A stretch of DNA of 64,000 bases, taken from Bacillus sp. FJAT-27916. Its GTDB lineage: Bacteria; Bacillota; Bacilli; Bacillales; Pradoshiaceae. This document shows, one piece after another, positions 1 to 64,000 of the stretch. The notes beneath the pieces are model-generated. The model did no database searches. It saw nothing but the letters and a program-made list of their open reading frames with translations, and had not been told where the DNA came from. The stretch lies in the NCBI RefSeq assembly GCF_001183965.1, contig NZ_LFZV01000001.1:3129263-3193262 (forward strand), in the 5' to 3' direction. A program made the position numbers and the translations under genes. Numbering within the stretch: the first letter of the stretch is position 1; the number at the start of each line of letters is the position of its first letter.

Positions 1-7
1 ATTAAAC

Positions 8-36
8 TTGTCAAAAATCACTGGACCTATTATCCT
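8..36 (+). promoter_or_regulatory. sigma-A-type promoter of the yhjD-like gene
   Basis: TTGTCA at 8-13 and TATCCT at 31-36 are separated by exactly 17 bases. This is a good SigA-type match just upstream of the first gene, and the LexA-type box at 42-55 follows immediately. Confidence 0.55.
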
Positions 37-41
37 ATATA

Positions 42-55
42 CAAACATATGTTCG
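42..55 (+). promoter_or_regulatory. LexA (DinR) SOS box
   Basis: The 14-mer CAAACATATGTTCG differs at one base from the Bacillus LexA consensus core CGAAC-N4-GTTCG. It lies a few bases past the predicted -10 element, where a bound repressor would block transcription of the downstream yhjD-like gene. This places the gene in the SOS regulon by inference. Confidence 0.6.
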
Positions 56-86
56 TATTAATACATTTGAAAGGACGCGATTCCAA

Positions 87-461
87 ATGACCCGCATCCC
101 CACCGAAGATCGAAATATAATGGAAAAGGCTATTTATTTGCCGATGGTGCTTACAATTCTCACGAGAGATTTGAAAGCCGTTGAGGCGGCACCATTCAAA
201 CTAAAACAGCCTTACGTTCTTTTAATTGAGGAAACAATGAAGCAGGTTCAGCATGAGTTAAAAGCTGTGAGCCGCTATATGAGGACCCATCAGCTAAAGG
301 TCGAAGAATCAAAAAGGGATGAATCCTTCACATTATTTCTCTTTCTATATAAAGGGTATGAGGAATATCATAATTACTTTAACCCGCGTATTCGCAATAA
401 AGTTCAGGAATTATTAGAGTACTATTTCATTAAGCAATGGCAGGGAAAGAAGGATGCTTAA
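87..461 (+). CDS. yhjD: YhjD-like conserved protein
   Basis: A 124-residue soluble protein rich in charged residues and predicted helix, without a signal peptide or membrane segment. It resembles the YhjD family of Bacillus, whose biochemical role is not known to me. The start is ATG, preceded by the weak ribosome site AAAGGACG. It runs convergently into comK and the two stop codons overlap (4-bp overlap at 458-461). The LexA-type box at 42-55 suggests induction by DNA damage. Family assignment rests on overall resemblance and position near comK. Confidence 0.7.
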   Translation: MTRIPTEDRNIMEKAIYLPMVLTILTRDLKAVEAAPFKLKQPYVLLIEETMKQVQHELKAVSRYMRTHQLKVEESKRDESFTLFLFLYKGYEEYHNYFNPRIRNKVQELLEYYFIKQWQGKKDA

Positions 462-1054
462 TGTTTATCAAAACCATTGCGGGAGGATTCAGATAAAGCT
501 CCCTTCAAATGAAACGCCGAATGTCCATCATTCACCTGCATGTAATTATACAAATAGTTAGTCTGCCTGACGGTCTCCTCCATTTTTTGATGAAGCTTTG
601 ACTTCAATAATGCAGTCCGAAGCATCTGATTCTCGATGATACTGTAGGAAACCGGAATCAGAATGGACTGCTTGTTCCGGAAGTTAATCTGCGTTTTGGC
701 AGGTGCGATGCGGATTCTCGAAACGATATGTTCATAGGATAGCCAAACGCACGTATCCCTATGAGGAGAAGTCGTCGGAAAAAAGAACAGGCCATTTGCC
801 GGGTCGAGAGCAATTGGAACCTTATGCGAGATATTCAGGAGCTCCTTCGTCCCTTCACACCTGCCATCGAAACTTGATCCAAAATACTTGCAGCTTGTTT
901 TAACGACATCAAGCGGCTTTTGCGGAACAAGGAATTCTTCATCGAATTCGATGATTTTTGAATACGTTTTATAGCCATATTCCACTGGGATCACAGCAAA
1001 CGTGTAAGGACTTATTTCATACTCTTCCTTTTGATTTATGAAGCGTTCTTCCAT
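458..1054 (-). CDS. comK: Competence transcription factor ComK
   Basis: ComK is the master activator of competence in Bacillus and binds AT-rich K-boxes as a dimer of dimers. The 198-residue product is close to the roughly 192 residues of B. subtilis ComK. It keeps family features such as the N-terminal YEISPYTFAVIPVEYG stretch and the central segment with SSFDGRCEGTKELL. I chose the ATG at 1054 because it follows AAGGAGGAAGTC; an upstream in-frame TTG at 1072 lacks such a site. It is transcribed divergently from the IDEAL-domain gene and convergently with the yhjD-like gene. A SigA-type promoter lies at 1108-1136. I could not identify clear paired K-boxes by eye. Confidence 0.93.
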   Translation of the reverse strand: MEERFINQKEEYEISPYTFAVIPVEYGYKTYSKIIEFDEEFLVPQKPLDVVKTSCKYFGSSFDGRCEGTKELLNISHKVPIALDPANGLFFFPTTSPHRDTCVWLSYEHIVSRIRIAPAKTQINFRNKQSILIPVSYSIIENQMLRTALLKSKLHQKMEETVRQTNYLYNYMQVNDGHSAFHLKGALSESSRNGFDKH

Positions 1055-1107
1055 GACTTCCTCCTTATTCAAGACAAATTTACTACCTTAGTAACAATAT
1101 ACCATAC

Positions 1108-1136
1108 CATATAGTAAATAAGTCATATTTTGTCAA
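1108..1136 (-). promoter_or_regulatory. comK promoter
   Basis: On the minus strand TTGACA (1131-1136) and TATATG (1108-1113) are 17 bases apart, about 55 bases upstream of the comK start. The surrounding region is very AT-rich, as expected for ComK autoregulation. Confidence 0.6.
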
Positions 1137-1204
1137 AAAAATCCAAATATTAGTTTATGCTAGATTAAAAACAAAATAATTATCAGAATTATTAAAACAT
1201 TCAG

Positions 1205-1233
1205 TTGTTTTTTCTCCCCAACTGCTATATAAT
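1205..1233 (+). promoter_or_regulatory. Promoter of the IDEAL-domain gene
   Basis: TTGTTT at 1205-1210 and a perfect TATAAT at 1228-1233 are 17 bases apart. CAGTTG and CAACTG half-sites (1203-1224) form an inverted repeat across the spacer that could be an operator. Confidence 0.6.
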
Positions 1234-1258
1234 AAAAAAAAGCAACGGGGGGATTCAT

Positions 1259-1486
1259 ATGAATCACGAAAAAGCAAATACAGATATTGTCAACGCTGAT
1301 GTGACTGCTGCCCAGGGACTAACTGAAGAAGTATTAGTGGATATGATGATTTACGAAGCCCAATTAACCCATGCAAAGCGAAAACTTAAGGACCAGATTG
1401 ATCTGGCCTTAGACAAAAAGGATAAAGAGTTATTCCTTCAATTATCCTCTGAACTGATTGAATTAGAGAAGAACTTCGGGAATTAA
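1259..1486 (+). CDS. yhzC: IDEAL-domain protein (YhzC-like)
   Basis: A 75-residue protein whose C-terminal half reads as an IDEAL domain: a helix with IDLALDKKDKELFLQLSSEL, matching the motif that names the family. In B. subtilis small IDEAL-domain proteins include YhzC next to comK, so position supports the name. The ATG at 1259 follows the strong ribosome site GGGGGGATTC; an ORF start further upstream at 1205 overlaps the promoter and is rejected. It has its own promoter and a terminator directly after the stop. The molecular function is unknown; the domain is thought to mediate protein binding. Confidence 0.8.
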   Translation: MNHEKANTDIVNADVTAAQGLTEEVLVDMMIYEAQLTHAKRKLKDQIDLALDKKDKELFLQLSSELIELEKNFGN

Positions 1487-1501
1487 TAAATGGACCAATA
1501 A

Positions 1502-1534
1502 AAACGCCTCTTCCACTGCAGGAGGCGTTTTTAT
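1502..1534 (+). terminator. Rho-independent terminator after yhzC
   Basis: AAACGCCTC (1502-1510) pairs with GAGGCGTTT (1522-1530), followed by TTATTA. Confidence 0.8.
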
Positions 1535-1562
1535 TATGACGGATTACAAATAAAGGCCAACA

Positions 1563-1598
1563 TCGAAGGCTGTCTGCATAAATGCAGACAGCCTTCGA
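1563..1598. repeat. 17-bp perfect inverted repeat (likely terminator for yhfN)
   Basis: The two 17-base arms at 1563-1579 and 1582-1598 are exact reverse complements with two bases between them. On the minus strand it lies downstream of yhfN and is followed by a moderately T-rich stretch, so it may terminate that gene, though no clean T-run is present. Confidence 0.55.
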
Positions 1599-1748
1599 AT
1601 AACTAGTGAATCTTTCTTCGATGCTCTAAATGAATACCAATATGCCAACCCCTAGCATGACCACTGAGATCAAGAGCCATATGCTCCTTCCATAAAAGGC
1701 AAGGAGAAGAAAGGAACCCGTTTCCTCTTGAATCGAATATCCTTTATC

Positions 1749-3014
1749 TTAATGATGATTCTTCTCATATTGTTTGACAAGCTGGATTCTCTCAAGCATC
1801 GATGGATGACTGTTGCGGAACAGTTTGACAAGATATGGCGGATTCATTTGACTTAAGCCGCTTTCCGAAAGCTTCTGGAATGAGGTAATAGCTGCATCCG
1901 GATTATCCGTCATCTTAAGAGCATATTCATCTGCCCTCGTTTCCTGTACACGTGATACATAATTGGTGATTGGGTTTGCGGCAAACAAGAGAATTGAGGT
2001 AATCAACAGAAAGAGCGGCAAGGAGGCAATCTCCTGCTTCGACTCAAGTTGATAAAGATCTCCCCGCTTTCGAATAGCCCGCTTCATCCACTTATCGGTG
2101 AGCCAGAGTCCCACAAGTGTTAAAAGCAAATATCCTGCAATACCAATATATATATGCTTTTCGACGTAATGGGCCATTTCATGAGCCATTATGAAGAGAA
2201 TTTCATCATCGTCTAGGCTGTTAAGGGTCGTATCCCAAAGCACTATACGTGAATTAGATCCTACACCGGTCACATAAGCATTCAGTGCATTGGTCTTCTC
2301 GGACATATTCACCTCGTAGACATGGTCAGCCGGGATATCCGCCTTATCCGCGAGTGCTAGGATCTTTTCCTCAAGCTCCTTGTTTTGCAATGGATAAAAG
2401 TCATTGTACAAAGGATCAATCACAACCGGCTGGATGAACATGACAAAAACCGTAAATGGAATCGAAAGCAGCCAGCCAAACAGCCACCATCGTTTGGGGC
2501 TTTTGCGGATGAGCCAGTACAAAACCATCACCACAACAGCGGTCATTGCATAATCAACCCAGAATTCAATCAGGTTATCCTTCATCCATGAGGAAAATGC
2601 TTGTGTAGATATCCCATAAGACAAGGAAATCTTATAGCGTACATAAGATAGCGGCAAAAAGACAACAAACAGCAATAAGGAAAGCCAAAAAACATAAGCG
2701 CCCGTCTGCACAAATTGTCTCTTCCATGACATCCTTCCCCATCTGTCCAGCCTCTTAGAAAGACCCGTTACAAGCACAATTCCATAAAACAGCCATTCCA
2801 AAGGCGTACTGATGAAAAAGAAGAAGTTCCTGATTTTCGAATAAGCCTCGCTATCCTCTAGTGTTTCGCCATCCATAAAAGTCTTAGGGTCGACACTTGT
2901 ACCATTTAAGGCATCAGGTATGCTTGTATCGGCACCATGGAACAGATAGATATAGATGGAGAACACATACAGAAGAAATAAGCCAACTGCGGCCATAAAC
3001 CACTTTTTCTTCAA
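1749..3014 (-). CDS. yhfN: M48-family membrane zinc metalloprotease (YhfN)
   Basis: A 421-residue integral membrane peptidase of the Ste24/M48 type. The zinc-binding HEMAH motif sits near residue 280, and the third ligand is probably in ETRADEYA about 80 residues later. A conserved NALNAYVTG segment precedes the active site. It has an N-terminal membrane segment, several more before the catalytic domain and two after it, as in CAAX-protease-like Ste24 enzymes. Family members cleave membrane or membrane-proximal proteins; the substrate here is unknown. The product matches B. subtilis YhfN in length and neighbourhood. Confidence 0.85.
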   Translation of the reverse strand: MKKKWFMAAVGLFLLYVFSIYIYLFHGADTSIPDALNGTSVDPKTFMDGETLEDSEAYSKIRNFFFFISTPLEWLFYGIVLVTGLSKRLDRWGRMSWKRQFVQTGAYVFWLSLLLFVVFLPLSYVRYKISLSYGISTQAFSSWMKDNLIEFWVDYAMTAVVVMVLYWLIRKSPKRWWLFGWLLSIPFTVFVMFIQPVVIDPLYNDFYPLQNKELEEKILALADKADIPADHVYEVNMSEKTNALNAYVTGVGSNSRIVLWDTTLNSLDDDEILFIMAHEMAHYVEKHIYIGIAGYLLLTLVGLWLTDKWMKRAIRKRGDLYQLESKQEIASLPLFLLITSILLFAANPITNYVSRVQETRADEYALKMTDNPDAAITSFQKLSESGLSQMNPPYLVKLFRNSHPSMLERIQLVKQYEKNHH

Positions 3015-3291
3015 TCGTTATTCTCCCCCTTCCTGAATTTTCATCTATATATATGTCCATATACAGACAAGTTAGAACCTAGCATAGTTTGACCATGTGA
3101 AGCCTTTTATATAGGCAATCGGCGATTTACCTAAACGATCTTTTCCACTCACCTTAAATCCTACTAAAGCCTCTTGTATTTCTCATATTAATCTACTAGA
3201 CTCTTATCGTGCTAAAGAATTTTATCGTTTTTTGTCATAATACGATAAGTCTAAGAATTAGCAACATGTATTCTAGGGGGAAATCAGCTTA

Positions 3292-4137
3292 ATGAAAAAG
3301 ATATTGCCAGTCTTGCTATCCATGATTCTATTTCTAGCCGCATTAACCGCTATTCGCATTCCAGACGCAGAAGCAGCAACGGCAAAAACACTCTACGTGA
3401 AAGCCAAAACAAGCTTGAAAGCATCCGCGAAGAGCAACTCATCTACTTTACTTACACTATCTACGGGTAAAGCCCTTTCAATTGATACGGGTACACTGAA
3501 GAACGGTTACTACAAAACAAAAGCTTCCGGCAAAACCGGATGGGTACTGAAAAGCAAGGTCAGTCAATCTGCTCATTCCTTGAGCAAGCAAAAAATCTAC
3601 AAAACAACAAGCACCAAGAGTACAGTATTGAAAACCTTAAATGCTAAAACAAACGTCACGATTGTGGGTAAGAGTGGCGAACGTTACAAGGTGAAATCCG
3701 GTTCTACTGTCGGATGGGTTGTTTCCTCTAAATTCAAAATTGGATCCTACACACCAACGTTTGAAGAGCAGGTTGTGAAGCTCGTGAACAAAGAACGAGC
3801 AGCTGCCGGATTAAAAGCATTGAAGAGCTCCTCGAAACTAAATAATGTTGCAGAAACGAAATCCAAGGATATGCGTGATAAAGGCTACTTCTCTCATACA
3901 AGCCCTACCTATGGAACGCCTTTTAATATGCTCAAAAAGTTTGGCATTTCTTATACAGCAGCCGGTGAGAATATCGCCGCCGGACAGACGACTCCAGCAG
4001 CTGTCGTTAAATCATGGATGAACAGCTCTGGCCATAAAGCTAATATCCTTTCAAAGAAATATACACATATCGGTGTAGGTTATGTCTCTGGCGGTGATTA
4101 CCGCCACTACTGGACACAGCTATTCATCGCTCAATAA
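3292..4137 (+). CDS. Secreted SH3b-SH3b-CAP domain protein
   Basis: A 281-residue exported protein. A signal peptide (about residues 1-28, ending AEA) is followed by two bacterial SH3 domains (about 33-90 and 97-152, each ending with a GWV signature) and a C-terminal CAP/SCP domain (about 160-281). The CAP domain keeps HTSPTYG, GENIA, SGHKANILS and the final YWTQLF. SH3b domains usually bind cell wall, so a wall-associated role is likely; the activity of bacterial CAP domains is mostly unknown. The ATG follows GGGGGAAAT, and a strong terminator follows at 4143-4175. It is a single-gene unit. Confidence 0.85.
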   Translation: MKKILPVLLSMILFLAALTAIRIPDAEAATAKTLYVKAKTSLKASAKSNSSTLLTLSTGKALSIDTGTLKNGYYKTKASGKTGWVLKSKVSQSAHSLSKQKIYKTTSTKSTVLKTLNAKTNVTIVGKSGERYKVKSGSTVGWVVSSKFKIGSYTPTFEEQVVKLVNKERAAAGLKALKSSSKLNNVAETKSKDMRDKGYFSHTSPTYGTPFNMLKKFGISYTAAGENIAAGQTTPAAVVKSWMNSSGHKANILSKKYTHIGVGYVSGGDYRHYWTQLFIAQ

Positions 4138-4142
4138 ATTTT

Positions 4143-4175
4143 GAAACCTCCAGCCAAGTCTTGGCTGGAGGTTTC
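4143..4175. terminator. Bidirectional terminator between CAP gene and azlD
   Basis: GAAACCTCCAGCCAAG pairs perfectly with the reverse arm ending GGAGGTTTC. T-rich sequence flanks it on both strands, so it can serve both convergent units. Confidence 0.85.
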
Positions 4176-4177
4176 TT

Positions 4178-4483
4178 CTACATATACAAGGAAAGACCCG
4201 CTAAGACAGCAATTGAACCAAGCACGACCACAATCACGTTGGCCCCAAGCAAGGCGATGATAACAGCAGATAAACCGCCAACAAGCCCTGCCCAAATATT
4301 CTCTTGAATATAGAGGACTCCGGGAAAAATCAAAGCGCCAAGCGTAGCATAAGGAATATTTTCGAGTACACGCATCCAAAACGGTGGTAAAGCCCCCTCC
4401 TTCATAAGCCAGAAAGGAAGCATACGCGGAAGATACGTAGCCAGCCCCATCCCAACAATCAATAGAAAAATGGATACACTCAT
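4178..4483 (-). CDS. azlD: AzlD-family branched-chain amino acid export subunit
   Basis: A 101-residue hydrophobic protein with about three to four membrane segments, matching the small AzlD subunit that works with AzlC to export branched-chain amino acids or analogues such as azaleucine. The motif TYLPRMLPF near the N terminus is typical. Its ATG overlaps the azlC stop by 4 bases (ATGA), indicating translational coupling. Substrate is inferred from the family only. Confidence 0.82.
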   Translation of the reverse strand: MSVSIFLLIVGMGLATYLPRMLPFWLMKEGALPPFWMRVLENIPYATLGALIFPGVLYIQENIWAGLVGGLSAVIIALLGANVIVVVLGSIAVLAGLSLYM

Positions 4484-5202
4484 GCTTCCTTACTCCTCCT
4501 TTTGCTCCCATTAAGCCATTCGACTCCGACCGATGCCAATAAGGCGGAAGCAATCAAGGACCAGCCTGTTGAAAGAAGATCAAAAGAACTGAGCAGAAAA
4601 TTCAATCCCGCCCCGCTTAAAGCCAAGGACAAAACCTTGCGGCTCTTCGATAACGGCGGAATAAGCAAGGCAATAAACATAGCATACAAGGCAATTCCCA
4701 TACTCTCTTTCAATACATCCGGCAGGCTTGCTCCAAACAAGTATCCGAGCAGTGTGCTCAATGCCCAGCTTCCATAGGCGATTCCGCCCAGTCCAAACAT
4801 AAACCCTGCTGTAATCTTGCCCGACCTTAAAGAGGCAACAGAGAAGGTCTCATCTGTAATACCAAAGGCATAAATGAGTTTCTTCCATGACGGATCCTTT
4901 GCTGCTCTTGCCTGAATGGAAGCTGACATAAGAAAATGCCTGCTATTGAGGATGAAGGTCGCCAAAATAATCTCAGCAATTCCGATTCCAAGTGACAATA
5001 AATTCAATGCTATGTATTGTGCAGCCCCAGCATATACAATAAGACTCATCGATAAAGTCTCTGCAAGGGTCAGACCGGTTGATTTGGACAGCAGACCGAA
5101 AGTGACCGCAACCGGAAAATAACCGATAGCGATACTCATTCCGGCCTTTAGGCCGCTCATAAAGTCAGATGACCTCATATAGCCTGCCTGTACTTCTTCC
5201 AT
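4480..5202 (-). CDS. azlC: AzlC-family branched-chain amino acid permease
   Basis: A 240-residue polytopic protein of the AzlC family, the larger subunit of the AzlCD exporter. It keeps the family segments PVAVTFGLLS and YAGAAQYIALNL, and the conserved NSRHFLMS. I prefer the ATG at 5202 because a GGGGGTATAGGGGA ribosome site precedes it; the upstream ATG at 5226 has none. It forms a two-gene operon with azlD. In B. subtilis AzlB, an Lrp-type regulator, controls azlCD; none is present beside this copy. Confidence 0.85.
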   Translation of the reverse strand: MEEVQAGYMRSSDFMSGLKAGMSIAIGYFPVAVTFGLLSKSTGLTLAETLSMSLIVYAGAAQYIALNLLSLGIGIAEIILATFILNSRHFLMSASIQARAAKDPSWKKLIYAFGITDETFSVASLRSGKITAGFMFGLGGIAYGSWALSTLLGYLFGASLPDVLKESMGIALYAMFIALLIPPLSKSRKVLSLALSGAGLNFLLSSFDLLSTGWSLIASALLASVGVEWLNGSKRRSKEA

Positions 5203-5244
5203 TCCCCTATACCCCCTATCCTTCATCTAAGTTGGCTATACGGC

Positions 5245-5274
5245 AAAATGCCTGGCCCGAGGCCAGACATTTAT
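5245..5274 (-). terminator. Hairpin between the ABC operon and azlC
   Basis: AAATGCCTGGCC pairs with GGCCAGACATTT across 5246-5272 with one mismatch. It lies after the ATPase gene, so it probably ends that operon. Confidence 0.5.
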
Positions 5275-5287
5275 TCGCAAGCTTCTA

Positions 5288-6082
5288 TTATCCCAGCAGG
5301 GACCGGTCTGATATATTTGAATCGCGTTTCAATTTCTGGAACTCAGCCAGGAGCTTCTCAACTGTAAGCGTTTCCTTCACGACGCTATCTGCCTCATAAA
5401 TAATTTCTCCGCCATCCATCATGATCAGCCGGCTTCCAAGGTCAAGAGCCTGCTGCATATTATGCGTGACCATCAAAGTCGTCAGTTTATGCCTTTGAAC
5501 AAGCTGCTTTGTGAGCTCTGTAATCAAGGCAGCCCTGGATGGATCAAGCGCCGCTGTATGCTCATCAAGAAGGAGAATATCCGGTTCTGTGAAAGTTGCC
5601 ATCAATAATGACAGCGCCTGTCTCTCTCCACCTGAGAGAAGACCGACTTTAGCAGACAATCGATTTTCCAGCCCTAGATGAAGCTCGGCCAGCTTTTCCT
5701 TAAAAAATGCTCTTCTCTTATTGGTTACGCCGAACCCAAAACCGACTCTTTTGGTACGGGCATAAGCAATAGCTAGATTCTCCTCAATCGTCATATGAGG
5801 AGCCGTTCCGGCCAGCGGGTCCTGAAAGACTCGGCCGATTTTGCGTGCCCGCTTATGCTCTCCCATGCCGGTCACATCATCCCCATTAATGTAGACCGTA
5901 CCGAAATCAGGAATTAATTTACCCGATATCAAATTCATTAAGGTCGATTTCCCGGCACCATTACTGCCGATGACCGTCACGAAATCTCCTTCATTTAGGT
6001 AGAGATTAGCATTCTTCAAGGCAATCTTCTCATCTGGAGAACCTTCGTTAAATACTTTATTGATCTGGTTTAGTTGCAGCAA
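5288..6082 (-). CDS. ABC transporter ATP-binding protein (TrpZ type)
   Basis: A 264-residue ABC ATPase. Walker A is GSNGAGKST (about residues 39-47), the signature is LLSGGERQ, Walker B with the catalytic Glu is ILLLDEHTAALDP, and an H-loop is in VTHN. It energises the permease and lipoprotein encoded just upstream. The start is probably the TTG at 6082 behind GGGAGGCG, overlapping the permease gene by 26 bases. The set matches the family including streptococcal TrpXYZ tryptophan importers, but the substrate is not shown by sequence. Confidence 0.82.
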   Translation of the reverse strand: MLQLNQINKVFNEGSPDEKIALKNANLYLNEGDFVTVIGSNGAGKSTLMNLISGKLIPDFGTVYINGDDVTGMGEHKRARKIGRVFQDPLAGTAPHMTIEENLAIAYARTKRVGFGFGVTNKRRAFFKEKLAELHLGLENRLSAKVGLLSGGERQALSLLMATFTEPDILLLDEHTAALDPSRAALITELTKQLVQRHKLTTLMVTHNMQQALDLGSRLIMMDGGEIIYEADSVVKETLTVEKLLAEFQKLKRDSNISDRSLLG

Positions 6083-7094
6083 GCTGCTCGCCTCCCTTTC
6101 CAGTTGTTCCCGTTTGGATGCCCATGGCAGCAGCCTGTTTCAATCGGCTTCGTTTCTGGCGGTATTTCTTATACGAGTCAACCCATTTAGGAATTAGAAG
6201 CGCTACAATGACCATAATAGCGGTAATCAGCTTCATATCACCCGCTTCGAGGAATTCAACCTTCAAAGCAAACGCCACCACAAGACGATACACAATTGCC
6301 CCGCCGATAACAGCCAACGTAGCTCTCACAACCGATCTAGCGCCAAAGATGGCCTCCCCAATGATAACGGAGGCAAGGCCTATTACAATCATGCCAATCC
6401 CCATCCCGACATCAGCAAAACCATTATACTGGGCGATAAATGCGCCTGATAAAGCAACAAGACCATTTGCGAGACCAAGTCCAATCATCTTTGTCCAATC
6501 CGTATGAACAGAGAAGCTTCTGACCATTTGTTCATTATCTCCGGTTCCGCGAATGGCAAGGCCTATTTCCGTTCTCAAGAAAGCGTCCAGCAGAATCTTA
6601 ATTATGAGAACAAAGACAGCCATCGGCAAGAGAATGGACCAAGTGGAGGGAATGAATCCTGATAGACTGATGGCATTAAGGAATGAGCTCATCCCTTCAT
6701 CTATGCCTAGTGACTCAAACCACGAACGAAAGACGGTAAATACCTTTTCTTCTGATGATAAAGGGACATTCGGCTTGCCTAGAATCCGTAAATTAATCGA
6801 ATACAAGGCAATCATCATTAAAATCCCTGATAATAACGGGTTAATTCTTCCTTTTGTATGAAGCAATCCTGTTGTCATTCCAGCCATGAATCCGGCAATC
6901 ATCGCCATACCGGTTGCCAAAAATGGATTTATCCCATTGCTGATTGCGACGGCAGCGACCGCTGCCCCTGTTACAAAACTTCCATCAACCGTAAGATCAG
7001 GAAAATCTAATATCCTGAAAGATAAGTAGACCCCTAGAGCCATTAAACTATAGATAATGCCGGCCTCAACCGACCCAAAAACAGATGTAAACAC
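6057..7094 (-). CDS. ABC transporter permease (TrpY type)
   Basis: A 345-residue membrane permease of the branched-chain amino acid/LivH-like superfamily, with about eight or nine hydrophobic segments. N-terminal features such as DFPDLTVDGSF are typical of permeases paired with ABC_sub_bind lipoproteins. It is the second gene of a three-gene operon (lipoprotein, permease, ATPase) and overlaps the ATPase gene. The C-terminal 30 residues are a basic cytoplasmic tail. Confidence 0.82.
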   Translation of the reverse strand: MFTSVFGSVEAGIIYSLMALGVYLSFRILDFPDLTVDGSFVTGAAVAAVAISNGINPFLATGMAMIAGFMAGMTTGLLHTKGRINPLLSGILMMIALYSINLRILGKPNVPLSSEEKVFTVFRSWFESLGIDEGMSSFLNAISLSGFIPSTWSILLPMAVFVLIIKILLDAFLRTEIGLAIRGTGDNEQMVRSFSVHTDWTKMIGLGLANGLVALSGAFIAQYNGFADVGMGIGMIVIGLASVIIGEAIFGARSVVRATLAVIGGAIVYRLVVAFALKVEFLEAGDMKLITAIMVIVALLIPKWVDSYKKYRQKRSRLKQAAAMGIQTGTTGKGGEQLAATKPDQ

Positions 7095-7146
7095 ATTCCT
7101 CTTCCTCTCTGCTTGGATTCCAGGCTTCCATTCATTCTATTGGCGG

Positions 7147-8118
7147 CTATTCAATATATTCCGCTTCTTCCTTAATACTGTCGACATCGACTCCCATTTT
7201 TTCAGCTGCCTTCTTATTGATTACCAGCTTAAGATCTCCCGGTACCTCCACAGGGATATCCTTCACTTCTTTATCATCCTTTAGAATTTGCACAGCCTGT
7301 TCTCCTGCTTGGTAGCCGATATCATAGTAGCTGAACCCATAGGCTGCAAATCCGCCTCTTTCTACAGAATCAAGCTCACCGACAAAGAGAGGAATTTTTT
7401 CCGCTTCTGCAACAGAAATAACTGATTCCAGCGCAGAGACAACCGTATTATCTGTCACAATCATAATGGCATCCACTTTTCCTGCCAACGATTCAGCTGC
7501 CTGCTTCACCTCGGCAGATGTAGCGACAGATACTTTCTGCAAGGTCAGACCATTCTTCCCAGCCTCTTCTTCCGCCTGCTTCACCTGTACCTCTGAGTTT
7601 TGCTCACCAGAGTTATAGACGGTGCCGACTTTTTTATATCCCATATCCGCCATTAGCTTGACTGTATTCGGAATCGCATCTGGATGAGAATCTGTTGTAC
7701 CTGTTACATTCTTATCAGGCGCCTCGAAATCTTTCACAAGCTCCGCACCGACAGGGTCTGTCACAGAGGTAAACACGACCGGAATATCCGTTGTGGCATT
7801 TGCGGCAGAAAGCGCGCTAGGGGTAGCGTTGGCAAAAATTAAATCCACTCCATCTCCCGCAAAATTAGTCGCAATCGTCTGGTTGTTTGTCGCATCACCT
7901 TGAGCATTCTGTTCATCGAACTTCACCTCGACACCAGCATCCTCAATCGCCTTCTTAAATCCTTTAGTCGCCTCATCCAACGATGGATGCTCTACATATT
8001 GTGAAATACCTACCTTAAATGTTTTACTATCTCCAGATGATGTGTCATCTGATCCACAAGCTGTCAGGATCATTGAGATTGCCATTGCTGCGGTAAGTCC
8101 TAACCATCTTTTCTTCAT
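7147..8118 (-). CDS. ABC transporter substrate-binding lipoprotein (TrpX type)
   Basis: A 323-residue lipoprotein. The signal peptide ends in the lipobox LTAC with Cys near residue 21, followed by a Ser/Asp-rich linker and a type I periplasmic-binding fold of the ABC_sub_bind family. Segments such as FVGELDSVERGGFAAYGFSYYDIGYQAG are typical of the TrpX group, so no run of it is needed to identify the fold. Family members bind tryptophan, tyrosine or other ligands. It is the first gene of the operon, with RBS GAGAGGGGAT. I saw no T-box or TRAP repeats in the short leader, so tryptophan control is not supported here. Confidence 0.8.
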   Translation of the reverse strand: MKKRWLGLTAAMAISMILTACGSDDTSSGDSKTFKVGISQYVEHPSLDEATKGFKKAIEDAGVEVKFDEQNAQGDATNNQTIATNFAGDGVDLIFANATPSALSAANATTDIPVVFTSVTDPVGAELVKDFEAPDKNVTGTTDSHPDAIPNTVKLMADMGYKKVGTVYNSGEQNSEVQVKQAEEEAGKNGLTLQKVSVATSAEVKQAAESLAGKVDAIMIVTDNTVVSALESVISVAEAEKIPLFVGELDSVERGGFAAYGFSYYDIGYQAGEQAVQILKDDKEVKDIPVEVPGDLKLVINKKAAEKMGVDVDSIKEEAEYIE

Positions 8119-8264
8119 TCCTGTATCCCCTCTCTTTTTGTCTATTTTTGTCGCTTTTTCGCTTTTGTGCGTTTATGCGTTTGTGATTTTGTTTGCTAAA
8201 TTATAGCCTGATAGGACCATAATTGCAATTAATATTTAGAATTATCAGCAAATTTAACCAAATA

Positions 8265-8290
8265 AAAAACCCGCAGTTTTGCGGGTTTGA
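8265..8290 (-). terminator. lcfB terminator
   Basis: AAACCCGC (8267-8274) and GCGGGTTT (8281-8288) form a stem. On the minus strand a T-run follows, right after the lcfB stop. Confidence 0.85.
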
Positions 8291-8292
8291 AT

Positions 8293-9843
8293 TCAGGATT
8301 GTTGAAGAACGGCATTTTTTAGTGCCCTTCTCAAAATCTTTCCTGTTGTATTCTTTGGAAGCTCTTCCATGAAATCAATTGATTTTGGCACCTTATATTT
8401 CGCCAATCGTTCTTTACAATAATCGATTACCTCTTCTTCGGTCAAGGAGGGCTTTTTCGAAACGACGAAGCAGCGAATGACCTCACCTAAATTGGGGTCT
8501 GGTGCACCAATAACGGCAACCTCAGCAATGTCAGGATGGGCAAAAAGCACTTCCTCCACTTCCCTCGGATAAACATTAAATCCGCCGACAATGACCATAT
8601 CTTTTTTGCGGTCAACAATATAGAAGTACCCCTCATCATCCATACGGGCAAGATCTCCTGTATAAAGCCAGCCATCCTTGATTGCAGCAGCTGTTTCCTC
8701 CGGTAGCTTATAGTAACCCTTCATGACATTCGGCCCCTTAACGATTAACTCTCCTACCTGCCCAGCCGGCACTTCCTCACCAAGCTCATTGACGACTTTA
8801 TTTTCGACATGAATAATGGACTTTCCAATAGAGCCCGGCTTTCTCGGCCGGTCAATCGGATTAAAGCAAGTAACCGGAGAAGCCTCTGACAAGCCATATC
8901 CTTCTGACACGATGACATTGAACTTTTCTTCGAAATTCTTTAACAGGGCAACCGGCATGGCCGAACCGCCGGAAATACAGAAACGCAATGAACGAAAGTC
9001 TTCTGTATTGCCTTCAGGATATTGAAGCAAATAATTGAACATCGTCGGCACACCCGCAAACAGGGTAATTTCATATTTCTTCGCCGCGTGAAAGACATCC
9101 TTTGGACTGAATTTAGGAATGATGACAAGCGTCCCCCCATTCAGTAAAGGTGCATTTAAAGAGACAGTCAAACAAAACACATGGAACATGGGCAATACGG
9201 TGATCACGCGATCATTCTCATTAATACCTAAATAATCCGCCACATCCCGTGCATTGCTGTATAAGTTTCTATAAGAAAGCATTGCGCCCTTCGGCTTCCC
9301 CGTTGTCCCGGAGGTATACAGGATAATGGCCGTATCCTCGTCCTCAGTCTTCGGCTCTATGAATGTACCGCTTCCTAAGGCAAATATCTTTGTAAACGAT
9401 TTCATTTTTCCGCTGATTAAGAGGTCTTCCGGTATTGGACGTTCTACTGCCTCGGATGGACAAATGATATAGTGTTCGATACTAGGCAGCATCCGGTCCA
9501 TCTTCTCAAACATTGGAATGAGGAGATCGAGCGTGATAACTGCCTTTACGTCTCCATTCTTCAATATGTAAGAAATCTCATCTGGGGTATACGTTGGATT
9601 TACCGGGATGGCGGTCGCCCCTAATCTGAATAAACCATATAATCCAATGATGAAATGAGGTGAGTTTCCTAATAGCAATGCCACATTATCCCCTTGTTTG
9701 ATGCCAAGGCTTTGCAACCCGTCAGCAAACTGTGTCACTGCATGGTCAAATTCTGCATAGCTTGTTTCATGATCCATAAAAATAAATGCTGGTTTTGACG
9801 TAAACTTGGCTGCCGTTTCATGAAGTTGAGTTGATAAATTCAT
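8293..9843 (-). CDS. lcfB: Long-chain fatty-acid-CoA ligase LcfB
   Basis: A 516-residue AMP-binding (ANL) enzyme that activates fatty acids to acyl-CoA through an acyl-adenylate. The P-loop YTSGTTGKPKGAM, the YGLSEASP motif, the YTGDLAR hinge region and the catalytic Lys near the C-terminal NTTGKILRR are all present. I chose the ATG at 9843 because of the GGGAGGGAGAACG ribosome site; the longer ORF start at 9936 has none. B. subtilis LcfB (YhfL) lies in the same neighbourhood. It appears monocistronic. Confidence 0.9.
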   Translation of the reverse strand: MNLSTQLHETAAKFTSKPAFIFMDHETSYAEFDHAVTQFADGLQSLGIKQGDNVALLLGNSPHFIIGLYGLFRLGATAIPVNPTYTPDEISYILKNGDVKAVITLDLLIPMFEKMDRMLPSIEHYIICPSEAVERPIPEDLLISGKMKSFTKIFALGSGTFIEPKTEDEDTAIILYTSGTTGKPKGAMLSYRNLYSNARDVADYLGINENDRVITVLPMFHVFCLTVSLNAPLLNGGTLVIIPKFSPKDVFHAAKKYEITLFAGVPTMFNYLLQYPEGNTEDFRSLRFCISGGSAMPVALLKNFEEKFNVIVSEGYGLSEASPVTCFNPIDRPRKPGSIGKSIIHVENKVVNELGEEVPAGQVGELIVKGPNVMKGYYKLPEETAAAIKDGWLYTGDLARMDDEGYFYIVDRKKDMVIVGGFNVYPREVEEVLFAHPDIAEVAVIGAPDPNLGEVIRCFVVSKKPSLTEEEVIDYCKERLAKYKVPKSIDFMEELPKNTTGKILRRALKNAVLQQS

Positions 9844-10067
9844 CGTTCTCCCTCCCTGTTTGCGAGATGTATATTTTACTAAAATATTCAAAATACATCC
9901 AATTTTTATTATAGAAAAAGAAATCACCCTATGCAACCATTAAGAATATTTACATGCTAAAACAGGAATTATGAAGCAAAATCCAGCATTTTTCATCCTG
10001 TAAATATTCTCAAATTCATAATGTCAAAATAATAGATATAGAATATCGCTAAATTGTTTAATCGGTT

Positions 10068-10184
10068 TTATCTTAAAAAAGAAGGGTGTCTATAGACTAG
10101 CCCCTTCTTCCTATGACTGATGCCCCCAAGCGTAATGACAAGTGCACTGGCACCTGCAAGCAGCCACCCCTTCTTCTTCAACAT
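10068..10184 (-). CDS. Small hydrophobic protein (38 aa), unknown
   Basis: An ATG behind a perfect AAGGAGGGATTGG ribosome site opens a 38-codon frame. The product has an N-terminal MLKKK, one hydrophobic segment (GWLLAGASALVITLGG) and a basic tail. The end of the frame overlaps a Rho-independent terminator stem, a compact arrangement seen for other Bacillus microproteins. I do not recognise a family. Expression is likely because both an excellent RBS and a terminator are present. Confidence 0.55.
   Translation of the reverse strand: MLKKKGWLLAGASALVITLGGISHRKKGLVYRHPSFLR
10075..10110 (-). terminator. Terminator overlapping the 38-aa ORF
   Basis: GAAGAAGGG pairs with CCCTTCTTT on the minus strand and is followed by TTTT. 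Confidence 0.7.
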
Positions 10185-10322
10185 CCAATCCCTCCTTATC
10201 GAATTCAACTAAAGTATAAATGGACATTGTAAAAGGATGATGACTCACTTGTTAAGTAATGTAAAAGAAAGGTAAATACCTCATCAATAGATAGTGAATC
10301 ATTATCTGGAAATCTTTGTTCG

Positions 10323-10352
10323 TTGTACGAAATAATTTTTTTCTGTTATAGT
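10323..10352 (+). promoter_or_regulatory. brnQ promoter
   Basis: TTGTAC (10323-10328) and extended -10 TG-T-TATAGT (10344-10352) with an 18-base spacer. Confidence 0.5.
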
Positions 10353-10390
10353 TAGAAAACAAATTAAAGAGATTAATACACATCTTGTAA

Positions 10391-10405
10391 AATATTCAGA
10401 TAATT
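10391..10405 (+). promoter_or_regulatory. Candidate CodY box upstream of brnQ
   Basis: AATATTCAGATAATT matches 13 of 15 positions of the CodY motif AATTTTCWGAAAATT. It lies between the promoter and the start codon of a branched-chain amino acid transporter, a typical CodY target. Confidence 0.45.
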
Positions 10406-10432
10406 CAAACAACTAGAAAGGTGCTCTGACAA

Positions 10433-11797
10433 ATGGATCAAAAACTTCCTATATCAGCTTACCTAATCATCGGGCTGATGCTATTTTCCTTATTTTTCGG
10501 CGGAGGAAACCTAATCTTTCCCGCCTATCTCGGACAATTATCCGGCACACATGTATGGATAGCCGTTGCTGGTTTCCTCGTTACAGGAGTGGGGCTTCCA
10601 TTATTGGCCATCATAGCAATTGGCATCTCTGGCGTCGATAATGTACAGCCCCTTGCGGCAAGGGTTCACCCTATTTACGGCGTTATTTATACGTTATTGC
10701 TCTACTTAACAATCGGACCGTTCTTTGCACTACCAAGAACAGGTACTGTATCTTATGAAATTGGAATTGCCCCCTTTATTGGCGGTGACAATCAAACCAT
10801 TAAACTATTGATTTATACGATTCTCTTTTTCGGTATTTCCTTATGGCTTTCATTGAATCCATCCAAAATCGTCGAACGAATCGGCAAAATCCTATCTCCA
10901 TTAATGCTGCTTTTCATCGCGTTTATTATCATTATGTCTTTCGTAAACCCGCTCGGCGCACAAACAATGCCGCAAGAAGGCTATGATACGGCAGCCTTTG
11001 TAAATGGATTCCTGCAAGGATACAATACACTGGATGCGCTCGGCGCACTAGCGTTTGGCATTCTTATTATCAATGCCGTGAAATTATATGGGCAAAAATC
11101 AAAGAAAGCAATCTTCACATCTGTTCTTAAATCAGGGATTATCGGCGTTAGTTTATTAGCACTCGTCTATATCTTCGTTGCCTATATTGGTTCCACTTCG
11201 GTAACGGCACTTGGACTTGCTGATAACGGAGCTCCTATCCTTTCAGGAGCCTCCAAGCACTATATGGGACAGCTTGGTCAAATCATGCTTGCCTTCATCA
11301 TTATCATTGCTTGTTTGACAACTAGCGTTGGTCTCACATCAGCCTGTGCCGCTTATTTCTATAAACTAGTGCCTAAGTTCAGCTATAAAACATATGCGAT
11401 TGTCTTTACCATATTCTCGGTATCCGTTGCTAATGTGGGGTTATCGAATTTAATTACCTTCTCCACACCGGTATTATTGTTCTTGTATCCAATCACGATT
11501 GTGCTCATCTTGCTCGTGCTCGCTGATTCTATCTTCAAGGGGCGCCGCATAGTCTATGTATGCACAATGATTTCTACACTCATAATGAGCTTCGTGGAAG
11601 GTATTCACGGGTTCGGCATTTCCTTAGGAGGGCTGGACCAAATCCTCTCCAGCTATGTGCCGCTCTATAATGTATCCATGGGCTGGCTCACATTTGCACT
11701 AATCGGCTTCATTTCCGGCTGCATCATCGCAAGAATGACAGCTGAAAATCCAGCTGAAGGAACAGAAATCTCCCTTACCGGGGAAACAGAAATGTAA
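10433..11797 (+). CDS. brnQ: Branched-chain amino acid:cation symporter BrnQ
   Basis: A 454-residue polytopic membrane protein of the BrnQ/LIVCS family, with about twelve membrane segments. The N-terminal FFGGGNLIFPAYLG motif and the segment TIGPFFALPRTGTVSYEIG are hallmarks. It imports leucine, isoleucine and valine with Na+ or H+. The ATG follows AAAGGTGCTC. It is monocistronic, with a strong terminator at 11810-11866, and a CodY-like site suggests repression in amino-acid-rich medium. Confidence 0.92.
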   Translation: MDQKLPISAYLIIGLMLFSLFFGGGNLIFPAYLGQLSGTHVWIAVAGFLVTGVGLPLLAIIAIGISGVDNVQPLAARVHPIYGVIYTLLLYLTIGPFFALPRTGTVSYEIGIAPFIGGDNQTIKLLIYTILFFGISLWLSLNPSKIVERIGKILSPLMLLFIAFIIIMSFVNPLGAQTMPQEGYDTAAFVNGFLQGYNTLDALGALAFGILIINAVKLYGQKSKKAIFTSVLKSGIIGVSLLALVYIFVAYIGSTSVTALGLADNGAPILSGASKHYMGQLGQIMLAFIIIIACLTTSVGLTSACAAYFYKLVPKFSYKTYAIVFTIFSVSVANVGLSNLITFSTPVLLFLYPITIVLILLVLADSIFKGRRIVYVCTMISTLIMSFVEGIHGFGISLGGLDQILSSYVPLYNVSMGWLTFALIGFISGCIIARMTAENPAEGTEISLTGETEM

Positions 11798-11809
11798 ATC
11801 AAACACAGG

Positions 11810-11866
11810 AAAAGCTGATCTAAAAGCACTGCACAAAGCAGGCTTCGGATCAGCTTTTCTTTTTTT
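11810..11866 (+). terminator. brnQ terminator
   Basis: AAAAGCTGATC (11810-11820) pairs with GATCAGCTTTT (11848-11858) followed by CTTTTTTT. Confidence 0.85.
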
Positions 11867-11971
11867 GGCGTTCATTCTTCTGGAAAGAATATGATTAAAT
11901 GCAACTGGTAAAACCGATTATTATTGTGCTTTGAAGAAGGAAAAGCCATCCTTGTTAGAAAATCACATCCG

Positions 11972-12427
11972 TTAGCATAACATCCATTCATATATACATT
12001 TTTCCTTTTCCCCTCGCTGATACATATCGTTGTGTTCTGGGACATCAATGATTTCTAATAGATTAGCTCCGACATATTCACAGGTTTTTCTTGAGGCGAT
12101 GTTATCTGGATTGCAGGTAATAATCAGTTTCTCCATTTTATGAGCAGTCGCCACTTCCCTTAAAAGCAATGCAGCTTTTGCAGCATAGTGATTACCTCTA
12201 TATTTCTCATTAACTGCATATCCAATATGACCCCCATAATATAAATTTTCATTGTATCCAATTCTAATATCTATTTTTCCAATAGGTTCGGATGAACCAC
12301 TTAAAGAAATATTGAAATGATACGCTGGAACCCATTTTTTATCCTTGTTTCCTGGTACTGTTTTTATGAGATGCAAATCAATTTCATCCCCTTTGATAAT
12401 ATAAAAGTCCAAAAATTTAAATTCCAA
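11972..12427 (-). CDS. GNAT-family N-acetyltransferase
   Basis: A GNAT-fold acyltransferase of about 151 residues, resembling RimJ/RimL-like acetyltransferases. The core includes GHIGYAVNEKYRGNHYAAKAA (acetyl-CoA-binding motif A, R/Q-x-x-G-x-G/A-like as YRGNHYA) and the later ITCNPDNIASRKTCEYVGA segment (motif B). The most likely start is TTG at 12427, correctly spaced from AGGGGGAGC; a GTG at 12448 lies upstream of that site. The acceptor substrate cannot be told. It is isolated in a region of decayed genes. Confidence 0.75.
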   Translation of the reverse strand: MEFKFLDFYIIKGDEIDLHLIKTVPGNKDKKWVPAYHFNISLSGSSEPIGKIDIRIGYNENLYYGGHIGYAVNEKYRGNHYAAKAALLLREVATAHKMEKLIITCNPDNIASRKTCEYVGANLLEIIDVPEHNDMYQRGEKEKCIYEWMLC

Positions 12428-12474
12428 TATGCTCCCCCTATACTTCACTATTTTTTATTAATAGGATAATTCCC

Positions 12475-12695
12475 TCACCTTCTTACACTAACCTGTCCCT
12501 TTTTCACAATAAGGACTTCTACAGAAAAGGACTTTAATCCTTCTTGGCTCAACAGCCCAATTAGTTCATTAAAAAAGTTCCTTTCTTGGCGGTAGATGAT
12601 GCTTCTAATAATTTTTTCCTCTATCGATTTTCTCCTAACCAGAATGCCTTAATCTTCGTTTTCTCCTCTATTAATGTTGTATCTTCAAAAATTAA
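12475..12695 (-). pseudogene. Remnant of an unidentified gene
   Basis: On the minus strand a readable frame with RKSIEEKIIRSIIYRQERN and then LLSQEGLKSFSVEVLIVKKG ends at a stop at 12475. A preceding frame with FEDTTLIEEKTKIKAFWLGE runs into a stop after a one- or two-base shift. No start codon with a ribosome site is visible. The coding-like composition with a broken frame suggests a decayed gene. Its 3' part overlaps copy A of the dispersed repeat, so part of the apparent coding signal could instead come from that repeat. Confidence 0.35.
12498..12557 (-). repeat. Dispersed intergenic repeat, copy A
   Basis: Related to copies B (12971-13029) and C (24783-24839). The shared plus-strand pattern is CAATAAGGA, then an AACA or ACAG stretch, then AAAAGG-x-x-TTAATCCTTC. 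The terminator-like hairpin is largely lost in this copy. Confidence 0.5.
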
Positions 12696-12705
12696 AAAAT
12701 AAGTG

Positions 12706-12735
12706 TTGCATACTAGTATACAACTAAGTTAAAAT
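12706..12735 (+). promoter_or_regulatory. Promoter overlapped by a palindrome
   Basis: TTGCAT (12706-12711), a 17-18-base spacer and TTAAAAT (12729-12735). The -35 is embedded in the near-perfect palindrome TTGCATACTAGTATACAA (12706-12723, one mismatch), which looks like a dimeric-repressor operator, perhaps GntR-like. Confidence 0.45.
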
Positions 12736-12880
12736 AATTTTGGGTCATTTTCCTGTACCAAAATAGAGCGGCTAGGCTCTACCATTTTCAAGCCACTTTA
12801 AGATATTTTTAAAGTGAACGACCTTTAGACAGCTATATAGATAGCTTAGGAAAGAACTCTCCTTATGGGGAGTTTTTTTG
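12736..12880 (+). ncRNA. Candidate structured small RNA with terminator
   Basis: No ORF on the plus strand. Successive hairpins are: TAGAGC/GCTCTA (12764-12769 with 12776-12781), CACTTTAA/TTAAAGTG (12794-12801 with 12809-12816), AGCTAT/ATAGCT (12831-12836 with 12841-12846), then a terminator at 12855-12879. GGTC at 12743 can pair with GACC at 12820 to close the first two. With the promoter at 12706-12735 this is a plausible transcript of about 140 nucleotides. I do not recognise an Rfam family. Confidence 0.4.
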
Positions 12881-12926
12881 TTCGAAAGGAAGAATAAGGT
12901 TCTTCATTAAACTTGTGATTATCCAT
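12846..12926 (-). CDS. Possible 26-aa ORF opposite the small RNA
   Basis: ATG behind GCGGGAGGGTTAT opens a 26-codon frame beginning MDNHKFNEEPYSS, ending inside the sRNA terminator. It may be a micropeptide or the 5' stub of a lost gene. The product is polar and shows no family features; only the ribosome site supports it. Confidence 0.2.
   Translation of the reverse strand: MDNHKFNEEPYSSFRTKKLPIRRVLS
12855..12879 (+). terminator. Terminator of the candidate small RNA
   Basis: AACTCTCC (12855-12862), loop TTAT, GGGGAGTT (12867-12874), then TTTTT. Confidence 0.7.
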
Positions 12927-12970
12927 ATAACCCTCCCGCTTCTTATCAGATACCAAGATCTTTAAAATAT

Positions 12971-13029
12971 CCCTTTATTACAATAAAACGTTCAACACCA
13001 AAAGGCATTAATCCTTCAGGACAAATGCC
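12971..13029 (-). repeat. Dispersed intergenic repeat, copy B
   Basis: Contains the imperfect hairpin GGCATTTGTCC/GGATTAATGCC followed on the minus strand by TTTT. It follows the small membrane gene ending at 13043, so it may act as its terminator. Confidence 0.5.
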
Positions 13030-13042
13030 AGATGTAAGGCTT

Positions 13043-13309
13043 TTATAGGTTTTTTACTACAGATATTGATAAAGCAAATAACAGAAGAATAACGCTATTA
13101 AAAACTAGAATGCCTCCTATCATAATCATATATTGATAGGAATCATGTATTCCAATCGTCAATAGATATCCTGCTACGCCAACTAGTATAGCTGAACAGA
13201 ACACCGCCAATGCAGCCAGATAGATACTTTCCTTTCTTCGAATGATTAAATAGCCAATCGTATTTGCGATTATGATGAAAAAGAAACATTCCCATATAAA
13301 ACTGTCCAT
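13043..13309 (-). CDS. Small membrane protein, unknown
   Basis: An 88-residue protein made almost entirely of three membrane segments, with a short polar loop after the first (IIRRKES). No recognised family. I take the ATG at 13309 because GGAGGGAACT lies directly before it; the upstream ATG at 13324 would place the ribosome site inside the gene. It follows murQ in the same direction after about 190 bases. Confidence 0.55.
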   Translation of the reverse strand: MDSFIWECFFFIIIANTIGYLIIRRKESIYLAALAVFCSAILVGVAGYLLTIGIHDSYQYMIMIGGILVFNSVILLLFALSISVVKNL

Positions 13310-13319
13310 AGTTCCCTCC

Positions 13320-13505
13320 TCCATGTCTAATTACGCCCTCTTTACTATTTAATTGTTCATAATAGACGTGCCCGCCTTTAACAGTACCACAAAATAAATC
13401 TCCATCCTCTTTTGCTCCTAAACCAAGAAGAAAGAAACCAAACGAAAAGACAGGCGGCAAGCAATCAGCTTCTCTCCACCTGTCCTTATCAAATTTCTCA
13501 TACAC
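13320..13505 (-). pseudogene. Fragment resembling a SUKH (SMI1/KNR4) immunity protein
   Basis: A frame that starts as GTG in the last codons of murQ encodes about 60 residues before running into the next gene's ribosome site. It includes LPPVFSFGFFLLG and GDLFCGTVKGGHVYYEQLNS, which recall the GD-x-x-C-x-D-x-x-GKVYY pattern of SUKH-domain proteins. There is no ribosome site and the fold would be truncated. The assignment is tentative; a chance frame is possible. Confidence 0.3.
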
Positions 13506-14412
13506 GCCGGTTCTCCAATGCCTTCATGGCCCGTGGAAAATGATCGTCATGCTTTCTTAGCTCCGAACAAGCCTGCTCGTAGGAAAGCTTGTAAAGAATC
13601 ATCAGGATGGCAGCTCGTGTGTTTCCCTTTGCCTCCTCGTTCATCTTCTTGGCGAGGGCTTCTTCTGCTCCTGTGATATCTTGAATGATAGATACGGATC
13701 TCATGCGCAGCTTATCATTCGTCGCTTGCACATTCACCATTAGATTCCCGTATACCTTTCCCAGTTTAATCATCACGGCGGTTGAAATCATATTCAGAAC
13801 CATCTTCTGGGCGGTCCCGGCCTTCAGCCTTGTTGATCCAGTGATTATTTCCGGACCGACAGGAATCTCAATCATGATGTCAGCTGTCTTGGATAGCTCT
13901 GTCTGAAGATTGCAGGCAAGCCCGATTGTCTGGCAGCCAATAGTATTAGCCTGTTCAAGGGCGCCAAGTACATACGGAGTTCTGCCGCTCGAAGCGATAC
14001 CGACAAGAACATCCTCCTTCACCAGTAATTCTTTGACAATCATTCGTCCTTCCTCACTGTTATCTTCAGCATTCTCAACAGGGATTCGAACGGCCATCTC
14101 GCCGCCGGCAATGATTCCATTGACTAATTCAGCGGGGACTCCAAAGGTCGGAGGACACTCAGATGCATCAAGTACACCGAGCCTCCCGCTAGTTCCGGCT
14201 CCTATATAATAAAGTCTGCCTCCGTTTTCGAGGCGGGTGACAGCCGCATCGATGGCAGCTTTTATTTGCGGGAGCGCTTTTTCAACCGCATAAGCAACCG
14301 TCTTATCCTCCCGATTCATCAATTCGATGATTTCCATCGTTGAGAACAGGTGGAGACCTTCTGAGTTTTCGTTTCTCATCTCCGTGATCATTTGCCGTTT
14401 TCCCTCATTCAT
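13498..14412 (-). CDS. murQ: N-acetylmuramic acid 6-phosphate etherase MurQ
   Basis: MurQ cleaves the lactyl ether of MurNAc-6-phosphate to GlcNAc-6-phosphate and D-lactate in the cytoplasm. The 304-residue SIS-fold enzyme keeps GAGTSGRLGVLDASECPPTFG, GIASSGRTPYVLGAL and PEIITGSTRLKAGTAQKM, including the conserved catalytic Glu region (ASECPP). I prefer the ATG at 14412, spaced from GGAGG; alternatives exist at 14427 and 14391. It overlaps the kinase gene by several bases and is the last metabolic gene of the operon. Confidence 0.92.
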   Translation of the reverse strand: MNEGKRQMITEMRNENSEGLHLFSTMEIIELMNREDKTVAYAVEKALPQIKAAIDAAVTRLENGGRLYYIGAGTSGRLGVLDASECPPTFGVPAELVNGIIAGGEMAVRIPVENAEDNSEEGRMIVKELLVKEDVLVGIASSGRTPYVLGALEQANTIGCQTIGLACNLQTELSKTADIMIEIPVGPEIITGSTRLKAGTAQKMVLNMISTAVMIKLGKVYGNLMVNVQATNDKLRMRSVSIIQDITGAEEALAKKMNEEAKGNTRAAILMILYKLSYEQACSELRKHDDHFPRAMKALENRRV

Positions 14413-15427
14413 CAACCAGGCCTCCATCTATTTTTATTGTCTTGGCAGCTTGCCAGGATTTCGCGATATTCTCCTCAATCTCGTCTGAAATATGGTCCAT
14501 CTTCTCAAGCAGTGCACACATATAAGTTCCAATAACTGGTGGGTAATGTGAGAGAATGACAGCCTGTTGATGCCCGGCCTTTCGGATGGATGATTCAAAA
14601 GCCTGCCGGAAGAAGATTGACTGAAACAACCCTCCTGAGATGACGAGTGAACCGTTCCGGCTTTTCGCATCAGCTGCATAAATGGCTGACAGCAGCCTTT
14701 CCAGCTCCTGAATCGCTTCAGCCATAATGGCTAAGGCGTCATCATTTCCCGCCTCCGCTAATTCAATGACTTTTCTTCCAAGCCCAGCGATGGCCTCCCT
14801 CGGATAATTTGCTTCATATACATACGTGATAAGCTCCATCGGACCTTCCAATCCGAAATGCGTTAATACGGAAGCACATAATGCCTCGCCGCCTTTTCTT
14901 CTTCCATCATGAGACTCAAGCACACGACGTAAGGCCCTATTGCCTATATCATAGCCGCTTCCCTCATCCCCTAATAAATATCCCCATCCGCCTGCTCGGA
15001 TAGCTCTGCCATCTTTTTTGAAATAATAAGCGATGGATCCGGTACCGGCGATTAACACCAATCCTTCCTTCCTCTTCGTAGCTGCCGTGAGAGGAGCGAG
15101 GCAATCATTCATGACCGTAATGTCCCTTGGCTTGATTCCATAGTCAAGGAACCACTCCCTCCATCTGACCTGGTCCTCCAGTCTGTCTCCGCCGGCGGCC
15201 GCTACGCTGATTGCCGTAATCGCTTCCTTTGAATAATCAGATTCCAGAAACAAAGAGTCCAGCATTCGATAGAGATCAGCCTTCACCGTGTTTTCGGGTC
15301 GGGATTTCAGATTAGTCGAGGGACCGCTAACAAGAAAGTCGATTCGGCCGTTTCCTTCACCTGCCGCCAAATCCGTTTTCGTCCCTCCGCCATCAATTGC
15401 GAGAATGATTTCCTTATTTAACGGCAC
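14405..15427 (-). CDS. murK: BadF/BcrA-type sugar kinase, probably MurK-like amino-sugar kinase
   Basis: A 340-residue ASKHA-fold kinase of the BadF/BadG/BcrA/BcrD family, which includes the GlcNAc/MurNAc kinase MurK of Clostridium. ATP-binding motifs are AIDGGGTKTDLA (residues 10-21) and LIAGTGSIAYYF, with GWGYLLGDEGSGYDIG between the lobes. It overlaps the upstream permease and downstream murQ genes, implying coupled translation. A cytoplasmic kinase is needed because an ABC importer, unlike the PTS, delivers unphosphorylated sugar. The GTG start follows GAGGGA. The sugar specificity is inferred from murQ. Confidence 0.78.
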   Translation of the reverse strand: MPLNKEIILAIDGGGTKTDLAAGEGNGRIDFLVSGPSTNLKSRPENTVKADLYRMLDSLFLESDYSKEAITAISVAAAGGDRLEDQVRWREWFLDYGIKPRDITVMNDCLAPLTAATKRKEGLVLIAGTGSIAYYFKKDGRAIRAGGWGYLLGDEGSGYDIGNRALRRVLESHDGRRKGGEALCASVLTHFGLEGPMELITYVYEANYPREAIAGLGRKVIELAEAGNDDALAIMAEAIQELERLLSAIYAADAKSRNGSLVISGGLFQSIFFRQAFESSIRKAGHQQAVILSHYPPVIGTYMCALLEKMDHISDEIEENIAKSWQAAKTIKIDGGLVDE

Positions 15428-16238
15428 CAGCAGTCATTCCCTCCATGAATTGTTTTGACGCAATGAAGAAGAGGACAATCATCGGCAGGGAGGAAAGCGT
15501 CAGCCCTGCAAATAAGGAGCCCCAATCAGCGGAATACTCACCGAAGAGCGACAGCATGCCGACCGGGATAGTCTTCTTCATCTCATCTGAAATAAAAATC
15601 AGCGGGAAGAAGAAATCATTCCATGCCTGGATGAAATTAATGATAACGACAGTCGCAAGGGCTGGACGCATGATAGGCAATAAAACATTCCAGAGAATTC
15701 TCAAATCGCTGGCACCGTCAATCCGCGCCGCTTCCTCGAGCTCTATCGGCATCGTCCGAAAGAAACCGGTCAATATTAGAATGGATAAAGGAATACCCTG
15801 TGCTGTGTACATAAAAATCAAGGACCATAGGGAGTTGGTTAAGCCTAAATCCTTCATTAATAGAAATAGCGGCACAATCCCAAGCTTGATGGGAATCATC
15901 ATCCCCATCAAAAAGAAGAAGAAGAGCAGATTATTCCACCAAAATGTATACCGTGCGATATAAAAAGCGGCTAAAGAGGTTGTGATAACAATGAGAAGAA
16001 CGGAGACCACACTCGTAAACACACTATTATAGAAATACGTCATGAATGGAATGCGCTCAAGCAAGGTTCGGTATGTATCAAGGCTGAATTGCTCCGGCCA
16101 GGAGAGCGGGTTCATGAATATTTCCGCACTCGGCTTAAAGGACGACAGAACCATCAGGATAATGGGATACAAGCTGATGGAGGCAAACAAGAATGCGATA
16201 ATATAATAAAACGGGCGAGTCCAAATCGTTGCTTTCAT
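15414..16238 (-). CDS. Carbohydrate ABC transporter permease (MalG/LplC type)
   Basis: A 274-residue inner-membrane permease with six membrane segments and the EAA motif EEAARIDGASDLRILWNVLLP facing the ATPase. It pairs with the permease encoded just upstream. No ABC ATPase is in the operon, so a shared ATPase such as MsmX must energise the importer, as for most CUT1 systems of Bacillus. It overlaps the kinase gene by 14 bases. Confidence 0.88.
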   Translation of the reverse strand: MKATIWTRPFYYIIAFLFASISLYPIILMVLSSFKPSAEIFMNPLSWPEQFSLDTYRTLLERIPFMTYFYNSVFTSVVSVLLIVITTSLAAFYIARYTFWWNNLLFFFFLMGMMIPIKLGIVPLFLLMKDLGLTNSLWSLIFMYTAQGIPLSILILTGFFRTMPIELEEAARIDGASDLRILWNVLLPIMRPALATVVIINFIQAWNDFFFPLIFISDEMKKTIPVGMLSLFGEYSADWGSLFAGLTLSSLPMIVLFFIASKQFMEGMTAGAVK

Positions 16239-16250
16239 TCTGTTTCCCTC

Positions 16251-17201
16251 CTACATATCAATTTGCTTTCGATTAATGACCTTCAATAACACCGCTGTGA
16301 TGGACGCAATAAAGATAAAAAGCACAACAGCAAGTGCTGATCCAAGACCTACAGCTGTTGAATCTCCGCTTCCGCCTCCAAAGGCCAGCCGGTAGAAATA
16401 AACTGCCAGCGTATCTGTTGAACGATATGGTTCTCCTTGAGAGCCTTGCATCGCATAGACAAGCTCAAAGGCCTCAAAGGATTGAATAAAGGTCAGAACG
16501 GTCATGATCATCAAGGAAGGGACCATTAATGGAAGCATAATCTTCCGTATAAGAGTCAACCCCCTTGCCCCGTCAAGCCTAGCCGCCTCAATCAGTTCAT
16601 GCGGTATGGCTTGCAGACCTGCAAGGAAAATAAGGACGGCAAATCCGACACCAAACCAGCAATTCACTAAGATAATCGCAATCAAGGCTGTATCCGGATC
16701 GCCAAGCCATGCCTTCTGCAGGGATTCCAGGCCGAATTTACCTAATAAAATGTTCAGGGCACCGAAATTGGGATTCAAAATCAGCTTCCAAAGAAAGCCG
16801 ACCACGATAACTGATAATAATCTTGGCAGGAAATAGGCAATCTTAAAGAATTCCATTCCCCGTATCTTTTGATAAAGAATGAGCGCCAGTACAAAGGCAA
16901 CGCCATTTTGAATAATCATTTGAATCACGAAATAAAGAACGTTATGGCCAAAGGCATTCCAGAACATGCCTCGAAATGGCTCAAGTGTAAATAAATCCTT
17001 GTAATTCCCCAGTCCAATAAATGCCCCTTGCTTAATTCCCTCCCAGTCAAAAAAACTGTAAGTCAGCGCGGCTAAAAGGGGATAAACGATGAATAATCCA
17101 TAGATGACAAGGGCGGGAATAGGCAGGAGATGAATCTTCCATCCCCTGCGCTTCTTCACGTTTGGTTTCTTCACTTCAGCTGTAATCGTTTCCGGCTGCA
17201 T
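16251..17201 (-). CDS. Carbohydrate ABC transporter permease (MalF/UgpA type)
   Basis: A 316-residue permease with a basic cytoplasmic N terminus and six membrane segments. The EAA loop reads HELIEAARLDGARGLTLIRKI. It forms a heterodimer with the product of the next gene and receives sugar from the lipoprotein encoded upstream. The spacing of about 22 bases to the binding-protein gene indicates one transcript. Confidence 0.88.
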   Translation of the reverse strand: MQPETITAEVKKPNVKKRRGWKIHLLPIPALVIYGLFIVYPLLAALTYSFFDWEGIKQGAFIGLGNYKDLFTLEPFRGMFWNAFGHNVLYFVIQMIIQNGVAFVLALILYQKIRGMEFFKIAYFLPRLLSVIVVGFLWKLILNPNFGALNILLGKFGLESLQKAWLGDPDTALIAIILVNCWFGVGFAVLIFLAGLQAIPHELIEAARLDGARGLTLIRKIMLPLMVPSLMIMTVLTFIQSFEAFELVYAMQGSQGEPYRSTDTLAVYFYRLAFGGGSGDSTAVGLGSALAVVLFIFIASITAVLLKVINRKQIDM

Positions 17202-17223
17202 AGCTTACCCGCCTCCTGCTCCT

Positions 17224-18495
17224 TTATTGAAACGGTTTATACCAACTCTTCGCACTTTCCTGCACTTTCTTCGCTACTTCCTCAGGTGTTTGATCGCCAA
17301 GATACATTCCCTGCAGCTCAGTTTCAAAAGTGGCCTTTGTGGTTGGATTCCCTTCCGCGAAGTGAATGACCATCATATAAGGAGTAGAGCTTTCTGTAAT
17401 CGCCTTCCCAAGACTGTTCACGAGCTCATCCTCTGAGGTGATGCCCGGGATGGCACTAATCATTTTAAATTCATTCGTAAACAATTCCCCAAATTCCTTC
17501 GTCGTCATAAACTCCACGAATTTCTTTGCTGCCTCTTTGTGCTTGGAATTGGCATTCACCGCATACGAGCCATCAACCCATGCTGTTACAGCCGGTTCTC
17601 CTCCGTTTTGCTGAGGCATCGGGAAGTAGCCAAAATCAAGATCCGGGTTCATTCCGCGTACAACTTCAATCTCCCAGCTTCCGAGCGGGAACATCGCTGC
17701 TTGTTCCGTGAAGAACATCGTTCTCATATCCTCCATGCCAACCCCTTCATAGTTATCAGGGAAATATTTCTTCAATTCATCCATAGCTTTGACGGATTGA
17801 ACAAACTCCTTGCTCGTAAAGTTGGTCTCTCCCTTTTGAATCTTATCAACAAATTCTGTCCCGCCATATACTGCTGGACCGAAGATGCCATGAGTGAGTG
17901 ATAACAGCCAACCTTCCTTAGTTCCCAGGGCTAAAGGAACATAACCTCCATCTTTTATCTTTTCATTCAACTCAATGAACTCATCCCATGTCTTAGGTTC
18001 CTCAAGCTTTAATTCTTTGAAAATCTTCTTGTTATAGAAGACCTGTGTGGTACTCATATTGATTGGTACACCATATTGCTTCCCATCCGACCCCTTTGAG
18101 GCAGTAAGTGCTTCATCTGTAAATGTATCGAGTCCACTTATATCATCAAGCGGCTCTAAATAGCCGGCATCTGCAAGCGCAATTCCTGGAGCATATGGAC
18201 GTAAATGAATGATATCAGGACCTTCCCCGCTTTTGAGTGCCGTATTCAAGATTGTGTTATACTCCGTATTCTTCGATGGCTTAAACTCTACTTGAATATC
18301 TGGATTTTTCTTTTCAAATGCTTCAATGACTTTTTTGTAGCCTTCTGTGTCCTCTGTTCTCCAGCTTCCAATCGTCAAGGTAACCGCATCTTCCTTCTTC
18401 CCATTGGCCGTTTCCTTATCCTGTGAACAAGCTGTCGCGACCATGGCTGAACACAACATAATACCTGCCAGCCACGCCTTCCCCATCCTCTTCAT
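17224..18495 (-). CDS. Sugar-binding lipoprotein of an ABC importer (CUT1)
   Basis: A 423-residue extracellular solute-binding protein of family 1. The signal peptide ends in VATAC with the lipid-anchored Cys near residue 23. The mature part has the TIGSWRTEDTEGYKKVIEAFEKK start typical of the family. The ATG follows GGGAGGTCAAATG. The operon context with a MurQ etherase and an amino-sugar kinase suggests MurNAc, MurNAc-containing disaccharide or a related sugar as ligand; this is inference. Confidence 0.85.
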   Translation of the reverse strand: MKRMGKAWLAGIMLCSAMVATACSQDKETANGKKEDAVTLTIGSWRTEDTEGYKKVIEAFEKKNPDIQVEFKPSKNTEYNTILNTALKSGEGPDIIHLRPYAPGIALADAGYLEPLDDISGLDTFTDEALTASKGSDGKQYGVPINMSTTQVFYNKKIFKELKLEEPKTWDEFIELNEKIKDGGYVPLALGTKEGWLLSLTHGIFGPAVYGGTEFVDKIQKGETNFTSKEFVQSVKAMDELKKYFPDNYEGVGMEDMRTMFFTEQAAMFPLGSWEIEVVRGMNPDLDFGYFPMPQQNGGEPAVTAWVDGSYAVNANSKHKEAAKKFVEFMTTKEFGELFTNEFKMISAIPGITSEDELVNSLGKAITESSTPYMMVIHFAEGNPTTKATFETELQGMYLGDQTPEEVAKKVQESAKSWYKPFQ

Positions 18496-18604
18496 TCATT
18501 TGACCTCCCATAGTTTATAATTAGCTTCATGTATCAAGGAAGATACACAAAGTAAAGCAACAGTACTAAAGGTAAGGAGCCGGATAAAAGCCTCATCAAA
18601 ACGG

Positions 18605-19447
18605 CTATTTCCCGCTTTTTGAACGGCGGACCGCTTTACGTGTCCGCTCCAATGCCTCAATATTCTTCTCTTTGTTTGCCCTAGTGATGCCGGCAAACAA
18701 TATATCAATGACATTTAACTGAGCGATACGTGAGCTTGTCGCACCGCTTCGGATATTCCGCTCCAATGAAGTGGTATATAGACAGGCATCTCCCATCAGG
18801 GAAAGCACATTATCTCCAGACTTGGTCAAGGTGATGACCTTTGCCCCATTCTTCTTGGCCAAGGAGACAGAGTCACAAATATCCTTCGTCAAGCCGCTGT
18901 AAGAAATGCCGAAGACGACATCCTGCGGACCAAGATTCGCTGAAACCGTCAATTGCGTATCACCGTCAATCGCCGCTTCACACCAATAATTGATGCGGGT
19001 AAGCTTTTGTTTGAAATCCTGAGCAATGATGGCAGAAGCACCGATGCCATAGACAGCCACCATGCGGGCGTCGGCAATAAGCGATATGGCTTTTTCCACA
19101 CTCTCTTCTGTCAGCAGCACCATTGTGTTCTCTATCGCTTGAATATTATTTTGCGAGATTGATTGTATGTAGGATTTAATAGAGCCGTCATCCGGAATAT
19201 CCTCATATTGCTCCGTCCTGTGCTCATTCTTGGCGAGCTCATAAGCCAGTTTCAGCTTAAGATCCTTAAAGCCTGTGCAATTCATTTTCTTTGCGAGCCG
19301 GATAATGGATGCCTCACTGACCTCAGCTCGTGCGGCCAGCTTTTGGATAGAAAGATTAACCGCTTCATTCGGGTTTTGCAGGATGAATTCAGCTGCCTTC
19401 TTCTCCGTCGGCTTAAAGGTATGAAAACTCTCTTCTATAAAAATCAA
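18605..19447 (-). CDS. MurR/RpiR-family transcriptional regulator
   Basis: A 280-residue regulator with an N-terminal RpiR HTH (about 1-75, including SIQKLAARAEVSEASIIRLAKK) and a C-terminal SIS domain (about 110-250, VYGIGASAIIAQDF) that senses phosphosugars. It is the first gene of the operon and lies 110 bases upstream of the binding-protein gene. MurNAc-6-P is the known effector of MurR in E. coli and is a sensible effector here. The likely start is TTG at 19447 behind AAGGGATGG. Confidence 0.85.
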   Translation of the reverse strand: MIFIEESFHTFKPTEKKAAEFILQNPNEAVNLSIQKLAARAEVSEASIIRLAKKMNCTGFKDLKLKLAYELAKNEHRTEQYEDIPDDGSIKSYIQSISQNNIQAIENTMVLLTEESVEKAISLIADARMVAVYGIGASAIIAQDFKQKLTRINYWCEAAIDGDTQLTVSANLGPQDVVFGISYSGLTKDICDSVSLAKKNGAKVITLTKSGDNVLSLMGDACLYTTSLERNIRSGATSSRIAQLNVIDILFAGITRANKEKNIEALERTRKAVRRSKSGK

Positions 19448-19485
19448 ATGAATGCCATCCCTTACTTGTAAATTTCTTACTATTC

Positions 19486-19514
19486 AGTATATAAAATAAA
19501 GTTTCGTTCTACAA
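19486..19514 (-). promoter_or_regulatory. Promoter of the amino-sugar operon
   Basis: On the minus strand TTGTAG (19509-19514) and TATACT (19486-19491) are 17 bases apart. The GAAAC within the spacer could be part of the RpiR operator. Confidence 0.5.
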
Positions 19515-19558
19515 CCAATTTTTTGAAATTTTGTTACAATAATGGGATATAGACCTAT

Positions 19559-19606
19559 AAAAAAAGCAAATCTGTCTGCTCATATACATGAGCAGCAGAT
19601 TTGCCT
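19559..19606 (-). terminator. lplJ terminator
   Basis: A long stem, GCAAATCTG with CAGATTTGC and GCTCAT with ATGAGC, followed on the minus strand by TTTTTTTAT. Confidence 0.85.
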
Positions 19607-19621
19607 AAACTCTATTATTCT

Positions 19622-20617
19622 TTAATACAATAATTTGACGAACTCTTCCTTCGTCAAATTGCCGAAGTAATGCTTGATATTCACATCATCAAGCGCCTTC
19701 TCAATCTCCGCCTTCGAGAAACGGACACCGTTCAATTTCTGCTCAATCTCCTCGACACTTCCAACTCCGAAGAAATCGCCGAAAATTTTGCAGTTCTCGA
19801 TTTGGCCTTTTGCCACATCCAAGCGGACATCAATTTGGCCAACTCCTTCAAAGCGCTGTGAATGCTGAACATTAAACTTAGGAGATTTGCCATAGTTCCA
19901 ATCCCATTGCTGATAACGGCTTTCTGAGATCTCCATGATTTTCTTCCAATCCTCTTCTGTCCATTCATAACGCTCGACCTTATCCATTCCGCCGAAAATG
20001 TGCTCAAGGATTTTTTGTTTAAAGTCCTCAATGCTCAACTGCTCAGTTAGGAATTCAGAAATATTAGCCACACGACTGCGAATCGATTTAATGCCTTTAG
20101 ATTTAATCTTATCCTGATTCACATTAAGAGCGGACACAACATGATCAATCTCACTAGAAAGCATTAGCGTGCCGTGGCTGAACATTCTCCCGTTTGTTGC
20201 AAATTGTGCATTGCCGGAGATTTTTCTTCCGCCAGCAATTAAGTCATTCCGTCCGCTAAGCTCCGCCTCAACTCCGAGCTCCTTCAAGGCATCCACAACA
20301 GGCTCAGTAAATTTCTTGAAGTTATGGAAGCTCTCCCCGTCATCCTTCGTGATGAAGCTGAAGTTCAAGTTCCCAAGATCGTGGTAAACCGCACCGCCTC
20401 CTGAAAGCCGGCGCACGACAATGATATCATTTTCATCCACGTAATCTTGATTAATTTCTTCTATTGTATTTTGATTTCTGCCGATAATAATAGATGGCTG
20501 ATTAATGTAGAAAAGTAAATAGGATTCCTCTGTAATGTCCAAATTCTTTAACGCATATTCCTCAATCGCTAAGTTAATTCGCGGGTCTGTAATGCCCCTG
20601 TTATCCAAAAATAACAT
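19622..20617 (-). CDS. lplJ: Lipoate-protein ligase LplJ
   Basis: A 331-residue lipoate-protein ligase A. It adenylates free lipoate and transfers it to the E2/H-protein lysines of oxo-acid dehydrogenases and glycine cleavage. The motifs RRLSGGGAVYHDLGNLNFSF and GRKISGNAQ (lipoyl-AMP site) are present, followed by a C-terminal accessory domain (about 250-331). The ATG follows TGGAGGTAAAGGT. It lies 19 bases after yhfI in the same direction, as in B. subtilis. Confidence 0.93.
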   Translation of the reverse strand: MLFLDNRGITDPRINLAIEEYALKNLDITEESYLLFYINQPSIIIGRNQNTIEEINQDYVDENDIIVVRRLSGGGAVYHDLGNLNFSFITKDDGESFHNFKKFTEPVVDALKELGVEAELSGRNDLIAGGRKISGNAQFATNGRMFSHGTLMLSSEIDHVVSALNVNQDKIKSKGIKSIRSRVANISEFLTEQLSIEDFKQKILEHIFGGMDKVERYEWTEEDWKKIMEISESRYQQWDWNYGKSPKFNVQHSQRFEGVGQIDVRLDVAKGQIENCKIFGDFFGVGSVEEIEQKLNGVRFSKAEIEKALDDVNIKHYFGNLTKEEFVKLLY

Positions 20618-20636
20618 ACCTTTACCTCCACATGAT

Positions 20637-21374
20637 TTATATTTCGATTGTCAGTCCAGTGCTGGCCAGTCCAATTTCTCCACTGAAAACTGCCGCTGCC
20701 TCAACCTTCAGCTGCTTCACATCCCCAAAATGCGGAAGATGCGTTAGGATCAATCGTTCTGCTCCTGCATCCCTCGCAATCATGGCAGCATGCTCACTCG
20801 TTAGATGGCCGGCACGCTCCGCTGCATCCATTCCTTTGTAGAAGTTACACTCGCTTAGCAGCACATGTGCCCCTTGAAAGAAGGATGCAAAGTCCTCTTT
20901 AAAAGCCGTATCTCCCGTAAATCCGAATACACGCCCTCCTGCCTCGATTCGATAAGCCAGGCATGGAACAGAGTGCTTCGTTTTCATCGCACGAACCGAA
21001 AACGGACCGATTTGGGATGGCACGTCCTCTTCTATCGGCTTCCATTCTGTATAGGCTTTGTACTGAAGTGTTTCGATAAATCCCTGCTCCTCTGAATGGG
21101 TATAGATTGGCAGACATTTCTCCTGACCGCCAGACATATGTCCAATCAAAAGCGCATGCTGTAAAACACCAATATCAGCTGTATGATCAGGATGAGAATG
21201 GGTCAGCAAAACCGCATCAAGCTCACTAGGCGAGACGTAGGATTGAAGCTTTGATAAAACCCCGCTTCCGCAATCAAGCAACAGCTTAAAGCCCTCATGT
21301 TCCAATAAGTATCCTGTGCTGGCTTCACCTGCAGCAGGAAACCCGCCCCAGTAACCAATCACCGTTAATTGCAT
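20637..21374 (-). CDS. yhfI: Metallo-beta-lactamase-fold hydrolase YhfI
   Basis: A 245-residue MBL-fold protein. The dinuclear metal site is seen in THSHPDHTAD (around residue 58), with further ligands in FTGDTAF and the C-terminal LTHLPH. It resembles RNase Z-like or phosphodiesterase hydrolases; the substrate is unknown. It is cotranscribed with lplJ and divergent from yhfH. Confidence 0.85.
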   Translation of the reverse strand: MQLTVIGYWGGFPAAGEASTGYLLEHEGFKLLLDCGSGVLSKLQSYVSPSELDAVLLTHSHPDHTADIGVLQHALLIGHMSGGQEKCLPIYTHSEEQGFIETLQYKAYTEWKPIEEDVPSQIGPFSVRAMKTKHSVPCLAYRIEAGGRVFGFTGDTAFKEDFASFFQGAHVLLSECNFYKGMDAAERAGHLTSEHAAMIARDAGAERLILTHLPHFGDVKQLKVEAAAVFSGEIGLASTGLTIEI

Positions 21375-21462
21375 CGAATTCCTCCTTACAAAACGAGCTA
21401 TCTCCCTTAATCACTATAAACTAAAATGCCTATTTTTTCATCTTTTTCAAAATTGTTTTAAA

Positions 21463-21547
21463 ACAGTGTTGACATTCCATATCTGTTATAATACACTGTT
21501 ATTAACAAATAGTTATATAACAGTTTCAGAAAATAACAAACTGTTAT
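21463..21547 (+). promoter_or_regulatory. yhfH promoter with an array of CTGTTAT/ATAACAG sites
   Basis: TTGACA (21469-21474) is 17 bases from TACACT (21492-21497); a TG-T-TATAAT (21484-21492) is an alternative -10. CTGTTAT occurs at 21483, 21496 and 21541, and ATAACAG at 21517. ATAACA-AAC-TGTTAT at 21533-21547 is a perfect palindrome. Such a cluster around a promoter suggests cooperative binding of a repressor. Confidence 0.55.
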
Positions 21548-21573
21548 AAATCAATTAAACGGAGGTTATGAGC

Positions 21574-21708
21574 ATGGTACGAAACGTAATGGAATTCTTC
21601 AGAAACTTGCCCCCAAAGAAATGCGCTGAATGTGGTGAAAATATCGAAGAACAGCACGAATGCTACGGAATCGTCTGTGATCGATGCCTGCGTCATGTAT
21701 CTGAATGA
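21574..21708 (+). CDS. yhfH: YhfH-family small zinc-ribbon-like protein
   Basis: A 44-residue protein too short for most gene callers. Two CxxC pairs (CAEC and CDRC) plus a Cys and His between them suggest zinc binding. It matches the YhfH family of Bacillus in length and pattern. The ATG follows CGGAGGTTATGAGC. Function is unknown; the elaborate promoter suggests tight regulation. Confidence 0.8.
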   Translation: MVRNVMEFFRNLPPKKCAECGENIEEQHECYGIVCDRCLRHVSE

Positions 21709-21834
21709 GAATCAACGGGAATAATCCCTTGATTATAAATGCGCAAGCATCCCCCTATGTTAGGTTGGTGTGAAATGGACTGTACAACAGTCTTGGTTCA
21801 TTCAAAATTCCCTCTAATTTGCAGAATGCAAAGC

Positions 21835-21862
21835 CAGGCTTTCAAAGAAGCCTGTTTTTTTT
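21835..21862 (+). terminator. yhfH terminator
   Basis: CAGGCTT (21835-21841) pairs with AAGCCTG (21848-21854) followed by eight or more T. The 127 bases before it hold only a short GACTGT/ACAGTC hairpin. Confidence 0.85.
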
Positions 21863-21925
21863 TGCATTGAAGCAGAAATACTGTCATCATAAGTGAATTA
21901 CTCCAGTTTAATCATTGTAAAAATA

Positions 21926-21957
21926 AAAAAGCCGCTTCTGATTAGGAAGCAGCTTGA
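21926..21957 (-). terminator. Terminator of the gene ending at 22009
   Basis: On the minus strand GCTGCTTC and GAAGCGGC pair, followed by TTTTTTATTTT. Confidence 0.75.
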
Positions 21958-22008
21958 CTTATTGTATACAAATTACCGGGAGCTATTCCCTGCTAATTAG
22001 ATTTGTCC

Positions 22009-22476
22009 CTATCCTTTCATAGCTGCTAAACGCCTATTATTTCTTACACTAAGCAGACAATTGACCCCAATGCCAATGAAAAGACATGATGTATAATAAT
22101 ACTTCGTATCCACATGCTGTAATTGAACCGCAGCGAGAACAACTAACAGGCAGACCGTATAGATACGAAAAAATAAAATTCTCCTTCTTCTATCCTCAAT
22201 AGTACACACTCCTAATACAGTTAACAGGTACAGCACACTCAACAACAATACAGTTGGGAAGAAAGGATAAAACTTGCTTGCATAAACAAAGAAATCCACT
22301 TGCATAATATCTGCTTCAGAGGTTAAAGGTCCATGAAATAGGGTGGAGAAAGGAGCTGAATCCTCCCACTCAAAAGAGTTCTCCAAAATATTGCTTCCCT
22401 CATACCATGTTCCAAACAGCGAAAAGATGAGAAAGAACAAAGCAATTGGAAGGTGTAACGATAATTGCTTTCTCAT
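22009..22476 (-). CDS. Membrane protein resembling YjdJ (DUF4306)
   Basis: A 155-residue protein with about four membrane segments. The N-terminal hydrophobic segment ends in FGTWYEGSNILENSFEWEDS, a WYEGS pattern that recalls the DUF4306/YjdJ family of Bacillus. Function is unknown. The start ATG has only AGGAGGCC about 10 bases upstream. It stands alone between two terminators. Confidence 0.55.
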   Translation of the reverse strand: MRKQLSLHLPIALFFLIFSLFGTWYEGSNILENSFEWEDSAPFSTLFHGPLTSEADIMQVDFFVYASKFYPFFPTVLLLSVLYLLTVLGVCTIEDRRRRILFFRIYTVCLLVVLAAVQLQHVDTKYYYTSCLFIGIGVNCLLSVRNNRRLAAMKG

Positions 22477-22525
22477 AGTACGGCCTCCTTCTTTTATCTT
22501 CTTATAAAATAATAGGCAAAGGAAA

Positions 22526-22795
22526 TTAACAATCCTTCGTTAGTCGATTTGTTTCATCATAAAGCTTCATATGAATCATTGCATCTATCACCATTTTCTT
22601 TCGTTTTGGTTCATCCTGTAAGACATAATGAACTTGAATATCGCCGAACAAAGCAAGTCGAGATGATTCTAGAGACGAATGAAGATATTCCTTCAATAAC
22701 ATCATATCTAGATGTATGTCTTTATGTATAAGAAATGGGATATGTTTTTCCCCATTAAGAAGCGGTACTGCTACACCCAGCTCATCCTGGATCAA
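22526..22795 (-). pseudogene. Fragment of an unidentified gene
   Basis: An open frame of 89 codons beginning with a TTG directly after an in-frame TAG and lacking a ribosome site. Reading continues sensibly upstream of that TAG (ISSKQRIIQVVPDI), suggesting a point stop in a once longer gene. The rest (PLLNGEKHIPFLIHKDIHL and KRKKMVIDAMIHMKLY) is coding-like. I do not recognise the family. Confidence 0.35.
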
Positions 22796-22969
22796 CTAAA
22801 TGTCCGGCACTACCTGAATAATTCTCTGCTTAGATGAAATAGTCCTTTAAACTTCCAAAACAAACCGATCCCTTTTCTCTAATAAGGGGGTCTATTCACT
22901 TTAAATACATTGTTTCACATACTTCCCCCACATTCTTCATCTATTACAAGAATGCTTCCCTTTAGCAAC

Positions 22970-23002
22970 ATAAGAAAAGACCATCAATCTGACAGTCTTT
23001 CC
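22970..23002 (-). terminator. Terminator of the HExxH-protein gene
   Basis: AAAGAC and GTCTTT (22976-22981 with 22995-23000) pair, followed on the minus strand by TTCTTATG. Moderate quality. Confidence 0.5.
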
Positions 23003-23015
23003 TCCTATTATTCTG

Positions 23016-23765
23016 TTACTTCAATAAGGACTCAATTCCAAAGTATTCCGTCAATGGAACCTTTCTACCTTCTCTATCCCATTGATGATATGTATTAAAG
23101 ACCTGTTTCACATTATTATTGGCACGGTCCTCTACTAAATACTTTACAGAAAGATAACTTCGCCAATAATCAAACATAATACTTGAAAGGCTGCCTTGAT
23201 ATGAAAGACTTCCGAAATCTTCTAATGAATGTTTTCCATATTTGTCTTTGAACGCTTCAAATAATTGGATCTCCGCATTGGTTATTTCGTTAAACTCCTT
23301 CTCACTTAATAGAATTTTCCTAGGCAGATAAAAACACATCCCTTCCTCGAACCATATCCCATTTTCACTTTCATCATCAAATTCATCCAAGAATAAATCA
23401 GAATGGTGAGTTAATTCGTGTGCTAATATAATAAATACCTGATTTTCAGAGTAATTTTCATAAAATTCCTGAACATCCGGAAGATCCTTTCCGTCTAATT
23501 GGCTCAGAAGAATTCTCCTCCAACTTTTCACATCAGGAGACATATAGATTAAATCTTTATTCGTATAGGCTGGTATGGGGATATTTGAAAAAAACATCGT
23601 TGCCAATTCTTCGCTAGTCCATAAAATGCCTTTTGGTAATTCTGTTAGATCATATTGTTGCTCAAGTATGGCTTGGTATTCACTCAGTTTCTCTCCAAAT
23701 CTATGAGTAACATCTCGATACTTTACAAACTCCTCTTCCCTTTCAAAAGCGTATATTTGTTTCAT
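23016..23765 (-). CDS. Putative zinc metallopeptidase-like protein (HExxH)
   Basis: A 249-residue soluble protein. HELTHHSD (around residue 138) is a HExxH zinc motif and WFEEGMCFYLPRK about 25 residues later supplies the glutamate of a gluzincin-type site. No signal peptide, so it would act in the cytoplasm. The rest shows no family I recognise. The ATG at 23765 follows CTGGGGGAGAAG; the longer ORF start at 23855 lacks an RBS and runs into the neighbouring pseudogene. Confidence 0.6.
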   Translation of the reverse strand: MKQIYAFEREEEFVKYRDVTHRFGEKLSEYQAILEQQYDLTELPKGILWTSEELATMFFSNIPIPAYTNKDLIYMSPDVKSWRRILLSQLDGKDLPDVQEFYENYSENQVFIILAHELTHHSDLFLDEFDDESENGIWFEEGMCFYLPRKILLSEKEFNEITNAEIQLFEAFKDKYGKHSLEDFGSLSYQGSLSSIMFDYWRSYLSVKYLVEDRANNNVKQVFNTYHQWDREGRKVPLTEYFGIESLLK

Positions 23766-23808
23766 TCTTCTCCCCCAGTTTTCCGAGATAGTAATAAAGC
23801 GATTGCTC

Positions 23809-24403
23809 TTATTTCGAAATTGTTTCCGATAAAACAACTTCCAAAAAATTATCAAGCATTATATGATAGATTTCTGGCTGTTCAATATTAGCTGTATGCC
23901 CAGCATTCGGAACCAATCCAACCTTACTATCCGCTTTCATTTTTTTGATATAGGCAGCTGCTTCTACCTCATATCATTCATTCCCGCCATTCAGGATGAG
24001 CATTGGTATCCTTATGCTTTGAATATGCTATACGCTATATTTGCATCATTCTCTTCAAAATTTGAGAAATATTCATATTGTTTCTCCATAATCCCTTCTA
24101 GCTCTTCGGGAATGAACGGTGCATAACCTGTAAGGACAATACCGTTCATGAACTCTGGCACTCTTAAAGCAACATGCATGGCTAAGGAAGCTCCTCATGA
24201 TCACCCGGCTATAAATCCTTCCCCTTAATTCTTGATTTGAGTAATAACGTAATTAAGAGTTTCCTCAAAATAGAGGCTTCAACAGGTGCATTCCATGCTC
24301 CGGTATATCCAACAGCATGCTTATCTTCGAAATAAGCTATCTAATCTGTAAAATGTGTTTCAGCCGTCCCCATAAAACCGTGTAAGAAATAGACTTTCTT
24401 CAT
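23809..24403 (-). pseudogene. Alpha/beta hydrolase pseudogene
   Basis: The ATG at 24403 opens MKKVYFLHGFMGTAETHFTD, a typical alpha/beta hydrolase N terminus, then hits a TAG. Later segments in different frames read MHVALRVPEFMNGIVLTGYAPFIPEEL (in parts) and VGLVPNAGHTANIEQPE, the latter carrying the catalytic-His motif. The nucleophile region (about 24200) is interrupted by two stops. At least three stops and two or three frameshifts are present, so the gene is dead. Confidence 0.8.
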
Positions 24404-24475
24404 TAAAATCTCTCCCTTGTTCATGCATATATCATCTGCTGTCCTATAATTAATTCCCAGAATGAAAGAGTACTT

Positions 24476-24760
24476 CTATGGTTCAGACATACCATTTGCC
24501 AATAGTAGTAGATAGATTAATATGGATAATGGAATCATTAATGCCATATTCGAAAGGATGCAAAACACTTTTACAGCGCTTATTTTAGATTTGGCTCCCA
24601 AAATTAACGACACCATAAATCCAATGTCGATCAAAATATACAAGAAAATGAGATTCCATAGATTTAAGTTCGGAGAACGGTATACAAAGAAAATAAATAA
24701 TGCCATTAAGAACAACACGAAGGTTAATAGGATTGGAAAAAAATCTTTAAATTGTTTCAA
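24476..24760 (-). CDS. Small membrane protein, unknown
   Basis: A 94-residue protein with three membrane segments and short polar loops (YRSPNLN and GAKSKISA). The TTG at 24760 is favoured because it is 8 bases from AAAGGAGGTG; an upstream GTG at 24769 overlaps that site. No family recognised. Copy C of the dispersed repeat lies just upstream of its ribosome site. Confidence 0.5.
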   Translation of the reverse strand: MKQFKDFFPILLTFVLFLMALFIFFVYRSPNLNLWNLIFLYILIDIGFMVSLILGAKSKISAVKVFCILSNMALMIPLSILIYLLLLANGMSEP

Positions 24761-24782
24761 TGTATTCACCTCCTTTCATATT

Positions 24783-24839
24783 TCACTTTATAATAAGGAG
24801 TTCAACAAAAAAGGTATTAATCCTTCTTGGATTAATACC
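24783..24839 (-). repeat. Dispersed repeat, copy C, with perfect terminator hairpin
   Basis: GGTATTAATCC and GGATTAATACC form a perfect 11-bp stem around five bases, followed on the minus strand by TTTTTT. It both ends the RDD gene and precedes the small membrane gene. Downstream of the hairpin GTTGAACTCCTTAT is shared with copies A and B. Confidence 0.7.
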
Positions 24840-24880
24840 CTCGTTAAGTGAACAGGCAAGTCTCAATAAAAGAGGCCTCT

Positions 24881-25531
24881 TCATATATTCACTTTGTCTA
24901 CTGGAACAGCTTCTTCCTCATGAGGAAAAAGCCTATCATGATCTTCAGGACGGCTTCTAGTCACATAGGTCCCCGCGACCCAATCATGCAGACTACGTTT
25001 GTCTTTTCGGATGCCGACCATCAGCCCAGATACCAAAATGAGGCCAAAGAGGCTAAAGGTCCCGATATCTAAGGCAATAGAAGCCGCATTTAATCCTTCT
25101 ATTTGATGAACCTCACTTGTTCGTTCATCCACCAGCCTATTCCCGGCATCTGACTCCAGCCAAACAGTCTCATCAGACAAAAACAACTCGACATTCTGCT
25201 GGCCTAATATAGCGTAACAGACGATAAGAGCAATCAATAATGGCGAAAGATATAACAACCCGCCAAGAATATTTCTCCTCATCATATTCCAAAAACCCAC
25301 ATTTCTTCCGTCCGTGCGGATAATTCGAATACCTAGAGCTCGTTTCCCGACAGTGTACCCGTACCACAACGCCGGGAGCAAGAAACGATAGGCATCAAAT
25401 AATGAATTAATCAATTTCGTAGCTGCGCTTTCAGAGAAGAGAATAAAACATAGAAAACCGAGGACCAAAAATAAAAGCCCATCGAGAAGGGCTGCACCGA
25501 AGCGAATCCAGAAGCCTGCTGGTTGATTCAA
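24881..25531 (-). CDS. RDD-family membrane protein
   Basis: A 216-residue RDD-domain protein. The family signature appears as GFWIRFGAALLDGLLF at the N terminus (Arg and Asp in the first membrane segment), and four membrane segments follow. A basic KRSLHDWVAGTYV segment near the C terminus is typical for the domain. The function of most RDD proteins is unknown; some are Na+/H+ antiporters. The start is TTG at 25531 behind AAAGGGGGAAG. Confidence 0.8.
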   Translation of the reverse strand: MNQPAGFWIRFGAALLDGLLFLVLGFLCFILFSESAATKLINSLFDAYRFLLPALWYGYTVGKRALGIRIIRTDGRNVGFWNMMRRNILGGLLYLSPLLIALIVCYAILGQQNVELFLSDETVWLESDAGNRLVDERTSEVHQIEGLNAASIALDIGTFSLFGLILVSGLMVGIRKDKRSLHDWVAGTYVTRSRPEDHDRLFPHEEEAVPVDKVNI

Positions 25532-25718
25532 ATCATCTTCCCCCTTTAGTAACGATCTTTCTATTGATAAGTCCGTGCACTAGTATATCGGAAAAATAAG
25601 GAAAATGTAAGGTGCGAAAGATCAAAAGCTTCAAACGTATTTATTAAGCAATTTTTGAATTTCATTTTCTCTAGAACAGAAGTTTCCACCTATACTCTTG
25701 ACGAAAAAGGTCAACAGC

Positions 25719-25760
25719 AAAAGACCCTTTAGCAATAAAATAACCGATTGCTAAAGGGCC
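25719..25760 (-). terminator. yhgE terminator
   Basis: CCCTTTAGCAAT (25725-25736) and ATTGCTAAAGGG (25747-25758) form a perfect 12-bp stem, followed on the minus strand by TCTTTTG. Confidence 0.8.
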
Positions 25761-25784
25761 TCATTCTTGAAATCAATTTATCTA

Positions 25785-28028
25785 TTAAACTGTCAGCTGA
25801 CTTTCCGTCCATTTCTTTGTACGGAGACGGCGATATTTCCACGCCAATGTCAGCAAGGTCCCGGTAATGGAGACAGCGGTGAATATACCGAGCACCCCGA
25901 TATTTTGCCACATATAGTCGAAATTTCCGCTTGAGATGACTGCTTTAAAGCCTCGGACAGAATAAGTCATCGGCAGCCAGGCATTGATATCCTGCAAGGT
26001 GTCTGGAATCAATTCTAATGGGAAGGTTCCAGCACTGGTTGTTAATTGAAGGATAAGCATAATAATCGCGATGAAACGCCCTGGGTCGCCCATGGCTGTC
26101 ACAAGGAATTGTATGATTGACATGCAGGTGATGCTCATCGCGCATGCCATCAAGAACAGAAGAGGTACACTTTGGACCTCTAAATCAAGCGCATAAAGGA
26201 TAATTCCTGTCGCGATAAGGGCTTGCAGCAATCCAACGATGATGATGACACCGAATTTGCTCAAGAACCATCCAAAGAATGATTTTGGTTTACGCGCCGG
26301 ATCCTTCATCGGATAAACCACCGTCAAGAGCAAGGCCCCGACGAATAGTCCCATTGATAAGAAGTATGGAGTTAAGCCGGTTCCATAGTTAGGCACTTCC
26401 CCATTTACGACCTCTTTATCTGTTTTAACCGGGCTTGCCATCATTTCATAGGTTTTATTGTCCGCCTTAACAGAGCTTCCTTCCTCTGCAGCATCCTTCA
26501 AGGCATTCGTTAATTCGCTTGATCCGTCCTTCAACTCTCCTGTTCCATCAACAAGCGCACCAGATCCGTCCGCTAATTGAGAGGAACCATCTGCAATCTG
26601 GCTTGCACCCTCCTTCAGCTCGGTTGTACCGTTCGCAAGCTTTGATGCCCCGCTAGAAAGCTTCTCTGTTCCAGTTTGAACCTGACTGAAGCCAGCATTA
26701 AAGGTATCGAAGCCGGAGAGCAAGGTCTTTTGCCCTTCAGCAAGCTGATTTGCACCGGTTTCAAGCTGGGTTCCGACTTGAGCCAACGGGCTTAAAGCCT
26801 GGTCATTGAATTGCCCAATCCCTGATGCCAATGTTTCAGAGCCATCCTGTAATTGAGATACCGCTCCAGCAAGTGCTGCCAGCTGATCCCCGCCTGGAAG
26901 CTGCTGCGTCCCCGCTGATACTTGGGCACTGCCTTGTTCCAGTGCAGATAATTGAGCGATATACGCTTGCTTTTGCTCATCTGTTAATGGCAAGGAATCC
27001 AGCAAAGCTGTCAATTGCTCATTTAGTTGAACAATTCCAGTATGCAAATCACTGGCACCCTGCTGCAGGGAGGTAATCCCGCTTGCTGCATTGCCTAATT
27101 GATTTGTTTGCTCCTCGAGGCTGCTCAATCCGCTAGATAGTGTATTGGCTCCTGTTTGGATATCAGCAAACTTTCCGCTTGCACTTGCCAAGCCGGAATT
27201 AAACTCCGTGATTCCATCGGCTAAAGCGGCTGCTCCGCTTTGAGAGGACTGCACACCCTCATATAATTGGTTTTTTCCATTACTCAGCTCATTAACGCCA
27301 TCAGCTAATTCAGCTGTTTTATCTGCGAGCTCCTTCGCCCCTTCCTCAAGGGTGGATGCTCCCTTTGTCAGGTCAAGCTGAGAGCTTGCCAAGGTTTCAA
27401 GATTGGTCTTAATTTCCGCTGCGCCATGGCCCAGCTTGCCGATTCCATCTTGAAGCTTGGAGGCTCCATCACCTGCTTCAGCATACCCATCAGCCATTTC
27501 CGTCACCTTTTCAAAAATCGTTTCAGCATAGGTTTCACTAACCTCATCTGAAATGGCCTCCTTAATTTTCTCAATACCTGATTCCGAAATTTTCGAAGCC
27601 GTATAGTTCAAGGACTGGTTTGGCACATAGACCAACTCGAGTTTCTCAGGCTTTTCATCAAGCAAGGTTGTAGCATTCTTGGAGAAATTCTCGGGTATTT
27701 GAACAATTAAATAATATTCATTATTTTCAAGACCCTCGTAGGCTTCATCCTTGTCAACGAATGTATAGTTGAAGGATTTATCCTCCTTCAAATTTTCTGT
27801 CAAATCCTTGCCCAAAGTAAGATGATCGCCCTCAAAGTCAGAGCCTTTATCAAGATTGACGATAGCTACCGGCAGTTTTTCAATATTTCCATAGGGATCC
27901 CAGAAGGCCCATAGGAATACACCGGCATAAATAATCGGAAGGAATATGATCGCAATTAACGAGATGGCCATCATCTTGCTTTTGAAGATGTCCTTCCATT
28001 CTGCCAGCCATAGCTTAAAAGCATTCAT
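25785..28028 (-). CDS. yhgE: YhgE/Pip-domain membrane protein
   Basis: A 747-residue protein with an N-terminal membrane helix, a long extracellular region (about 60-520) and a C-terminal ABC2-type membrane domain with about five segments. The extracellular part is filled with degenerate heptad-like repeats of the L-x-x-G or L-A-x-G type. This is the architecture of YhgE/Pip proteins, related to phage-infection protein and the ESX component EsaA. It is probably cotranscribed with or regulated by the adjacent TetR gene yhgD. Confidence 0.9.
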   Translation of the reverse strand: MNAFKLWLAEWKDIFKSKMMAISLIAIIFLPIIYAGVFLWAFWDPYGNIEKLPVAIVNLDKGSDFEGDHLTLGKDLTENLKEDKSFNYTFVDKDEAYEGLENNEYYLIVQIPENFSKNATTLLDEKPEKLELVYVPNQSLNYTASKISESGIEKIKEAISDEVSETYAETIFEKVTEMADGYAEAGDGASKLQDGIGKLGHGAAEIKTNLETLASSQLDLTKGASTLEEGAKELADKTAELADGVNELSNGKNQLYEGVQSSQSGAAALADGITEFNSGLASASGKFADIQTGANTLSSGLSSLEEQTNQLGNAASGITSLQQGASDLHTGIVQLNEQLTALLDSLPLTDEQKQAYIAQLSALEQGSAQVSAGTQQLPGGDQLAALAGAVSQLQDGSETLASGIGQFNDQALSPLAQVGTQLETGANQLAEGQKTLLSGFDTFNAGFSQVQTGTEKLSSGASKLANGTTELKEGASQIADGSSQLADGSGALVDGTGELKDGSSELTNALKDAAEEGSSVKADNKTYEMMASPVKTDKEVVNGEVPNYGTGLTPYFLSMGLFVGALLLTVVYPMKDPARKPKSFFGWFLSKFGVIIIVGLLQALIATGIILYALDLEVQSVPLLFLMACAMSITCMSIIQFLVTAMGDPGRFIAIIMLILQLTTSAGTFPLELIPDTLQDINAWLPMTYSVRGFKAVISSGNFDYMWQNIGVLGIFTAVSITGTLLTLAWKYRRLRTKKWTESQLTV

Positions 28029-28102
28029 GCTTTATCCCTCCTACACCAAAACTTAATGACCAATATTGAATTTTAGTCATTGTGGTCCAAATAACAGGCT
28101 GC

Positions 28103-28678
28103 CTATGCATAAGACAACCCTTCAAATAAATATAATTTAAAATAGTTTGCTATTTCCTCTTCAGACAACGGTTCATGCTTTTCTTCCCAATCATAAATAA
28201 GTGCCTTATACATTTTAACAATGATAAAGGCTGTTAAATTCGGGTCACATTCTCGAATTTCCTTCATCTTGATGGCTTTATCCACTTTCCTCCTGATGGC
28301 TTGGAGGATATGCTCTTCCAATTCATCTACAGCCTCAAGTACGGCTGGTGTTCCAATCTCTTTGGCCTCCATAATAAGTTTGGCCGTCAGCTGATGGGAC
28401 TTTCGAAATGTTAGAAGCCGACACAGAATGGCATGAACATTCTCAAGTGTTGTGTTATCGCTTTTGATCGCATCCTCTGCCTCAGCATTCATCTCGAGGA
28501 TAATCATGCTAACAACCTCTCGGAACAAATCCTCCTTCGTCTTGAAAAAGGTATAGATTGTTCCCTTCCCGACGTTGGCGCTCCTTGATACTTGATCCAT
28601 CGTCGTCGCTTTATAGCCATAATTGCTGAAGCTATGTATTGCTGCGTCAAGAATCAGCTTTCTTCTGTCAACAGCCAT
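28103..28678 (-). CDS. yhgD: TetR-family regulator YhgD
   Basis: A 191-residue TetR regulator. The N-terminal HTH is seen in TTMDQVSRSANVGKGTIYTFFKTKEDLF (positions about 24-50), with a helical ligand-binding C-terminal domain. The ATG at 28678 is chosen by its GAGGTGAGGG ribosome site. A palindrome TTGACCA-N11-TGGTCAA just upstream (28695-28719) is a probable autoregulatory operator. It lies directly before yhgE as in B. subtilis, although the ligand is unknown. Confidence 0.88.
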   Translation of the reverse strand: MAVDRRKLILDAAIHSFSNYGYKATTMDQVSRSANVGKGTIYTFFKTKEDLFREVVSMIILEMNAEAEDAIKSDNTTLENVHAILCRLLTFRKSHQLTAKLIMEAKEIGTPAVLEAVDELEEHILQAIRRKVDKAIKMKEIRECDPNLTAFIIVKMYKALIYDWEEKHEPLSEEEIANYFKLYLFEGLSYA

Positions 28679-28694
28679 TCCCTCACCTCGGTTA

Positions 28695-28719
28695 TTGACC
28701 AAATGAACAATCTGGTCAA
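28695..28719 (-). promoter_or_regulatory. Candidate YhgD operator
   Basis: TTGACCA (28695-28701) and TGGTCAA (28713-28719) are perfect inverted arms 17 bases before the yhgD start. Similar half-sites ATGACCA and TGGTCCA occur at 28056-28088 in the yhgD-yhgE gap. Confidence 0.5.
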
Positions 28720-28831
28720 TTTAAAATATGAATAATACATTATCAAAATCTGCGTGTCTCGTCAAGTAATTAGATACACTATTATTTTTGTGTCAGCTGG
28801 GTAAATAAAGAAAAGAACAAGGAGGGACAAT

Positions 28832-28975
28832 ATGCTGAAATGGATCTTAGCAGCAGTTGGAATCTATCTCATCTTTCTATTCACTGAAGCTCTCATCTCT
28901 TACTATTTCCACAAGCTGCAGCAAAAATTCATCTTCCCAACGGGTAATTCAGACAAAGAGAAAGAGAGCCTCTAA
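28832..28975 (+). CDS. Small membrane protein (47 aa), unknown
   Basis: ATG behind AAGGAGGGACAAT opens a 47-codon frame. The product has one membrane segment (about 3-24) and a charged C-terminal tail ending DKEKESL. Its end overlaps a terminator stem. It is transcribed toward the ABC genes on the other strand. No family recognised, but RBS, composition and terminator support a real gene. Confidence 0.6.
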   Translation: MLKWILAAVGIYLIFLFTEALISYYFHKLQQKFIFPTGNSDKEKESL

Positions 28976-28994
28976 TAAAAGACGGCTCTCCTTT
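28964..28994. terminator. Bidirectional terminator
   Basis: GAGAGCC (28964-28970) pairs with GGCTCTC (28984-28990). It separates the small gene from the end of the convergent ABC operon. Confidence 0.65.
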
Positions 28995-28996
28995 CA

Positions 28997-30661
28997 TTAC
29001 GCTGTTTGAATCATTTTATTTTCTATTTTGTACACTTGATCAGCCAGTTCCCATACATCCTCATTATGGCTGATTAAGAGAACCACCTTATCGGCTGCAT
29101 GACGTTTGATTGTCGCCAGTACCGCTTTTTCGTTCAAGGCATCAAGATTGCTGGTCGGCTCATCGAGAATGAAAATAGGGGAATCCTTCAGGAACATCCT
29201 CGCTAAGGCGATACGCTGCACTTGTCCGCTCGACATATTGGCCGCGTATTCCTCCATAAATGTATCCAGACCTTTCGGCAGACTCTCTACATATTCGGAG
29301 AGGCCTGCCTTGAAGCAGGCTTGTTTAATCTGCTCATCTGTGTATCCCTTTTGATAGAGGGTCAGATTATTCCGCAGTGTATCTGTGAACACCGTAGTGG
29401 AGGCTGTTACTAGACCAATATTTTGACGGAGACTCTCATGAGAATAACACATAGCAAGCTCATCATTTATATAGACATTTCCCTCAAGCGGTCTCAGATT
29501 TTGCAGCAGTAAAGAAATAAGCGTTGATTTACCCGTACCATTCGCTCCTCTAATGGCGGTAATCTCTCCCTTATGAAAAGTCAGATTAACATGTCTGTAT
29601 AACTCCCGGCCATTTTCATACCCAAATTTCACATCTTCAAAGCGGATCGTCTCCACCTGATCAAGCTTCTTTCTTCCGCTATAGAGGATATCCGGTTTCA
29701 AATTGAGAAGACGGAGAACGCGTTTCGCACTGGCGGACGTATGGACAAGACTCGCACTTAATTGCGAAAGAGCAAGGCTTGGACCGAAGGAGGAGAACAA
29801 GACAAGCATAGCAAGCAGAACAGCTCCCATGTGGGCTTCCCTTTCCGTAATGAAATAGACAGATGTGAATAGCTGTACAAAAACAGTTAGATAAATCATT
29901 GTATCAGTTAAAGCTTTCAATAGCCCTTCATGTCTTTTTAAATTCTTCGTCGTACCATTCAGCTCATGACTGTATGTGTCAATGGAATGAAGAGTATGAT
30001 TCTTTTTCCCAAAGATAATGATTTCCTTTATTCCCTTCAATGAGTCCATTAAGAAGCTGCTCAGCATCCCCTGCTTCGTGCGGTAAACCTCAGCAGATCT
30101 CTGTCCAAAGCGGTACACCGCCACCGGAATAAGATAGCCAATCACCCAGTAACTGATCACCCCAATCAACGCATATAATGGATGCAAGCTATATAACATA
30201 GCACCATAAACAATCATAGTAGCAATCCAAATGAACACAGGAGCAATCGTATGGGCATAAAAGACCTCGAGGAGCTCGACATCCTTTGTCACAATGTTCA
30301 TCAATTCACCCTTGCGAATCTCCTTTAACTGGTTTTCCGTCAAGAGCCGCAGCTGTTTAAATACTTTCTCGCGAATGATGGCAAGAAGGCGAAAGGCGAT
30401 ATAATGGGTGCAGTATTGCTCGCTAAGACGAAAGACCGCCCGTAAGACACCTGCAAGAAGAATGGCGTATATCAGAAGCTTCAATGAGCCGTATTCTCGA
30501 ATTCCCGCGATCTGCAGAACACCCATCCCGCCAGCAAAGCTTATGGCTGTAATCGCCAAATAGCCTAATGTACCTAATGCTATGGTCAGAAGCATTAAAG
30601 GCAGCAATGGTTTTAAGAGGCTGACAAGCTGCCGAAGTTCTTTAAAGGTTAATTTCTCCAT
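28997..30661 (-). CDS. ABC exporter-fold half-transporter (CydC-like)
   Basis: A 554-residue permease-ATPase half-transporter: six membrane segments (about 1-300) and a C-terminal ABC domain with Walker A GANGTGKST, signature MSSGQVQRIAL and Walker B IFILDEPTSNLDA. It is the last gene of a four-gene unit and follows its CydD-like partner by only five bases. Pairs of this type export thiols (CydDC), but exporter-fold pairs can also import siderophores (YbtPQ, IrtAB). The Fur box upstream favours an iron-related job; this is inference. Confidence 0.8.
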   Translation of the reverse strand: MEKLTFKELRQLVSLLKPLLPLMLLTIALGTLGYLAITAISFAGGMGVLQIAGIREYGSLKLLIYAILLAGVLRAVFRLSEQYCTHYIAFRLLAIIREKVFKQLRLLTENQLKEIRKGELMNIVTKDVELLEVFYAHTIAPVFIWIATMIVYGAMLYSLHPLYALIGVISYWVIGYLIPVAVYRFGQRSAEVYRTKQGMLSSFLMDSLKGIKEIIIFGKKNHTLHSIDTYSHELNGTTKNLKRHEGLLKALTDTMIYLTVFVQLFTSVYFITEREAHMGAVLLAMLVLFSSFGPSLALSQLSASLVHTSASAKRVLRLLNLKPDILYSGRKKLDQVETIRFEDVKFGYENGRELYRHVNLTFHKGEITAIRGANGTGKSTLISLLLQNLRPLEGNVYINDELAMCYSHESLRQNIGLVTASTTVFTDTLRNNLTLYQKGYTDEQIKQACFKAGLSEYVESLPKGLDTFMEEYAANMSSGQVQRIALARMFLKDSPIFILDEPTSNLDALNEKAVLATIKRHAADKVVLLISHNEDVWELADQVYKIENKMIQTA

Positions 30662-30666
30662 ACTCT

Positions 30667-32400
30667 CTACGCTCCTACATTATCACGAAGTGTATTTAAT
30701 GATTGCTGTTCTTCCCATAGGCCAGCATATACCCCGCCTTTTTGAAGAAGCACCTGATGGGTGCCCTGTTCAGCAACCTCTCCATTCTCCATGACGAAAA
30801 TGGAGTCTGCCTGTACAAGATTTTGAAGATGATGGGTAATGACAATGACCGTCTTGCCCTTCTCTTTCAGCAGAGCGATGGTTTCCATAATCTCCCTCTC
30901 ACTCTGCTGGTCCATATTGGCTGTTGCTTCGTCAAAGATCATGACCTCAGGGTCTTGCAGGAGCATTCGGGCTACCGCAAGCTTTTGCTTTTGCCCGCTT
31001 GAGAGGTTCGCTCCTTCACTGAGAACAGGCTTCTCTAATCTACCTTGGAATTCTGGCAATCGGACAAAAGCCAGCATGTCATTGGCTTCTTCCTCTGTCA
31101 ATGAATCCTTAGCCATTTGCAGATTGGAAAGAATAGTCCCTTCAAAGAGATGCGACTGGCTGGCAACGCTGCCGATATACTGATGAATGACTTCAGTGGA
31201 CAGCTCTGCAAGATTGGCAGAGCCTAGGAATACAGCTCCCTCATCCGGCTCAATGAAACGCTGCAGCAAATGACTGAGGGTCGTTTTCCCTGAACCAGAT
31301 ACCCCGGCAAATCCAGTTAAATGCCCTTTTTTAAGGACAAGGAAGTCCATTTTTATCGTACTTGATGATTGCGGATAGGTGTAGGATAGCTGCTGGACCA
31401 TCATGCTTCCCTCTATATCTGTGCATACAGCTGCCTTTTCATTTTCCACCGGCAATTGAATAAGATGCTGCAATTCCTCCATCGCACTTACGCCATTCAA
31501 GCCCACATGAAAGTAAGAGCCGAGTAATCGCATCGGCAGGAAGAATTCAACTGCAAGCAAAGCAAAACAGACAAAGCCTAAGAAGGAAATGTTCCCGTTT
31601 TGGTAACTGCCCACAGACAGCGCGATTCCAATTGCCGTACCGCCATATGCGATTAGATCCATAATAGTAATGGATTGCAGCTGCATCGTCAGCACCCGCA
31701 TCGTCATCCGACGGAAATCCTCTGACTCCCGGTCCATCATTTGTTGATATTCCCGGTCCCCCTCATACATTTTCAATATATGCAGACCTTGCACGCCTTC
31801 AACAAATCGCTTTCCGACATTTAAATACTTATTCCAATAGGTACGAAACACTTTCTTGCCAATCTTCACCCCAGCAACGATAGCAACAGGGATGAGATAG
31901 ACGCTGATCATCAAGACTAGGGCAATCTTCCAGCTGACGGCTGATAAAGGAACAAACAAAATCATCGGAGCAAGAATACTGTATGCAAACTGAGGGAGAT
32001 AGCGGCTGTAGTAGACCTCAATATTCTCGATTCCTTCCACACTCAGCTGACTGATTTTACTGATTTCAAGCTTCGTTACTTGCGCTGGCTTTAAAGACAG
32101 CACATTTTTGAACAAGTCCCTTCGAATCACATATTTCAACTGATGGGAAGTATAATGGGTCAAATAAGTCGAAATGTAATGGCAAACGGCCTTCACTACT
32201 AATAAAAAGGCAATGAGACCTGTGAATTTTCCTGTTATTGTCCATTCTTCCGCAAACATCAAGTCACTGAGCACACTGGCAATTTGAAAGGCGAGCAAAA
32301 TATTTACACAAAGATTGATGATTTGCAGAACGGTTATCCAGAGGACAATATGAAATACTTTATATTTTTTCGCGAATTGCAGCATTTCCTTTTGAATCAT
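30667..32400 (-). CDS. ABC exporter-fold half-transporter (CydD-like)
   Basis: A 577-residue partner half-transporter. The membrane domain contains the segments GIENIEVYYSRYLPQF and EFFLPMRLLGSYFHVG, typical of the CydD-like group. The ABC domain has Walker A GVSGSGKTT, signature LSSGQKQKLAV and Walker B VMIFDEATANMD. Its ATG overlaps the stop of the DUF454 gene by four bases. It is expected to form a heterodimer with the next gene product. See the entries for the Fur box and the two upstream small membrane genes. Confidence 0.8.
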   Translation of the reverse strand: MIQKEMLQFAKKYKVFHIVLWITVLQIINLCVNILLAFQIASVLSDLMFAEEWTITGKFTGLIAFLLVVKAVCHYISTYLTHYTSHQLKYVIRRDLFKNVLSLKPAQVTKLEISKISQLSVEGIENIEVYYSRYLPQFAYSILAPMILFVPLSAVSWKIALVLMISVYLIPVAIVAGVKIGKKVFRTYWNKYLNVGKRFVEGVQGLHILKMYEGDREYQQMMDRESEDFRRMTMRVLTMQLQSITIMDLIAYGGTAIGIALSVGSYQNGNISFLGFVCFALLAVEFFLPMRLLGSYFHVGLNGVSAMEELQHLIQLPVENEKAAVCTDIEGSMMVQQLSYTYPQSSSTIKMDFLVLKKGHLTGFAGVSGSGKTTLSHLLQRFIEPDEGAVFLGSANLAELSTEVIHQYIGSVASQSHLFEGTILSNLQMAKDSLTEEEANDMLAFVRLPEFQGRLEKPVLSEGANLSSGQKQKLAVARMLLQDPEVMIFDEATANMDQQSEREIMETIALLKEKGKTVIVITHHLQNLVQADSIFVMENGEVAEQGTHQVLLQKGGVYAGLWEEQQSLNTLRDNVGA

Positions 32401-32780
32401 AAATTCACCATATCCTTTTTCTTATCAATCGTCGGCATGCGGCAGATAACAATGAGCTTTACAATCGCCAGTACAGCCAAGAAAATCCGTACATGTGTAT
32501 TGGCTATCACTATACCGCTCAACAGCAGCAGGGCATAGACGGTCATAAGCAGTTCGACCTTCTTCTTCAAACTCAAGCCGCCTGCCTCGAGAAACGGCAC
32601 CGCATATCTTTTATAAACACTTGATTGTTTGAGCCAGCGTTCACAGCGCTCTGAGCTCTTTGCGAAAAGGGCAGCAGCCAACAGAATAAACGGAGTCGTT
32701 GGCAGCAACGGCAGTACGACACCAATCAAGCCCAACCCAGTAAAAAGCCACCCTAATAGGAAGAATACTTTCTTTTTCAT
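32397..32780 (-). CDS. YbaN/DUF454 small membrane protein
   Basis: A 127-residue protein of the YbaN (DUF454) family. It keeps FTGLGLIGVVLPLLPTTPF and SSERCERWL, the family hallmarks, with two membrane segments at the N terminus and two nearer the C terminus. Family function is not established. I moved the start to the ATG at 32780 behind AGGAGAGGTG. It is sandwiched in an operon with two ABC half-transporters, overlapping the first by 4 bases, so it is probably an accessory of that transporter. Confidence 0.8.
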   Translation of the reverse strand: MKKKVFFLLGWLFTGLGLIGVVLPLLPTTPFILLAAALFAKSSERCERWLKQSSVYKRYAVPFLEAGGLSLKKKVELLMTVYALLLLSGIVIANTHVRIFLAVLAIVKLIVICRMPTIDKKKDMVNL

Positions 32781-32797
32781 CTCGGTTTTCACCTCTC

Positions 32798-33103
32798 CTA
32801 AACTACATGAATCAGCACAAGCCAAACGATAGACGCTGCCACTAGACTTAAGTGCACAGCCGTTTTAGCCCTTCTCTTATACAAATAAGGAATTAAGCTT
32901 GCCGCCAGTAACAGCAAAGCATATAAGATATAACCAGAATTCGTGAAATTTTTCACAATAATATATACAATAAAACTTACAATCGTTAATAAACCAAAGA
33001 TTCGATGAAGCCATTTGAGGGGCTCCGTACGTTTAGCTAAATAAACGGAACCAAATATGATGGCCAGCATCAATCCAAGTTTATGAATCATCATCAACAC
33101 CAT
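32798..33103 (-). CDS. Small four-helix membrane protein, first gene of Fur-controlled operon
   Basis: A 101-residue protein consisting of about four membrane segments joined by short loops (AKRTEPLKWLHR and YKRRAKTAVH). I recognise no family. It is the promoter-proximal gene of the operon, its stop lies 17 bases before the DUF454 start, and the Fur box sits 47 bases upstream of its ATG. Being all-membrane it could be a substrate-capture or S-type component, but nothing in the sequence proves this. Confidence 0.65.
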   Translation of the reverse strand: MVLMMIHKLGLMLAIIFGSVYLAKRTEPLKWLHRIFGLLTIVSFIVYIIVKNFTNSGYILYALLLLAASLIPYLYKRRAKTAVHLSLVAASIVWLVLIHVV

Positions 33104-33142
33104 TTGTCACCCACCTACACTATGTAACTAATTACTATATTA

Positions 33143-33171
33143 AGATTATTGATAATGATTCTCACTGTCAA
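33143..33171 (-). promoter_or_regulatory. Fur-controlled promoter
   Basis: On the minus strand consensus TTGACA (33166-33171) and TAATCT (33143-33148) are 17 bases apart. The plus-strand 15-mer TGATAATGATTCTCA at 33150-33164 lies in the spacer and matches the Fur box TGATAATNATTATCA at all but one defined position. Bound Fur would block polymerase in iron-replete cells. Confidence 0.78.
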
Positions 33172-33235
33172 TGCATGTGTTAAAATTACATTTTTTTGTT
33201 AACTTTACAGCGATTGAAGAATGCATTTCTAACGA

Positions 33236-33283
33236 AAAAAAGATGCCGTGAAACCCATCTATTTAGCGGGTTCATGACATCTC
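33236..33283 (-). terminator. hemEHY operon terminator
   Basis: GAACCC and GGGTTTC arms extended by GATG/CATC, followed on the minus strand by TTTTTTTC. Confidence 0.8.
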
Positions 33284-33292
33284 TCCATCTGT

Positions 33293-34759
33293 TTAGCTCA
33301 TGCTGGCCAATTCTTTTTCAACATTGGCTTGTTGTTTCATATGATTAAGAACCTTCCCAACAGCAGCGACACCTTGATCAATACAATCCGGCATGCCTAC
33401 CCCTTTATGAGAGGCTCCTGCTAAATAAACGCCAGGAAGCTCTACGTTCATCAAGCTCTCAACCTTTCTGAGAGTAGAAATATGCCCGACTTTGTATTGC
33501 GGCATTGCCTCTCTCCAGCGGCTCACCACCGAGAATTGCGGTTCTTCTGTAATATTCATAATATGGTTCAAATCCTTCAGAACAAGCTGAACAATTTCCT
33601 CATCGGACAGGTCAACAACCCCTTCATCGCCTGGTCTGCCGACATAGCAGCGGAGAAGTACCTTGCCTTTTGGAGTAGAATGCGGCCACTTTTTATGTGT
33701 CCACGTGCAAGCCGTTATGCGGCAAGGGCTATTGCGCGAGACAACAAATCCTGTCCCGTTAATGTCCTGCTTAACTGCCTGCTCATCAAATGCGAGTGAC
33801 ACAGTTGCAACTGATGTCGACGGCATATGCTGAAACGGCTTGAAGAATGAATAATCGGGAAACATGTGCGGGATAGCTTGATGCGGCGTTGTTACAATCA
33901 TGGCAGCTGCCTGCATGAATTCCCCATTGCTCAATTCAATGGTATATCCTTGAGCTTGCTTCGTTACACTCTCAACCGCGAGATTCTTACGCACCATCTC
34001 AGGCGGAAGCTGAGCTTCAATCGCATTAATGAGTGATTGAAGGCCTTTTTCGAATGTACGGAACATCCCGATCCGGTGATCTGTCTTCTTGACATCCTTC
34101 TCTGTCTTTGGAGCTTCCTTCCTCGAGCGGTTCTTCTTCGTTCCAAGGATAAGGCTCCGATGCTTTTGCTCGGTTTCCAGCATATCAGGAAATGTTGATA
34201 AGATGCTCAATTGGTCGAGATCCCCTGCATAAATACCCGACATGAGCGGCTCAACAAGGTTTTCTACTACCTCATCACCAAGCCTCCTTCTCAGGAAAGG
34301 ACCGAGAGGCTGATCACCAGTTTCCTTTGAACGCGGCAGAACAAGATCCATTGCAGCTCTCACCTTCCCAGCTGGTGAGAATAGGCGGCTTTTGATGAAG
34401 GGGCTGATTTCAGTCGGGATACCCATCACAGCTCCGCCTGGAATTGGAAGAAGCTCATCATCAATCAAGATATAAGATTGCCCGGTTGAATTCGGAACAA
34501 TGGTCCCTTCTATCCCGACATCCTTGGCTAACTGTGTCATACTTTTCTTGCGGGCTAAAAAGGAATCCGGGCCCCGTTCGATGACGAAACCATCTCTTTC
34601 AACCGTCTGCATCTTACCGCCAAGACGATCAGAGCTCTCTATTAGAACCACGCGATACGGCAGATGCTCTTCTTCGATTTTCCTTTGCAGATAAAAGGCT
34701 GCCGCCAATCCTGTCAGTCCTCCGCCAATGATTGCTATCTGTTGGTTGTTTGAGTCCAC
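33293..34759 (-). CDS. hemY: Coproporphyrinogen/protoporphyrinogen oxidase HemY (CgoX)
   Basis: A 488-residue FAD-dependent oxidase. The dinucleotide-binding motif GGGLTGLAAAFYLQ is at residues 12-25, and a C-terminal FAD segment reads YLAGASHKGVGMPDC. In Gram-positives the enzyme oxidises coproporphyrinogen III to coproporphyrin III in the coproporphyrin-dependent haem route. The GTG at 34759 follows AAGGGGATACAG. It is the third gene of hemE-hemH-hemY. B. subtilis HemY is similar in length (470). Confidence 0.93.
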   Translation of the reverse strand: MDSNNQQIAIIGGGLTGLAAAFYLQRKIEEEHLPYRVVLIESSDRLGGKMQTVERDGFVIERGPDSFLARKKSMTQLAKDVGIEGTIVPNSTGQSYILIDDELLPIPGGAVMGIPTEISPFIKSRLFSPAGKVRAAMDLVLPRSKETGDQPLGPFLRRRLGDEVVENLVEPLMSGIYAGDLDQLSILSTFPDMLETEQKHRSLILGTKKNRSRKEAPKTEKDVKKTDHRIGMFRTFEKGLQSLINAIEAQLPPEMVRKNLAVESVTKQAQGYTIELSNGEFMQAAAMIVTTPHQAIPHMFPDYSFFKPFQHMPSTSVATVSLAFDEQAVKQDINGTGFVVSRNSPCRITACTWTHKKWPHSTPKGKVLLRCYVGRPGDEGVVDLSDEEIVQLVLKDLNHIMNITEEPQFSVVSRWREAMPQYKVGHISTLRKVESLMNVELPGVYLAGASHKGVGMPDCIDQGVAAVGKVLNHMKQQANVEKELASMS

Positions 34760-34787
34760 CTGTATCCCCTTCTCTTTTCCGAAATGA

Positions 34788-35723
34788 TTACTTGCGTACC
34801 GTTAATTCAGCAATAGCATCTACCATGGCTTGCACAAACAATGGATCAGTGTTTGGCATGGCTGGACGGTAGTATGCGGCACCAACCTCATCCGTTACGA
34901 CCTTGCACTCATAATCATTGTCATACAGAACTTCCAAATGCTCAGCCACAAATCCTACCGGCGTATAGACAAAAGCTTTATAGCCTTTTTCTTCATGCAA
35001 ATCCCTTGTTAAATCCTGTACATCTGGACCAAGCCAAGGCTCGGGTGTTTGTCCGGCACTTTGCCAGCCGACCGCATAATTCTCCACACCTGCTCCTTCA
35101 GCAATTAATTTAGCTGTTTCAGCCAATTGATCAGCATATGGATCGCCCATACTGATAATTTTCTCAGGTAAGCTATGGGCAGAAACGATTAAGGCTGCAT
35201 TTGCTCTTTCTTCTTCAGGCATTTGGGCAAATGTTTCTTTCACCTTATCTACCCAATACTGAACAAATTTAGGCTGTGTATACCAGCTTTCAACAGAGGA
35301 AATGTTGATTCCATATTTAGCTGCCTCTTCTTTGGCACGTCCATTATAAGACTTAATGCTGAATGTGGAATAATGAGGTGCCAGTACAATACTAACTGCC
35401 TCTGTAATGCCATCATTATGCATTTTCTTCACAGCATCCTCAATGAAGGGTTCAATATGCTTCAAACCAATATAGGCAACATATTCTACCTCATCCTGTG
35501 CTTCATTCATGGCTTTCTCAAGGGCAGCAGTTTGTTCTTCAGTCGTCTTTGCTAGTGGAGAAAGTCCGCCAATAGCAACATATCTTGATTTCAAATCCTC
35601 AAGGCTTTCCTCTGACGGCTTTCTGCCATGACGGATATGTGTATAATAACGTTCAATATCTTCTTCTTTATAAGGTGTTCCATAGGCCATGACTAATAGG
35701 CCGACTTGTTTGCGTTCAGACAT
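34788..35723 (-). CDS. hemH: Ferrochelatase HemH (CpfC)
   Basis: A 311-residue ferrochelatase that inserts ferrous iron into coproporphyrin III. It keeps [10 protein letters not shown] at the N terminus, SAHSLPEKI (with the metal-binding His) and the C-terminal [16 protein letters not shown] containing the catalytic Glu. The ATG at 35723 follows AAAGGGGATTC; the ATG at 35744 overlaps the hemE stop and lacks an RBS. Middle gene of the operon. Confidence 0.93.
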
Positions 35724-35743
35724 TATACGAATCCCCTTTATCA

Positions 35744-36784
35744 TTATTTCATTCTTGCAGAATACTCATGGATGAAAGCGGTGAGTCTCTTTAATACATC
35801 TGGGTCAACACTTGGGAATACTCCGTGTCCAAGGTTAAAGATATGTCCTGGATGCTGAATCCCTTGGTCAATAATCTCGCTTGCTTTCTTCTCGATTACA
35901 TCCCACGGGGCCTTCAATAGGGCTGGGTCAAGATTTCCTTGAACAACCTTATCTACTCCAAGTTCTCGTGCCTCTGGTATCGACAGCCTCCAGTCTAGTC
36001 CTACGACATCAAGAGGCAAGGAATTCCATTCAAGTGCAAGATGAGAGGCTCCAACTCCAAACATAATCAACGGGACATTTTCTTCTCTCAATTCTGTGAA
36101 TATTCTTGTCATGATTGGCTTAATATAATAGTGATAATCCTGTACATTTAGTGCACCGACCCAGGAATCAAAAATTTGAATAGCTCTGGCACCGGCTTTG
36201 ATTTGAGCCTTCACGTAAACAATGATCATGTCGGCAAGCTTGTCCATTAACATAAACCATGCTTTTGGATCTCCATACATAAGCGCTTTTGTTTTCGTAT
36301 AGTTCTTGGACGGTCCTCCCTCAACCATATAACTGGCAATGGTGAACGGGGCTCCAGAGAATCCGATTAACGGAACGTTCAATTGTTCCTCTGTCAACAA
36401 TTTGATTGTTTCAAGGATATAAGGAATATGTTCCTCCGGGTTCAATTCCCCGAGTCTTTCTACATCCCCAAGGGTTCTGATAGGGTTGGAGATAACAGGA
36501 CCAATGCCTGATTTAATATCAACTTGAACACCTATCCCAGGGAGAGGACTCATGATATCCTTATAGAGGATGGCAGCGTCCACATCATATTGTTCAACTG
36601 GGAGTCTTGTTACATAAGCGGCCAATTCAGGCTGATGGGTTATTTCAAATAAAGAGTACTTCTCCTTGATCTTCCTATATTCCGGCTGTGAGCGACCAGC
36701 CTGTCTCATATACCAGACCGGCGTGTAATCAACCTTTTCGTTCCGGGCAGCTTTAAGGAAGGTATCATTGAATTTTTTCGCCAA
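35744..36784 (-). CDS. hemE: Uroporphyrinogen decarboxylase HemE
   Basis: A roughly 346-residue enzyme that converts uroporphyrinogen III to coproporphyrinogen [19 protein letters not shown] near the N terminus and [20 protein letters not shown] in the centre are the family signatures. I favour TTG at 36784, seven bases from AAAGGTGG and aligned with the N terminus of B. subtilis HemE; a GTG at 36796 overlaps the ribosome site. First gene of hemEHY. Confidence 0.93.
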
Positions 36785-37057
36785 ATGCTGTTCCACCTTT
36801 CGTCATCTTCATTCTATTTAATTTTCGTATACACATTGTTAGAATTAGGCATCAATAACAACTATATCCTTTCATATTCAAGTTGTATATGAAACCTGTC
36901 GAACTGTCATTAAATCGTCTTATTTATTCTATCTATCATTTACTCTCACAGTTTATGAGGATATTTACGGAGGTAAAATATCCAAAATAACGTAGCGAGA
37001 CCAACTATTCTCAATTGCGACTCCATTATACTAAAATATTTAAACAGGGGGCAAACG

Positions 37058-37561
37058 ATGAACTTCTATATTACGTCAGGTACATTGTCATTTTTGAAAA
37101 TCATTCAACAAAAGCATTCATCCTCCAAGACGATCATATTAAATAACCCGAGCACATCCATGCTTCTTCATGAAAGCAGCGGGAAAAGCTTCTTTCAATC
37201 CCCTCGTACATTTGAAGTCATTGAACAGTCTGGACAATTAAAGCAGGAGGGCTTCTTCTCCTTGCACTATATCCCTGTCTCACCGGAGGACCGCCCTTCC
37301 TTTGAGCAAGATTTAAAGAAGGCGGCCCAACATATCCCCGAACAGCCTGGTCTCCGTGCCTACCGATTGCTTCGTCCGATTTCATCTGACTCCTATGTGG
37401 TTTTGACTAACTGGTCGAAAGAGCAGGATTACGCACGATTTGACCAGGCTAAAATCTTCACAAATAAGAAATTGGAAAGCCTCTTTAACACCCAAGTCCT
37501 TTTTACAGGAAAACCGTACACAACTACCTTGCATGCCTACAAGGATAAAGATAAGGATTAG
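37058..37561 (+). CDS. hmoB: Haem-degrading monooxygenase HmoB
   Basis: A 167-residue protein, the same length as B. subtilis HmoB (YhgC). The N-terminal half is family-specific, and the C-terminal half (about 65-160) is an ABM-type ferredoxin-like fold with EDRPSFEQDLKKAAQ and VVLTNWSKEQDYARFDQ, as in IsdG-like haem oxygenases. It opens haem to release iron. The ATG follows CAGGGGGCAAACG. It is divergent from hemE, so haem synthesis and degradation genes sit side by side. Confidence 0.85.
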   Translation: MNFYITSGTLSFLKIIQQKHSSSKTIILNNPSTSMLLHESSGKSFFQSPRTFEVIEQSGQLKQEGFFSLHYIPVSPEDRPSFEQDLKKAAQHIPEQPGLRAYRLLRPISSDSYVVLTNWSKEQDYARFDQAKIFTNKKLESLFNTQVLFTGKPYTTTLHAYKDKDKD

Positions 37562-37567
37562 ACAAAG

Positions 37568-37601
37568 AAAGGAAGCTTCCGATTCATGGAGCTTCCTTTT
37601 T
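37568..37601 (+). terminator. hmoB terminator
   Basis: AAAGGAAGCT (37568-37577) pairs with AGCTTCCTTT (37590-37599) followed by TT. Confidence 0.8.
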
Positions 37602-37765
37602 CATGCCCAAAATGGAACAAATCTCCTTTATAACAGGAGCTTCTGCTATAATGAGCGTATTCAGTTCCGTATATTTAGTCATTTCCAGATGAGAGCTGTA
37701 GATAGTTTAAAAATGGTAAAATCTGTGAATAAGGTAGTAAGATGCACGTTAAGGGAGGAAGGAAA

Positions 37766-38950
37766 ATGGAAGAGATTCTTAATCAAAAACTCGAGCAGTA
37801 TTATGACGAAATGATTTCCATCCGCCGTCACCTTCACATGAACCCAGAGCTTTCCTTCCAGGAGAGGAAGACTGTTCAATTTATCCAAACATATTACAAA
37901 AAGCTGAACATACCTGTTCGCACAGGTGTAGGCGGCGGAGGAATCGTAGCCACAATTGAGGGAAAACAGCCCGGACGGACTGTTGCACTGCGCGCCGACT
38001 TTGACGCACTGCCCATTCAGGATGAAAAGCAGGTCCCATATCGTTCAACTGTAAAAGGCGTGATGCATGCCTGTGGACATGATGGACATACTGCTCTGCT
38101 GCTCGTTCTTGCCAAAGCATTAAAGGAAATGGAAAATCAACTCACTGGCAATTATGTATTCATACACCAGCATGCAGAGGAATTGGCTCCTGGAGGCGCC
38201 AAACCGATGATTGAGGATGGTTGCCTCGATGGAGTAGACGCGATATTTGGCACCCATTTGTGGGCTCCTTATCCTACCGGTGAGATTTATTGCAGCCCTG
38301 GTCCCGTCACCGCTGCGGCTGACAGATTCCAAATTACCATTAAGGGAAAGGGCGGTCATGGGGCAGAGCCGCATACCACCAAGGATGCACTCGTCATAGG
38401 AACGGAAATCGTATCACTTCTACAACTGATCACAAGCAGAAAAATCAACCCGATGGATTCAGCTGTCGTCTCTGTCGGACAGTTCAACGCAGGAAATGCC
38501 TTTAATATCATTCCGAGCGAAGCATATCTAGAAGGAACTGTACGAACCTTTTCGACAGAGCTGCAGGACTTCATCATCGAGGAGATGGAGCGAATCATCA
38601 AGGGGGCATGCACTGCACATGATTGTGATTATGAATTCCGTTACTTCAGAGGTTACCCGCCGACCGTCAACCATGAAAAGGAAACAGATTATCTCATCAG
38701 CAAGGCAGAGGATGTAGTCGGGTTCCAGCACGTCCGCCCATTGGACCCGCTCATGATTGGGGAGGATTTCTCCTATTATTTAGAGGCCGTACGGGGAGCA
38801 CTCTTCCTGACAGGAGCAGCGCCGTCAAATACGGATTATCCGTATCCTCATCACCACCCAATGTTTGACTTTAATGAAGAGGCAATGCTGATTGCCGCTA
38901 AAACACTAGGCTATGCCGCAATCGGCTTTCAGGAATGGCGCTATTTTTAA
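37766..38950 (+). CDS. yhaA: M20-family amidohydrolase YhaA
   Basis: A 394-residue zinc peptidase/amidohydrolase (M20D). Metal-site motifs are ALRADFDALPIQ and HACGHDGHTALLL, with IHQHAEELAPGG and the late HHHPMFDFNEEAM. Relatives cleave N-acyl amino acids or IAA-amino-acid conjugates; substrate unknown. The ATG at 37766 follows GGGAGGAAGGAAA, so the ORF start at 37742 is rejected. A shared terminator separates it from convergent ecsC. Confidence 0.88.
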   Translation: MEEILNQKLEQYYDEMISIRRHLHMNPELSFQERKTVQFIQTYYKKLNIPVRTGVGGGGIVATIEGKQPGRTVALRADFDALPIQDEKQVPYRSTVKGVMHACGHDGHTALLLVLAKALKEMENQLTGNYVFIHQHAEELAPGGAKPMIEDGCLDGVDAIFGTHLWAPYPTGEIYCSPGPVTAAADRFQITIKGKGGHGAEPHTTKDALVIGTEIVSLLQLITSRKINPMDSAVVSVGQFNAGNAFNIIPSEAYLEGTVRTFSTELQDFIIEEMERIIKGACTAHDCDYEFRYFRGYPPTVNHEKETDYLISKAEDVVGFQHVRPLDPLMIGEDFSYYLEAVRGALFLTGAAPSNTDYPYPHHHPMFDFNEEAMLIAAKTLGYAAIGFQEWRYF

Positions 38951-38960
38951 TAAGAATGCA

Positions 38961-38990
38961 AGAAGGAGGAGCCTTTAAGCTCCTCCTTCT
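38961..38990. terminator. Bidirectional terminator, yhaA/ecsC
   Basis: AGAAGGAGGAGC pairs perfectly with GCTCCTCCTTCT. The ecsC stop codon lies in the loop region. Confidence 0.75.
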
Positions 38991-39694
38991 CCTATCACTC
39001 TTATACGAAAGGCATTTTGGGCCGTTTCACCAAGCTGGTCCAGAAGCTGATGGTTCGCATATGCGCCAACTGCTGCGCCAAAGCCTGGGATAAGCTGAAA
39101 CATTTTGACAAAGTCAATCGCATCCCTATACTCCTGCTGGAAGCTATCCCAATCAATATTCTCGTACTGCTCCTTTTCCTTCTCCCAATTTAGGATAATC
39201 GGAAGAAACTCCTTCTTTTTCTCCACAGATGAAAAGGCAAGCTGGAAGACTAGCAGAATAAAAATCCGTTCACTTAATTCCTTCGGGTTATAGCCATAAA
39301 TCCTGCTCAAAGCATATAAATAATTCACCTTGATAGACAGAAGCAGCGGAAAATCGGCCAATGCAATAACTCCTCCGCCAAAGCCTGTACCGGCACCTTC
39401 GACAACAGCTGTCCTTCGATAAGCCTCAAGTGTACGCTCCGCGGCCTCATCCATCTCAGCAAGCGTATCATGGCCGTACTCCTTTTTCGGCACATAGGAA
39501 GAACCCGCAAGCACACCCTCTACCATTCCTTTAACCGAAAGACGGAAGGCATCATTTATCTTCTTTGGCAGCTTCGCACTAATGAAATTCTGGGCATTCT
39601 TTGACATCCGTTCCATCCTGCTCGGTTTCGCCAGAAGTTTCTTCTCCCAAATGGCCAAGTCTTGCATAACCTTCCGTTCATATGAGTCAGACAT
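38975..39694 (-). CDS. ecsC: EcsC family protein
   Basis: A 239-residue EcsC-family protein, third gene of the ecs cluster. It begins MSDSYERKVMQDLAIWEKK and contains a Gly-rich amphipathic segment VVEGAGTGFGGGVIALADFPLLL. The function of EcsC is unknown and in B. subtilis it is less important than EcsAB. A 91-base gap separates it from ecsB. Confidence 0.88.
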   Translation of the reverse strand: MSDSYERKVMQDLAIWEKKLLAKPSRMERMSKNAQNFISAKLPKKINDAFRLSVKGMVEGVLAGSSYVPKKEYGHDTLAEMDEAAERTLEAYRRTAVVEGAGTGFGGGVIALADFPLLLSIKVNYLYALSRIYGYNPKELSERIFILLVFQLAFSSVEKKKEFLPIILNWEKEKEQYENIDWDSFQQEYRDAIDFVKMFQLIPGFGAAVGAYANHQLLDQLGETAQNAFRIRVIGEGGA

Positions 39695-39785
39695 CCATCT
39701 TCCTCCTTTTCATCCCTAGACATATCGAGGCAATGTTGGTTCTACTAACAAACAGCGTGGATGAAGCCCACGAATGAAGTTCCCC

Positions 39786-40991
39786 TTATTCCTGCATTTT
39801 ACGGCTTGCAAACATCCTGAAAAAGACAATGACTGCTAGACCTAGAATAAGTGAGAGCCCAGCCAATTGAAGGCTTCCTCCAATTAATATGCCAATGGCA
39901 AAGAAAAAGCACTGAATCACCATTAGGATGGTCAATAAATCCATAACCGCCTTCTTGCGGTATGCAGGATTGTATGGATACAGCTCGATGGTCATCTTCT
40001 GGTCATGATGATGCCAGATCGGCAGCAATTGCAGACCTGTCATATAAAGAAACAGCACTGAGACAAACACTGAGCCCCAGCCCAGATCGGCAAAGGCTAC
40101 AACCAAAAAGGCGATGATGGATAAGCGCATATATAAACCAAAATAATCATTTGCTCGCACAAATGTACGGGCATATAAATAGCTGAACGGATTCTTCGTT
40201 CTGCCTGAAAGCACCCGGATGATTGCAGACAGCCATCTGCGTTCCGTTATTTTCTCACGCAGCTTCGGCACATCCGTAAATAAATTGGCAATCCGGTAAA
40301 AGGCGGCCATTCTACCATTCTCAAGCTCAATCAGCCTTTCCCATTGAAGAACTGTATTTCTAGAGGACTTCACATAGTACAAGCACAAGCCAACTAATAC
40401 AGCAAACACAAGCAGAATGAGAAGTACATTCGCACCCTTTACAATCAAATAAACTAACACACCGTTCAAAGCAAAGCGCACAAAGGTATCCACATATGGA
40501 GCATACGGCTCCCGGTCATACAGAACAAACCAGCGACCTGCCAAGTTAACCGCCTTCAGGATAAGCAAAACAATGAGAAGACTTAAGAATGAAAGCGCCT
40601 GCCCCCCCATTACCTGCATATACATCGGGGTCAAAACAGCTTGAATGATAAGCAAAACATATAACTGCATGACAAAACTGAATACATAGGATCTCTTCAC
40701 ATACGAATCAAGCCTTGTCTCAATTGGCAGCAAAAAAACAATATCCGGATCTCGGAAAAAGGTTGTGAGCGGACTGATTGTCACGACGAGACCAAGTATA
40801 AGTGCCATAATAATCGGCGCCGGAAAATCTGGTGTTAAGGTTTTAACCCATTCACTGTAATAATAGCCCGCTCCGCCAATCAAAATAATCATCACAAACA
40901 CTAAATGGCCATTGAATATATACTTTAAGTATTTACCGGTCTCCTTTAAAAAATGATTAAAGCGTTCCTTCCATAATGACTCAATCTTCAT
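39786..40991 (-). CDS. ecsB: ABC transporter permease EcsB
   Basis: A 401-residue polytopic permease that works with EcsA. It has about nine or ten membrane segments and the NHFLKETGKYLKYIFNGHL-type start of the family. In B. subtilis the Ecs transporter affects exoprotein secretion, competence and the intramembrane protease RasP. It overlaps ecsA by 11 bases. Confidence 0.9.
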   Translation of the reverse strand: MKIESLWKERFNHFLKETGKYLKYIFNGHLVFVMIILIGGAGYYYSEWVKTLTPDFPAPIIMALILGLVVTISPLTTFFRDPDIVFLLPIETRLDSYVKRSYVFSFVMQLYVLLIIQAVLTPMYMQVMGGQALSFLSLLIVLLILKAVNLAGRWFVLYDREPYAPYVDTFVRFALNGVLVYLIVKGANVLLILLVFAVLVGLCLYYVKSSRNTVLQWERLIELENGRMAAFYRIANLFTDVPKLREKITERRWLSAIIRVLSGRTKNPFSYLYARTFVRANDYFGLYMRLSIIAFLVVAFADLGWGSVFVSVLFLYMTGLQLLPIWHHHDQKMTIELYPYNPAYRKKAVMDLLTILMVIQCFFFAIGILIGGSLQLAGLSLILGLAVIVFFRMFASRKMQE

Positions 40992-41724
40992 GGCGATCTT
41001 CCTTTGTCAGCTGCAAATAAATATCATCAAGCGAAGCTCCCGGCATATCAAACTGGCGGCGAAGCTCCTCGAGATTTCCTTTAGCCCTAACTTCTCCTTC
41101 ATGAAGAATAACAAAGGAATCACAATATTTTTCCGCTGTCGCCAATATATGCGTAGACATCAGGATCCCTGCTCCCTGCTCCTTCATATCCCCCATCATA
41201 TCCAGCAAGGATTGAATCGCAAGCGGATCGAGACCAACAAACGGCTCATCCACAATATAAAGCGATGGCTCCACTAGAAAGGCACACATAATCATGACCT
41301 TCTGCTTCATCCCTTTCGAGAAATGAGCAGGGAACCACTTCAGCCTTTTCTCCATCCGGTATTCCTTCAATAATTTCGCAGAACGCTCTTCAAACGTCTT
41401 CTCATCAAGTCCATACGCCATCGCTGTCAAACGCAAATGCTCCTCAAGCGTAAGCTCCTCATATAAAATCGGTGTCTCTGGAATGAAAGAGAACTGCTTC
41501 CGATATGATTCCATATCCTCGGAAAACTTCTTGTCGTTTATCTTGATATCGCCTTTACGCGGGGTCATTAACCCAATAATATGCTTAATAATCGTTGACT
41601 TTCCGGCACCATTTAATCCAATCAGTGCCACAAGTTCATTTGGTTTAACCTCAAAGCTAACATCCTTCAGGACAGGCGTTCTCGTATATCCGCCCGTAAC
41701 ATGGTTTATTTCAAGCAATGACAT
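40981..41724 (-). CDS. ecsA: ABC transporter ATP-binding protein EcsA
   Basis: A 247-residue ABC ATPase. Walker A is GLNGAGKST (about residues 36-44), signature FSKGMKQKVMI, Walker B YIVDEPFVGLDP. It is the first gene of ecsABC and its ATG follows AAAGGAGAATGACCG. The FSKGM signature with a Lys is typical for the EcsA/Nat-type group. Its genomic neighbour on the other strand is hit, as in B. subtilis. Confidence 0.92.
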   Translation of the reverse strand: MSLLEINHVTGGYTRTPVLKDVSFEVKPNELVALIGLNGAGKSTIIKHIIGLMTPRKGDIKINDKKFSEDMESYRKQFSFIPETPILYEELTLEEHLRLTAMAYGLDEKTFEERSAKLLKEYRMEKRLKWFPAHFSKGMKQKVMIMCAFLVEPSLYIVDEPFVGLDPLAIQSLLDMMGDMKEQGAGILMSTHILATAEKYCDSFVILHEGEVRAKGNLEELRRQFDMPGASLDDIYLQLTKEDRHED

Positions 41725-41899
41725 CGGTCATTCTCCTTTATCTTTTTCTTTCTTATATTGTAACAAATATGCCTTTCATACGGAAAAATCCTTCACCAAA
41801 AGTGACGCTCCGAAATCTTTTTTTAAAATTTCTCTCACCGATTGTATATATCCTGTCAAAGCGGGCAATCTATTATCAGAGAGGAACGACATACACTTA

Positions 41900-42187
41900 A
41901 CCAGTAAGCGGGGGTGTTTGTTCGCGATAATGTAGGCTTTACCCTAAGGTAGATCAGTCATAACTTCTAAAAAAATGAGGTGTTCGCCAAAGGCCATAGT
42001 ACCTGAAATTTGACTATCCAAATTATAAGGGGATGGTAGCGTTGGAAACATGGCATTAAGGTATCAAAAGTCGCTTCACTCAAAGCGATGTGGGGTGACT
42101 CGTACCAAGAAGCGTCTGGAAAACCAGTCAAAGGAATAAGCTTCCTCTCTATTGGGGGCGCAGCACATGCTGCGTCCTCTTTATTTT
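41900..42187 (+). ncRNA. Candidate structured RNA upstream of hit
   Basis: The 540-base ecsA-hit gap contains no gene but many local stems on the plus strand. They are TACC/GGTA (41940-41951), TACCT/AGGTA (42000-42004 with 42059-42063) enclosing ACTATCC/GGATGGT (42013-42019 with 42031-42037), TCGCTT/AAGCGA (42071-42088), GAAGC/GCTTC (42109-42113 with 42140-42144) enclosing CTGG-AAAA-CCAG, and a terminator at 42155-42187. The block is relatively G-rich. I recognise no known family; RNase P, SRP, tmRNA and common riboswitches do not fit. The 5' end is a guess. Confidence 0.45.
42155..42187 (+). terminator. Terminator of the candidate RNA
   Basis: GGGGCGCAGCA pairs with TGCTGCGTCCT around CA, followed by CTTTATTTT. 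It ends 80 bases before the hit start, so the RNA would be independent of hit. Confidence 0.65.
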
Positions 42188-42267
42188 CCAGCTCATGCAC
42201 CTGTCCTTTTTTCCCTTCAGCAATTGTGCTACACTAAAAAAAACACGATAAGAAAGGGTGTAAAGCC

Positions 42268-42690
42268 ATGTCAGATTGCATTTTCTGCAAAATCATCAAC
42301 GGGGATATCCCTTCCTCCAAGGTTTATGAAGATGAACATGTAATGGCCTTTTTAGACATCAGCCAAGTAACTAAAGGACATACCCTCGTCATCCCGAAAA
42401 TACATAAAGAAAACGTATACGAGCTCACACCAGAAATCGCAGCCCATGTATTTGAGGCCGTACCAAAAATCGCACGCGCCATCAAACAAGAATTCAACCC
42501 AATTGGCATGAACGTCCTAAACAACAATGGCGAACATGCCGGACAATCCGTCTTCCACTTCCACATCCATCTATTGCCGCGCTACGGCGAAGGGGACGGC
42601 TTCGGTGCCGTTTGGAAAACCCATACAAGCGAATATACACCAGACGAGCTCAAACAAATTGCCAGCTCAATCGGTCAGCATATTAGCTGA
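42268..42690 (+). CDS. hit: HIT-family nucleotide hydrolase Hit
   Basis: A 140-residue histidine-triad protein that hydrolyses nucleoside phosphoramidates or dinucleotides. CIFCKIINGDIPSSKVYEDE starts the protein, with its two Cys suggesting zinc, and the active-site triad is HFHIHLLPR near residue 97. The ATG follows GAAAGGGTGTAAAGCC. A strong terminator follows at 42698-42728. Confidence 0.93.
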   Translation: MSDCIFCKIINGDIPSSKVYEDEHVMAFLDISQVTKGHTLVIPKIHKENVYELTPEIAAHVFEAVPKIARAIKQEFNPIGMNVLNNNGEHAGQSVFHFHIHLLPRYGEGDGFGAVWKTHTSEYTPDELKQIASSIGQHIS

Positions 42691-42697
42691 TGACAGG

Positions 42698-42728
42698 GAA
42701 GCCTCCTTGGATGGGGGCTTCTTTTTTA
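42698..42728 (+). terminator. hit terminator
   Basis: GAAGCCTCC pairs with GGGGGCTTC (one G-T) followed by TTTTTTAT. Confidence 0.8.
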
Positions 42729-42762
42729 TGGTTGGAATCGTTTAATGGAGCCAGGCTTTGGA

Positions 42763-42950
42763 CCACCCTTTGTCCACCCTTCACCCCCTTTGCATGGGTT
42801 TTGGGTGGGCCTTCTTTGACGATGCCCACCCTTTTCCCACCCTCCCCCCCTTTCTATGGGTTTTGGGTGGGCTTTCTCTGACGATGTCCACCCTTTGCAC
42901 GAGCACTGGGTGGTCCATCGCTTACAGATACCCCCCTTTTACCCCCTTCC
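42763..42950. repeat. C-rich minisatellite, about 62-bp period, 2.7 copies
   Basis: Units begin at about 42763, 42826 and 42888 with CCACCCTTT. The first two share ATGGGTTTTGGGTGGGC (42794 and 42856) and a TCT-x-TGACGATG end. The third is diverged. The minus strand at 42825-42850 has six runs of three or more G separated by 1-4 bases, a strong G-quadruplex motif. No ORF on either strand is supported. Confidence 0.8.
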
Positions 42951-43075
42951 GTGTCCAATTGGCGAAATTATCAGAATATACATTTACTTTCCTTTGATTG
43001 TTCAGTAAAATTGTCATATTCACGCCTTGATTTAACAATAAGGTTACAGATTGCATGAGGAAGGGGAGTTTTCAT

Positions 43076-44158
43076 ATGGCTAGAGCGTTTAATTTTAATG
43101 CGGGACCGGCCGCTTTACCTGAGGAAGTGTTATTGAAGGCACAGAAGGAGTTTCTTGACTTCGAGGGGAGCCGGATGTCTGTTATGGAGCTGAGCCATCG
43201 CAGCAAGGAGTACAGCAGGGTCCATGATAAAGCGAGCGGGCTGCTGAGAGAGCTGATGGAGATTCCTGCGGATTACGAGATTCTGTTCCTTCAAGGAGGA
43301 GCTTCCCTGCAGTTTTCGATGATTCCGATGAATTTACTTGACCAGGAGCGCGGGGCAAGCTATATCCTTACGGGTTCGTGGTCTGAGAAGGCCTTGAAGG
43401 AAGCCAAAAAACTCGGTCCGATAGAGATAGCAGCTTCCACGAAAGAATCCGGTTACCATGCCATTCCACAGCTTTCCGATATTCAGTGGAAAGAGAATAC
43501 CTCTTATGTCCACTTGACGAGCAATAATACGATATACGGCACGCAGTGGAAGGAGTATCCGAAGACGGATCAGATTCCGCTTATCGCTGATATGTCGAGT
43601 GATATATTGAGCAAGAAAATAGATGTTTCCCAGTTCGGGCTTATCTATGCGGGGGCACAGAAGAATCTCGGCCCATCCGGGGTAACGGTGGTCATCATCC
43701 GCAAAGATTTAATCCAAAAGGATGACAGCTTGCCGACGATGCTTTCTTATGAAACTCATGCGGGCTCCAATTCCTTGTATAATACACCGCCTACCTTGGC
43801 CATTTACCTTTTATCTTTAGTATTAGAATGGGCTAAGGATAAGGGCGGCGTGGCCCAGATAGAGCAGCAAAACCAGCAGAAAGCCAAACTGATTTATGAT
43901 GCGATTGATGAAAGTAACGGTTTTTATTCCGGACATGCCGACCAAGACAGCCGGTCGAATATGAATATCACCTTCACCCTGCCTACAAACGAATTGACGA
44001 AGCAATTCCTTCAGGAGGCTGCCAATGAGGGCTTTATCGGGCTTGGCGGTCATCGTTCTGTCGGCGGCTGCAGGGCCTCCATCTATAATGCCGTTCCACA
44101 TGAGCATTGCCAGGCCTTGGCAGATTTTATGGTAAAATTCAAAAAAATCAATAGTTAG
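43076..44158 (+). CDS. serC: Phosphoserine aminotransferase SerC
   Basis: A 360-residue PLP enzyme converting 3-phosphohydroxypyruvate and glutamate to phosphoserine. It starts with the signature ARAFNFNAGPAALPEEVL; the PLP-binding Lys is in YAGAQKNLGPSG near residue 198, and GGHRSVGGCRASIYNA is near the C terminus. ATG at 43076 is set by GAGGAAGGGGAG. A likely promoter is TTGATT-N17-TATTCA at about 42995. It precedes trpP. Confidence 0.94.
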   Translation: MARAFNFNAGPAALPEEVLLKAQKEFLDFEGSRMSVMELSHRSKEYSRVHDKASGLLRELMEIPADYEILFLQGGASLQFSMIPMNLLDQERGASYILTGSWSEKALKEAKKLGPIEIAASTKESGYHAIPQLSDIQWKENTSYVHLTSNNTIYGTQWKEYPKTDQIPLIADMSSDILSKKIDVSQFGLIYAGAQKNLGPSGVTVVIIRKDLIQKDDSLPTMLSYETHAGSNSLYNTPPTLAIYLLSLVLEWAKDKGGVAQIEQQNQQKAKLIYDAIDESNGFYSGHADQDSRSNMNITFTLPTNELTKQFLQEAANEGFIGLGGHRSVGGCRASIYNAVPHEHCQALADFMVKFKKINS

Positions 44159-44214
44159 GCTGTATTCTTTCTGGTGATGATGTTATAATCTGGGTAAGCT
44201 TTTTGCGGCTGGCA

Positions 44215-44266
44215 TAGAGAGCACATCCGAAAAAGCAAATAGTTAGTTGAGCTTAGAAGAGGAGAG
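44215..44266 (+). promoter_or_regulatory. TRAP (MtrB) binding site overlapping the trpP ribosome site
   Basis: Triplets TAG 44240, TAG 44244, GAG 44249, TAG 44254, GAG 44259 and GAG 44264 are spaced by 1-2 bases and cover the Shine-Dalgarno. TAG 44215 and GAG 44219 lie upstream. This is the GAG/UAG pattern bound by tryptophan-loaded TRAP, which represses trpP translation in B. subtilis. Confidence 0.72.
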
Positions 44267-44272
44267 ATAAAA

Positions 44273-44791
44273 ATGAATACGAAATCATTAGTAACTTTAT
44301 CGTTGCTAGTCGGAATCGGTGCCGTTCTGCACACGATTGTACCTGGATTTGTCTTTGGAATGAAGCCGGACTTAATGCTTCTTATGATGTTTCTCGGCAT
44401 CTTTTTACTGCCAGACTTGAAGAATGCGCTATTAATAGGCGCAGTCACTGGAATTATTTCTGGTTTGACTACCTCATTTCCAGGAGGACAAATACCCAAT
44501 ATCATTGATAAGATCATAACAGCGTTGATTATTTATGCAGTCTATAAATTGCTTACGAAATTTGTTAAACCCGCAGTTGCCAGCCTATCCTTAACCTTGG
44601 TCGGCACACTGATCTCGGGAACGATTTTCTTAACATCAGCCTATTTACTTGTCGGCCTTCCTGGACCATTTTTGACATTGGCTGCCGGAGCAATTCTTCC
44701 TGCCCTTGTCATTAACACCGTTGCAATGGCTGTTATTTATCCAATGGCATCAAGTATTCTGAAACGAACCAATGCTGTAATTACTTCATAA
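44273..44791 (+). CDS. trpP: Tryptophan transporter TrpP
   Basis: A 172-residue membrane protein with about five or six membrane segments, matching TrpP (YhaG). The start MNTKSLVTLSLLVGIGAVLH and GMKPDLMLLMMFLGI are typical. It is a probable tryptophan importer. A TG-T-TATAAT extended -10 lies at about 44183. The ribosome site GAGGAGAG is embedded in the TRAP triplets, so tryptophan should repress translation. Its terminator has been invaded by an insertion sequence. Confidence 0.9.
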   Translation: MNTKSLVTLSLLVGIGAVLHTIVPGFVFGMKPDLMLLMMFLGIFLLPDLKNALLIGAVTGIISGLTTSFPGGQIPNIIDKIITALIIYAVYKLLTKFVKPAVASLSLTLVGTLISGTIFLTSAYLLVGLPGPFLTLAAGAILPALVINTVAMAVIYPMASSILKRTNAVITS

Positions 44792-44801
44792 ATAATGCCC
44801 A

Positions 44802-44831
44802 GAGGATAACGAAGCCGTTATCCTCTTTTTT
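44802..44831 (+). terminator. trpP terminator
   Basis: GAGGATAAC (44802-44810) pairs with GTTATCCTC (44817-44825) followed by TTTTTT. The ISL3-type element inserted at the end of the T-run and duplicated CTTTTTTA. Confidence 0.88.
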
Positions 44832-44832
44832 A

Positions 44833-46213
44833 GGTTCTATACTAAATGTTGGGGTGTCCAAAAAAATGGACATAAAAAATAGAGCACACATGCTGCACTT
44901 TTCTTATACTTGAATTGTCCAGAAACAAGTCGAAAAGGAGATGTGTGCTCTTGAATTTTATCATAACATTGCCGGGTTTAGAAGGTGTAAGGGTGACAAA
45001 GTCCGAGGTGAAGGATAATGGTGTTTTTGAAATAACCGTTGAGATGCCCATGGCACCGCATACCTGTCCAAGATGTGGCGAGGAAACGCAGAAAGTCCAT
45101 GATTATCGGATTCAGTCCGTTCGGCATCTTAAAATGGCGGAACGACCAACGGTTTTGCAATACCGCAAACGGCGGTATGTTTGTCCTTGTGGAAAGAGGT
45201 TTGCCGAACAGAACCCGTTTGTCGATCGGTATCAACGCTTCTCAAAAGAATGGAACCAACAAGTCCAGATACGTACAGTCAAAGCCAAGACATTCACCGA
45301 AATCGCCGCTCAATATCATACATCCGTCAGTACCATCATCCGCCGGTTTGATGCCATTGTCCCGGACTCCATGAAGGGGTCGGCTGCCTTGCCAGAAGTG
45401 ATCGCCATTGATGAATTCAAGGGGAACACCGGGAAGGAAAAGTTTCAGCTTATCATTGCGGATGCCCAAACACGAGAGCCCATCGATATTCTTCCGAATC
45501 GCCGGAAGGATACGATCAAGGATTACCTGCGTAAACACGGAGCGAAGGTCCGAGTGGTTGTCATGGATATGAGTTTAGCCTTTAAGAGAGCAGTTCAAGA
45601 GGCGTTGGGGCGGCCCATCATTGTGGCGGATAGCTTCCACTTTGTCCGATATATGAATTGGGCGCTGGATCGGGTGCGAGTGAGAGAACAGGCCAGGTGG
45701 CATGAATATGACCGGAAGAAATGCAAGAAAGCCCGCTATATCTTTCATAAAGCCGCCCATAAATTAACGGAGAAAGACCAGTGGCTTCTTCAGCGATACT
45801 TCAGCTTTTCCCCTGAACTCCAGAAAGCATATGAGCTCAAGGAGGCCTTTTATACTTGGTTTTATAAGGCAAAAGAAAATGGAGGAAAAGGGATTCTGGA
45901 GACACAGAAAGAACTTCGTCAGTTCTATCAGAAGGTAGAAGGGAGTGGCATTCCTGAATTGAGCAAGACAGTCCAAACGTATCGAAACTGGGAAAGAGAA
46001 ATCTTAAATCGCTTCGAGTTCAATTACTCGAATGGGTTTGTGGAAGGCTTAAACAACTTAACAAAGGTGATGAAACGGAATGGATTTGGCTATCGGAATT
46101 TCACCCGATTCCGCGCGAGGATCCTCCTCCACCATCAATATAAAAACATCGGTCATTCATTAGGATAAGGGAGTAGAGCAAAAAGACTCTACCCCAACAC
46201 TTGAAAAAGAACC
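44833..46213 (+). mobile_element. ISL3-family insertion sequence, 1381 bp
   Basis: Complete element: left end starting GGTTCTATACTAAATGTTGG and right end (reverse complement) starting GGTTCTTTTTCAAGTGTTGG match at 18 of the first 23 positions. The flanks 44825-44832 and 46214-46221 are both CTTTTTTA, an 8-bp target duplication as expected for ISL3. One full-length transposase gene is inside. Intact ends and identical flanks suggest recent insertion. Confidence 0.93.
44951..46168 (+). CDS. ISL3-family transposase
   Basis: A 405-residue DDE transposase. The N-terminal zinc finger (CPRCGEETQKVHDY, then CPCGKRF) is followed by an HTH region (TFTEIAAQYHTSVSTIIRRFD) and the DDE domain (IAIDEFKG, VVMDMSLAFKRAV, and a C-terminal SNGFVEGLNNLTKVMKRNGFG with the last catalytic Glu). 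The likely start is TTG at 44951 after AAAGGAGATG. No frameshift; probably active. Confidence 0.92.
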   Translation: MNFIITLPGLEGVRVTKSEVKDNGVFEITVEMPMAPHTCPRCGEETQKVHDYRIQSVRHLKMAERPTVLQYRKRRYVCPCGKRFAEQNPFVDRYQRFSKEWNQQVQIRTVKAKTFTEIAAQYHTSVSTIIRRFDAIVPDSMKGSAALPEVIAIDEFKGNTGKEKFQLIIADAQTREPIDILPNRRKDTIKDYLRKHGAKVRVVVMDMSLAFKRAVQEALGRPIIVADSFHFVRYMNWALDRVRVREQARWHEYDRKKCKKARYIFHKAAHKLTEKDQWLLQRYFSFSPELQKAYELKEAFYTWFYKAKENGGKGILETQKELRQFYQKVEGSGIPELSKTVQTYRNWEREILNRFEFNYSNGFVEGLNNLTKVMKRNGFGYRNFTRFRARILLHHQYKNIGHSLG

Positions 46214-46240
46214 CTTTTTTAATCCCTGTACATCCCACCT

Positions 46241-46426
46241 CTATAGGATCCACGTCGCCAATAAAAGGACCGCTGCCGCCAGAAAGGCGCCCCCGCTTAG
46301 CTGCAATCTCTTCTTAAGAATTTTCTTTGAAGGATACACCCCTCCTTTTCCAATCACATAAACAGAATGAAGCATAACACCGAAAGAAGCACTGATTAAA
46401 ATGAGTAATAAGACAAGAGCCGCCAC
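46241..46426 (-). CDS. Small membrane protein (61 aa), unknown
   Basis: A 61-residue protein with two membrane segments joined by GKGGVYPSKKILKKR. GTG at 46426 is well spaced from AAGGAGGAT. I recognise no family. It lies between trpP and yhaH, in reverse direction; the IS insertion left its coding region untouched. Confidence 0.6.
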   Translation of the reverse strand: MAALVLLLILISASFGVMLHSVYVIGKGGVYPSKKILKKRLQLSGGAFLAAAVLLLATWIL

Positions 46427-46687
46427 ATTATTTATCCTCCTTCATTCATTCTTTACTCATATTATGCACAGCTTGTTTTTGATATGAGAAAGCTAATTCC
46501 AAGACCATTTTGGCAAGTTTATGAAAAAAACCATGAATTTTTTGGCAAAAATAGTTTCCGAAAATAACAATTAACGTTTAAAATAATATAAAAAAAGGAA
46601 ATGTTTAATATAAGGACTATTTTTTAAAGGGATTTTTATGTTTATGTAGAAATCTGTAAAAGGAAGAATAAATTGGGGTGAATAATA

Positions 46688-47053
46688 ATGAAAGCAAAAT
46701 CTTTAGCGATTGGATTCATATCTGGTTTCGCCGTAGCCGGAGTTGGTGTACTGCTTAGCACCCCTGCATCCGGCAAGGAAGTACGTTCAAATTTGAAGGA
46801 AACAAAGGATGAGACCGTCCTCCTTCTTCAAGATGTCCAAGAAGCGGTCATCCAATTGAAAAATGACTGTATATCAGCCGCCAACGTGAGTAAAGCACAA
46901 GTCAATATGTTCATTAAGGATGTAAAAGAATTGATCCAGGAATGGAATGCAGATGCAAAACAGCATACCGATGCGATACAGGTACAAATCAAGGATGTGG
47001 AAACAGCCATTAACGAACTTGAAGCAGCTATTACACCAACGCCGGCAAAATAA
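46688..47053 (+). CDS. yhaH: YtxH-domain protein YhaH
   Basis: A 121-residue protein: an N-terminal Gly-rich membrane segment (KSLAIGFISGFAVAGVGVLLSTPASGKEVR), whose STPASGKE tail defines the YtxH domain, then a long amphipathic helix. It corresponds to B. subtilis YhaH beside hpr. Related proteins are general-stress members. No SigB promoter was evident. RBS is GGGGTGAATAAT. Confidence 0.85.
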   Translation: MKAKSLAIGFISGFAVAGVGVLLSTPASGKEVRSNLKETKDETVLLLQDVQEAVIQLKNDCISAANVSKAQVNMFIKDVKELIQEWNADAKQHTDAIQVQIKDVETAINELEAAITPTPAK

Positions 47054-47180
47054 AACATTATAGAGGAAAATTGATAGAAATTTGTAGAAAAAGTTTCTAA
47101 ATATTTGGCAAATTACCTTTTTTGTTATTTAATATTTTATAAGGATAATAATGAAAAAAAGAAAAGTAGGTGAATGAATC

Positions 47181-47759
47181 ATGTCTGAAAATTTGAATTC
47201 AGTGAAAGAAGCCATGTTATTCACTCAGCGTGTGGCACAGTTGAGCAAGGCTTTATGGAAAGCAATCGAAAAAGACTGGCAGCAATGGATCAAGCCCTAT
47301 AATTTGAATATTAATGAACACCATATTCTCTGGATTGCCTATCATTTAAAGGGAGCCTCCATTTCCGATGTGGCGAAATTCGGAGTTATGCACGTATCAA
47401 CCGCATTCAATTTCTCGAAGAAGCTTGAAGAACGCGGACTACTTCGTTTCTCCAAAAAGGAAAATGACAAACGGAATACGTATATTGAATTGACAGATCA
47501 AGGGGTCGAACTTTTGCTTGAAATTGTTAAAGTCTTTGATTCCTCCAAGAACTCTGTTTATCTAGGAGCACAACCGTTGAAGGAGCTATACGGTAAATTC
47601 CCGGATATGATGGAAATGATGGCCATCGTTAAGAATATTTACGGGGATGATTTCATGAATATTTTCGAAAAATCTTTTGCTAATCTTGAACATGAATTTA
47701 CAGATGAGAACGGTTTTCTCGAAAAGATTGAACATCCAGAAAAAGAACCAATACAATAA
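47181..47759 (+). CDS. hpr: Transition-state regulator Hpr (ScoC)
   Basis: A 192-residue MarR-family regulator that represses extracellular protease and other stationary-phase genes in Bacillus. The winged helix contains [26 protein letters not shown], near-invariant in Hpr. The C-terminal region is acidic. ATG follows GTAGGTGAATGAATC. Its location beside prsA is conserved. Confidence 0.93.
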
Positions 47760-47775
47760 CACAGGGGCATTCCCG

Positions 47776-47812
47776 ATAAAAGCGGACCTAAATTTACATC
47801 CGCTTTTACCTT
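47776..47812 (+). terminator. hpr terminator
   Basis: AAAAGCGGA (47778-47786) pairs with TCCGCTTTT (47799-47807). Confidence 0.75.
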
Positions 47813-47974
47813 AAAACGTCTTGTTCATTTCTTCACATATTTTTCCTCAACAAGAAAATAAACCAACCTTTTCCTCGAACTGATAATAAACCGTTTTTCA
47901 TCCTCATAGTCTTTGCAGTGTAGGCAATTTTTTGATAATGTAAGAGAGATAACAGCGCCAAGGGGGGTAGCAGG

Positions 47975-48163
47975 ATGATAATTCTTATTTGGTTTTCCTT
48001 ATTTGCTCTCTTTTTCTTGTATTATATTAATAAGCTATCCACCAGCTTCTGTATAAAGAAAGAGATTCCAGAAGAAAAACAGGATAGTTTTTATCGTACA
48101 ATCAATGTCCTAATCACGATCCTGCTAGTTTCAACTTATCTCGAAATACTATATACAGCATAA
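47975..48163 (+). CDS. Small membrane protein (62 aa), unknown
   Basis: A 62-residue protein with two membrane segments flanking a polar loop (CIKKEIPEEKQDSFYR). ATG follows AAGGGGGGTAGCAGG. No family recognised. It lies alone between hpr and the YjcZ pair and ends just before a small hairpin (GACGAATGCC...GTC). Confidence 0.6.
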   Translation: MIILIWFSLFALFFLYYINKLSTSFCIKKEIPEEKQDSFYRTINVLITILLVSTYLEILYTA

Positions 48164-48210
48164 AAGACGAATGCCTAAGCACTCGTCTTTCTTCTTCCGG
48201 AAATCTTTGA

Positions 48211-48297
48211 TTAGCAAATCCAGGATGCCCCGATGATGACCAACAAGATAAACAAAACAACCAATAAAGCGAAACCTCCGCCATATCCTCCAGACAT
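48211..48297 (-). CDS. YjcZ-family sporulation protein (copy 2)
   Basis: A 28-residue protein: MSGGYGGGF, then a hydrophobic helix ending GASWIC. This is the YjcZ pattern of Gly/Tyr-rich start and one membrane helix, found in spore-associated miniproteins. RBS is AAAGGAGGATACAAC. It is 41 bases downstream of copy 1 in the same direction, probably one transcript. Confidence 0.85.
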   Translation of the reverse strand: MSGGYGGGFALLVVLFILLVIIGASWIC

Positions 48298-48338
48298 TGT
48301 TGTATCCTCCTTTCAATCACAATGGATTGGTTTACTTC

Positions 48339-48425
48339 TTAGTAAATCCAAGACGCACCAACAATCACGAGCAAAATGAAAAGTACGACGATGAAGGCAA
48401 ATCCTCCTCCGTAGTTCTGACCCAT
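48339..48425 (-). CDS. YjcZ-family sporulation protein (copy 1)
   Basis: A 28-residue protein, MGQNYGGGF then FIVVLFILLVIVGASWIY. It is nearly identical in the helix to copy 2, so the pair arose by tandem duplication. RBS is AAAAGGAGGTGTTATC. Both are too short for default gene callers. Confidence 0.85.
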   Translation of the reverse strand: MGQNYGGGFAFIVVLFILLVIVGASWIY

Positions 48426-48714
48426 GATAACACCTCCTTTTGAGCTGCTACCCTATCCTATTCAAGCTTGGTAAGAAAGGAATGGGCACATTACTCATAT
48501 GCTCACTTTTTTGACAAGACCAATTCTTTATGAACCGCCTGTCTTTTTTCCTGTCCCTATATCCTATGCATGGTATGTCAAGATTGTTTATGCTCATAAG
48601 CCCTATAAGGTAAATGAGCCTCCTTATCCTTTTTTTAGCAGAGGAATTGTGGTATAGTTATGCTTGTTAAAGATAAAGGGATGTTTTGGCAATATGCTAA
48701 AAGGAGTGTAAGGG

Positions 48715-49566
48715 ATGAAGAAATGGTTAATCACAGTAGCATCCGTATCGACACTTATCGGCCTCAGTGCCTGCAACAATGTCGGTTCTGATGAGACAAT
48801 CGCAGAAACAAAATCAGGCAATATCACGAAAGATGAATTCTATGAGGAATTGAAGGACAAATATGGGGACCAAGTACTTCAAGAGCTTGTTTACAAAAAG
48901 GTCTTCACCGATCAATATAAGGTAAGTGACAAGGAAGTCGACAAACGCCTTGAAGAAACAAAGGCTAACCTTGGTGAGAACTTCGAAAGTGCTCTTGCTC
49001 AAAACGGCTATGCAGATGAAAAAGCCTTCAAGGAAGAGCTTAAATATCAGCTTGCTCAAGAGAAAGCAGCTCTCGAAACAGTCGATGTCACAGAAGATGA
49101 GCTGAAGGATTATTATGAGAACAAGTATACAGTCAATCTTAAAGCCAGACACATCCTTGTAGCAGATGAAAAAACAGCGAAAGAAGTAAAGAAAAAGCTT
49201 GAAAATGGCGAAAAATTTGCTGATTTGGCTAAAGAATACTCCACTGATGAGGCATCTAAAGAACAAGGCGGAGACCTTGGTGAATTCGGTGTAGGCAAGA
49301 TGGTGCCTGCCTTTGAGGATGCAGCTTATAAATTGAAGGTGGATGAGATCTCTGACCCTGTACAATCAGATTACGGTTTCCATATCATTCAAGTGACAGA
49401 TCGCGTCAAAAACGACAGTCCTTCCTTTGAAGATGCAAAAGCTGATGTAGAGAGAAGCGTTAAGACCGCTAAACTAGACTCTACAAAAGCCCAAGAAGCT
49501 ATTCAAAAAGTAATCGATGATGCAAAAATCGATGTGAAGGATAAAGATTTGGAAGACGCCTTTTAA
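48715..49566 (+). CDS. prsA: Foldase lipoprotein PrsA
   Basis: A 283-residue lipoprotein foldase for exported proteins. The lipobox is LSAC (Cys near 20). A parvulin PPIase domain (about 137-230) shows ARHILVADEKTAKEV, FADLAKEYSTDEASKEQGGDLGEF and DYGFHIIQVT. The flanking helical parts are chaperone-like. ATG follows AAAGGAGTGTAAGG. Gene order hpr-prsA-yhaL-yhaM is conserved. Confidence 0.95.
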   Translation: MKKWLITVASVSTLIGLSACNNVGSDETIAETKSGNITKDEFYEELKDKYGDQVLQELVYKKVFTDQYKVSDKEVDKRLEETKANLGENFESALAQNGYADEKAFKEELKYQLAQEKAALETVDVTEDELKDYYENKYTVNLKARHILVADEKTAKEVKKKLENGEKFADLAKEYSTDEASKEQGGDLGEFGVGKMVPAFEDAAYKLKVDEISDPVQSDYGFHIIQVTDRVKNDSPSFEDAKADVERSVKTAKLDSTKAQEAIQKVIDDAKIDVKDKDLEDAF

Positions 49567-49573
49567 TAAAGAA

Positions 49574-49600
49574 AAACTCGGCTGATCAGCCGAGTTTTTT
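49574..49600. terminator. prsA terminator (bidirectional)
   Basis: AAACTCGGCT-GATC-AGCCGAGTTT, then TTT. It overlaps the stop of the convergent yhaL. Confidence 0.88.
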
Positions 49601-49778
49601 AATTTGCCTCATCTGTTAATGTGCGCTTCTTCTTTTCCTCTTCCATTCGTTCGATGTATACCTTCCCCTCATCCTCTATGAAGGCTTCATCAATTTCTCT
49701 GTCTTCTCTCATTGATTTGATGGTCATATAAGCACTGACAAAAATTCCTGCGACGATGAACCACATGAAAAATGGCAC
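49599..49778 (-). CDS. yhaL: Sporulation protein YhaL
   Basis: A 59-residue protein: N-terminal membrane helix (MPFFMWFIVAGIFVSAYM), then a highly charged helix with IDEAFIEDEGKVYIERMEEEKKKR, resembling YhaL. The GTG at 49778 follows GGGAGAATG with good spacing; an ATG 12 bases later is an alternative. It lies between prsA and yhaM as in B. subtilis, where yhaL is sporulation-linked. Confidence 0.8.
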   Translation of the reverse strand: MPFFMWFIVAGIFVSAYMTIKSMREDREIDEAFIEDEGKVYIERMEEEKKKRTLTDEAN

Positions 49779-49867
49779 GAAGACATTCTCCCTTTCTTAA
49801 GGGACAGGCCCTTTTCAAACATTATATGCGGCTTATCCGCTCTTATGAGGAAAACTTTCGTCCGTAT

Positions 49868-50806
49868 TTATTTAAAGGATGGCTTATAGAGACTGCGGTT
49901 ATCAAGCGGGAAGATGCGCTCAGTGAATTCACCCGGTTTCACGCGGTCAAGCGCTCTATCCATCATATTCATCTTCGCATCCAAATTATCGATGTGATGC
50001 AGGATTTCAGCCTCTTTCACCAATGGCGGTTTCGGGCTTCCCCATTCCGCCTTGCCATGATGACTCAGCACGATATGCTGCAGTATAAGGATTTCTTCTC
50101 CCTGTATATTGAGTTCCTCGGCCACCTTGCCGATTTCATTTACCATGATGGTGATATGACCAAGCAAATTCCCTTCCACTGTATAAGTTGTGGCAATCGG
50201 CCCGCTCAATTCCATCACCTTACCAAGGTCATGAAGGATGACACCTGCATACAGCAAATCCTTATTCAAGGATGGGTATAACTCCGCAATGGCTTTAGCC
50301 AAATCCAGCATGGAGACGACATGATAGGCAAGTCCAGAGAAGAATTCATGATGATTCTTCGTCGCAGCCGGGTATTCAAAAAATTCCTTTGAATACTTCT
50401 TGACCAGATGCCTAGTAATGCGCTGGATATTCGGATTAGTCATTTCAAATATGTATTTCGTAATGGTATCAGCCATTTCATCCTTGCCAATTGGAGCTGT
50501 TGGCAGCAGATCTCCGATATTAACCGCTTCATTATCATATTTCAATCGGATGGCACGAATGCGCAGCTGGAGCTTTCCTTTGTAGTTCTGTACATCTCCA
50601 GTAACGCGGACGATTGCCTCCGGAACATAAATTTGTTCGTCCTCAGGTTTTACATCCCAAAGCTTTGCTTCAATTTCCCCGCTTTTATCCTGGAATATTA
50701 ATGATAAAAAAGGTTTGCCGTTGCTGGCTGTACCTTTGATCGCATTCTTTATGAATAAATGGAGATCGATTGTATCTCCTACCTCGTAATGGGCAATTCC
50801 CTTCAT
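49868..50806 (-). CDS. yhaM: 3'-5' exoribonuclease YhaM
   Basis: A 312-residue nuclease. An N-terminal OB fold (about 1-95, with [20 protein letters not shown]) is followed by an HD domain (about 155-290) with HDLGK and HHG motifs binding metal. YhaM processes RNA and single-stranded DNA 3' ends. ATG at 50806 follows GGGAGGGATTTAAG; the ORF start at 50875 falls in yhaN and is rejected. It is downstream of yhaN, in the yhaONM operon. Confidence 0.93.
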
Positions 50807-50871
50807 CTTAAATCCCTCCCAGTCTATTCCTTTTATATTATAGCATGCTAGGCAACTGTTTTCGTTGTTTA

Positions 50872-53844
50872 TCACCCTATGGAGATCACTTCATGTGAAG
50901 TAAACGGCTCCTTGATTTTTTGATGGCAAGTCATAAAGAGAATCTGGTGCTCCTCTTGTCCAATTTGCTTCAGCAAGGAAAGAACCCGCTCCGTTCGTCT
51001 ATCATCGAAATTAACGAATGTGTCATCCATCATAATCGGAAGATCCTTTCGTCCTTCAATGGTTAAAGCTAATGCAAGACGAATTGATACATAAGCAAGC
51101 TCTGCTGTACCTCTGCTCAGATCCCGGGCAGGAATGTATTCTCCCTGGCTATCTTGTAGCATCAGCCCTGTCCCCTCATTTGAGAATACAAGCCTTTCGT
51201 ACTTGCCATTGGTCAAATAATACAGATGTTCATTTGATTTCTCCAATATGGCGGGAAAGCGCTCATTCTTATATTTCGTGATAGCCTCTTGAAGAATGCC
51301 TTTAGCCACAGCAAGCTTCGCCCATTTCCGCGACAGTACCTGAAAGTCCTCAAGCAGTTGTTGATGATGGAATTGCAAGGCTTCCACTGTTCCATCTTCC
51401 TCAAGCCTCTTAATATCATATTGAACCTTGGCAAGCTCTTGAAGGCCTGCCTCAATTTGCTGCTCAACAGACGAACTATCCTCCTCGGCACTCGCTATTT
51501 GCTCATCCAGCTTAGCAGCACTTGTATCCAAATAATGCTCACTATCTGAGAATTCACCAAGCTGAATCATTAATTGGCGTCTTATTGTTACGAGCTGCTC
51601 TCGTTCTTCGGATTCCTTGCCCAACTGATAGAAGCTTGTAATAGATTCGCAGCCCGCTTCCTTCAGCAGCGCTGCCTGCTCTGCCTCCAGATGTTCGCAT
51701 ATTTCCTCAAGCGGCTCTTTCTCCTCCGTCAAATCAGCAATCCGTTCATTAAGACGTTTCGCTTCATTCCTTACTCCGATGACTTCATCCATTTTCTGCT
51801 TGATTTGACGATAGATCTCTCTCCTTGACTGTTCAGTGCTGACATGAAAATCCTCAGCAAGCTTATTTAATTTAGTGCTAAGGGCGACAATCACTTGACG
51901 GTTTTCCTCTATGGAGGATTGAAGCTTGTTTTTCTCCAGAATAATATCCTTCATGCTTTCAAGACGGTCCAATGCCTCAGAGAGCATAGACTTCGAAATC
52001 TCCCGCGGAATGAACCATTCATCCCCAAGGACGGTTAAGCGTCTTTCACAGGCTTGCTTCTCCTGTTCCCACTTCTCAAATGCTTGGATTAAACCTTCGA
52101 AAATTTCATCCTGCTGTTCTTTCCGATATTTCTCCCTCTCATATTGCAAACGGTTCTCCGCATCCTCCATGAGAAGTCTGTCTGTCAAACCATTATCTCC
52201 TTGCCTTTGAACACGGTTTGAAAAGCCTGCCAGCTTTTCCTCATAAAAGAGGATTTCTTCATCCAGCTCACTAGATTTCGTATAACTGCCAAGGAACTGC
52301 CTCCAAATGAAGATAAGCAGAACTCCTCCGAGTCCAATCCCGGTACCAAGCAGTACTTTCCCGCTGAACATGGTTAGGATGGCTGTCAGAATAAGCAGAA
52401 TACCTGCGAGATTAGAAAATCGCTTTTGTTTCTTCCTCATTTTCTGTTCTTTTGTCCAGATTTTCTCACGCCGGTTTTTCAATCGCTCAAGTGTTTCCCG
52501 CACTTCCTCCAAATTGTATGAGTCGGACGATTCTTTGAAGGTCTTGCGCCTTTCTTCAAGCCTCGCTCTCTCCCCATCCGGCAAAAGCTTGCTTTCATAG
52601 AGCTTCATTGTCTTTTCCACTTGGTCAAGCTTCAATTTCTCCTGTTCAAATTGGAAATCCAGTTCACTTTTCCGTTTCTTGAGGGTGCTCATTTCAAGCT
52701 CCAGCTTCTTGATTTTCTCTTTACGGAAAACACTCGTATCAAGAGAGGCAATTGTCTCCTCCTCTAAATTCATATGCAATTCTTCCTGCAGCTTATACAT
52801 ACGGGCATCTAAATGCTTTAGCTCAATTGATTTAGCTCTTATTTCTTCCTCCAGTGACTCGCAATGCTCTATAGGACGTTCCATTTGCTGGACCTCAGCC
52901 TCCTTAAGAAGCCAGTCCTCCTGATAGGTAAGCTTTTGCCTTTCATCCTTCAAGGCAGATAATTTAGTCGATTGCGTTTTCAGCATGGCGGATTTCGCCA
53001 CCAGTTCGGCTTCAATGGTCTCCATCCTTTTCGTTCCGCCGGCAGGAAAAGGCCTCTCCCTTAATTCACTCAGCCTGCCGTTAATGCCGGAAAGTTCCTG
53101 AATGCTTGGCAAAAGGCGCCTCCAGTCCTTTAAATGAATCAAATGGCTTCTTATTTTCTCCAAGCGTGTCCGCTGTTCAGCAATTTCGTTCGAAAGCCTT
53201 TCCTGATGATGTAGGAACTCATTATACTCATTTTCTCTTTCCTTGGCCTTTTGCAATTGCCTCGTGCTTTCTTTCATCTCTGCGAGTTTCTGATTCAACT
53301 CTGGCTTCTTACCGCTCGGCTTAAAGAGGAGCTCCATTTGCTTTTGAAGACCATTCTCCAAATCCCACAATCGTTCACTTCCAGACATGCCGGCAAAAAA
53401 TAAGTATCGTCCAAGCTCCTCTTCATTTAGACGGGAAATTTCTCTAATCCCATCTAAGTTAAAGGAATAGATGGATTCATAGAAATCCCGGTCAATTCCT
53501 TTAAGTAGCTCCTTTAGTTCCTCCTCCTGACCGATGAACTGACCACCTTGATATAGCTTGCACTCACTGCCCTGCGTATGTTTGATTCGCTCAATGGTGA
53601 TTTCTCCATTCGCCGGCCATTCAACCGTCAGTCTGCCGCCGTATTTCACTCCTCCATTCGGTTCATAGGAGGGGGCATTCTGACTTCTCTGCGGAAAGCC
53701 GAAAAGCATGGCATGGATAAATGAAAAAATCGTCGACTTGCCTGCCTCATTCTCCCCATAAAGAACATTGATTCCAGAGGAGAGATCTAGTTGATAATTT
53801 TCGAATTTCCCGTATCCAAATATATGTATTTTCTTAATAATCAA
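50872..53844 (-). CDS. yhaN: SbcC/Rad50-like ATPase YhaN
   Basis: A 990-residue SMC-like protein. Walker [10 protein letters not shown] is near residue 34; two long coiled coils flank a central short hydrophobic segment (about 490-525, [17 protein letters not shown]), unusual for a Rad50; and the C-terminal signature [16 protein letters not shown] and Walker [15 protein letters not shown] close the ATPase. It pairs with the YhaO phosphoesterase like SbcCD. In B. subtilis the operon belongs to the SOS regulon, but I saw no LexA box before yhaO here. Confidence 0.9.
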
Positions 53845-53859
53845 CGGTCTTCTGTCTCC

Positions 53860-55086
53860 TTATCTGCTATTTAATCGCTTCACCAATTCCATATTGGCCT
53901 CTAGGATAATTTCCTTCTGTGAAGCGTAATCCCAGCCTTTCACATACTTTCTTGCAGCCGAATGAGTTAAAAGAGGGGCTATAAGCTCCTCGAATTGTTC
54001 CTTGCCGAGATCTGCCGAAACATCTAATAGCTCAGCTAAAAAGCTCTGAGTTTCATCCGTGCCCTCATCCATCCAAGCAGGCGGGATTAGCTTCATCGTG
54101 TGAATCCAAACCCTCGGAGTTTCTTCCTCCTCTCCCTCCTGCACAGCTTCAAGCAATTCGTCCATATCTGAATAAAGCCAGTCTTCTTCCTTGGCCTTTG
54201 AAGCATCCAGAATCAACTCAAGAAGGATGTCCTTGCCCGCTTGACGATAATGCTCCTTCCGCTCGTTGATGTGCTGAATAAGCCTATTCATCTCGAGTCC
54301 GCTTGCTTCCACCGTCTCTTCCTGCCAATTCAGAACAGAAGCTGGGCGGAAATCAAGTTTCGTTTCTGTTTCAGATAAATGAACAAGATAGAACCCCTTC
54401 TCTCCTGTCTCTTTCCTGTTCCGGCCTTGGAGGCATCCAGGGTATACAGCATATGGCTCATTTAGAACAAGCATCCGTTTATGAATATGTCCCAATGCCC
54501 AATAATCAAATCCCTTTTGCACTAGCTCCATCTTCGTGAAAGGAGCATAATTACCATGGGCCGTTTCCCCATCAAGATTGCCGTGCAAGAGGCCGATATG
54601 AAAATCCCCTGATGGCTGCTTGATATAGCCTTCAATCATCCTTTCCTTTATATGTCTCTGTCCATAGCTGAAGCCGTAAAGCATAGACGATGTCCCATCC
54701 TCCTTCACATGCTCCTTAACCTCTACCTCTCGTCCAAATATGTGGACATTAGGCGGAAGAGACAGATTAAAATAGTTTCCTTCAAGAAAGTCATGATTGC
54801 CATGAATCAGATATACAGGAATACCTTCCTTATTCAACTGCTCCATCGCCTTTTGGAACTGAATCTGTGCCTTAAGGCTGCGGTCATTCCCATCATAAAT
54901 ATCCCCTGCCAGGATAACAAAATCTACTTTCTCCGTTATCGCTGTTTGAATCAAATTCCTTAATGCTTCATAACTGCTCGTTCTCAGCTTTTCATATAAG
55001 GTATCCGGCAGATGCCGAAATCCAGAAAACATGCCGCCCAAATGAAGATCAGCCGCATGGATAAATGTTATATTTTTCACTTTCAT
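53860..55086 (-). CDS. yhaO: SbcD/Mre11-like phosphoesterase YhaO
   Basis: A 408-residue calcineurin-like metallophosphoesterase. Motifs are HAADLHLGG, GDIYDG, HGNHD, LLHGNLDG and GHIHKR, the full two-metal site. The C-terminal region (about 270-408) probably contacts the YhaN coiled-coil base. It lies 15 bases upstream of yhaN and leads the yhaONM unit. Confidence 0.92.
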   Translation of the reverse strand: MKVKNITFIHAADLHLGGMFSGFRHLPDTLYEKLRTSSYEALRNLIQTAITEKVDFVILAGDIYDGNDRSLKAQIQFQKAMEQLNKEGIPVYLIHGNHDFLEGNYFNLSLPPNVHIFGREVEVKEHVKEDGTSSMLYGFSYGQRHIKERMIEGYIKQPSGDFHIGLLHGNLDGETAHGNYAPFTKMELVQKGFDYWALGHIHKRMLVLNEPYAVYPGCLQGRNRKETGEKGFYLVHLSETETKLDFRPASVLNWQEETVEASGLEMNRLIQHINERKEHYRQAGKDILLELILDASKAKEEDWLYSDMDELLEAVQEGEEEETPRVWIHTMKLIPPAWMDEGTDETQSFLAELLDVSADLGKEQFEELIAPLLTHSAARKYVKGWDYASQKEIILEANMELVKRLNSR

Positions 55087-55219
55087 TCACTCCCTCTCCC
55101 TATTTTACTACAAAAGACGCTAGCTGCCTTGTCCTTCATAGGTAAACTCTCCAAGGAAGAAGGAATGTTTTCCTCGTATATCGAATAAAACAATAGCTGT
55201 TTTTTTTGGAGGATAAATC

Positions 55220-56080
55220 ATGAATCAACAAATTGAAGGATACTTTTGCAGTTGCTGCAAGAAATATCATAATGAACTCCCAATGAGTTACGGAAGCCCT
55301 GCTCCAGATTATTATGATGAACTATCCGTTGAACATCAGAAAAGTCGAGTGGAAATCAATCAAGATGTGTGTGTGATTGACAATGAACATTTTTTCGTTC
55401 GGGGATGCATTGAAATTCCTGTCATTGGTAGTGACAAACAATTCATATGGGATGTCTGGGTCTCATTAAGCGAAGCTAATTTCTATAGATTAATTGATTA
55501 TTGGGATACCGAAGGAAGAGAAGAAGTTCTTGAACCGATGTTTGGCTGGCTATCTACTTCTATTCCCTGCTATCCAGAAACGATTCATTTAAAAACGATG
55601 GTTCATACCCGCTCAATTGGGATAAAACCGTATATTGAACTCGAACCAACTAACCATCCATTAGCCATTGAACAAAGAAAGGGAGTCTCAATGGAGCGTA
55701 TAAAGCAAATAGCCGAAGAGTTGTGTGATGGAGAACAGCAGCAAAAAAATGAACTGCAAAAGGACTTTAGGGAAAGACCGATGAACTCTTTTCTCAATAA
55801 AACAATCGGCATCTTTTTTGAAAAGACTAATCGCACAGTTAAACCGCTCATGTATGCACAATTAACCATATGTATCGGCATAGTATTAACATTGTTTTTA
55901 ACTTGGAATAATGATTCTCTGAGTTCTATGGCAATTATACACTTTCTCCTTGGCACGAACTTTCTGCTAAGCTCAATCGAACAATTTATCATCAAACCAA
56001 AACAGCGGAAGGGCTCAATCCTTTGGTTCATATGTGCCCTCCTCTTTTATTGGATTGCCTTTGATTATTTCATTAACTAA
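55220..56080 (+). CDS. DUF2199 protein with C-terminal membrane domain
   Basis: A 286-residue protein. The N-terminal DUF2199 domain (about 1-165) has CSCCKKYHNELPMSYG and later DVWVSLSE and FGWLSTSIPCYPETIHLKT. A linker (165-205) leads to three membrane segments (about 210-285). Most DUF2199 proteins I know of end after the first domain, so this is an unusual fusion. RBS is TTGGAGGATAAATC. Function unknown. Confidence 0.72.
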   Translation: MNQQIEGYFCSCCKKYHNELPMSYGSPAPDYYDELSVEHQKSRVEINQDVCVIDNEHFFVRGCIEIPVIGSDKQFIWDVWVSLSEANFYRLIDYWDTEGREEVLEPMFGWLSTSIPCYPETIHLKTMVHTRSIGIKPYIELEPTNHPLAIEQRKGVSMERIKQIAEELCDGEQQQKNELQKDFRERPMNSFLNKTIGIFFEKTNRTVKPLMYAQLTICIGIVLTLFLTWNNDSLSSMAIIHFLLGTNFLLSSIEQFIIKPKQRKGSILWFICALLFYWIAFDYFIN

Positions 56081-56174
56081 TAAAGCAGAAATTCATAGAG
56101 GATTCATCTCCTCCGCTGTTGAACTCTTATTAGGAAAGAGGCAGCTTGCCTCTAAATGAGAAGGAGGGAATTTC

Positions 56175-56525
56175 ATGCTCTTTATGTTGATTGTAAAAGC
56201 ATCGAAGAATTCGGAGGCCGGTAACCTTCCTAGTCCTGAGCTTATGGAGGCTATGACAAAGTATAATGAGGAATTAGTTAAGGCAGGCGTGCGGGTTATG
56301 TCTAAAGGACTTCATCCAAGTTCAAAAGGAATCCGTATCTCATTTCCGCGTCCCGGAGAAGAGCCCGTGGTCACTGAAGGCCCCTTTACAGAAACGCAGG
56401 AGCTGATTGCAGGGTTCATCCTAATTGACGTGAAGTCGAGACAGGAGGCCATCGATTGGGCAATGCGTATGCCGGACCCTCAAGGATTTGGAGAAGGACA
56501 GATTGAATTGCGCCAAGTATTTTAA
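56175..56525 (+). CDS. YCII-related protein
   Basis: A 116-residue YCII-superfamily protein with the conserved ...VVTEGPFTETQELIAGFILIDV... core and a PELMEAMTKYNEELVKAG helix. Such proteins adopt a ferredoxin-like dimeric fold; the DGPF-type group is often encoded with ECF sigma factors. An ECF sigma gene lies 2.5 kb away here. ATG follows AAGGAGGGAATTTC. Confidence 0.8.
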   Translation: MLFMLIVKASKNSEAGNLPSPELMEAMTKYNEELVKAGVRVMSKGLHPSSKGIRISFPRPGEEPVVTEGPFTETQELIAGFILIDVKSRQEAIDWAMRMPDPQGFGEGQIELRQVF

Positions 56526-56610
56526 TTTAGGCATCAGCGAATGGGAAACAGACTTTTTCTTTTCTGCTTATGGAGCAGCCATAAAGAATATCTATTATGG
56601 GGTGATTTGA

Positions 56611-57075
56611 CTGGAGACTGAAATAAAGGTAAGGCTTGCTGTAGAAAGTGACTTAGATACAATCATCGCCATGCTTGCTGACGACATTTTGGGGAGAAAG
56701 CGCGAGCGTTATGAGCACCCGCTTCCTAGTAGTTACATAAACGCTTTTCAGGCAATCGTCAATGACCCTAATAACGAATTAGTAGTAGCCGATGATGGCA
56801 ATGATCAAGTCATTAGGGTACAGCAAATCCCCTTTACTCCTTATCTAACCCATCAGGGCGGATGGAGAGCGACTATTGAAGGAGTAAGAACAGCGGCTTC
56901 TGTAAGAGGCAAGGGCGTTGGTGCGGAGCTTATAAAATGGGCAATCCAGCGTGCAAGAAAACGCGGTTGCCGCTTAGTACAGCTGACAACGGATAAACAA
57001 CGACCAGACGCGCTAAGATTTTATGAACGATTAGGCTTTAAAGCAACGCATGAAGGTTTAAAGCTGAAGCTCTAA
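56611..57075 (+). CDS. GNAT acetyltransferase with probable CTG start
   Basis: A GNAT fold of about 154 residues: VRLAVESDLDTIIAMLADD at the N terminus, motif A with GVRTAASVRGKGVGAELIKWA, motif B with TTDKQRPDALRFYERLGF. No ATG, GTG or TTG exists between the in-frame TGA at 56608 and the ATG at 56671, which would remove the first beta strand. CTG at 56611 follows GGGGTGA and is a likely start. Acceptor substrate unknown. Confidence 0.72.
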   Translation: METEIKVRLAVESDLDTIIAMLADDILGRKRERYEHPLPSSYINAFQAIVNDPNNELVVADDGNDQVIRVQQIPFTPYLTHQGGWRATIEGVRTAASVRGKGVGAELIKWAIQRARKRGCRLVQLTTDKQRPDALRFYERLGFKATHEGLKLKL

Positions 57076-57119
57076 CCGTATCTATAGGTGTATTGTTGTG
57101 GGGCGATATTATCAACAAG

Positions 57120-57168
57120 GAAAAGGAGCTATTCTAAAAGGACAAGCGCCTTCTAATAGCTCCTTTAT
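57120..57168. terminator. Bidirectional terminator
   Basis: AAAGGAGCTATT (57122-57133) pairs with AATAGCTCCTTT (57155-57166) between convergent genes. Confidence 0.75.
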
Positions 57169-57170
57169 AT

Positions 57171-57533
57171 TTAACGGACAAAAGACCGAATGAGCAGAAT
57201 GACTCCTCCTATCATACTAACGGCTGCTAAAGCAAGACAAACCATAAAGTCCGCAGTGCTATTAATGAGGAGTACAAATGAGCCTACTTCCATGATAGCA
57301 AGAACTAAACCAATCAAAAATCCATTTTGATCCTGTTTTCGTATAGCAATGAATAATTGAACGGAAATGATATTCGCTAATAGAATAATAGAAAAGGCAA
57401 TTAAATAATCAATTGAAAAAATGCTCGTTCCTTCAGCTGTTCCAAATAGCGAAAAGAGTGCTATAGGAAATGCTCCAATGTTAATAGCGACAAGAACCAG
57501 CGTCCAAATCATCCAATATACTGCTTTTTTCAT
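57171..57533 (-). CDS. Four-helix membrane protein, unknown
   Basis: A 120-residue protein with four membrane segments and a basic end (LIRSFVR). No family recognised. It is 28 bases downstream of the anti-sigma gene, and ATG follows AAGAAAGGATGTCATAGTT, so it probably belongs to the sigma operon and might be a target or partner of that system. Confidence 0.6.
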   Translation of the reverse strand: MKKAVYWMIWTLVLVAINIGAFPIALFSLFGTAEGTSIFSIDYLIAFSIILLANIISVQLFIAIRKQDQNGFLIGLVLAIMEVGSFVLLINSTADFMVCLALAAVSMIGGVILLIRSFVR

Positions 57534-57560
57534 AACTATGACATCCTTTCTTGTAGGGGA

Positions 57561-58517
57561 TTAATATTGATCAATAATGGCACCAAAACTAGACGCCTTA
57601 ATATAATTTTTGTCGATCAGCGATTGTAATTGTTGTTTATTACCTACAACGACCACACCAATGATTCCAATTTGTTTTTCTGTAAGTGATGCATCGTCTT
57701 CCTTCATCGTATTGTATAGATGTTCAAAATCTTCCTTGTAAGAACCGCCTTTTTCTATGGCCAAGTCGAGTGTTTCGATAAAGGTATTTGTCGGATCTTG
57801 GATTGCTTCCCCGCCTTTTGAAATAGAAGGAAAGCCGGCTACTTCATATTCTTTTAGGATTGCAGGGTCCTTAGAAGGGGCATTGCTTATATCTTTTAAC
57901 CCTTCAAGCTCCTCTGCGGAATAAGCATTTACCCAGTTCCATTGCAGTGTTACATCTGCAGGCAGCATGGCAACAACCTCTTTATAGGTGTAAGCCTTAT
58001 TGAAGGATAGGGCCATTTCAATTAATTTGCCGTCATTCACTCTATCTAATTTACTCAAATCATTTTTATAGGATCGGTACTGTAAAGAAGGATGGAAGAA
58101 GTTCATTACTCGATCTCCTGTATATGAGAATTGAGTCAGCTCTGAAGCTCCAACTGTCACTTCTATATCAGGAGTGTCATAGGATACTTCACCAAGATGA
58201 ACTGGTTTACCGTTTAAGAGTTTGTATTTTGGAGCAATAGCCGAGCTGCCGACTAATTTATAGCGCTCTGTCCAGGCACCTGTATAAATATTGGCGCCGT
58301 AAATTTCATAATATAATTCTTTAGCCGTCATTTTTTGTCCCATATAATAGGGCGTCAATTGAATCTTTAATAGTATCAATAAAGTTAATACACATATCGA
58401 AACGAGAAAGCTAACACCCGTCATGCGGAAGTAACTTTTTCTTTTTGCTGATTTTATTAAATCCTTCTCATCAAAGTCTGGATCAAATAAGCGGTCGATT
58501 TCACGGTCTTCGTTCAT
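57561..58517 (-). CDS. Anti-sigma factor (sigma-regulator N/C domains)
   Basis: A 318-residue membrane protein. A cytoplasmic N terminus of about 30 residues (FDPDFDEKDLIKSAKRKS) precedes one membrane helix (about 32-55) and a large outside domain, matching the Sigma_reg_N and Sigma_reg_C families of anti-sigma factors. It overlaps the ECF sigma gene by 17 bases. The outer domain would sense an envelope signal. Confidence 0.8.
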   Translation of the reverse strand: MNEDREIDRLFDPDFDEKDLIKSAKRKSYFRMTGVSFLVSICVLTLLILLKIQLTPYYMGQKMTAKELYYEIYGANIYTGAWTERYKLVGSSAIAPKYKLLNGKPVHLGEVSYDTPDIEVTVGASELTQFSYTGDRVMNFFHPSLQYRSYKNDLSKLDRVNDGKLIEMALSFNKAYTYKEVVAMLPADVTLQWNWVNAYSAEELEGLKDISNAPSKDPAILKEYEVAGFPSISKGGEAIQDPTNTFIETLDLAIEKGGSYKEDFEHLYNTMKEDDASLTEKQIGIIGVVVVGNKQQLQSLIDKNYIKASSFGAIIDQY

Positions 58518-59016
58518 TTTGTTCCCTCCACTTCTGTTTGAATTCTTTCCTAGCTCTGTACAAGGTTGTTCGAATCGTTTCCACCTTCATATCAAGCATG
58601 GCCGATATTTCTTCATAGGATAGTCCCAGGTCATATTTGAGAAGCAGTAAGTTTTTATGACTTGGTTTTAGTTCATCTAATAGATGACGGATATCCCCTT
58701 GAAATTCTTTAACCAATAATAAATCCTCGCTTGTCTCTTCCTGAATAAAAAAATCGATAAATGCTTGGTCATTAATATGGACTTTTGGAAAGCGCTGCTT
58801 TCGCCTACATAAATCATAGAATTGATTTACAGAAACTTTGAACAGCCAGGCAGATATGTTTCTCACTTCCAGATGAACCATATTTTCAATAGCCTTGTAG
58901 AACGTATTTTGTACAATATCTTCGGCATTTTCCTTCGAACAGCCAATGCTTATTAAATACTTGAAGATGATTTGAAACTTCCTCCGGTATAAGTCTTCTA
59001 TCGTCTCAGTCTTCAT
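58501..59016 (-). CDS. ECF-type RNA polymerase sigma factor
   Basis: A 171-residue ECF sigma factor with region 2 (about 10-75, ENAEDIVQNTFYKAI) and region 4 (about 110-165, LLLKYDLGLSYEEISAMLDMKVETIRTTLYRARKEFK). ATG at 59016 follows AAGGAGGGCC. It is the first gene of an operon with its anti-sigma factor and a small membrane gene. I could not identify a convincing ECF promoter in the AT-rich region before it. Confidence 0.88.
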   Translation of the reverse strand: MKTETIEDLYRRKFQIIFKYLISIGCSKENAEDIVQNTFYKAIENMVHLEVRNISAWLFKVSVNQFYDLCRRKQRFPKVHINDQAFIDFFIQEETSEDLLLVKEFQGDIRHLLDELKPSHKNLLLLKYDLGLSYEEISAMLDMKVETIRTTLYRARKEFKQKWREQNERRP

Positions 59017-59257
59017 TGGCCCTCCTTTCATTTATATAACGAATAGGGAAAATAAAAGTGTACAAGTTTACGAAAAAAATATATATGATATTTTTTTGGT
59101 AAATTTCTGAACAAAAAATAGGACTTGGTGGCCAGAGGCACACCTTGGGTCAGCACAGTAGTCAATAAGAAGAAGGGAAAAGAAGGAGAATGAAAGTGAT
59201 GCAGGGAATTAATAGACATACATAGCTTTATGCTTTCATAGAGAGGAGAATGGTCAA

Positions 59258-59434
59258 ATGCCGTATCTGCGTTTATTTATTTTGTCATTAATTCTACAAA
59301 TGGTCTGCTTTATGCTATTGATAAAAGGCGAACACGCAACCTTGTTAAATATGATTGGTTTTTCCACAGTATTCACCATTGTTTGGTATTTAATAGACAG
59401 ATTGTTTCCTTCCAGAAACAATGAAACAAATTAG
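59258..59434 (+). CDS. Small membrane protein (58 aa), unknown
   Basis: A 58-residue protein with two membrane segments and a basic, polar end (RLFPSRNNETN). The ATG is about 10 bases after GAGAGGAGAA. It is divergent from the ECF sigma gene across about 240 bases that show no other gene. No family recognised. Confidence 0.5.
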   Translation: MPYLRLFILSLILQMVCFMLLIKGEHATLLNMIGFSTVFTIVWYLIDRLFPSRNNETN

Positions 59435-59597
59435 GTAGTTGAGTTGAATAGAAGTAGCATTAACCTAGAGGGAGGACTGCCTTTTTCTATTATACGAAAG
59501 TAAGAAACATTTTACAGACATGAAAAAGACTTCAGGCATCCCCCATCAGGAGTTTGCCTAAAGTCCATATACAGTATGCCTGGCACACTGTATAGAT

Positions 59598-60833
59598 TCA
59601 TTGATTCTTAGTCAAATTAATGGCTTTCCTAATATCCTTCAATGAAGTTGAATTACTGTACATTAAGACGCCGCCCTTATAGACTTTGGCTCCAACATAG
59701 GCTAAGAGCCCGATTGTCACAAGCATAAGAATGATGCCAATGGCAATCTCTAGCGGGGCAATATCGAGCATCCCGATACGAAGGAACATGATCATCGGCG
59801 TAAAGAATGGGATATAGGATGTGATTGTAATAAAGTTTGCCTCAGGATTAGACAGCCCGTTCATCGCAATGAGGAATCCAAATATAACGAGCATGGTCAT
59901 CGGCAGAAGCATTTGCTGCAAGTCCTCAAGCTTACTGACCAAAGACCCTAAGCAGGCTGCCATCGTCGCATACAGCAAATAGCCTAGCAAGGTGAATACG
60001 ACGGCATAAATGACCGTTTTGGTCTCTATATTGTTGAAATTGAATAATTCAAAGACATCCCCAACCCCTGAATTATTCATCAGAGCCAAATAACCAACGA
60101 CGACAAAGATAATAAGCTGGGTTAAGGTCAATAGGGCAATCCCTGTTATCTTAGCAAACATTTGCTTGATTGGCGAAACACTGGAGATTAGAATTTCCAT
60201 AACTCTTGACGATTTCTCAATGGCTACCTCATTGGCAATCATGCCGGCATAGACAAGGACACTAAAGTAAATGGCAAATATCATAATATAAACAAGCCCT
60301 CTTGCCTGACTTAATTCAGCCTCAGACTTTGCATCCTCATTCAATGCTTCCACTTCAAATGAAACCGGCGTATAAATGGCCGCTAATTGTTCATCCGTTA
60401 TATTAGCCTTCTCGGTCATAATGACTGTTTGCACTTGCTGAAGGGCATTTTGAAGCTCTGTGCTTTCTGTAGAATCAGCAATAGATGCCGCTTTATAGAT
60501 TCCTGCAGGCAATCCGGCTTGGTCTTCAAGAAGCACGTAGCCGCTGATATCCCCCTCTTCCTCTGCCTTTTTTGCATTTGACTCAGAATCAAATTCCTCA
60601 AGGGCCAATTCACTGCCGCTTGCCTTTAATTGCTCCTGGAGGGCAGCAAAGTAATCCCCTGATAGCGCAACGACACCAATTTTCTCCTCCTCATCCCCGA
60701 ATAACCCGATGATACGGTCGAGATTGGCAAAGGCCGCCATAAACAGCAAAATAACCGCCGTAGAGATAATGAAGGATTTGCTTTTTACTTTCTGTATGTA
60801 CGTATGCATGGCAACAATCCAGAACTTACTCAT
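59598..60833 (-). CDS. yhaP: ABC transporter permease YhaP (NatB-like)
   Basis: A 411-residue ABC2-type permease: one membrane helix near the N terminus, an outer domain (about 45-175) and five or six C-terminal helices with RGLVYIMIFAIYFSVLVYAG at the start. It resembles NatB Na+ extrusion permeases. ATG at 60833 follows AGGTAGGTGCACGAT; the stop of yhaQ overlaps. B. subtilis YhaP is 419 residues. Confidence 0.88.
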   Translation of the reverse strand: MSKFWIVAMHTYIQKVKSKSFIISTAVILLFMAAFANLDRIIGLFGDEEEKIGVVALSGDYFAALQEQLKASGSELALEEFDSESNAKKAEEEGDISGYVLLEDQAGLPAGIYKAASIADSTESTELQNALQQVQTVIMTEKANITDEQLAAIYTPVSFEVEALNEDAKSEAELSQARGLVYIMIFAIYFSVLVYAGMIANEVAIEKSSRVMEILISSVSPIKQMFAKITGIALLTLTQLIIFVVVGYLALMNNSGVGDVFELFNFNNIETKTVIYAVVFTLLGYLLYATMAACLGSLVSKLEDLQQMLLPMTMLVIFGFLIAMNGLSNPEANFITITSYIPFFTPMIMFLRIGMLDIAPLEIAIGIILMLVTIGLLAYVGAKVYKGGVLMYSNSTSLKDIRKAINLTKNQ

Positions 60834-61725
60834 ATCGTGCACCTACCTTTTCGATGAAGATATCCTGCAAGGAAGGCTCTTCAAGCTCAAATTTACGAAT
60901 GAATCCGTGTTTAACCGTATCCTCTAAAATCAGCCTTGCATCCTCTTCTTTAGAGATTTGCAAATGGACACCTTCAGTTACTTCCTTCATCTTTACGACA
61001 CCTGGATACTCTTTCAAAAAGCTCAAGTCATAATCAGCATGAATGACAATATTCTTCTTGCCGAATGAGCGCTTAATCTCCTTCAGCTTCCCTTTCACGA
61101 TGGCCTCGCCATGCTGCAGGATACAAAGATTCTCACACAGCTCCTCAACATGCTCCATCCGGTGGCTTGAGAAGACAATCGTTGTTCCTTCTTTCCGTAA
61201 ATCATGAACAGCATTCTTCAGCAGCTCCACATTAACAGGATCAAGGCCGCTGAATGGTTCATCAAGAATCAACAACTCAGGTTTATGGATGACTGATGCA
61301 ATAAACTGGATTTTCTGCTGATTACCTTTTGATAGGTCCCCGACCTTCTTATCCCAATATTCCGGTACATTGAAGCGTTCAAGCCATGCCTTCGCTTCTT
61401 TCTCGGCATCCGCTTTGTCCATGCCTCGCAATCTTGCCAGGTAAACGAGCTGCTCGCCAGTTTTTAATTTTGGGTAAAGTCCCCTCTCTTCAGGTAAGTA
61501 ACCGACTTGCGCACTGTTCGTGTAGCCAATAGGTTTTCCATCCCAGGTGATTTCTCCTGCAGTCGGTTCAATGAGGCCGAGAATCATCCTGAAAGTCGTT
61601 GTCTTTCCCGCTCCATTTGCCCCAAGCATGCCAAAAATACTTCCCTTTTCTATCTCAAGAGATAGTTGTTTCACAGCCGTAAAACGGCCGAACTGCTTAG
61701 TAATTTCCTGAATCTTTAGTGTCAA
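60826..61725 (-). CDS. yhaQ: ABC transporter ATP-binding protein YhaQ (NatA-like)
   Basis: A 299-residue ATPase. Walker A is GANGAGKTT, signature LSKGNQQKIQF, Walker B ILDEPFSGLDPVN. The C-terminal third is a NatA-type extension. TTG at 61725 is preceded by AGGAGGGGGCAG and gives the B. subtilis length (298). It forms an operon with yhaP; substrate unknown, Na+ or toxic compounds possible. Confidence 0.88.
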   Translation of the reverse strand: MTLKIQEITKQFGRFTAVKQLSLEIEKGSIFGMLGANGAGKTTTFRMILGLIEPTAGEITWDGKPIGYTNSAQVGYLPEERGLYPKLKTGEQLVYLARLRGMDKADAEKEAKAWLERFNVPEYWDKKVGDLSKGNQQKIQFIASVIHKPELLILDEPFSGLDPVNVELLKNAVHDLRKEGTTIVFSSHRMEHVEELCENLCILQHGEAIVKGKLKEIKRSFGKKNIVIHADYDLSFLKEYPGVVKMKEVTEGVHLQISKEEDARLILEDTVKHGFIRKFELEEPSLQDIFIEKVGARYE

Positions 61726-61892
61726 TGATCTGCCCCCTCCTATCATTCTTCCGGTCTTATATTTACATTAGACCTAATATATATTCTTTAAGTGTACTGG
61801 ATTTTGCTATCAAAATGTTCAAAACTTTACATTTTTTATCTATTTATGGGAGAATATTATTGGAGAATCTGTTATTTACTAGGAGGGGACTT

Positions 61893-62078
61893 ATGAGTAT
61901 TTATAAACTGACTGTGTTTGAGCCAAACGGAGAGAAGGTTATGGATGAATCGATTGAAGCTGCTAATGATGATGCCGCAAAAGAAATCGGTTCAAAGCTT
62001 CTTGAAGAAAAAGGCTTTGAAGAAATGACTCATCGATTGACATCCCCAGTTGGAAAACTAATTTTATTCCACCGCTAA
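61893..62078 (+). CDS. yhzD: YhzD-like protein
   Basis: A 61-residue soluble protein with a beta-strand start (SIYKLTVFEPNGEKVMDES) and helix, same length and position as B. subtilis YhzD. ATG follows AGGAGGGGACTT; the ORF start at 61719 is rejected. Function unknown. It shares a terminator with convergent yhaR. Confidence 0.82.
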   Translation: MSIYKLTVFEPNGEKVMDESIEAANDDAAKEIGSKLLEEKGFEEMTHRLTSPVGKLILFHR

Positions 62079-62079
62079 T

Positions 62080-62126
62080 GAAAAGACCTATCTGCGAGTT
62101 CAATGCTTGCAGATAGGTCTTTTCAG
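62080..62126. terminator. Bidirectional terminator, yhzD/yhaR
   Basis: AAAAGACCTATCTGC (62081-62095) pairs perfectly with GCAGATAGGTCTTTT (62109-62123). Confidence 0.88.
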
Positions 62127-62129
62127 TTA

Positions 62130-62921
62130 TTATTTCCCCTTGAATACGGGCTTTCTTTTCTCAACAAAGGCCTTAATACCTTCTTGGTGATCCTCCGTCT
62201 GTCTCATGACAAACTGTGAGCCTTTTTCAAGCTCCAGGATTTTCAGTAATTGCGGACGTTTCGTCTCAGCCAGAATCTTCTTCGTACGAATCATTGCCTG
62301 CATCGGCTTTTGCTTCCACTCCGCTACCTTTTCGTTCACAGCCGCATCCAAACCGCCTTCTGCCACAATGTCAATAAGCCCCATCTCACACGCACACGGT
62401 GCCTTCAAGACTTCGCCATCCCATATTAATTTCATCGTATTTAATTCACCTAAGCGACGTTCGAGGAAGAAATGCCCTCCTCCATCCGGAATTAGTCCAA
62501 TACCAATGAAATTCATTGCAAGCTTGCTGTCCTTATCAGCAATGATACAGTCTGTCGCAAGAGCGAGGCTTAGGCCGAGCCCTGCAGCCGCTCCATGGAC
62601 TGCCGCTATTGTGAGCTTTGGCATTGTGTATAAGCACATGGCAAGCTCATTAATACTATCCATAATTGCATAGAAGTCCTTCTCTGTTCCTAAATTAAAC
62701 ATGGACTTAATGTCACCGCCTGAGCAAAAAGCTCCTCCATTTCCTTTTAGAATAATGATGGAGATTTCATCATCAAGGCTGAGCGTTTTAAGCTCCTTAT
62801 TTAATTCTTGCACCATCTCTTTATTAAGAGCATTTAATACCTCCGGGCGATTCAATGATACGATGGCAACAGATCCGTCCTTTTGCACGTTTACACTCTT
62901 AACGACAGAGGCAGATTCCAC
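62130..62921 (-). CDS. yhaR: Enoyl-CoA hydratase/isomerase family protein YhaR
   Basis: A 263-residue crotonase-fold protein. The oxyanion-hole segments are AFCSGGDIKSM and AAVHGAAAGLGLSLALATD, and a later GLIPDGGGHFFLERRLG is typical for the family. It hydrates or isomerises acyl-CoA. GTG at 62921 follows GGAAGGAG; the start at 62960 lies in a promoter palindrome and is rejected. A TetR-type operator upstream suggests control by fatty-acid signals. Confidence 0.88.
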   Translation of the reverse strand: MESASVVKSVNVQKDGSVAIVSLNRPEVLNALNKEMVQELNKELKTLSLDDEISIIILKGNGGAFCSGGDIKSMFNLGTEKDFYAIMDSINELAMCLYTMPKLTIAAVHGAAAGLGLSLALATDCIIADKDSKLAMNFIGIGLIPDGGGHFFLERRLGELNTMKLIWDGEVLKAPCACEMGLIDIVAEGGLDAAVNEKVAEWKQKPMQAMIRTKKILAETKRPQLLKILELEKGSQFVMRQTEDHQEGIKAFVEKRKPVFKGK

Positions 62922-62941
62922 TTTGCAACGACTCCTTCCAA

Positions 62942-62963
62942 ATAATGAATGTACATTCATTAT
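62942..62963. promoter_or_regulatory. 22-bp perfect palindrome upstream of yhaR
   Basis: ATAATGAATGT followed by its exact reverse complement. The TGAATG/CATTCA arms resemble the Bacillus FadR half-sites but with closer spacing. It lies 21 bases before the yhaR start, so a bound repressor would block transcription. Confidence 0.6.
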
Positions 62964-63085
62964 AAAGGTTTATATAAGCGTTTTAATACTAAAATGTATA
63001 ATTTTCCTGAAATTTTCAAACAGCTGTCAGATTTGTTTGATTTCACACACTTGTATAAAGCCAGCATTTAAGAAGCTTCTATAAA

Positions 63086-63122
63086 AAAACAGCCTCCCCT
63101 GTCCAATTGAACAAGTGAGGCT
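63086..63122 (-). terminator. hemZ terminator
   Basis: CAGCCTC and GAGGCTG arms, followed on the minus strand by TTTTTTTAT. Confidence 0.82.
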
Positions 63123-63132
63123 GGTTCATGAG

Positions 63133-64000
63133 TTACTGACTGAAAAGTGTTTCCTCTAGAATATCAATTTTCTTTCTCGTGTAATGCTCATAGCCGTCAT
63201 TATAGGATTTCGGATCCTTAGGATTGGCAAAATGCGTAATTTTCCCGGTCGTTGGATGAACGAATTTACTTGCTGCGCCGCAGCCAAGCCCAAGGATGGT
63301 TTGCTGCTCCTCCATGATGAGAATATTGTAAAGGCTATCCATCCCTTTTTTTGCATAGCCGACATTTTCAAGATTGCCGAGGATGTTCTTTTGTCGATAG
63401 AGGTAGTATGGATGATAGCCATGCGATTCAGTCCAGCTTTGTGCCTCCTGCATCATTTTCTCCACCTCATCTCGTCCAGCCACTTTATAGCGGGTCCTAT
63501 TCCTGGTCATCTCGGATGCTCTTTTGAAAGAAAGTGTGTGAACAGTCAATGATTCAGGCATTAACTTCTCCGTTTCATCAAGACTATGCTTAAATTCTGG
63601 GACTCCTTCTCCAGGCAGACCGATAATGAGGTCCATATTAATATTGTCCATCCCGCATTCTTTTGCGAGCAAGTACTTATCAATCGTCTCCTCGACCGTG
63701 TGATGGCGTCCGATAGCTTTTAAGGTTTCCTGTGTGTACGACTGTGGATTGATGCTGATTCGATCAATATTCCACTTCTTCATTACTTCAATCTTTTCCT
63801 CTGTGATTGTATCAGGACGGCCTGCTTCCACCGTAATTTCCCGGACATTCTCCACATCTGGGAAGGATTGATACAGTTCCTCATAGAGCATGTCCATCTC
63901 TTGTGCACTGATACTTGTTGGTGTCCCGCCGCCGAAATAAATGGTCGTTATTTTCACGTTCTTATCCTTCAGCCATTGCCCCATCTCTCTCATTTCATGA
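63133..64000 (-). CDS. hemZ: Oxygen-independent coproporphyrinogen oxidase-like HemZ (C-terminal part)
   Basis: The last roughly 289 codons of a radical-SAM protein, cut by the window edge; the real start and the CxxxCxxC cluster lie beyond 64000. Visible motifs are IYFGGGTPTSI, ITVEAGRPDTI, RISINPQSY, MDLIIGLPGEG and GLGCGAASK, as in HemZ/HemN. It acts in haem biosynthesis or haem insertion; some HemZ members are haem chaperones rather than oxidases. Position matches B. subtilis hemZ. Confidence 0.88.
   Translation of the reverse strand, partial: HEMREMGQWLKDKNVKITTIYFGGGTPTSISAQEMDMLYEELYQSFPDVENVREITVEAGRPDTITEEKIEVMKKWNIDRISINPQSYTQETLKAIGRHHTVEETIDKYLLAKECGMDNINMDLIIGLPGEGVPEFKHSLDETEKLMPESLTVHTLSFKRASEMTRNRTRYKVAGRDEVEKMMQEAQSWTESHGYHPYYLYRQKNILGNLENVGYAKKGMDSLYNILIMEEQQTILGLGCGAASKFVHPTTGKITHFANPKDPKSYNDGYEHYTRKKIDILEETLFSQ

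Follow-up and report, generated by a model that had tools for sequence, protein, structure and literature searches.

The gap between the genes ecsA and hit in the genome of Bacillus sp. FJAT-27916 very probably harbors an independently transcribed, forespore-specific small RNA gene that is the orthologue of Bvs196 of Bacillus velezensis and ncr1670 of Bacillus subtilis, as judged from its position, size, promoter type, closing helix and terminator and from a motif in common. The RNA family to which it belongs is spread through much of the order and is missing from Rfam; the locus is already known in Bacillus and new for the genus considered here. In the window, that is, the whole stretch of 64,000 nucleotides that was analysed, ecsA is encoded on the minus strand with its start at 41724 and hit on the plus strand with its start at 42268, and this divergent pair flanks the RNA gene. 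Inspection of the open reading frames in the window revealed no conventional gene in the ecsA-hit gap, as a preceding sequence-only reading had maintained. The features of the gene are as follows.

41844..41848, plus strand: -35 element GTATA of a predicted forespore promoter of the sigma-G/F type; TGTATAT is invariant in three species of the genus
41866..41872, plus strand: -10 element CAATCTA, one mismatch to the consensus CATNHTA
41878..41886, plus strand: 5' strand of the closing helix, AGAGAGGAA; among the species of the genus, an A-U pair is replaced by G-C in a compensatory change
41879..42187, plus strand: small RNA of about 305 nt, the 5' end placed from the promoter and the 3' end from the terminator
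41907..41928, plus strand: motif A, degenerate first copy, AGCGGGGGTGTTTGTTCGCGAT, PWM score 13.6 bits
41973..41994, plus strand: motif A, second copy, AAATGAGGTGTTCGCCAAAGGC, PWM score 28.1 bits
42027..42050, plus strand: motif B, AAGGGGATGGTAGCG-TTG-GAAACA, a Shine-Dalgarno (SD)-like sequence with a start codon, PWM score 30.2 bits
42042..42059, plus strand: possible mini-ORF TTG GAA ACA TGG CAT TAA (METWH), putatively translated from the start codon of motif B
42142..42150, plus strand: 3' strand of the closing helix, TTCCTCTCT, pairing with 41878-41886
42154..42187, plus strand: intrinsic terminator, GGGGGCGCAGC ACAT GCTGCGTCCTC TTTATTTT; the hairpin is also found in both relatives

The limits of the gene follow from the pattern of conservation, which begins at TGTATAT-13-GGGCAATCTA, spans the transcript to the terminator and picks up again at TGTGCTACACTAA, a promoter-like sequence between the terminator and the hit ribosome-binding site that is invariant in the three species. 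The spacing of 13 nt between TGTATAT and GGGCAATCTA is likewise constant in these species, and this element is, by the consensus GNATR-17/18-CATNHTA that we used, a predicted forespore sigma-factor promoter. In full, the promoter reads GTATA-17-CAATCTA (41844-41872) and sits just upstream of the 5' end of the RNA; its -35 element recurs in about 100 ecsA-hit gaps. Because conservation starts at this upstream promoter, the RNA should extend over approximately 41879-42187 rather than over 41900-42187 as proposed from the sequence alone: the 3' end of that proposal stands, whereas its 5' end was set some 20 nt too late, since both the promoter and the 5' strand of this helix, which closes the RNA, lie upstream of 41900. 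The terminator that had been noticed before hit is indeed present, and a genome search showed the RNA sequence to be single-copy in its own genome.

For the plus strand, the predicted fold has an energy of -95.1 kcal/mol (z -4.5, none of 200 shuffles being as good), whereas the fold of the minus strand is ordinary (z -0.7), so that the signal is strand-specific. It is also not confined to this species: with the terminator removed, the mean z against shuffles for 33 family members, each from a different species, is -3.8. The structure predicted by RNAalifold from the three-species alignment includes the closing helix AGAGAGGAA/UUCCUCUCU with its A-U to G-C exchange and, within the bounds of so small an alignment, has 93% of cells paired and both partners changed in 9 pairs, a level that none of 500 shuffles reached. 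For the stems listed in the sequence-only reading, the same alignment gives 83% of cells paired (38 of 500 shuffles as high) and three doubly changed pairs (60 of 500). All five of these stems do occur as complementary letters where they had been placed, and ACTATCC/GGATGGT is kept in the relatives; TACCT/AGGTA, however, loses four of its five pairs in one of them (G001), and CTGG/CCAG and GAAGC/GCTTC break. The long closing helix, which is the best conserved structural feature, was absent from that list.

That the RNA had not been matched to RNase P, SRP, tmRNA, T-box or a common riboswitch in the sequence-only reading agrees with a search of Rfam 15, in which no family scored above its gathering threshold anywhere in the window, the weak matches in the gap being terminator look-alikes or sub-threshold; six homologues (L163, L194, L021, L024, L035 and L037) are equally without a match. 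A scan of genome contigs with a 20-nt pattern was of no use, yielding two matches (Dyella and Terrilactibacillus), about as many as chance would produce, and the sequences flanking them show no similarity. Conservation in relatives, which had been suggested as a check, is evident. The RNA is present in all three genomes of the genus at 72-92% identity, and a covariance model (R1) built from these three sequences, with no gene-neighbourhood information, identified 28 loci when run on 299 genomes of the order, with ecsA at 24 of the 28 and hit at 24 of the 28, and reaches ecsA-hit gaps of other families. Further regions upstream of ecsA were gathered from about 120 more genomes via a search with EcsA. 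Motif A (see below) is present in 98 of the 103 ecsA-hit gaps that measure 350 bp or more, whereas all 18 gaps below this length lack it; a promoter with at most one mismatch is found in 92% of gaps as compared to 9% of shuffled sequences; and a closing helix of at least 6 bp joins the transcript ends in 92 of 96 transcripts, with many compensatory exchanges among A-U, G-C, U-A and C-G pairs. Pairing is stronger between the two ends of one transcript than between ends swapped among transcripts (p = 5e-14), although, as related species are non-independent samples, this p value and the preceding counts overstate the strength of the evidence. In two gaps (L027 of G088 and L040 of G230), there are tandem repeats of the whole unit of promoter, motifs, closing helix and terminator, twofold in the first gap and threefold in the second.

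Four genomes that lack sigG and whose gap could be measured (G069, G200, G222 and G256) are all without the RNA. The idea that it has been lost only in non-sporulators had to be abandoned, since several sigG-positive families also lack it, so that the link is one-sided. Four gaps of 810-1027 bp in sigG-positive genomes of one family, f21 (L152, L155, L156 and L161), are without motif A; in this family, the RNA is either lost or strongly diverged.

Homologues of this RNA have been described, so that, by the criterion which the sequence-only reading had set itself, it counts as known. In B. velezensis PEBA20, Bvs196 is a Northern-verified 294-nt sRNA encoded between hinT and ecsA; its expression is restricted to the forespore and is driven by sigma-F and, chiefly, sigma-G, and its deletion lowers the sporulation frequency as well as the heat and UV resistance of the spores (PMC9147052). 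The window RNA shares with Bvs196 the location in the hinT/hit-ecsA gap, the strand relative to hit, the length of about 300 nt, the terminator, a stable fold and a sigma-F/G promoter just upstream of the start, and motif A is found in the genus of Bvs196, too. It differs in belonging to another GTDB family and in having motif B, and forespore expression, known for Bvs196, is here a prediction. In B. subtilis, ncr1670 occupies the ecsA-hit gap (1077037-1077292) and is modestly enriched with Hfq, 2.77-fold (PMC3574147). The gap in B. subtilis 168 (G328, 4,215,606 bp) contains three copies of motif A, a perfect -10 element CATCATA, the closing helix and the terminator; it is these shared features, in an orthologous position, that make ncr1670 and the window RNA homologous. 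The match is through motif, helix and promoter only, the whole-length nucleotide identity being low, and ncr1670, on record as a transcribed segment that is weakly enriched with Hfq, lacks motif B. The size of about 300 nt and the end at an intrinsic terminator of the segment 41879-42187 fit the Bvs196/ncr1670 type of RNA. The name S547 is given to the Bvs196 homologue in PMC9147052 and to CsfG in PMC8216469, so that one of the two assignments must be wrong; in view of the latter usage, we avoid S547 and call the B. subtilis homologue ncr1670.

Two repeated motifs recur within the transcripts. Motif A, with the consensus AAAUGRGGUGUYURYNAAAGAY (319 copies; the G and GGUG positions at 99%), occurs in arrays of 0-9 copies per gap, its GG-GGUG and AAAGA parts being near-invariant. 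At no more than one mismatch, it is practically confined to the ecsA-hit locus and to the order, with a single match in 3 of about 360 genomes outside the latter. Motif A is SD-like but has no start codon. Its pairing with the 16S tail is modest, scoring -10.3 versus -7.1 for its own shuffles (sd 2.4), or about 1.3 sd better, and one U that does not match the anti-SD is retained. The possibility that motif A is coding (GTG TTT RYN AAA GAY, MFVKD...) was considered and rejected: in 92% of copies, the third base of codon 4 is A, and B. subtilis (L163) and L178 differ by a 1-nt deletion a few codons downstream. Hairpins within the motif, with GUC/GAC or UUU/AAA stems, were rejected as well, as they display no base-pair covariation. 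The strongest covarying pair of the PWM is formed by columns 3 and 15 (G with C in 47 of 61 G-bearing copies), which simple pairing does not explain.

In motif B (consensus AAGGGGAUGGUNRCN-UUG-AAC, 126 sites), an SD-like AAGGGG is followed, at a distance of nine bases, by a codon which, at 113 distinct sites, is TTG in 94 cases, ATG in 14, GTG in three and CTG in none; the two remaining codons, GAG and TTC, look like false sites. Counted by family, AUG or GUG has arisen on about nine separate occasions. At the U positions of motif A, 69% of changes go to C. The pattern in motif B, with UUG, AUG and GUG but never CUG, while the U's of motif A mostly turn into C, suggests that a start codon has been selected for. 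Conservation of the peptides that would follow (about 5-20 aa) does not extend beyond families, with indels disrupting them between genera; therefore, initiation seems to matter more than the product. Bacillus sensu stricto has no motif B, which hence is not needed for whatever Bvs196 does there. We found no mention of the repeated motifs or of the start-codon signature in the Bvs196 paper (PMC9147052), to which this comparison was limited.

These observations can be fitted into one scheme. In the forespore, RNA polymerase with sigma-G, and weakly with sigma-F, would transcribe the RNA from the conserved promoter, and the intrinsic terminator would stop the transcript about 305 nt on. The closing helix would join both ends of the RNA and display the internal motif copies. 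Presumably, the RNA acts post-transcriptionally and in trans, motifs A and B, both G-rich and repeated, being putative contact sites for one common partner. The likeliest such partner would be the 30S ribosome, engaged via the SD-like sequences and the UUG/AUG/GUG start of motif B, a suggestion to which we would give somewhat less than an even chance. The more specific notion of a forespore-made, ribosome-contacting RNA, in which arrays of motif A without starts are combined with a selected start in motif B and no conserved peptide, is possible but rather doubtful. If it is true, the RNA would contact 30S subunits or undergo brief translation while the spore enters dormancy, a way of acting that would be new among sporulation sRNAs.

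Other readings have to be weighed against ribosome contact. An RNA-binding protein, for instance Hfq or some forespore factor, could recognize the motifs, the RNA being a sponge or scaffold comparable to CsrB/RsmZ. The multiplicity of one short motif, the near-invariance of its two parts and the restriction of close matches to the ecsA-hit locus among the genomes searched all fit such a role, as does the enrichment of ncr1670 with Hfq (PMC3574147), modest as it is. Yet motif A lacks the GGA of CsrA sites; the repeated GGA in hairpin loops typical of CsrB/RsmZ was not found, the core of motif A being GRGGUG, and the GGGGAU of motif B, which resembles a GGA site, is usually there in one or two copies only. 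Nor does protein binding explain why variation in motif B is confined to start codons, and we consider this reading rather unlikely. Slightly less probable still is an antisense regulator pairing with spore mRNAs, for which spo0A and sspN-tlp are the published candidates: Bvs196 binds fragments of both in vitro, with a Kd of 3.6 uM for spo0A, and mutation abolishes the binding, but this affinity is only micromolar, and spo0A is high in the mother cell, not in the forespore (PMC9147052). Moreover, the repeated motif is G-rich and SD-like. Firmicutes sRNAs that block SD sequences, in contrast, usually carry C/U-rich seeds. Ribosome contact is, thus, weakly favored over both a protein site and mRNA antisense, because of the start-codon signature of motif B and because motif A is SD-like yet non-coding and without helix covariation.

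Two further readings are much less probable. The RNA might act as a sponge for the C-rich forespore sRNA CsfG, in the way that RosA (S345/S346 of B. subtilis), with its three G-rich regions, acts on the C-rich RoxS and FsrA (PMC8216469). CsfG is, as predicted for the window RNA, a forespore sRNA made under sigma-F/G, and it occurs in the same bacteria (PMC8216469); encoded on the reverse strand of Rfam ylbH (RF00516), it is present in the genome of the window (G000:C1:2754529-2754658, locus L243) and in 19 of 23 other genomes searched, being absent from three sigG-lacking genomes and from G040. However, it lies at a different locus, is C/U-rich rather than G-rich and has no common sequence that we could see, and neither motif A nor motif B is more complementary to the cognate CsfG than to shuffled versions of it (mean z +0.8 and +0.4, respectively; 0 of 75 values below -1.65 in 17 genomes), so that we reject this role as very improbable. 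RosA itself, although also G-rich, is a sigma-A RNA acting on RoxS/FsrA, whereas sponge pairing of the window RNA was examined against CsfG only, where none was found. Least probable, and hardly credible, is that the RNA is merely a 5' leader of hit, an attenuator or riboswitch: it is transcribed towards hit on the same strand and ends 80 nt before it, but it has a promoter of the forespore type and its own terminator, beyond which the promoter-like TGTGCTACACTAA precedes hit, and its homologue Bvs196 is an independent RNA on Northerns (PMC9147052). Together with the closing helix, these features bear out the earlier view of a discrete RNA with its own terminator.

To our knowledge, no sporulation sRNA has a well understood mechanism. 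The promoter, closing helix and repeated motifs offer a testable handle on how such RNAs work, and what was known in one species as a forespore RNA affecting spore resistance now proves to represent an order-wide family, which can be annotated automatically from here on. Elsewhere in the window, two GC-rich direct repeats of 62 bp, 82% identical, lie between hit and a serC-like gene (42767-42890), and a 417-aa ORF at 44915-46168 resembles, as judged by eye, a transposase of the ISL3 type.
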